Shown: positions 1-22,839 of the stretch, piece after piece
Position numbering within the stretch: position 1 is the stretch's first letter
How the letters are laid out: each line of letters begins with the position of its first letter
Virus record (IMG/VR): IMGVR_UViG_3300021959_000423
Span: 1-22,839 of that record
Reading direction: 5' to 3' (one strand)
Length of the DNA: 22,839 nucleotides
Origin: a virus
Made by a program: the position numbers and the translations under genes
Notes under the pieces: generated by a model
The model's database searches: none
What the model was told of the DNA's origin: nothing
The model's input: only the letters and a program-made list of their open reading frames with translations

Positions 1-1206
1 AGATTCGTAGTCACGGATATCGAAGCTGTCAGGGTAGCTAATCTCTACCTCATGCAAGTCATGCCCCTGCCATGTGCACCACAACTGCCATAACTGTTCT
101 TCGGCTAGCTCTAAGATGTCAGCCTTCTCAGAAAGCTTGGCGTTGAGCATCTGGAACTCTGTTTGCATTGCCACGCCTGACTGCGTTATTGCCTCTGTGC
201 CACGTACTGCACCCATGTGCGACATGCGGTTGATAGCGTCAATCTTGTCAGTGATAGAGGCACGGATAGCATCAAGGTTAGCGCCGCTTGGTTGCATCTG
301 GTACGGCTTGAGTGCGCCGTCCATGTCGTCACTGATATTGATTACAGCACCCGCACCTGCACTCGCATCGGTGTCGTAAGTCTTAACCAGCGTTGGGTGG
401 TTAGAGATACGGATAAGCTGCTCAATCTCTGACAGCTCCTGATAGATAGCCTGTTGCATGTAGGCCACGTCGCTAATATCACTGATGCCGATGCCACGTA
501 CCACTGAGCGGTTAGACGGTAAGTGCACTGCGGGAACCTTGCCGATAGGGTTGTCAATGGTCTCGACCACCTGCGCCTCGTCACCGTGGTAGCGAACAAG
601 CTGTATCGTTTCTCGAGTCCAGATACGGAAATACGTTTCGGTCGTTGTGCCGTCAATGCGGTTTACTGACTCCCGTACCTTCATGTAAGTCAGCTCATGG
701 CGACCACTAGGCATTCGCTCGTACTTCCAGTCGTAGACGTTCTCGGGCGTGATTAGCGTGACGTAAGGACGTATCTCTTGCGCTAGTTCTTCTGCCCGTG
801 TGCCTGCTGTTGACTGTGGCTTATCAAGCATGAGCCAGACGTGGCCGTAGACACTCGACCATATCTGCGCCTCACGCATAAAGCTGTTAAAGCTCTGCCC
901 GTCAAGGTTGCTGTCCTTAAGAAACGCCTCAAGGTCTGCGCTGCCTTCCATCTGCTGATAGTTGCGGGTAGGTGGTACGCGCCACAAAAACGAGCTGTAG
1001 ACGTGAACGACGTTTCGGCAATGGTTGTCTAGCGGAGTAAGTGCCAGGCGTCGGTTATATGCGTTCTTGTCTTCGTTGAGGTAGCTGGTCAGATACGAGC
1101 CATCGCGATAGTCTTGCCCGCCCATGTAACTACGCAGATAGAACTCCCATCGGTCTACGTTGTTCTCATAATCGGGGTGTTGGTACTCGATATCTTCGTA
1201 ATACAT
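1..1206 (-). CDS. Phage portal protein, 3' end beyond window
   Basis: The reading frame starts with ATG at 1206 and stays open for 402 codons to base 1, so the C-terminus lies to the left of the window. Reading it out gives an N-terminus containing HPDYENNVDRWEFYLRSY, followed by a long charged, helix-rich protein with segments such as TPENVYDWKYERMPSG and SDISDVAYMQQAIYQEL. This matches portal proteins of siphoviruses (SPP1-gp6/DUF4055-like), which form the dodecameric DNA-entry ring and dock terminase. The ATG directly follows the terminase TAA with no gap. Packaging order small terminase, large terminase, portal supports the call. I could not check the family by alignment, and the C-terminal tunnel and clip regions are partly missing. 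Confidence 0.8.
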   Translation of the reverse strand, partial: MYYEDIEYQHPDYENNVDRWEFYLRSYMGGQDYRDGSYLTSYLNEDKNAYNRRLALTPLDNHCRNVVHVYSSFLWRVPPTRNYQQMEGSADLEAFLKDSNLDGQSFNSFMREAQIWSSVYGHVWLMLDKPQSTAGTRAEELAQEIRPYVTLITPENVYDWKYERMPSGRHELTYMKVRESVNRIDGTTTETYFRIWTRETIQLVRYHGDEAQVVETIDNPIGKVPAVHLPSNRSVVRGIGISDISDVAYMQQAIYQELSEIEQLIRISNHPTLVKTYDTDASAGAGAVINISDDMDGALKPYQMQPSGANLDAIRASITDKIDAINRMSHMGAVRGTEAITQSGVAMQTEFQMLNAKLSEKADILELAEEQLWQLWCTWQGHDLHEVEISYPDSFDIRDYES

Positions 1207-2418
1207 TTACGTCCACCTCTGCGGGGATTGCGGCGCGTTCGCCTTTCTAATTGGGAATAGATACTCCACCGCATAGCCAAGTGCATCGTTCATGTGGTCA
1301 AAGCCGTCTTTCTCAGGCTGGCTTGTACCCTCTTTGTAGGTGTGGCGTTCCAATGACTCAATCACCTTCTTGCACTTAGGGTCAACGTATAAACGTCGGA
1401 CGCCATCGTTAGACAGTAGCCGACTATTTACCGCGTTTATCCTGTCCCTTACTGCCGCATGTGAGTTTCGGACGCGTACCTCGAAACCCGCGTTTTGCAA
1501 TATGGACAAGTCTGTCCTTCCACCTGCGCTTGTCTTACGTTGACGAGACGCAGGGTCAGGGTATATCACTATTGTACCATTTCCGTAGCGTTCGCGAAGC
1601 TCTGCAACCATCTCATCAGTGTTGCTACCAAACATGACGATTTCATCGAATACGTGGAGCGTGTCGCCCTTGCGCGTCATTAGCACGGCACTCATCGGGT
1701 CGAGGTTGAAGTCCATGCCTACGTGTATGACACCGATATCGTCGGTATGTCTTGCAACTGATTCTTCTCGCTTGAATCCGTAGTAGATGATTCCGCTGTA
1801 GTTGACGAAGGCTGCGCAGTATTCTTGCTGGAAAGTTCTCTCGTCCAGGTCGGCTTTAGCTGACTCAATTTCTGTCGGTGCAACATTTCCGCCTTCAATC
1901 GTGGTGTATTGATGTGAACTCCATCCGTCATCGCCGTCTAATCCTTTGCCGTATAAATCATAAAAGTGGTTCCTTCCCTTTGGCGTCCCAATGAAGACGG
2001 CAGAGCCGCCCCTGTCGCTAAGTGAGGGTCTAAGCACCTCGTACCACGCTTGTGGTCGCATATCGGCAAACTCATCAAGAACGACAAAGTCTAGCGAGCG
2101 CCCCCGTAGATTGTCAGGCTTCTCAGCGCCTTTGAGCGATATGGTTGAGCCGTTTAGTAGGCTAAGGGTCAGGGCAGTCTCGTTGGTCTTCGATATATAC
2201 GCAGGCGGTATCTGACTAATAAGCATTTCCCACGCTATTTCCTTTGCAGCCTTGTACGTTGGAGCCACATACCAAACGTGCTGGTCTTTTTGTTGTAGCG
2301 CCTTAGCTAATAGCTCTGCCGTGCTGAGGAATGTCTTGCCGAAACGCCTACCCGCTACGACTACCCGAAACCGTGTGCCGTCGTCGAATATCTCAGTCTG
2401 CGGCTTCGTCAATATCAT
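1207..2418 (-). CDS. terL: Terminase large subunit
   Basis: ATPase-nuclease motor that packages phage DNA into the procapsid and cuts concatemers. The 403-aa protein shows a Walker A at residues 22-29 (AGRRFGKT), Walker B at 112-116 (VVLDE) followed by FAD, and a coupling motif at 144-148 (GTPKG). The RNase H-like nuclease domain has acidic residues D236 (HVGMDFNLD), D288 (YPDP) and D374/D378 (DHMNDALGYA). Length is slightly below the usual 420-550 aa, but all key motifs are present. The ATG at 2418 overlaps the end of the small subunit by 26 nt, and the stop abuts the portal start. Very secure family assignment; the exact cutting mode (cos or pac) cannot be read from this. Confidence 0.95.
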   Translation of the reverse strand: MILTKPQTEIFDDGTRFRVVVAGRRFGKTFLSTAELLAKALQQKDQHVWYVAPTYKAAKEIAWEMLISQIPPAYISKTNETALTLSLLNGSTISLKGAEKPDNLRGRSLDFVVLDEFADMRPQAWYEVLRPSLSDRGGSAVFIGTPKGRNHFYDLYGKGLDGDDGWSSHQYTTIEGGNVAPTEIESAKADLDERTFQQEYCAAFVNYSGIIYYGFKREESVARHTDDIGVIHVGMDFNLDPMSAVLMTRKGDTLHVFDEIVMFGSNTDEMVAELRERYGNGTIVIYPDPASRQRKTSAGGRTDLSILQNAGFEVRVRNSHAAVRDRINAVNSRLLSNDGVRRLYVDPKCKKVIESLERHTYKEGTSQPEKDGFDHMNDALGYAVEYLFPIRKANAPQSPQRWT

Positions 2419-2755
2419 CGCGTGTCAGCTTAATAACGACGGGCGGCAAGTCTTGCGCTTCTGGCTGTGTCTCTTTCCAGCCTGCCTGTGTTTTTAGGTA
2501 AAAAATAGCCGCCGCCGTATTGCCCGACTTGGCCTGGCTGATGAGGTTTGAGCCAATGCCCGCGATGGCTTTGGCCTGTCCCTTTTTATAGTGTTCGGAA
2601 AGGCGGTCGTCACGCTTACGCATTTCGTAAAACGTCGTGCGTGATATGCCAAAGTAGTCAGCTATTTGGTCTGTGTTAAGTACAGCCGCAAGGGTTTCTA
2701 CCTCACGCAGTTGGTCATCGTCTAATACCTTAGCAGGGCGACCCGTCTTACTCAT
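2393..2755 (-). CDS. terS: Terminase small subunit
   Basis: DNA-recognition partner of the large terminase. The 120-aa protein opens with a GRPAKVLDD segment and a helix-turn-helix at about residues 28-48 (TDQIADYFGISRTTFYEMRK). It then has the typical AAAIFYLKTQAGWKE signature at about 80-94 that links the HTH to the oligomerisation part in many phage small terminases. The ATG at 2755 overlaps the methyltransferase stop by 8 nt, and its 3' end overlaps the large-subunit start, suggesting translational coupling of the packaging pair. Confidence 0.88.
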   Translation of the reverse strand: MSKTGRPAKVLDDDQLREVETLAAVLNTDQIADYFGISRTTFYEMRKRDDRLSEHYKKGQAKAIAGIGSNLISQAKSGNTAAAIFYLKTQAGWKETQPEAQDLPPVVIKLTRDDIDEAAD

Positions 2756-3935
2756 TAAAGGCTTCCCCTGTATCTGCGTGTACAGCCTTCTTGCCTGTGT
2801 AATCCTGCCAGCGTTTTATAATCACGTCGCAGTATTTAGGGTCAAGCTCCATCATATAGCAGTTACGATTAGTTTTCTCACAGGCAATCAAGGTCGAGCC
2901 ACTACCGCCAAACAAGTCTAAAATTTTATAACCGACGCGTGTGGTTTTATCTATGGCCTCTTCTGCTAACGCCACTGGTTTTTGAGTTGGATGAGCATAT
3001 TCAGACGCACTATCTTTCCCCACCTTCCACACAGAGCCAATGCGCTTTCCTGTCAGCTCGGCTCCGCGATTCCAAACTAAAGCGGTTTCGTAGTCGCTCG
3101 AAAAAGTTTTTTTTAAGTCGCCAATGCCACCTCCACCCTTGAACCAAATAATTTGATTAGTTGGATATCCTAACGAAGCAAACTGCTCAATCCACAGTGT
3201 CAGCACTTTCCAGCTCGTCCATACAAAAACCCAGCCAGTCGAGGCGGCCTCAATAACAGGCGCTATATCTAAAATTACGTCATCGTTTTTGAGCACGTCA
3301 AATTTTTGCGTTTTAGTGCGCATATTAGACTGGTAAGCAACACCATACGGCGGGTCAGTAAACACCATGTCAGCGCGAGCGCCGTCCATCAAATTATCTA
3401 CAGCGTCAATGCTTGTACTATCCCCACACATAATCCGATGATTTCCTAGCACCCAGATATCGCCCTCTACCGTTACAGGCGTCTCAGGTACGTCAGGTAC
3501 GTCATCCTCGTCTGTGAGTCCCTCTACCTGCTCAGGCTCTAGCAGTTGCGCAAGCTCATCAGAGTCAAAGCCGATTAGGTCGAGGTTGAAGTCTAGCTCC
3601 TGTAAGCGTTTTAGCTCTGCCGTCAGTGCTTCAGTATCCCAGCCAGCATTTAGTGCCAGCTTGTTATCGGCAATCACGTAGGCTTTCTTTTGCGCCTCTG
3701 TAAGCCCCTTAAGGGTAATCGTCGGCACCTCGGTAAGGTTTAAACGCTTCGCTGCCATAAGACGACCATGCCCCGCAATAATGCCTGCGACGTCGTCAAT
3801 AAGTATGGGGTTGGTGAAGCCGAACTCTTTAATGCTTGCGGCTATCTGCGCCACCTGGTCATCAGAGTGAGTTCGGGAGTTCATTGCATACGGCAACAGG
3901 TCAGCCGTTGATAAATAGTCGATTGATAGACTCAT
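2748..3935 (-). CDS. ParB-domain / DNA methyltransferase fusion
   Basis: A 395-aa two-domain protein. Residues 5-135 look like a ParB/Srx-type domain (NSRTH at 19-23, GHGR at 55-58, a helical tail KKAYVIADNKLA). Residues 155-385 form an amino-methyltransferase with the catalytic DPPY at 194-197 (TDPPYGVAY) before the AdoMet-binding DLFGGSGST at 340-348. That is the beta-class order, so the product should be N6-methyladenine or N4-methylcytosine. No restriction endonuclease is adjacent, so it is an orphan enzyme, probably protecting phage DNA or marking it near packaging. The start lies 3 nt after the upstream stop. The target sequence cannot be predicted from the sequence. Confidence 0.9.
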   Translation of the reverse strand: MSLSIDYLSTADLLPYAMNSRTHSDDQVAQIAASIKEFGFTNPILIDDVAGIIAGHGRLMAAKRLNLTEVPTITLKGLTEAQKKAYVIADNKLALNAGWDTEALTAELKRLQELDFNLDLIGFDSDELAQLLEPEQVEGLTDEDDVPDVPETPVTVEGDIWVLGNHRIMCGDSTSIDAVDNLMDGARADMVFTDPPYGVAYQSNMRTKTQKFDVLKNDDVILDIAPVIEAASTGWVFVWTSWKVLTLWIEQFASLGYPTNQIIWFKGGGGIGDLKKTFSSDYETALVWNRGAELTGKRIGSVWKVGKDSASEYAHPTQKPVALAEEAIDKTTRVGYKILDLFGGSGSTLIACEKTNRNCYMMELDPKYCDVIIKRWQDYTGKKAVHADTGEAFNE

Positions 3936-3938
3936 ATT

Positions 3939-4139
3939 TTATAAAGGTGACGGTAAGCCTTCGGCCCAATAGAGGCCATGTGTTTGCCCGTCTCTTACTT
4001 CTCCGCGTTTGATGTCTTGGTCTGACATGGGGTATGTCTCCACTGCCCCGTCGTCAAATGCGACGAGGTAAGTGCCTTCATTCCTTGGCATACTGCCCTG
4101 TACTACGGGCCGCCAGTCTATAGTTACCGTTTGCAACAT
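3939..4139 (-). CDS. DUF551-like small protein
   Basis: A 66-aa protein whose core (WRPV...EGTYLVAFDDGAVETY) resembles the short DUF551 domain found in many phages, where the tryptophan start and the VAFDDG strand are typical. The function of that family is unknown. It is the first gene behind the extended -10 promoter at 4159-4167, with a GGGGGA ribosome site about 8 nt before the ATG. It leads the packaging operon. Confidence 0.6.
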   Translation of the reverse strand: MLQTVTIDWRPVVQGSMPRNEGTYLVAFDDGAVETYPMSDQDIKRGEVRDGQTHGLYWAEGLPSPL

Positions 4140-4153
4140 ATAGTGTTCCCCCG

Positions 4154-4210
4154 CGCATATTATACCAATATATGCGATTAGCGTGCGGACAATAAATAAC
4201 GCCTATTTAT
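4154..4210 (-). promoter_or_regulatory. Extended -10 promoter and dyads for packaging operon
   Basis: On the minus strand TGGTATAAT gives a perfect -10 (plus-strand 4159-4164) with an extended TG at 4166-4167. No good -35 is seen, as is usual for extended -10 promoters. A perfect inverted repeat, CGCATAT (4154-4160) with ATATGCG (4170-4176), brackets the -10 and looks like a repressor or activator site. A second AT-rich dyad, ATAAATA (4192-4198) with TATTTAT (4204-4210), lies upstream. Expected start of RNA is near 4152, about 13 nt before the 66-aa gene. The region sits just after a terminator, so a new transcription unit here is reasonable. Confidence 0.65.
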
Positions 4211-4217
4211 TTGGGGC

Positions 4218-4242
4218 AAAAAAAAGCCCGCTAGGTGCGGGC
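4218..4242 (-). terminator. Intrinsic terminator of small-gene operon
   Basis: Read on the minus strand: GCCCGC, loop ACCTA, GCGGGC, then eight T residues (plus-strand A run 4218-4225). A perfect 6-bp GC stem with a U tract, 9 bases after the stop of the gene ending at 4252. It separates the regulator genes from the packaging operon. Confidence 0.9.
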
Positions 4243-4251
4243 AATGCGTCT

Positions 4252-4473
4252 CTACGCTGGAAATTTGTACCTGACTATTTCTAGTGGTGGCTCGTCGTTG
4301 TCCTTGAGTGGCACTATGCTGTAGTCGAATAGTATAGCCATGTCCTCCCTGTGTCGGTTAGCCATTGCGTGTGCTGCTTTGACTGCAATGATGGTGTCCT
4401 CAATCTCGTCGCTGTCCATCTGTGCAAGCCGTTTCGTAAATCCCTCTAAAGTCAGGATGGCCGTCCCTACCAT
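4252..4473 (-). CDS. Small protein of unknown function
   Basis: A 73-aa, mostly helical acidic protein (core MDSDEIEDTIIAVKAAHAM). Not recognised. The ATG at 4473 gives a 74-nt overlap with the membrane peptide gene before it. An internal ATG at 4419 would reduce this to 20 nt and start at MDSDEIED, so the N-terminus is uncertain. It is the last gene before the terminator at 4218-4242. Confidence 0.6.
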   Translation of the reverse strand: MVGTAILTLEGFTKRLAQMDSDEIEDTIIAVKAAHAMANRHREDMAILFDYSIVPLKDNDEPPLEIVRYKFPA

Positions 4474-4627
4474 TTGTTTGCCCCCATAAGTCTACAAATT
4501 CGCAGTAAATGTCCTGTTGCGCTACCGCATCGTCGTAATCACTGCGCCCTACTATCCCCAGAATGAACACCAATAAAATCATGCCCACTAGAATTACTGC
4601 ATAAGCGTCCGTTGATAATTCCTTCAT
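4400..4627 (-). CDS. Small single-pass membrane protein
   Basis: A 75-aa protein with a clear transmembrane segment at about residues 8-27 (YAVILVGMILLVFILGIVG). A soluble part follows with YCEFVDLWGQTNGRDGHPDFRGIYETAC, a pattern (YC, W, GxxDxxGIYxxAC) that recurs in small phage membrane proteins of unknown role. The ATG at 4627 has a GAGG ribosome site about 9 nt upstream. It overlaps the sigma-like gene by 89 nt and the next gene by up to 74 nt. Possible roles include exclusion or membrane anchoring, but nothing in the sequence decides this. Confidence 0.65.
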   Translation of the reverse strand: MKELSTDAYAVILVGMILLVFILGIVGRSDYDDAVAQQDIYCEFVDLWGQTNGRDGHPDFRGIYETACTDGQRRD

Positions 4628-4760
4628 ACAAACCCCTCACTTTTGGATTATTGCGTAGCTTCTCTAGTGCTACGGTTTCTATTTGCTTTACCCTTTGACG
4701 TGATATGCCCATGACTGCGGCAACCTCTGTCAGTGTCATTTGCTCTGAATGCTTGCTCAT
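4539..4760 (-). CDS. Sigma-70 region-4-like HTH regulator
   Basis: A 73-aa protein. Residues 8-43 (MTLTEVAAVMGISRQRVKQI, then ETVALEKLR) match the -35-binding helix-turn-helix of sigma-70 region 4. Regions 2 and 3 are absent, so it cannot be a complete sigma factor. It may bias host RNA polymerase or act as a DNA-binding regulator of phage promoters. The last 30 residues overlap the membrane-protein gene in another frame and look unconstrained. Small region-4-only proteins are known in many phages. Confidence 0.75.
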   Translation of the reverse strand: MSKHSEQMTLTEVAAVMGISRQRVKQIETVALEKLRNNPKVRGLYEGIINGRLCSNSSGHDFIGVHSGDSRAQ

Positions 4761-4780
4761 TTGCCCCCCAGCTAAGGCCG

Positions 4781-5092
4781 TTAGAATCGGCCATAAGTTG
4801 CAAGCGAATCACGTTGCATTTCAAGTCGGTGCCACTCGTCATGTAGCTCGTCGCGCAATTCTGCAATGTATGCCCGTTTCGCTATGTCTGCCTTAGACAC
4901 TACATTGTTAAGAAACTCGCGCAATTCTGCCTTGGCTTGCTTGGCATTGGTTATAGACTTATCGCAGGCCCAAACTTCTTGGCCCCAATACTCGTTAACG
5001 TAGCCGTCTTTTAGGCCAACTTCCCAGCACTCGCTGTTTGACTCAGCAAACGCAACAACCGCTTGGTGCTTTCTTGATATCCAGTTTTTCAT
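4781..5092 (-). CDS. Hypothetical protein, 103 aa
   Basis: Not recognised. The N-terminal half (residues 1-48) looks like beta-rich sequence with several tryptophans (CWEVGLKDGYVNEYWGQEVW); the C-terminal half is a charged helix. The ATG has GAGGA about 9 nt upstream and lies 29 nt downstream of a predicted start of transcription (promoter 5128-5156). Probably real from codon pattern, ribosome site and position. Confidence 0.6.
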   Translation of the reverse strand: MKNWISRKHQAVVAFAESNSECWEVGLKDGYVNEYWGQEVWACDKSITNAKQAKAELREFLNNVVSKADIAKRAYIAELRDELHDEWHRLEMQRDSLATYGRF

Positions 5093-5225
5093 AGCATTGA
5101 TTCCTCATATCAGTGACTATGGGTACTAATCTACAAGCTACTTTTATCCCTTGCAAGCACTTTTTTATCTTGTTGGGCAAATAATGAGGGGGACAGGGTG
5201 CAATGCGACAATCGTGACAGTTCAC
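5043..5225 (-). CDS. Possible small cysteine-rich protein (doubtful)
   Basis: An open frame of 60 codons starting with GTG immediately after the TGA of the preceding gene. The product begins MNCHDCRIAPCPPHYLP and carries several more cysteines, as in a tiny zinc-binding protein. Against it: no convincing ribosome site, a 50-nt overlap with the next gene, and a good promoter lying inside it. If it is not coding, 5093-5225 is simply leader for the 103-aa gene. Confidence 0.25.
   Translation of the reverse strand: MNCHDCRIAPCPPHYLPNKIKKCLQGIKVACRLVPIVTDMRNQCYEKLDIKKAPSGCCVC
5128..5156 (-). promoter_or_regulatory. Sigma-70-type promoter candidate
   Basis: On the minus strand TTGCAA (5156-5151), a 17-nt spacer, then TAGATT (5133-5128). 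The -35 matches 5 of 6 and the -10 matches 4 of 6 consensus bases. It would start RNA near 5121 for the 103-aa gene and the sigma-like, membrane and 73-aa genes behind it. Confidence 0.45.
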
Positions 5226-5414
5226 TCACCCGTAGTGTCGGGCAATCTCTGCGACGAATTGGTCTTCGTTAGGATGGCGGGAGAGGCGCTTTAAATATTC
5301 CTCTTCACCTATACCCTTGTCTCTACCCAGTCGATTGAGTAGCTCTGCGGTTTTGTCAGTCACGACGATGTGATGCCGCTCTGCAAAATACTGCCGTTGG
5401 CTTTGTACACACAT
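5226..5414 (-). CDS. Hypothetical protein, 62 aa
   Basis: A small basic protein, largely helical, with no motif I recognise (central part TAELLNRLGRDKGIGEEEYL). The ATG at 5414 has a GAGGAG site 7 nt upstream and follows an extended -10 promoter at 5440-5448, so it leads a short operon. Real gene likely; function unknown. Confidence 0.6.
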   Translation of the reverse strand: MCVQSQRQYFAERHHIVVTDKTAELLNRLGRDKGIGEEEYLKRLSRHPNEDQFVAEIARHYG

Positions 5415-5439
5415 GACAACACTCCTCTGTTGCCCTGTA

Positions 5440-5448
5440 ATTATAGCA
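5440..5448 (-). promoter_or_regulatory. Extended -10 promoter candidate
   Basis: TGCTATAAT on the minus strand gives a perfect TATAAT with the extended TG one base upstream. It lies in the 43-base gap between the NinG/HNH gene and the 62-aa gene, about 26 nt before its ATG. No clear -35 box. It is the same promoter form as at 4159-4167. Confidence 0.5.
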
Positions 5449-5457
5449 TAGAGGCAA

Positions 5458-5841
5458 TCAGTTATACGAAACTATCACGTACTCGGGGTTCTGCTCTTTC
5501 TTGCGCACTTCTTCGCGGTAGTGCTTGGCGATTTCGTTGCGCACAGTCTGAGTCATTTTGAGCTTGCCACGCATTTTTTCGGTCAACAATTCAAGATGCC
5601 CTGCGCCTAGCTCAGTTTCTAGCCAGCCTGAAAAAGCCAAGGGGTTTTCAGTAAAGTATCTATGATGGTGGTGACATAGGGTAACTGCATTATCCATAGA
5701 GCATCTGCCGATTTTGCTCCTACGCCCGTAGATGTGTGCGCATTCTAGCGACTGGTCAGTACCGCAGTAGAGGCAACAGCCATCGCGCAGTCGTACTGCC
5801 TTGCTAAATGCTATGTCTGCGTTTGTTCTTTTGACTGACAT
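5458..5841 (-). CDS. NinG-like / HNH-type recombination nuclease
   Basis: From the ATG at 5841 the product is 127 aa: MSVKRTNADIAFSKAVRLRD, then a zinc-binding HNH-like array C23xxC26, C34-A-H36 and C56-HHHH. The fold pattern of a CxxC knuckle, (C/G)AH, a charged loop and then an L-C-x2-4-H segment is that of NinG/Rap proteins of lambdoid phages and related HNH proteins. In lambda this protein helps resolve recombination intermediates. The frame extends upstream to 5928, but those residues overlap the neighbouring zinc-ribbon gene and look unlike protein, so the internal ATG is preferred. It sits with a NinB-like protein and a phosphoesterase, which supports a recombination role. Confidence 0.7.
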   Translation of the reverse strand: MSVKRTNADIAFSKAVRLRDGCCLYCGTDQSLECAHIYGRRSKIGRCSMDNAVTLCHHHHRYFTENPLAFSGWLETELGAGHLELLTEKMRGKLKMTQTVRNEIAKHYREEVRKKEQNPEYVIVSYN

Positions 5842-5980
5842 AATAGGTCTCTTTAGTAAATTGACGCTCGCGCAGTATGGCCTTTTCCCAGTTGCCACAC
5901 TCGCAAAACCAGCCTCGTAGCTTGCCATTGTCGCCAGTAAATTGCGGCTGCATACCCTTACCGCAGTCAGTGCATTTCAC
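5804..5980 (-). CDS. Small zinc-ribbon protein
   Basis: Starting from GTG at 5980, the 58-aa product begins MKCTDCGKGMQPQF and contains a second pair, WFCECGNWEK. This gives a CxxC...CxC zinc ribbon followed by a basic helix. Upstream codons in the same frame overlap the previous gene and are probably not translated; the ribosome site for the GTG is weak, so the start is tentative. It overlaps its neighbours on both sides. Likely a nucleic-acid- or protein-binding accessory of the recombination operon. Confidence 0.55.
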   Translation of the reverse strand: MKCTDCGKGMQPQFTGDNGKLRGWFCECGNWEKAILRERQFTKETYYVSQKNKRRHSI

Positions 5981-6212
5981 GGTCGAGTCGCCAGTCGTCA
6001 ACAGTTGTGAGAAGCGCCGTAAGCCATGACGTTGTAAAAGAGTCAATATCGACATCTATTGTAATTCCTTCGGGGCAAGCGACCTCAATATAAACGTCGG
6101 TCATGTCATTGTTACGCATGTTAGTCGTAGCCGCTGTTATCGCATCGACTCTGCAAACCACTTGCCCGCCGTCAGGTAGTGGCATTGAGAGGATAGGCAT
6201 TTTTTCAATCAC
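5967..6212 (-). CDS. Hypothetical protein, 81 aa
   Basis: Not recognised. A small acidic, beta-rich protein (DGGQVVCRVDAITAATTN, then a strand with EGITIDVDID). Its ATG overlaps the phosphoesterase stop (ATGA arrangement), so it is probably translated by coupling. Function unknown. Confidence 0.6.
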   Translation of the reverse strand: MIEKMPILSMPLPDGGQVVCRVDAITAATTNMRNNDMTDVYIEVACPEGITIDVDIDSFTTSWLTALLTTVDDWRLDREMH

Positions 6213-7366
6213 AGGCGCGGCCTTACGGTAGTGCGGTGTACTTCGCCCTCTAGCTTATCGTATGTAATCACCTTTGCGCCACGCTGTGACATCCAGCCGC
6301 CACGAGCCTCGTATGACGACCTGCCAGTGAGAGACGGGTGCATTTCGGCAATAGCGCCGCCGTCCTCTATCACTCGCTCGTGATGGTAATGACCCATGTG
6401 AATATAAACACCTGATGACGCCTTGCCCCACATTTCTCGGAATCGTGGCTCGCTTGCGAATAGCTTGTGTAGGTTGGCCAGCTTCATCTTGTGACCGTGA
6501 TGGAAGCCCAGCATACAGTTGCCGTGCAGGTAGGCATAATACGGAAATGGGTTGTCGATGACCTCTACGCGGCTATTCTCAAACAAGTGCTTAATGTACT
6601 TGCGAAGCCAGACGCTAGAGCTAATGTCGTGATTACCCTCCGCAACCACCACTACAACGCGCTCAAATCGCTTTAGCATCATTTTGACAGCTTCCCTGAC
6701 TATCGACATGGCTACGTCTACAATCTTCGTATATCGCGTGTCAGCGTCTAGTACATGAAAATTTCCACTCGTGACTGGTTGCAGGTTTATCCCGTCAAAA
6801 TGAATGAAGTCCCCTAAGATGTTGAGCATCCCAGTTTTTGAGTTTGGACAAGCCGCCAGCATGTCGTGCATAGCGTTAAGGAAGATGTCTGCGGCTATCT
6901 TCGTGTCAAAGTTGTCGCCTGTCTCTGCTTCCCAACATGCCGAGCCAACGTGAAAGTCCGTAATGGTCAGAAGTGAAAGCAGGCTGTCGTCCGATTTCTT
7001 TGGCGGCTTGGTAGGCTTAAATGGCTTTACGAGTTCTAGGCTGTTTTCCATGCGCTCAACTAACAGCTCTAGTTGCCGCTCCTTATCGCTTTGGCTCTTC
7101 ACCCACTGGCCTACAGGCTTGCCCTCGTCGTTGTAGTACGTCGAGACACCCCTGACTGTAAAGCCGTCAGGTACTGGATGCGTGTAGTCATGCTCGGGGC
7201 TATATCCTTGTTTTGCGGCTACTGCCCTAACCGCTTCAAGGTGCCCTCTTACAGTGCCACGACCTAAACCCAGCTCTTTAGCTATATCTCGCTGGCTCTT
7301 GCCTTCTTCTACTCGGCTAATGACTTCTCTTTGCCTTTCGGTCTTGCAAAACTGCACAAGGCTCAT
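6209..7366 (-). CDS. HTH-calcineurin-like phosphoesterase
   Basis: A 385-aa fusion. Residues 9-45 form a sigma/LuxR-like helix-turn-helix (GKSQRDIAKELGLGRGTVRG). From about residue 130 a metallophosphoesterase domain shows the full set of metal-binding motifs: D137-x-H139 (TDFHVG), G185-D186, G244-NHD, H289-HGH and G325-HYHH. Enzymes of this class hydrolyse phosphodiesters using two metals; phage relatives are often DNA exonucleases of SbcD/Mre11 type, but the substrate here is not shown by sequence. The HTH suggests it is brought to DNA. Between the NinB-like and NinG-like genes, it probably serves recombination or DNA processing. Confidence 0.85.
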   Translation of the reverse strand: MSLVQFCKTERQREVISRVEEGKSQRDIAKELGLGRGTVRGHLEAVRAVAAKQGYSPEHDYTHPVPDGFTVRGVSTYYNDEGKPVGQWVKSQSDKERQLELLVERMENSLELVKPFKPTKPPKKSDDSLLSLLTITDFHVGSACWEAETGDNFDTKIAADIFLNAMHDMLAACPNSKTGMLNILGDFIHFDGINLQPVTSGNFHVLDADTRYTKIVDVAMSIVREAVKMMLKRFERVVVVVAEGNHDISSSVWLRKYIKHLFENSRVEVIDNPFPYYAYLHGNCMLGFHHGHKMKLANLHKLFASEPRFREMWGKASSGVYIHMGHYHHERVIEDGGAIAEMHPSLTGRSSYEARGGWMSQRGAKVITYDKLEGEVHRTTVRPRL

Positions 7367-7369
7367 GCC

Positions 7370-7807
7370 TCATCCCCCCAGTTTGCGGTACTCCGAATTG
7401 GTAGGGTGTGTGAGTTTGACCCCCAGGTCGATACACCACGCCTCTACTTGTTGCATGAAGTATAACATTTCTCCCCTGTCTAGCGTCGAAGTGCCGCGTA
7501 CCTGTGCGGGTATCGTCGTATTGCCCACTTCTACGTCTTCAGTTCCAAGGAACTTATACTTAAGCATCAGCTTCAATTCGTCCTCAGTACCCGTGAAGCC
7601 GCCCCGCTTTTTAAAGTGCCGTGTCATGTCTCTGACCCACACATGAAACAAGTCGTTTTGACTAAGCGAGCGACGTGGCTTGTACTCCTTCACCTGCCAC
7701 GCTACAGGTTTTTCCCAGCACCATTCCGTTTCAAGAAATTTCTTGAAGGCTTCCATGCGGTCTTTAATTTCGATTGGGTCTTTTATCAGCCAGAACTCAC
7801 CGAACAT
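7370..7807 (-). CDS. NinB/Orf-like recombination protein
   Basis: A 145-aa protein with the region KPRRSLSQNDLFHVWVRDM (residues 43-61), resembling the RS-x-x-QN core of lambda Orf/NinB, which helps load recombinase by acting on SSB-coated DNA. Length matches the family. The start overlaps the gene before it by 11 nt. The pairing with a NinG-like gene downstream repeats the lambda nin-region association. Assignment rests on the short conserved core and context. Confidence 0.6.
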   Translation of the reverse strand: MFGEFWLIKDPIEIKDRMEAFKKFLETEWCWEKPVAWQVKEYKPRRSLSQNDLFHVWVRDMTRHFKKRGGFTGTEDELKLMLKYKFLGTEDVEVGNTTIPAQVRGTSTLDRGEMLYFMQQVEAWCIDLGVKLTHPTNSEYRKLGG

Positions 7808-8150
7808 AGTCGTAATCCTGCGGCGTCAGCTCGGGCAATTTAGTCGCATCGGAGTCGTTAGAGACCTGCTCTCTCGTGCGGAAAAAACCCTCATACTCAG
7901 GATACATACGCATAAAGCGACGAGCATAAAACGCGCGATAATTATTGTTGAGCTTAAATTGAGTTTCTCCGTCACCGCCGATGTCCTTCTCCCATCGGAT
8001 GCGCTCAAAAAGCCCGTTGATAGAGTAGTGCTTAAACCCTTTACCCTTCATCTCCGCACTGAAACGCTTTAGCATTTCCCACACTTCGGGGTGCTGCTGA
8101 TGGAAAGCCTCGCACTGCGTGCGCATTTCTTCGTACCTTGTATCACTCAT
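7797..8150 (-). CDS. Phage DNA-metabolism protein of unknown function
   Basis: A 117-aa protein. The pattern HQQHPEVWEMLKRF, then HYSINGLFERIRWE, then FYARRFMRMYPEYEGFFRTR is, from memory, widely conserved among small phage and prophage proteins near replication genes. No biochemical role is known to me. ATGA overlap with the replication protein ahead of it implies translational coupling, so the two are likely to act in the same process. Confidence 0.65.
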   Translation of the reverse strand: MSDTRYEEMRTQCEAFHQQHPEVWEMLKRFSAEMKGKGFKHYSINGLFERIRWEKDIGGDGETQFKLNNNYRAFYARRFMRMYPEYEGFFRTREQVSNDSDATKLPELTPQDYDYVR

Positions 8151-8521
8151 CTTGTTACCCTCTCCCCTTCAAACGTCACGTACTGCCCATATTTCTGAAG
8201 GCACAATTCGCGGAACTTTTCGCTCTGCATAAAGTCGTGTGTGCCTTCGTCAAGCTTGGTCCATCGTTTATAAGGCAACTGCCCGCTTTCCTCTTGTGCT
8301 TTTTGAGCAAACGGCGAAATACCTTTTTCCATTTGAGCGGCTTTTTTTAGCCAGTTGTTTACAAATGACTTGCAGTTTTTCTTACGTCTCGCAGGGTTGG
8401 CATCTACCCAACACTCAGCGGCGTCATACTCAGCATAAACATCGACGTTCGGATATGCGTGTTGCCACTTAATGAAATCCTCGTCTTCTGGAAACCAATC
8501 CTCGCCATAAAAGTCTTTCAT
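8147..8521 (-). CDS. Replication-initiator C-terminal-like protein
   Basis: A 124-aa protein. Residues 17-65 (WQHAYPNVDVYAEYDAAECW, then ANPARRKKNCKSFVNNWLKKA) match the segment found at the C-terminus of many phage replication initiators and DnaT-like helicase loaders. The usual N-terminal winged-helix domain is missing, so this is a stand-alone version. It is the first gene after the long structured leader. Ribosome site AGGAG, 7 nt spacing, with GAAGGGT directly before the ATG. It probably starts phage DNA replication or loads a host helicase. Confidence 0.65.
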   Translation of the reverse strand: MKDFYGEDWFPEDEDFIKWQHAYPNVDVYAEYDAAECWVDANPARRKKNCKSFVNNWLKKAAQMEKGISPFAQKAQEESGQLPYKRWTKLDEGTHDFMQSEKFRELCLQKYGQYVTFEGERVTR

Positions 8522-8553
8522 ACCCTTCTCCTTTTTTTAGACAATAGGGGTCA

Positions 8554-8689
8554 TTAGAGGCGGTTGTTGCCCTATACAAGTATCTAGCTAGTCCATCATC
8601 CATACAGTATCAGTGCAGAAAATTAACGGCTCTGCCAGACCGCGCCCTTACTACTTGGCAACATAACCACTGTTCGTCCCCGCCTCTAA
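8554..8689 (-). promoter_or_regulatory. Nested stem structure in leader of replication operon
   Basis: Three nested perfect complementary blocks are visible: TTAGAGGCGG (8554-8563) with CCGCCTCTAA (8680-8689); TGTTGCC (8565-8571) with GGCAACA (8657-8663); and AAGTA (8578-8582) with TACTT (8652-8656). Inside lies GCAGA (8615-8619) with TCTGC (8631-8635). On the minus strand this would be a closed domain in the roughly 260-nt leader of the gene at 8521, ending 33 nt before its ATG. No known riboswitch or tRNA pattern was recognised. It could equally be DNA-level structure of a replication origin. Confidence 0.55.
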
Positions 8690-8745
8690 AGGTCGTAGGA
8701 ATGAATCGGCTTTCTTGAGCGGCTGCACCTGAGACAGCACTATTT

Positions 8746-8763
8746 GACTAGGCTCGACTAGGC
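8746..8763. repeat. Short direct repeat, two copies
   Basis: GACTAGGC occurs at 8746-8753 and again at 8756-8763, a 10-bp spacing that places both copies on the same helical face. It lies just downstream of the leftward start of transcription and could be a regulator or initiator binding site. Only two copies are seen. Confidence 0.4.
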
Positions 8764-8789
8764 GTACTGAGGTGGGATGGGGAGTTATG

Positions 8790-8817
8790 AGTATACAGAC
8801 AGCTAGATTGCTGTATA
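8790..8817 (-). promoter_or_regulatory. Leftward half of divergent promoter
   Basis: On the minus strand TATACA (8817-8812), a 16-nt spacer, then TATACT (8795-8790). The -10 matches 5 of 6 and the -35 matches 4 of 6. It would start RNA near 8783, giving a long leader before the replication gene at 8521. It shares its bases with the rightward promoter through the dyad TATACAG-N12-CTGTATA (8792-8798 with 8811-8817). Confidence 0.5.
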
Positions 8818-8819
8818 AT
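8792..8819 (+). promoter_or_regulatory. Rightward promoter of small RNA
   Basis: TATACA (8792-8797), a 16-nt spacer and a perfect TATAAT (8814-8819). Expected start at about 8826-8827. This is the only plus-strand promoter for which a matching terminator (8883-8911) follows at short distance. The dyad covering both promoters means that one bound protein could block or balance both directions. Confidence 0.65.
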
Positions 8820-8825
8820 TTTCCC

Positions 8826-8911
8826 TATCCTTTGCACGCAAACCAAGGATGCCACAAGCGTAAACCCTTCCGCAAGTGGTTGGCCCCGTTTCCTCGACGG
8901 GGCTTTTTTTT
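8826..8911 (+). ncRNA. Candidate phage small RNA, about 85 nt
   Basis: Defined by the TATAAT promoter on the left and an intrinsic terminator on the right, on the strand opposite to every protein gene. The RNA can form three hairpins. The first is AUCCUU (8827-8832) with AAGGAU (8845-8850). The second is CCAC-aa-GCG (8852-8860) with CGC-aa-GUGG (8871-8879), a symmetric AA/AA internal loop under a ten-base loop UAAACCCUUC. The third is the terminator stem. There is no ORF with a ribosome site in it. The loop holds ACCCUUC, complementary to GAAGGGU before the ATG at 8521. No Rfam family was recognised. Position beside a replication gene recalls lambda OOP RNA, by analogy only. Confidence 0.65.
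8883..8911 (+). terminator. Intrinsic terminator of plus-strand small RNA
   Basis: GCCCCGT (8883-8889), loop TTCCTCG, ACGGGGC (8897-8903), then eight T residues (8904-8911). A perfect 7-bp stem with a U tract in the plus direction only; on the minus strand no T run follows the stem. It ends 3 bases before the stop codon of the leftward zinc-ribbon gene. Confidence 0.9.
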
Positions 8912-8913
8912 GC

Positions 8914-9003
8914 CTATGACTTGGGCTTGTAAACACGACCACACGCTTCGCACTTACGGATGTTGCCCGATGTTGTGGTTGAACCACCACAAGAACACTG
9001 CAT
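8914..9003 (-). CDS. 29-aa zinc-ribbon peptide
   Basis: A tiny frame: MQCSCGGSTTTSGNIRKCEA, then CGRVYKPKS. The cysteines form CxC-GG and CxxCGR pairs, as in the smallest zinc ribbons. The ATG lies 2 nt after the stop of the HTH gene and has a GGGAGG ribosome site 5 nt upstream, formed by the end of that gene. It is the last gene before the non-coding stretch. Likely a nucleic-acid- or protein-binding accessory; specific function unknown. Confidence 0.7.
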   Translation of the reverse strand: MQCSCGGSTTTSGNIRKCEACGRVYKPKS

Positions 9004-9005
9004 AG

Positions 9006-9218
9006 CTACCTCCCTAATTGCTCAAACTCATCCAAGGACAAGTTGAGTCTGTTGGCTAACTGAACGACGAGCGAGAATTTCATGTCGTCTTTATGCCGCC
9101 ATCTACAGACAGCGACATTCCCGACACCGAACTCCTTTGCCAGCTCCTCATTACTGACACCTGCCAGTGCTTGCGCCTTCTTGAGTGCGCGACCTGTACT
9201 AGAAAGGCAGGTCATCAT
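9006..9218 (-). CDS. XRE-type HTH regulator
   Basis: A 70-aa single-domain DNA-binding protein. Residues 10-66 fit a Cro/CI-type helix-turn-helix (LKKAQALAGVSNEELAKEFG, then VGNVAVCRWRHKDDMKFSL). The start at 9218 has AGGAG 6 nt upstream; a second ATG follows at 9215. A good candidate for the protein that acts on one of the dyads at 4154-4176, 8792-8817 or 10549-10564, but which one cannot be told here. Overlaps the SSB-like gene by 20 nt. Confidence 0.75.
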   Translation of the reverse strand: MMTCLSSTGRALKKAQALAGVSNEELAKEFGVGNVAVCRWRHKDDMKFSLVVQLANRLNLSLDEFEQLGR

Positions 9219-9459
9219 CTAGCTCCTTAGTCTGTAGTGATTGACGCGCCTGTTGCATACCCTGACTATGAACTTGCTCCTTAGCCGTGGTGCTGAGGGA
9301 CATAAAGGTATTACCGTTCTTGTCTTTCTTAAGCCACGCTGACAGCCAAAACTCAGTGCCATTGCCATCGGTATAGCTACCCTTGTAGTCAGGATGCGTG
9401 TCCTTTTCCTTGCGGTCGTTCTTAAACAGGACGCCTCGATTGCTGTTGTCATACTCCAT
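9199..9459 (-). CDS. SSB-like / DUF736-like protein with acidic tip
   Basis: An 86-aa protein. The N-terminal part (NRGVLFKNDRKEKDTHPDYK, then GTEFWLSAWLKKDKNGNTFM) is the compact beta pattern of DUF736-like phage proteins. The C-terminus DDDLPF copies the acidic tip with which bacterial SSB recruits its partners (DDDIPF in E. coli). Together with the annealing-type protein ahead of it, a single-stranded-DNA role is likely. Ribosome site GGAG before the ATG; overlaps the upstream gene by 11 nt. Confidence 0.65.
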   Translation of the reverse strand: MEYDNSNRGVLFKNDRKEKDTHPDYKGSYTDGNGTEFWLSAWLKKDKNGNTFMSLSTTAKEQVHSQGMQQARQSLQTKELDDDLPF

Positions 9460-10039
9460 TAGCTAACTCCTTCCTTGCTTGGTTAAATGCGTCATTGCCT
9501 TTGCACGCCGCACGTTCTTCGGTGGTAAAAATGCCACCCTTTGTCGGCGCTCTAAACAGAGTCGCCATAGTCTCGTGGTCGATGTCACCCCAGATAGCGG
9601 CCAGTGATTGCCAATCCTCGTTGGCGATTGCTTCCTTGGCATACATGACCCAATCAAAGTTGTCGCGTACTGTTGCCATGAACTCGAGAAACTCGCCGTC
9701 GTTCTGCTGGCTAATAGCGTTAGCCACCTCGTCAGCACTGGCTATCTCTGTGCCACCTAAACCGAAGAAAGCCAAGGCTCTGCCCACCGCTGAACTCTCC
9801 GCCACCTCCATCGCGGCCTGTGCGTTTATCTTGCTAGCGGCCCTGACTTCTTCAGCGTGACCTGTGGCAATGACCTGACCCGCCGCGGATATCGTGGCTT
9901 TCATAATTACCAAGACATCGTTTGCCTCTACCAGCTCAGTCAAGATGGTGAAGTCTGGATGCTTCGCCCTAAACTCGGCTACACGTAATGCAACCGTCTT
10001 GTATTCCTTGCCGTGGATTTTAACTACGCCATCAGTCAT
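9449..10039 (-). CDS. Single-strand annealing / Rad52-like protein
   Basis: A 196-aa protein. Its N-terminal domain starts with GKEYKTVALRVAEFRAKHPD, then strands ending near KATISAAGQVIATGHAEE. The helix AMEVAESSAVGRALAFFGLG (residues 75-94) is the strongest sign: the (E)(T/S)SA(V/I)GRALA motif recurs in ERF, Sak and Rad22-like phage annealing proteins. The role would be to bind and anneal single strands in phage recombination. The C-terminal third (from about residue 110) is poorly conserved in type. TGATG overlap with the gene before it and a strong AAGGAGG site. Confidence 0.6.
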   Translation of the reverse strand: MTDGVVKIHGKEYKTVALRVAEFRAKHPDFTILTELVEANDVLVIMKATISAAGQVIATGHAEEVRAASKINAQAAMEVAESSAVGRALAFFGLGGTEIASADEVANAISQQNDGEFLEFMATVRDNFDWVMYAKEAIANEDWQSLAAIWGDIDHETMATLFRAPTKGGIFTTEERAACKGNDAFNQARKELANGV

Positions 10040-10329
10040 CAGATGCCTCCTTGGTTTTCGTAGTCGTAAGAATCGGCGTAGCCAGCGTTGTACGCTTCTG
10101 GCATACCGTCGCGGTGTCTGATGCCTTCCTCTTGGTCAGTCCACCCCTTTATGTAGTCTTGCTCTGCAAGCTCTAGGAAATCCGCTAGGCGGGCATCCAT
10201 TGCCGCTTCGATAATCTGAAACGGCTTAGGCTTGTAGACAGACAAGTTTTTTAGCTGGCCTACCAGCGAATCAAGCTCCTCTATTAGCTCGCCCTTGATA
10301 AGCTGTGGCTCTATGAATTGCTTAGTCAT
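10039..10329 (-). CDS. Hypothetical early protein, 96 aa
   Basis: Not recognised. A helical acidic protein whose C-terminus (EEGIRHRDGMPEAYNAGYAD) has the Y-x-x-GY pattern seen in several small phage early proteins. AAGGAGGG ribosome site. Its stop overlaps the start of the annealing-type gene, suggesting coupled expression. Confidence 0.6.
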   Translation of the reverse strand: MTKQFIEPQLIKGELIEELDSLVGQLKNLSVYKPKPFQIIEAAMDARLADFLELAEQDYIKGWTDQEEGIRHRDGMPEAYNAGYADSYDYENQGGI

Positions 10330-10340
10330 GGTTACCCTCC

Positions 10341-10532
10341 TTAAAATGACTCGCGTTCGAGATTAAGCACGTCGCCAATCATGGCGTCGTAAATTTGCTT
10401 TAGCTGAATAACAGATTGACCTTGGATGTCGGTCAGGTCGTAGTCTCTATCAGCTCGGTTTAGCTCTGCTAGAGCCTCGTCGAGCTTGTCGAGAATCTCG
10501 CTGTACTGCGCGATTTGGTCGTCTAATTGCAT
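10341..10532 (-). CDS. Hypothetical early protein, 63 aa
   Basis: A small, strongly acidic helical protein (repeated leucine spacing: LDDQIAQYSEILDKLDEALA). Coiled-coil oligomerisation is plausible. First gene of the early operon, with GGGAG 7 nt before the ATG and the dyad at 10549-10564 directly upstream. Function unknown. Confidence 0.55.
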   Translation of the reverse strand: MQLDDQIAQYSEILDKLDEALAELNRADRDYDLTDIQGQSVIQLKQIYDAMIGDVLNLERESF

Positions 10533-10548
10533 GGTTTTCTCCCTTCAA

Positions 10549-10617
10549 TGTTCTACATAGAACACTGTCAGAATACACCATTGGGGATAAATGTGTAGCT
10601 TTTTTTGTTATTTATTT
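10549..10617 (-). promoter_or_regulatory. Candidate early promoter with operator dyad
   Basis: A near-palindrome, TGTTCTA-CA-TAGAACA (10549-10564), lies 17 bases before the ATG of the 63-aa gene. Upstream, on the minus strand, TATTCT (10575-10570) with GCTACA (10599-10594) at 18-nt spacing and an A-rich tract (10601-10617) form a weak promoter with an UP-like element. RNA would start at about 10563, inside the dyad, so a bound protein would block it. No terminator for the lysis operon is visible in this 97-base gap. Confidence 0.45.
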
Positions 10618-10629
10618 ATCTGTAGAGGT

Positions 10630-10986
10630 TTAGCCGTAAGTCCACATGACTGGGGTAGTGGTGCGCATGTCGACGTGTACGAAACCGCCACTATGCGACA
10701 CCCCAATGCCACCAAAGCCCATAGCTAGTGCTTCCTTTACGAGCATCATGCGCTCAACGCCGTTAGACACTGCGATGTCTGCGGCGATTCCCTGCGTATG
10801 GGTGCCGCCTTTTTTCTTGCTACGCTCTGCTGAGTGATTGACTGACCTATATCCGCTCGTAATTACTAGGGGATGCCCTACGCGCTCACGCAATTCGTCG
10901 AGCATGTGAATAAACTCAGGCTTCATATCGTTCTCGCCAGTCTCCCGACAGCGAAACTCGGATGTAGAAAAGTGTCGATAGGTCAT
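10630..10986 (-). CDS. Endolysin, peptidase M15 family
   Basis: A 118-aa zinc peptidase of the D-Ala-D-Ala carboxypeptidase/L-Ala-D-Glu endopeptidase type, used to break host peptidoglycan. Motifs: SGYRS (44-48), the zinc ligands H63 and D70 in THTQGIAADI, and the third ligand H104 in GFVHVDMR. Length is typical of single-domain M15_3 proteins of phages infecting Gram-negative hosts. There is no signal peptide, so it needs the holin encoded immediately upstream, with which it shares an ATGA overlap. Confidence 0.88.
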   Translation of the reverse strand: MTYRHFSTSEFRCRETGENDMKPEFIHMLDELRERVGHPLVITSGYRSVNHSAERSKKKGGTHTQGIAADIAVSNGVERMMLVKEALAMGFGGIGVSHSGGFVHVDMRTTTPVMWTYG

Positions 10987-11357
10987 TTTTTCCTCAACTG
11001 CATTAGCTTGTCAGCACCACGTATTCCAAAGCTGGCAGATACTGCTAAAAATAAAAGGTATTGATACCACTCGGGCAAGGTATCGAGTGCGGCAAACGCC
11101 ATATCGACTCGCTCAATGACAGCAACGTCGTCCATTGCTATCGCGTAGCCAATCATGAAGACAGGAGCCGCTAACACCAAAGTCCAAAATTCGTCTTTCC
11201 AGCTATTTGACGTGGCGTCTGCCATCTTGTTTTCCCAAGCCGCGTCGTTCTGGATAACTTGCAGCTTGCGCTCATGCGTTGCCTGCTTCTCTGCCGCTTT
11301 GCGTTTGAAGTGCCCGCCGACTAGCTCGGTCATCGGGCCGATTAGTGTCTGCCACAT
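10983..11357 (-). CDS. Holin, GTA-type
   Basis: A 124-aa membrane protein. An amphipathic N-terminal third (residues 1-50, with repeated KRKAAEKQ and KLQVIQ) precedes two hydrophobic segments at about 57-75 (FWTLVLAAPVFMIGYAIAM) and 97-113 (WYQYLLFLAVSASFGIR). The WKDEFWTL...FGIRG pattern fits the holin family first described from gene transfer agents. It would make the lesion that lets the endolysin reach the wall. AAGGA ribosome site; located directly ahead of the endolysin. Confidence 0.78.
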   Translation of the reverse strand: MWQTLIGPMTELVGGHFKRKAAEKQATHERKLQVIQNDAAWENKMADATSNSWKDEFWTLVLAAPVFMIGYAIAMDDVAVIERVDMAFAALDTLPEWYQYLLFLAVSASFGIRGADKLMQLRKK

Positions 11358-11359
11358 GA

Positions 11360-12082
11360 CTAGTCCTTAAGTAAAACGATATCGAAGTTAGCCGTGACTC
11401 GTGCGTCGTTGCCGCTTACCTGGTCAACGCGAATGTCTACGTCTGTTTTCTCAGGTAACTTTAGCGGCGCATTGAAGTCATAGCGGTAATGACCATCCGA
11501 CTCTGCGACGTGAGCAATGCGGAACGGCTTGCCAGTCAATCGGTGATACATAAGTACCTGACAAGTCTTTGTGCCGTCGATAGTGGCGTCGATATTTGTG
11601 AGATAGCCTGTGTATCCCGCTGGGACCGTGTAGACCGCCATGAGTGTCTGTGAATAACCTGCGTCTATCTGCGCCACAACGGCTCCTGTGCCGCTTGTAA
11701 CGCGCGCTGTAATGTCACCTACGTTTGCGCCGTCTTCATACGTCATGCGGAAAACGCGGATATAGGTGTTAGCTGTAGCCACCGCTGTCGTGCCCGTCAG
11801 CGTGACCGTCTCGCTCTGCTCGTTATAGTCAGCATCTAAGCCTTCGACTGTTAATACAGCAGTATCGCTTGCGCTGGTCGATAGGCAGTAGATAGTTTGG
11901 GCGCTAGAAAGTGACGCCCAGGGATAAAGTCCGCCGCCTGTCCATACACTCTCAGGGTCGTCTGCTTGGTCGATGTCAAAGTTAGCGCCGAACTTATGAA
12001 TAGCGAACGCGTTAGGGATTGCACCCCGTACAACGTCAAACAAAAAATTAGAGGTCGGGCGCTCGTTATGGAATTGATACAT
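11360..12082 (-). CDS. Putative virion structural protein
   Basis: A 240-aa protein without signal peptide. It contains HKFGANFDIDQADDPESVW near the start, and then a beta-rich part with VTLTGTTAVATANTYIRVFR. This arrangement (HKFG..., WxGGGxYPW, TVTLxGTTAVxTxNTYIR) is common in structural or decoration-type proteins of marine phages, from memory. The TAATG overlap links it to the XhlA-like gene. It could be a minor tail or capsid component; the sequence does not say which. Confidence 0.55.
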   Translation of the reverse strand: MYQFHNERPTSNFLFDVVRGAIPNAFAIHKFGANFDIDQADDPESVWTGGGLYPWASLSSAQTIYCLSTSASDTAVLTVEGLDADYNEQSETVTLTGTTAVATANTYIRVFRMTYEDGANVGDITARVTSGTGAVVAQIDAGYSQTLMAVYTVPAGYTGYLTNIDATIDGTKTCQVLMYHRLTGKPFRIAHVAESDGHYRYDFNAPLKLPEKTDVDIRVDQVSGNDARVTANFDIVLLKD

Positions 12083-12309
12083 TAGCGTAGGTACTCTGCA
12101 AGGCCGAGAATGGCGGTCATTAGGAATGACAGGAAGCCAATACCGCGAATGATGTAGCTCTCTATCTTGTCGAATCCGTGCTGTGCTTTTTCTTCTAGCT
12201 TATCAAATCGGTCGTGATGCTTGTTCAGCGTATCTTGTATATTTTGATAGCGGACTGAACACTCTTTTTCGTGCGCCTCTAGTTTGATTAATGCTTCATT
12301 AATTTCCAT
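12082..12309 (-). CDS. XhlA-like membrane-anchored coiled-coil protein
   Basis: From the ATG at 12309 (1 nt after the previous stop) the product is 75 aa. A heptad-patterned soluble part (MEINEALIKLEAHEKECSVR...HHDRFDKLEEK) is followed by one C-terminal transmembrane segment (IRGIGFLSFLMTAILGLAEY). This resembles XhlA-type proteins that accompany phage holins. An in-frame TTG at 12321 is a less likely start. Probably a lysis accessory or holin partner. Confidence 0.6.
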   Translation of the reverse strand: MEINEALIKLEAHEKECSVRYQNIQDTLNKHHDRFDKLEEKAQHGFDKIESYIIRGIGFLSFLMTAILGLAEYLR

Positions 12310-12310
12310 G

Positions 12311-12844
12311 TCATCGCCCAAGCGGATTAGCTAGTTCATCCATTGCCGTCCACGCATCATTAATGTCTCGTTGCAGACGTGTCATGCGGTCGTCAATGTT
12401 GCCCAATGCCTCTATTTTAGCATTGACTGTGATGACAGTCTCGCTATTAGACTTTTCTACTGCCGCCACCCTATCCCGTAGTGGTAAAAGGTCGCGCTGT
12501 AGCTCCATAATTTGAGACAGGTTAGTCGATAACTCTGCTAGCTTGCCCTGCAATTCACCGACGTTGTTGTCGTCTAGTTGCTGTTGCATGTTGGCGATGG
12601 TGACTTGATACGCCTGTAAGGTCTCAGATTGCCCTGCACGCAAGTCGTCGAACCTACCCTGCACAACGGCAGTCTCTGCTGTAGCATCGCTCACAGCGCC
12701 TTCTAAGGCTTCTAGGCGACTAAAGAATTCCGAAGCTGTCCATATACCGCCGCCAATCGTTGACGCAAATGACAAGACAATAGCAATCCAAACGCCTTTA
12801 ATCTGCGTCCCGCCGACATTTAACTCTAAGTCTTCAATCGCCAT
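12311..12844 (-). CDS. Membrane-anchored coiled-coil protein
   Basis: Starting at the ATG at 12844 the product is 177 aa. It begins MAIEDLELNVGGTQIKGVW, followed by a transmembrane segment (GVWIAIVLSFASTIGGGIW) and about 140 residues of coiled coil (for example LEGAVSDATAETAVVQGRF and LQGKLAELSTNLSQIMEL). The open frame continues upstream to 13072, but that part overlaps the preceding gene and looks like non-coding translation. Topology suggests a periplasmic or cytoplasmic rod anchored in the inner membrane, as in spanin-like or lysis-control proteins, but no specific family was recognised. Confidence 0.65.
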   Translation of the reverse strand: MAIEDLELNVGGTQIKGVWIAIVLSFASTIGGGIWTASEFFSRLEALEGAVSDATAETAVVQGRFDDLRAGQSETLQAYQVTIANMQQQLDDNNVGELQGKLAELSTNLSQIMELQRDLLPLRDRVAAVEKSNSETVITVNAKIEALGNIDDRMTRLQRDINDAWTAMDELANPLGR

Positions 12845-13664
12845 CAGCGTAACAAGCCTCGGGGTCTGCGGCGAACCAGCATCCGCCTTCGGGTGAAGTG
12901 TAGAAAAATGGTTGTTCAGCCGACTCAATAAGAACGTCCTCAACACTGACATAGTAGTTGCCGAGGTTAAGTCCCTGGATAGTTTGCCCACCATCAAACG
13001 ATATCCATACCGACTGAGTTGCTTGGTCAAAGAAGACGCTCGCCGCTTCTTGATAGGTAACGCGCAGGTCATAGGCCATCTCGTCAGCCTGTTCTAGCAG
13101 CGTCTCATCATTGGCAACCGCCATGTATGCCGCCGCTACCGCTGTGGCCTCGTGTACGGCTGTGTAGGCATCGTTGTAAGCATCAACCTCAGCATCCTCA
13201 AGGGTCACGTCATTAGCGCCGATATACTCTTGCAAGGCCATTGCCTGCCGTTCGTCGTTTGCGTTGGCTGCGTCCTGCGCCATCTCATTAACAGTTGCAA
13301 CCTCAATCAAAACCTGTGCGGCATCGACGTAGGTGTCAATTGCCTCGCTAACAACGTCCATAGCACTGCTAGCCTCGTCAGCAAAATACTGTGAGGCGTT
13401 TGGGTCGTATGTATAGGTCTGTTGTTCAACGGCTAAGACTGCGGCGTTGTAGGCGTCTTGCTTGGCTTTGTCGAGTAAGCCTTGGTCTATTATGCCTGAA
13501 GGCGCTATTTGCCCCTGAGTAGCGTAAGACTCCGCCCCTGCTATGGTTTGAATGCCGTATTTGAATACGTCGCGGATATTCTGTGAGGCGTTGATAAGGT
13601 TATCAATCTCGCTCGCTTGTGCGGTAACGCTTAGACAAGCTAGCACTAGGTACATCTGCCTCAT
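12834..13664 (-). CDS. Exported alanine-rich protein of unknown function
   Basis: A 276-aa protein with a short signal peptide (MRQMYLVLACLSVTAQA, probable cut before SEI). The VLAC at 7-10 is close to, but not, a canonical lipobox. The mature part is acidic, alanine-rich and helical (for example DAYNAAVLAVEQQTYTYDPN), ending with two cysteines in GGCWFAADPEACYADGD that could pair. GGAG 5 nt before the ATG. I do not know a function. Similar exported proteins occur, as I recall, next to the following secreted gene type in marine phages. Confidence 0.7.
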   Translation of the reverse strand: MRQMYLVLACLSVTAQASEIDNLINASQNIRDVFKYGIQTIAGAESYATQGQIAPSGIIDQGLLDKAKQDAYNAAVLAVEQQTYTYDPNASQYFADEASSAMDVVSEAIDTYVDAAQVLIEVATVNEMAQDAANANDERQAMALQEYIGANDVTLEDAEVDAYNDAYTAVHEATAVAAAYMAVANDETLLEQADEMAYDLRVTYQEAASVFFDQATQSVWISFDGGQTIQGLNLGNYYVSVEDVLIESAEQPFFYTSPEGGCWFAADPEACYADGD

Positions 13665-14268
13665 CTATCTCCACCCCCATGCCCAAAATTGCGTCGTAAA
13701 AGTCTTTGCTGTCTTCGTAGTCAGGAATCAACAACTTGGGGCGCTGCTTGATTTCTAGCATTGCCCGCTTGCCAACAATTATCTTTCCGTATTTTACCAC
13801 TGGACAGGGTGTCGCCGCGAGAAGCATGGCACGCCATACGTCGGCGTTTTGACACATTAGGGAGACCGCTGCAATTTTCATGCCCATATTTGACAAGGTA
13901 ATAGCATTGCGCCTGCGATTGCATTCCTCATCCTGGATGTACTTACCTGATGACACGCCGATGCCAACAAGCTGTAAGCCGCCCGATATAGATTGCAGAC
14001 ACGACTCTGTACCGCTGGACATAAGCGACGGGCTGACCGCTGTATTAGCTGGAAGGCGTGAACCAGCATTCGGCCCTGTGTTGTTTGTCGTGCGGTTGTT
14101 GTTGTTCGACCCTATCTGATTGGTGTTCAAGTCGCCCTCGTTACGAATGTTGTCGGGTTCGTCACGAGTAGGTATTGGGTCGAGTTCAGGCTGTGGGGTG
14201 ATATCCTGCCCGAAGGCAGGAATCGAGACACTAATCAGAAGGGTTAGCAGGCTCTTGGTAATCTTCAT
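13603..14268 (-). CDS. Exported protein of unknown function
   Basis: From the ATG at 14268 the product is 221 aa with a clear signal peptide (MKITKSLLTLLISVSIPAFG). After it come an Asn/Thr-rich linker (QIGSNNNNRTTNNTGPN) and a compact domain with four conserved-looking cysteines (ESCLQS, EECNRRRNA, MCQNADVW, TPCPVVKYGK), so disulfides are likely. A TTG at 14292 in frame would add eight residues, but the GGAG site fits the ATG. It overlaps the next gene by 62 nt. Function unknown; a periplasmic role in lysis, exclusion or virion assembly is conceivable. Confidence 0.7.
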   Translation of the reverse strand: MKITKSLLTLLISVSIPAFGQDITPQPELDPIPTRDEPDNIRNEGDLNTNQIGSNNNNRTTNNTGPNAGSRLPANTAVSPSLMSSGTESCLQSISGGLQLVGIGVSSGKYIQDEECNRRRNAITLSNMGMKIAAVSLMCQNADVWRAMLLAATPCPVVKYGKIIVGKRAMLEIKQRPKLLIPDYEDSKDFYDAILGMGVEIDEADVPSASLSKRYRTSERD

Positions 14269-14482
14269 CGGTAACTTGCTCCACTTGCTCAAGTGATGCC
14301 GCTAGCATATTTACGAATGCGTCACGGCCTACTGATAACTGGTCCACATTAAACCGTGCGCTAGATAGCTTTCGGTCTAGGTCTTTGATGTGGTTGATGC
14401 AAGTGACCTGTTCGTCGGTCATGTCTTCGATGAAGTATTCTTTGTCGTTCACTGTGATGGGGGTTTTTTCGTCTTTACCCAT
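14231..14482 (-). CDS. DUF6447-like small protein
   Basis: An 83-aa protein (start ATG 14482; a GTG at 14491 is too close to the AGGAG). The pattern ITVNDKEYFIEDMTDEQ, then IKDLDRKLSSARFNVDQLSV, then GRDAFVNMLAASL fits the DUF6447 family of marine phages, function unknown. A predicted coiled-coil centre. It overlaps the exported-protein gene by 38 nt. Confidence 0.7.
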   Translation of the reverse strand: MGKDEKTPITVNDKEYFIEDMTDEQVTCINHIKDLDRKLSSARFNVDQLSVGRDAFVNMLAASLEQVEQVTDEDYQEPANPSD

Positions 14483-14494
14483 GTCAGTCACTCC

Positions 14495-14662
14495 TTACTG
14501 TTTTGCTTTGCCGATGTTTACGGCTAACACCTCCAGCACTTTGTACAACTTAGCAATCCAAACGTCGTCTTTCGGCGTTGGGGTGAGGGCCGCGATTATT
14601 GAAGCAGTCGCAATGACTGCCGTGGCTATGTTCGCAATATCTGTGATGATAGACAAGTCCAT
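14495..14662 (-). CDS. 55-aa membrane peptide
   Basis: The frame begins MDLSIITDIANIATAVIATA, then continues SIIAALTPTPKDDVWIAKLY and ends LAVNIGKAKQ. Residues 9-26 form one transmembrane segment, followed by a TPTPKDD turn and an amphipathic helix. Its ATG overlaps the stop of the 105-aa gene by one base (TAATG), a typical coupled arrangement. Small peptides of this layout are common in marine phages and may be holin-like or anti-holin-like; not proven here. Confidence 0.7.
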   Translation of the reverse strand: MDLSIITDIANIATAVIATASIIAALTPTPKDDVWIAKLYKVLEVLAVNIGKAKQ

Positions 14663-14979
14663 TACCATGGCATCCCATCAGCAGACACAGGGTTCTTCTG
14701 TGCTTCGATGTTGGCTGTCAGTGCCGCCTCAGTCTCGTCTTGGTCTACTGACTCGTGTACCCATGCCAGTACAGCAGACTCAGTAAGGTCATCGTAAGCT
14801 ACAAAGCCGTCAGCGTCAGCGTCAGGTGTAAAGCCTACAGTGCCGTATGAAGATGCAGAGTAAGTAACAGCGTCGTCGCCAGTACCTACGGTTTCAGATT
14901 CAGTAACACGCCAGTGTGCAACGGTTACACCGCCGTCTGCCACGTTACGCTCAAGGTTTGCGATAGTCCATGTAGCCAT
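14662..14979 (-). CDS. Small tail-region protein, 105 aa
   Basis: A beta-rich, acidic protein beginning MATWTIANLERNVADGGVTV, then AHWRVTESETV, ending in a helical segment (LAWVHESVDQDETEAALTAN) and PVSADGMPW. This type follows tail-fibre genes in many marine phages (similar to what is catalogued as DUF7936, from memory). Role unknown; a fibre-associated or chaperone role is possible from position. Very strong AAGGAG site 8 nt before ATG. Confidence 0.65.
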   Translation of the reverse strand: MATWTIANLERNVADGGVTVAHWRVTESETVGTGDDAVTYSASSYGTVGFTPDADADGFVAYDDLTESAVLAWVHESVDQDETEAALTANIEAQKNPVSADGMPW

Positions 14980-14990
14980 TGTTTAACTCC

Positions 14991-17066
14991 TTAGTTAGAT
15001 TCAAGTGCGGCAATACGTGCCTCAAGTTCTTGGATTGTTGCCACAAGTAGCGGCACAAGTTTGCTTTGGTCAATGCCTTGGTACACTGCATTGCCGTCAT
15101 CATCTACAGCATCCTTAGCGCCTGTAATTGCTTCAGGTACAACATCTGCAACTTCGTGTGCTAGGAAGCCATCAACCGTCGTGTCACTGTCAGCGATGAA
15201 GTTAAATCGCTTAGGTGCTAACTGCTTTAGCCTTTCCGTAGCGCCTGTCATGGCTACTACATTCTCTTTCAAGCGGTGATCACTAGATGTTTGATAAGCA
15301 GTTGAGGATCCACTTATAACTATTTGTCCAACCTTTCCATTTGGATTGTGAAAATCTGCTACGGCATCTGCTGACGTTAAGCTACTTCCTGCTCTTAATA
15401 TCCCTCTTGTCGCATCCCTAAATAACAGAATGCCCCCTCCAGTAGGAGTGGTAGAAGTAGTACCAACCAGCAAGTTACCGCTAGCATCTATGCGGAGTCG
15501 TTCGGTGCCGCCTACGTCAAAGCGCGTGTACGCTTGAGAGGCAATTTTTATTGGGTCATTTGAGGTTTGTATTGTCCCAAAATCACTGTCATTGAACAGC
15601 TGAATGTTTCTGGCGTTGTCAGCTCTGTTTGCTTGTAACTTACCACCTGATTTTACTTCTACATCACCAGCGTTTGTGATGCGCATGGCTTCATCTTGGT
15701 TGCCTGTAGACATAGCAATGTAGTTAATATCTACACCACTTCGGTCTACTACCATCCAGTTGTTAGAGTCATTTCCTGCGTCATTAGTCGCTCTGAAGCG
15801 GAAAGTTCCGTCAGTGCCAGCGTTGTAGTCCCAAGTCTTTTCATCCGTTGGTGCAGATGTGTTCTTAGTTCTTAGGTATGGTGCCGAACCTTCAATATGC
15901 AAATCTGCGCTAGGCGAACTCGTACCGATACCTACGTTGCCGCTGGAGTCGATGCGCATGTACTCTGAAGTAGTGCTTGCGGTATATCCTTCAAATACAA
16001 TTTGCCCGTTGCTTGCGTTGTTTCTTGAGCGAATCTTGGCAATACCAGCGGCTTGTGTAAGCTGAGTTTGGCGGCCTGTTTGACTGCTATCTTGAAGCAA
16101 TAACTTTGGCGAAGCACTTTTGGCGTGTAAGATGGTAGACGGACTGTCCGTGCCGATACCAACATTGCCGCCATTGAAATAACTGTCAGCGTCACTATGT
16201 ATTTCTACTTTTGCGGTATGCCCCGCGCCTTCATAAAGACGAAGGAGTCCATCGTTTGATCCACTGCCCCCAATAAAGCCTACGTTTCCTCCCTCAGCGT
16301 CAGCGATCCAGACGTACGCATTGTCTTTTTCAATTTTAATAGCACGGTCAGGATTCGTAGTACCAATACCGACATTGCCTGATGAGTCTATGCGTAGGCG
16401 TTCTGCATTGTTTGTGCCGAATATTATGGGGTTAGCGTCTGTAGTGTTAATAGCAAGACCGTTGCCATTGTGAAAACTATAAGACCTATTAGATATCCAC
16501 GCTTTTGCGCTTGCAGATTTTTGGAAAGCTATAACCGACCCTGCACTGTCATTAAAGTTACTTTGTGCCGCATCTACAGTAAGCCCATCGGCTACAACTG
16601 TGCCAGTAACGTCGACGCCTGTGGAGGTTGTGGCTAGTTTGGCTGACCCATCATAGTAGACAGTAGATGCACCACCATTACTTCCTACAAAGTAATCTTT
16701 TGACCCAGTAAAGTTTTGCAGTTTTACATTGGTAGAGCCTTGAATTAATAAGTCGCCATCACCTCTGTCTACAATAGAAGAATCACTGCCGTCATGCTTA
16801 ATTACTAGGTCGCCGTTCGTAGCACTACCAAATCGAAGAGCAATATTATCAGCAAAGGTCACGTCGCCAGTAAACGAGCCTGTGGTGAAGTTACCTGCCG
16901 CAGGCGTAGTGCCACCGATAGTCGTCCCGTCGATAGTTCCGCCGTCAATGTTGGCTGTTGTACTGCCGCCGTATGTTACTTTGACGTTGCCCCCAGAGCG
17001 TACAGCGATAAGCGTGTCGCCCCCTTGAATCACACCGCCGTCTGATAATTCGCTGATTTTTGACAT
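14991..17066 (-). CDS. Tail fibre with S74 self-cleaving chaperone
   Basis: A 691-aa fibre. The N-terminus (MSKISELSDGGVIQGGDTLI) is a virion-attachment type start; the shaft has three copies of a GNVGIGT-x2-P motif, often seen in trimeric beta fibres. The C-terminal 97 residues form an intramolecular chaperone (peptidase S74) with the Ser-Lys pair S595 and K600 in SDHRLKEN, followed by GFLAHEVADVVPEA and a final coiled coil QELEARIAALES. Known members trimerise, then cut themselves just before that serine. It lies downstream of the J-like gene and probably binds a host surface structure. Ribosome site is weak. Confidence 0.85.
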   Translation of the reverse strand: MSKISELSDGGVIQGGDTLIAVRSGGNVKVTYGGSTTANIDGGTIDGTTIGGTTPAAGNFTTGSFTGDVTFADNIALRFGSATNGDLVIKHDGSDSSIVDRGDGDLLIQGSTNVKLQNFTGSKDYFVGSNGGASTVYYDGSAKLATTSTGVDVTGTVVADGLTVDAAQSNFNDSAGSVIAFQKSASAKAWISNRSYSFHNGNGLAINTTDANPIIFGTNNAERLRIDSSGNVGIGTTNPDRAIKIEKDNAYVWIADAEGGNVGFIGGSGSNDGLLRLYEGAGHTAKVEIHSDADSYFNGGNVGIGTDSPSTILHAKSASPKLLLQDSSQTGRQTQLTQAAGIAKIRSRNNASNGQIVFEGYTASTTSEYMRIDSSGNVGIGTSSPSADLHIEGSAPYLRTKNTSAPTDEKTWDYNAGTDGTFRFRATNDAGNDSNNWMVVDRSGVDINYIAMSTGNQDEAMRITNAGDVEVKSGGKLQANRADNARNIQLFNDSDFGTIQTSNDPIKIASQAYTRFDVGGTERLRIDASGNLLVGTTSTTPTGGGILLFRDATRGILRAGSSLTSADAVADFHNPNGKVGQIVISGSSTAYQTSSDHRLKENVVAMTGATERLKQLAPKRFNFIADSDTTVDGFLAHEVADVVPEAITGAKDAVDDDGNAVYQGIDQSKLVPLLVATIQELEARIAALESN

Positions 17067-17131
17067 CTTCGTAACCTTTTAAATGATGGGTTAATTTTAC
17101 ACCGAATGAGTGCTGTTGTGTTCGTTCAACG

Positions 17132-17320
17132 CTATGGCTCTACGTAAGCCAGAATCTCAGGCTCACCCGTGTCTGGATTTACAAAGGTCGCCAGCCAATA
17201 CTGCGACACGTCACTTGCCTCATCTTCACTAATACCCGTCTCTGCTGATAACGGGTCGTCATAAGTTCCGATGACAACATCGACTCCTTCGCTGTTTGTG
17301 TAGCCTGCTACGATAGACAT
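17132..17320 (-). CDS. Small hypothetical tail-module protein, 62 aa
   Basis: Not recognised. An acidic, beta-type sequence (MSIVAGYTNSEGVDVVIGTY, then WLATFVNPDTGEPEILAYVE). GAGGA 5 nt before the ATG, 7 nt after the J-like stop, and between two tail genes, so it is probably a tail accessory or assembly factor. Confidence 0.6.
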   Translation of the reverse strand: MSIVAGYTNSEGVDVVIGTYDDPLSAETGISEDEASDVSQYWLATFVNPDTGEPEILAYVEP

Positions 17321-17327
17321 ACTTTCC

Positions 17328-20300
17328 TCACGTCATCAAAAACACTTGAGTTTCAATACTTGAAAGACTCAAACTGCCAGAGCTTTTATTTAGTGTCTTG
17401 ACTCGGATTCTGTAATCTTCTGCCGCGTTACTTTTTGCCAACGGTTGAGCCAAAGGCAGTGTTATCGTTGCCGAGAAAGCACCTAAATCTGGTATCGGGA
17501 AGCGTTGTGCGCCACCTGCATCGCTTAACCATAGGCTAGCAGAAGTCCACCTATCAGGGTTGTAGTACAAAGTGCCTGATGTAAATTGTGGCGTAGAAGA
17601 ACTTGACGACGAGTAAACAATTCGGGTTCGATTTGTTGAGCCAATATACTCAACAGCCTTCGGCGTAACCTGACCAGCACCAGAACTTTGATTCGGACCG
17701 ATACCGCCATAAACATCTATCTCTTTCGTATGGTTGCCGCTCACTTCGACGTAATGAGTAAACGGTAAGATGTTGCCTGACCCGACGACAGTGCCGATGC
17801 TCGTACCTGTTGTTGTTCCTTTGCTTTTCCTATCAAATTGCATCACCAGAAGGCAGTCATCTAGTGAGGTGGACGGTATATATTTTACTTTCCCAATCAG
17901 GCTCGCATATTTGTAAATCGAACTGTCAGGGGCTGGGATATTAAATTCCGTAAACGTGTCTGCGATAGTAGGCACTGTATGCGTCGGATACTTAAATACA
18001 GAAAGGTTAAACACTTCAGAGACATCGCCCGACAAGTTAGATACTTGCAGGTTTGTAATGCTGGTCTGACTGCCATCAAGTGACCCTACTTGATTATCGC
18101 TAATCTGACCGTTGCCAATGGCCCCGCCGACAATCGTACCCGTGGCAATCAGGTCGCCGTCAATCTCTACGTCCGCGTTGAACGTCACTGTGCCAGTGGT
18201 GTTATCGACGGCAAACGGGGTCTTAGTTTGTGTCTCGTCATCCGACACCAGGGAGAACTGGTCAGCTTGAATTGTAAAGGTAGAGCCGCTCGCATCTGCT
18301 GTAGCCTTAAAGCCTGAGATGTTGCCGCCAGCACTTACGGTTAAAAATGCCTCTGCCTCAAGGTCAGTAATCGCTGTTGCATTAGCTGCTGCTGTCGTCG
18401 ATGCTCCAGACGCTACGGTTGCCGTTGCCGCTAAGCCAGTCGACGGGTCATTGATTGTCGATGTTAGCGTTGTGATATTCGACGCGTTGGTCGTGATGCT
18501 GCCCTCTGCCGAAGTGACCCGTGTATCTAAGCCAGATACTGCGGTGGCATTGGTTGAGATGTCACCTTCGGCTGTCGTTAGGTCAGACTGTAAAGTTGTT
18601 ATGTCACTCGACTGACTTGTGATTGTGCCTTCGGCAGTTGTGACTCTTGTATCAAGCCCCGAAATGGCAGTCGCGTTTGTACTAATGTCGCCTTCAGAGG
18701 AGGTTAGGTCAGACTGTAGAGTTGTGACATCTGACGAAATAGATGTAATGGTGCCCTCGGCTGTCGTGACCCTTGTGGTCAGGCCGCTAATCGCCGTGGC
18801 ATTGGTGCTAATGTTGCCTTCGGCTGTCGTGACATCTGATTGCAGTGCAGTGATGTCACTCGACTGTGACGTTATCGTACCCTCTGCCGTTGTGACCCTT
18901 GTATCGAGTCCAGTGATTGCTGTGGCGTTGGTTGTAATATCGCCTTCCGCACTGGTTAAATCAGATTGCAGAGTCGTAATGTCTGACGACTGCGAAGTTA
19001 TAGTCCCTTCAGCAGTAGTGACCCGTGTAGTCAGCGCAGTAAGTGCTGATGCGTTACTTGATATGTCACCTTCTGCCGTTGTCAGGTCAGATTGCAATGT
19101 AGTGATGTCGCTCGACTGACTTGTAATCGTGCCTTCTGCTGATGTTACTCGCGTTGTCAGTCCGCTAATGGCAGTGCTGTTTGTGCTGATATCGCCTTCA
19201 GCAGTATCTAACTCAGATTGTAATGTCGTGATGTCTTGAGCCTGCGAGGTTATCGAACCCTCTGCTGTAGTCACCCGAGTCGTCAAGCTAGTGATTGCGC
19301 CTGCGTTAGTGGTCACGTCACCGTCGAGCGTAGTTAGCTCAGACTGCAAGGTTGTTATGTCTGACGCCTGTGATGTTATCGTGCCTTCTGCACTTGTTAC
19401 GCGAGCATCTAAAGCATTAGTTGCTGTGCTAGTCGCAGTGGCTACGTCTGTCGGCAAGTTAAGCAAAAGCTCGTCGCCCGACTCTGTTTGAATAACATCG
19501 TCTGACTCGTCTTGAATTGTAGTCAGGTCATCAAGCGATGCTTCTAGCGTCGTGATGTCACTAGCACTCGATGTGATGTTTCCTTCGGCTGTCGTGACCC
19601 TAGTCGTTAAAGAAGACAAGCCTGACGCATTAGCGGCGACACCTGTCGTGCCATCGTTGACTGTAGTTTCTAGGGCAGTGATGTCCGAGGCTTGAGAGGT
19701 TATGCTTCCCTCTGCCGTCGTGACCCTTGTGTCTAATCCAGATATAGCCGTCGCGTTTGCGGCCACGCCTGTCGTGCCATCATTTACAGTCGTCTCTAGT
19801 GTTGTGATATCTGAGCTATTAGTCGTGATGCTACCTTCAGCAGTAGTGACTCTCGTGGTCAATGCTGTAAGAGCTGACGAATTAGCTGTAATGTCACCCT
19901 CTGCCGAGGTCATGTCCGATTGAAGCGTAGTAACATCGCTAGAAAGCGTAGTGATTGAACCTTCTGCGCTAGTGACCCGAGTGTCTAATGAGCTAACCGC
20001 ATTAGCGTTTGCCGCCACGCCCGTGCTTGAATCGTTTACCGTGGTCTCAAGCGCCGTGATATCACTTGAGTTAGTTGTGATACTACCCTCGGCAGTAGTG
20101 ACTCGCGTGGTTAGTGCAGACAGTGCCGTTGACGTTGCCGATACGCCCGTAGTCGCATCATTGACAGTAGACTCTAGTGCAGTGATGTCGGTTGAGTTCG
20201 TAGTGATATTGCCTTCGGCTGTGGTCACGCGTGTAGTGAGTCCACTTATCGCCGTGGCGTTGGTCGTTATATTGCCCTCTGCCGCTGTTACGTCAGTCTG

Positions 20301-22839
20301 TAGCGTTGTCACGTCACTGCTAATCGAGGTGATATCGCCTTCGTTATCCGTAACTCGTGTCGTCAGATTCGTGATGGCTGTAGCGTTTGTTGTGATATCT
20401 GATTCAGCGTTTGTCACGTCTGTTTGTAGCGTCGTAACGTCGCTGGTCAGCGAGGTAATTGAGTTACCCTGGCTAACGGTGGTTGTATCGAGCGCGGTGA
20501 TGGCTGTCGAGTTGGCGCTGATATTTGAGTTTGCCGTATTTAGACCTGATTGCAGGGTCACAATGGACGCGGCATTGCTGGCAATCCGTGGGTCAGCCAA
20601 GCCTACCCATTGCGTGCCGTCCCAGTAGTAAGGCTCATTATTGTCGTCTGAGTCATACCAGCGTGAGAAGTCAGGGATAGGGTCGGGGATGCCGCCGACA
20701 CCCGCGACAGGTGCTGATGCCTGTACAAAGATATCACTCGTGCCACTAGTCAAATCAACGATAGTGCTTTCAAGGTTTGACAGGCTAGTCTGTACAGTCG
20801 AGATGCTACTGTTTAGCGTGGTATTGCTTTCGTTAACAAAGATAGCAACGTCGCCAAGGTTTTGAATCAGGACATCTTGCCCTGTCTCTAAGTCTAAAAC
20901 GTCGCCGCTCTCAACCTGCACGTTGAGTATTTCAGTGCGCGAAGCGGCATCATCAATGATGTCTGAGATTGTGTCGGTTAGCTGGTCTGAGCCTACAGCG
21001 TTGTCAGCGATATTGCTTGAGCCTACTGCGCCCGTGCCGATGTCGCTTGAGCTAGCCGTCAGTGAGCTAGCGTTAAAGCTTGCAGTTGCGGCTGACTTGT
21101 TGCCCGAGAAGTCTACAGCCTTGAGCCAGAAGTAGCGCGTCTCAACACCTGACAAGCCCGTGACAACGTACTCTTCTCCATCTACTAAAGAAGTAGGCGT
21201 TGCAGGTATCGAGTCAGTCGATGCGACGTATACCTCGACGTGCTTAAAGTCCAAGTCGTTAGGGTTCGACCACTCTGCGGTTATGGTCTGAATGCCGCCT
21301 GTTGCGCTTGCGCTAGTGGGTACGGCTGGCGCAGTGGTGTCACCATTTAGTGCTTGGTCGCTAAGGGTTGTGCCTGAGCTACTGACGCCAATGAGGTTCT
21401 CGGCTTTGACGCGGAAATCATAGTTAGAGGTGATGTCTAGCCCAGAAATGTAGACACGCGGCTCACGCGATGACGCATAGAAATAATCAGTGGTGCCAGT
21501 CTTGTTGTAGCGTATTTTGTAAAGCTCTACGAAGGCGTTTGGGTTTTCATCCCATGTCAGCTCTACCGCACTAATAACGCCGCCATCTGGCCCTCTGAAG
21601 CCTGTCTCTGTGAAAGCTAGGTTTGTTACGTTAGCGACTGTGCGGCCATCGTAAAGGTCTAGCTCTCCACCGCTTAAAAAGTCCTCTTCGTCGCTAGTGG
21701 TCCAGTCGTAGATAGCCGATGCCGTCTCGATACAGCTTAGGTTTACACCTAACGCGCCGTCAGTGATGGCAAGCGAGTAGTCGATAACCTCGAACACTTT
21801 AGAGCTGTAGCTAAGGCGGTCGTTCGTGACCTGTATGGTGTCGCCTACTTTGACGCGCAAGCCTTTCAGATTTGTCGTCATTGTCATCACGACTTGCTGG
21901 CGTGACTTGAGCAATGCAATTTTCGCGAGTCGCTGTGCCTGTGTGTTGTTGGTCACACAAGGCAACGGCATGTCTAAGTAGATGGGGTCGCCGTCTTCGG
22001 TCTCATACGTAGAGCTGATTTGTGCAGGGTAATCCAGAACCTTGAAGTTCTTTTCCTCTGATACGAAGATGCCCTTAACACCGTTGTAAATGCCTCGGCG
22101 CGACTGCTTAGTCTGTGTTTGTATGTCACTGACAATATCGCTTTCGCTAAACGTGAGCGTTGGCGCCTTGTACTCTGCGCCATCGACAAAATACTCACCA
22201 CCTGAGTAGGTTAGTCGACCGCCCATAGACGCCAGCAGTTGCTCAATATTGGCCTTAATTTGGTTAGCGGTATCAATCACGCCGTTACACTGATATCGGT
22301 CTTGTGCGCCGCCAGCGTCTAGGGTGACTTGCTCATCGCATAGGTCAGCAGCGTCACTAATTGACGTGTCGTTTATGTTTGCCGCCACTTCGCCAAGGCC
22401 ATAGCTTTGGTCGAGCATGTAGTCACGTAAGCACAGTGCAGGGTTTTGGCTATAGCCAATAGACTGGTCACGAGGGTCATATACCTTTTTGCCGCGTATC
22501 ACTGCGGTGATGTTTGGCACGCCCTGCGGGAACTTGTCTGCGTCCCACTTAAGGCTAAAGGCTATGTAGGCAATGCCCGATAGCTTGTGGTCAGAAGTCC
22601 ATAAGACATTAGCGTTTTTTAGCTGTGTTGAGGCTGCTTGCCCTGCTGTACCAAACTTGCGGTCGATAGTGACATACGTACCCCAATCACCTTCAAAGCC
22701 ACCGCTAGCAGTCCATACCTTGTTATCGTTAAACCATATCTCATCGTAAGCTTGTATCTCGTGGCTTGCGAATGCAATCGCCATGTGGAGATAGAGATTG
22801 TCGTCGCCAGTGTTGGAGATGAAAACAACCTGACCACCG
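17328..22839 (-). CDS. J-like tail tip / host specificity protein, 5' end outside window
   Basis: At least 1836 codons. The frame runs on to the right edge: before the internal ATG at 22784 it reads GGQVVFISNTGDDNLYLH, then MAIAFASHEIQAYDEIWF, which is the conserved N-terminal stretch of tip attachment proteins, so the start lies outside. From the 22784 ATG, in rough residue numbers: tip core 1-380; two FN3-like domains about 385-580; a Trp-rich insert (FSRWYDSDDNNEPYYWDG) near 715; repetitive coiled coil about 735-1460; a DUF1983-like segment (SGFKATADASGSTFTIQADQ) near 1490-1580; a C-terminal domain of about 220 residues likely to touch the receptor. It ends the tail and triggers DNA ejection after receptor binding. 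Confidence 0.88.
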   Translation of the reverse strand, partial: GGQVVFISNTGDDNLYLHMAIAFASHEIQAYDEIWFNDNKVWTASGGFEGDWGTYVTIDRKFGTAGQAASTQLKNANVLWTSDHKLSGIAYIAFSLKWDADKFPQGVPNITAVIRGKKVYDPRDQSIGYSQNPALCLRDYMLDQSYGLGEVAANINDTSISDAADLCDEQVTLDAGGAQDRYQCNGVIDTANQIKANIEQLLASMGGRLTYSGGEYFVDGAEYKAPTLTFSESDIVSDIQTQTKQSRRGIYNGVKGIFVSEEKNFKVLDYPAQISSTYETEDGDPIYLDMPLPCVTNNTQAQRLAKIALLKSRQQVVMTMTTNLKGLRVKVGDTIQVTNDRLSYSSKVFEVIDYSLAITDGALGVNLSCIETASAIYDWTTSDEEDFLSGGELDLYDGRTVANVTNLAFTETGFRGPDGGVISAVELTWDENPNAFVELYKIRYNKTGTTDYFYASSREPRVYISGLDITSNYDFRVKAENLIGVSSSGTTLSDQALNGDTTAPAVPTSASATGGIQTITAEWSNPNDLDFKHVEVYVASTDSIPATPTSLVDGEEYVVTGLSGVETRYFWLKAVDFSGNKSAATASFNASSLTASSSDIGTGAVGSSNIADNAVGSDQLTDTISDIIDDAASRTEILNVQVESGDVLDLETGQDVLIQNLGDVAIFVNESNTTLNSSISTVQTSLSNLESTIVDLTSGTSDIFVQASAPVAGVGGIPDPIPDFSRWYDSDDNNEPYYWDGTQWVGLADPRIASNAASIVTLQSGLNTANSNISANSTAITALDTTTVSQGNSITSLTSDVTTLQTDVTNAESDITTNATAITNLTTRVTDNEGDITSISSDVTTLQTDVTAAEGNITTNATAISGLTTRVTTAEGNITTNSTDITALESTVNDATTGVSATSTALSALTTRVTTAEGSITTNSSDITALETTVNDSSTGVAANANAVSSLDTRVTSAEGSITTLSSDVTTLQSDMTSAEGDITANSSALTALTTRVTTAEGSITTNSSDITTLETTVNDGTTGVAANATAISGLDTRVTTAEGSITSQASDITALETTVNDGTTGVAANASGLSSLTTRVTTAEGNITSSASDITTLEASLDDLTTIQDESDDVIQTESGDELLLNLPTDVATATSTATNALDARVTSAEGTITSQASDITTLQSELTTLDGDVTTNAGAITSLTTRVTTAEGSITSQAQDITTLQSELDTAEGDISTNSTAISGLTTRVTSAEGTITSQSSDITTLQSDLTTAEGDISSNASALTALTTRVTTAEGTITSQSSDITTLQSDLTSAEGDITTNATAITGLDTRVTTAEGTITSQSSDITALQSDVTTAEGNISTNATAISGLTTRVTTAEGTITSISSDVTTLQSDLTSSEGDISTNATAISGLDTRVTTAEGTITSQSSDITTLQSDLTTAEGDISTNATAVSGLDTRVTSAEGSITTNASNITTLTSTINDPSTGLAATATVASGASTTAAANATAITDLEAEAFLTVSAGGNISGFKATADASGSTFTIQADQFSLVSDDETQTKTPFAVDNTTGTVTFNADVEIDGDLIATGTIVGGAIGNGQISDNQVGSLDGSQTSITNLQVSNLSGDVSEVFNLSVFKYPTHTVPTIADTFTEFNIPAPDSSIYKYASLIGKVKYIPSTSLDDCLLVMQFDRKSKGTTTGTSIGTVVGSGNILPFTHYVEVSGNHTKEIDVYGGIGPNQSSGAGQVTPKAVEYIGSTNRTRIVYSSSSSSTPQFTSGTLYYNPDRWTSASLWLSDAGGAQRFPIPDLGAFSATITLPLAQPLAKSNAAEDYRIRVKTLNKSSGSLSLSSIETQVFLMT
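18470..20470 (-). repeat. Coding tandem repeat (42-residue period) in tail protein
   Basis: About fifteen copies of a (T/D)TRVT(T/S)AEG-x-I motif occur, usually every 42 residues, each containing two related 21-residue halves of the form LTTRVTTAEGTITSQSSDIT and LQSDLTTAEGDISTNATAI. Spacing of leucine/valine/isoleucine suits three heptads per half, so a trimeric coiled-coil shaft is likely. Codons differ between copies while residues stay the same (for example AGA, AGG, CGG, CGC, CGA for the repeated arginine). Some copies end in TTVND-(G/S)TTGVAANA instead, giving two unit types. Confidence 0.85.

Follow-up and report, generated by a model that had tools for sequence, protein, structure and literature searches.

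A conserved, unclassified RNA locus of uncultured phages with a predicted pseudoknotted leader and a candidate antisense small RNA

The locus described here raises the question of what a perfect TATAAT hexamer, about 85 bases of hairpin-rich sequence and a GC-rich stem with eight T residues are doing on the plus strand of a viral genome whose genes read leftward. The initial annotation took this arrangement for a small folded RNA, and all of these parts are indeed present at 8814–8911 of the window, by which we mean the whole stretch of 22,839 nt that was analyzed (IMG/VR virus record IMGVR_UViG_3300021959_000423, positions 1–22,839), from an uncultured virus of bacteria. The window encodes portal, terminase, ParB/methyltransferase fusion, exonuclease, NinB-like, endolysin, and tail-fibre proteins, and all of its plausible genes lie on the minus strand, in agreement with the statement that the plus strand carries no protein genes. 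The site falls in non-coding sequence that is flanked by a zinc-ribbon ORF (8914–9003) and a 124-aa gene (Table 1). Residues 4–69 of the 124-aa product weakly match residues ~175–233 of replication protein O from Pseudomonas phage D3 (tblastn, E ~1e-3) and, also weakly, a Ruminococcus phage replisome organizer. Within the scanned 20 kb, only one strong intrinsic terminator points leftward (4226–4242, minus strand); it separates the early genes from the ParB/methyltransferase-terminase-portal genes, and a search for tRNA and tmRNA genes found none.

Table 1. Features of the locus in window coordinates
Feature	Coordinates	Strand	Basis or remark
Gene behind the proposed leader in the window, 124 aa	8147–8521	minus	Weak match to part of phage replication protein O
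Conserved non-coding block, ~390 nt	8522–8911		Homologues in about 60 contigs
Proposed leftward intercistronic leader RNA, putative sRNA target	8522–8911	minus	Ends in AAAAAAAGGAGAAGGGT ATG; start codon spacing and wobble skew
Helix P1	8554–8563 with 8680–8689	minus	Coupled insertion
Helix P2	8596–8605 with 8695–8704	minus	Crosses P1, predicted pseudoknot
Hairpin P10	8722–8725 with 8735–8738	minus	Pairing fits minus
Hairpin P8, CTAG-GCTCGA-CTAG	8748–8761		TCAG/CTGA in relative L217
Helix P3	8762–8767 with 8834–8839 (inside P5 loop)	minus	Covariation; predicted pseudoknot with P5
Hairpin or palindrome P4, TATACAG-N12-CTGTATA	8792–8817		Overlaps promoter; TGTACAG/CTGTACA in relatives
Candidate sRNA promoter	8792–8819 (-35-like TATACA 8792–8797; -10 TATAAT 8814–8819)	plus	Motif scan; -10 kept in relatives
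Putative small RNA, ~86 nt, three hairpins including terminator	8826–8911	plus	5' end inferred from -10; fold z -2.9
Hairpin P5 (first hairpin of the initial annotation)	8827–8832/8845–8850	plus	Paired changes
Hairpin P6	8852–8879 (8852–8855/8876–8879 and 8858–8860/8871–8873)	plus	AA/AA internal loop; compensated pairs
Intrinsic terminator P7 with T8	8882–8911 (stem 8882–8904; TTTTTTTT at 8904–8911)	plus	GC-rich stem and T run
HTH regulator gene, CI-repressor-like, 70 aa	9006–9218	minus	Upstream of leader; syntenic in nearly all loci

The plus-strand small RNA candidate

The two hexamers of the candidate promoter are separated by 16 bp. Promoter-like sites are not enriched by pattern alone (19 found vs. 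21.8 expected from shuffles), and the case for a promoter and its transcript is therefore built on conservation in relatives. Among 36 aligned relatives, the -10 hexamer is kept in 33, as TATAAT in 22 and as TACAAT in 11; A8818, which is located outside the P4 palindrome, is invariant. The putative RNA has a predicted fold of three hairpins (-29.5 kcal/mol), a stability reached by 2 of 200 shuffles, and the z-scores of the terminal ~88 nt on the plus strand range from -2.9 to -6.8 in 12 sequences. This stable terminal fold delimits a predicted sRNA of the size given by the initial annotation.

The terminator P7 combines a GC-rich stem with a following T run and is listed first among 14 terminator-like sites in the scan, having the strongest stem and T run. 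Its stem occurs in two main compensatory versions, GCCCCGT/ACGGGGC and GGGCCAC/GTGGCCC, both bases having changed in four of the seven pairs, and the T run is kept in all 36 sequences. Hairpin P5 appears among relatives as ATCCTT/AAGGAT, ATCTTC/GAAGAT, or ATCATTG/CAATGAT, while paired changes in P6 convert CCAC/GTGG to TCAC/GTGA and GCG/CGC to GTC/GAC. The initial annotation had named compensatory change in homologous phages as one of its tests, and the stems are kept in just this way, together with the -10 hexamer and the T run. It had also described two hairpins upstream of the terminator, one with a symmetric AA/AA internal loop: both hairpins are present and kept by compensation, but the loop is not conserved, reading AT/AA, GA/AA, or TT/AA in other sequences. 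The proposal of a folded plus-strand sRNA likewise stands as far as promoter, terminator, and stems are concerned; the candidate RNA is, however, only the 3' end of a much longer conserved block.

A conserved block with covarying helices

Relatives were collected with the HTH protein of the adjacent gene as query, which returned 43 contigs, most of them from source metagenomes that we take to be marine. A segment matching window 8521–8917, and so spanning the block, is 83–96% identical in nearly all of these contigs, the poorest being L036 with 79%, while the HTH-side flank shows 70–83% identity in the majority of them (exceptions such as L002–L005 are close relatives throughout). By these identities, the block is kept more strictly than the neighboring protein gene. 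A profile search with nhmmer detected the block in about 60 IMG/VR contigs, which include divergent groups around L036, L050, and L078. The synteny is constant, with the HTH gene, the block, and a protein like that encoded at 8147–8521, and small ORFs are inserted on either side. One 39.5-kb contig (G004, loci L220 and L221) carries large terminase, portal or head genes in two sets, only one of which is related to that of the window, and is possibly joined or chimeric.

No Rfam family accounts for the element, a point that the initial annotation had left to an Rfam scan: Rfam 15 gave 0 matches at the gathering threshold, and the best match at a relaxed threshold (E 0.012, 21.5 bits vs. 49.5 needed) falls on the terminator region. 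Among annotated phages and plasmids, the sole hit was a 27-nt match shared by six Aeromonas phages, which at E 0.5 we attribute to chance; the block had no match among 72,556 plasmid records, and BLAST of phage records gave no copy of it. A search of bacterial genomes with a 17-nt core gave two chance hits without extension. The cultured relatives recognized by TerL and exonuclease (Pelagibacter, Vibrio, and Rhodobacter phages) are too distant. A protein gene as the source of the large element was ruled out by non-triplet indels and paired changes. The sequence evidence makes the element a conserved phage RNA locus that is unclassified.

Helices P1 to P8 and P10 to P12 were derived by a mutual-information scan and inspection. 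In 36 sequences, the named structure pairs 91.1% of the cells, compared with 29.5–43.2% for slid structures, and its covariation score is 0.239 vs. 0.035–0.076 for slid and 0.103 ± 0.005 for shuffled controls; since the sequences are related, the shuffle controls overstate significance, and the slid controls, which are free of that fault, favor a structure derived from these same sequences. Changes on both sides were observed in 29 of 63 pairs, single counts being affected by misalignment within P1 and across the variable stretch 8764–8791. The block thus shows the covariation for a common fold by which a phage-encoded structured non-coding RNA is recognized.

In P1, a base inserted behind GAGG varies in concert with its partner (none/none in 22 sequences, A/T in 9, G/C in 5). 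Eight of the ten P2 pairs changed on both sides, with 21 double changes on the tree, and P3 occurs as GCGTAC/GTACGC, GCATACA/TGTATGC, GCACTCA/TGAGTGC, and GCACAC/GTGTGC. Because P1 crosses P2 and P3 uses the P5 loop, two pseudoknots are predicted. For the 240 nt on the left of the block, neither strand exceeds shuffled sequence in stability, z being mostly positive. A near-invariant core at 8705–8763, with a mean column identity of 95.4% in 36 sequences and few pairs to explain its conservation, may serve to bind a protein or polymerase. Variation within the block is greatest at 8764–8791, where L031, L032, and L044 hold an insert of ~45 bases that contains an inverted repeat of its own.

Strand, and the proposed leader and switch

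A minus-strand start codon follows the block by 11–21 nt in 49 of 51 distinct loci, most of these ORF starts being preceded by a clear AAGGAG-type Shine-Dalgarno sequence, and P1 ends ~16 nt before the A-run and Shine-Dalgarno sequence. The ORFs behind the block belong to 14 families that share no similarity with one another. As judged from these loci, genes are exchanged behind the putative leader while the leader stays, and the inconstant downstream ORF leaves no one gene as the obvious target of regulation.

The strand of the structured RNA can be approached through wobble changes, since a C opposite an A is a mismatch on the plus strand and a G·U pair on the minus strand. These changes bear directly on an alternative that we consider unlikely, namely a single plus-strand non-coding RNA of ~360 nt running from near the conserved GACAAT (8540–8545) to the terminator, with TATAAT merely a part of P4. 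The exact end of the conserved block at the T run, the extension of P3 outside the 86 nt, and the resemblance of the left-edge GACAAT/GATAAT to a -10 hexamer are all in keeping with such an RNA, and wobble changes in P5, P7, and P11 weakly favor plus. However, P2, P3, P10, and P12 together show ~29 A·C tree events against 4 G·U events when read on the plus strand, which fits minus; P10 in particular has 100% of its cells paired as minus and 80.6% as plus, being mismatched on plus at one pair in 27 of 36 sequences. P3 on its own is nearly even, its duplex being better on plus in 13 cases and on minus in 12. The opposite lean of P5, P7, and P11 indicates that a general mutational bias does not account for the skew. 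Furthermore, a long plus RNA would have no conserved -35 upstream, where the sequence consists of the Shine-Dalgarno sequence and start codon of the changing genes. We therefore read the wobble pattern as the mark of a probable structured minus-strand leader and of a plus-strand sRNA over the first part of that leader.

Thus, we propose two overlapping RNAs on opposite strands, with the sRNA acting as a cis-antisense switch on the pseudoknotted leader, a model whose chances we put at about even. The leftward operon transcript would carry a ~390-nt structured leader in the interval from the HTH gene to the gene that follows, with two pseudoknots (P1 with P2, and P3 with P5) followed by a strong Shine-Dalgarno sequence. 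The rightward sRNA of ~86 nt would start ~7 nt after the -10 hexamer, fold into P5, P6, and the terminator, and be perfectly antisense to the first part of the leader; the initial annotation's view that leftward read-through would yield its antisense is borne out as an arrangement of sequences. The loop of the P5 hairpin of the leader would form the P3 pseudoknot, and the P5 hairpin of the sRNA would present the complement of that same loop, so that sRNA binding and P3 formation would be mutually exclusive. The sRNA would in this way turn down the downstream gene or genes. The sequence element itself is strongly supported by conservation, covariation, crossing geometry, and the layout of Shine-Dalgarno sequence and start codon, and from it we infer the transcription of both RNAs, their 5' ends, the direction and level of regulation, and the mechanism. 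More tentatively, and with the balance against it, the phages may swap unrelated genes behind a portable leader that keeps its Shine-Dalgarno sequence and built-in antisense switch, which would make this a new family of large pseudoknotted RNA and a single device controlling an exchangeable cargo slot.

A second contact between the two RNAs was considered. The P6 loop of the sRNA, ACCCUUC (window 8861–8872), has its complement in the Shine-Dalgarno region (8522–8538) of the leftward gene. In L050, L065, and L217, altered P6 loops again match their own Shine-Dalgarno sequence by 7–8 bases, and the match fails in L055, L078, and L070. The association is marginal (permutation p 0.03 over eight groups; p 0.30 within subgroups), and an anti-Shine-Dalgarno contact of the sRNA is only a lead.

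The leftward leader might also act by itself, for example as a processive antitermination or translation-enhancing RNA for interchangeable genes, with the plus-strand terminator only blocking stray rightward transcription. The start codon spacing over 14 unrelated ORF families and the near-invariant core agree with this explanation, which we nevertheless hold to be quite improbable given the -10 hexamer kept ~7 nt before P5 and a plus-strand fold that is stable over precisely the last ~88 nt. Still less probable is an antisense RNA of the lambda OOP type directed against the 3' end of the convergent HTH mRNA, or simple transcriptional interference, the rest of the block then serving another purpose. 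The likeness to the lambdoid OOP RNA (PMC12197685) lies in position and direction: a short RNA ending in a terminator is encoded against the direction of the early genes, with an HTH regulator gene on the side of its terminator and, here, a weak replication-protein match on the other. OOP covers the 3' end of the cII (HTH) mRNA in antisense, whereas the sRNA predicted here stops at 8911, overlaps neither the HTH gene nor the zinc-ribbon gene, and faces a conserved pseudoknotted leader; insertions between the block and the HTH gene are common, and the covariation of P1 to P3 would be left unexplained. The least probable reading is a DNA element, such as a replication origin or an operator array with inverted repeats as protein-binding half-sites, for although the block adjoins the gene resembling replication protein O and P4 forms a 26-bp palindrome over the promoter, compensation pair by pair, with coupled indels and a strand skew in the wobble states, argues against it, as does the change of P4 type in L009, whose HTH protein is 95.7% identical to that of the window, an observation that also ruled out a palindrome tracking the HTH protein.

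Comparison with known systems

The antisense-switch model that we favor can be set beside several known RNAs. Like GOLLD, ROOL, OLE, and HEARO, the element is a long conserved structured RNA in mobile DNA; it is smaller than these, occupies a leader position, and matches no Rfam model. Its conservation above that of the adjacent protein gene and its exchangeable ORFs suggest a central regulatory role missed by protein-centered annotation, and the locus offers a covariation-supported structure with concrete compensatory changes.

In the ColE1 system, RNA I is a ~100-nt antisense RNA of three hairpins that acts against the start of the structured RNA II, and the putative sRNA, also with three hairpins, likewise faces the start of a structured RNA. 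In ColE1 the structured RNA serves as a primer that is cleaved at the origin, and the structured RNA predicted here ends at a Shine-Dalgarno sequence.

The closest likeness in logic is to plasmid ColIb-P9, in which the antisense RNA and the pseudoknot compete for the loop of the leader. The loop of the leader hairpin predicted here would similarly pair downstream as a pseudoknot, as suggested by the covariation between P3 and the P5 loop (the strand of P3 taken by itself being ambiguous), and a loop-complementary antisense RNA with its own promoter and terminator is predicted at 8814–8911 on the plus strand. In ColIb-P9, the Inc antisense RNA blocks a pseudoknot in the repZ leader that is needed for translation (PMC8383071). 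The features that the predicted locus would share are a small antisense hairpin RNA directed at a leader and a pseudoknot located upstream of the ribosome-binding site (PMC8383071, PMC10724649). The pseudoknot would in both join a hairpin loop to a downstream sequence. The present locus differs in belonging to a phage and not to a plasmid, in an sRNA with three hairpins and its own terminator, in a second leader pseudoknot, and in changing downstream genes; P3 is ~220 nt away from the ribosome-binding site, and the ORF behind the leader is one of 14 families. With no match of the block among the 72,556 plasmid records, the locus appears to resemble ColIb-P9 control in logic, and we do not file it as a member. 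Antisense-pseudoknot switches are known from plasmid copy-number control, and the same anatomy in an abundant, apparently marine group of uncultured phages would extend them to viruses.
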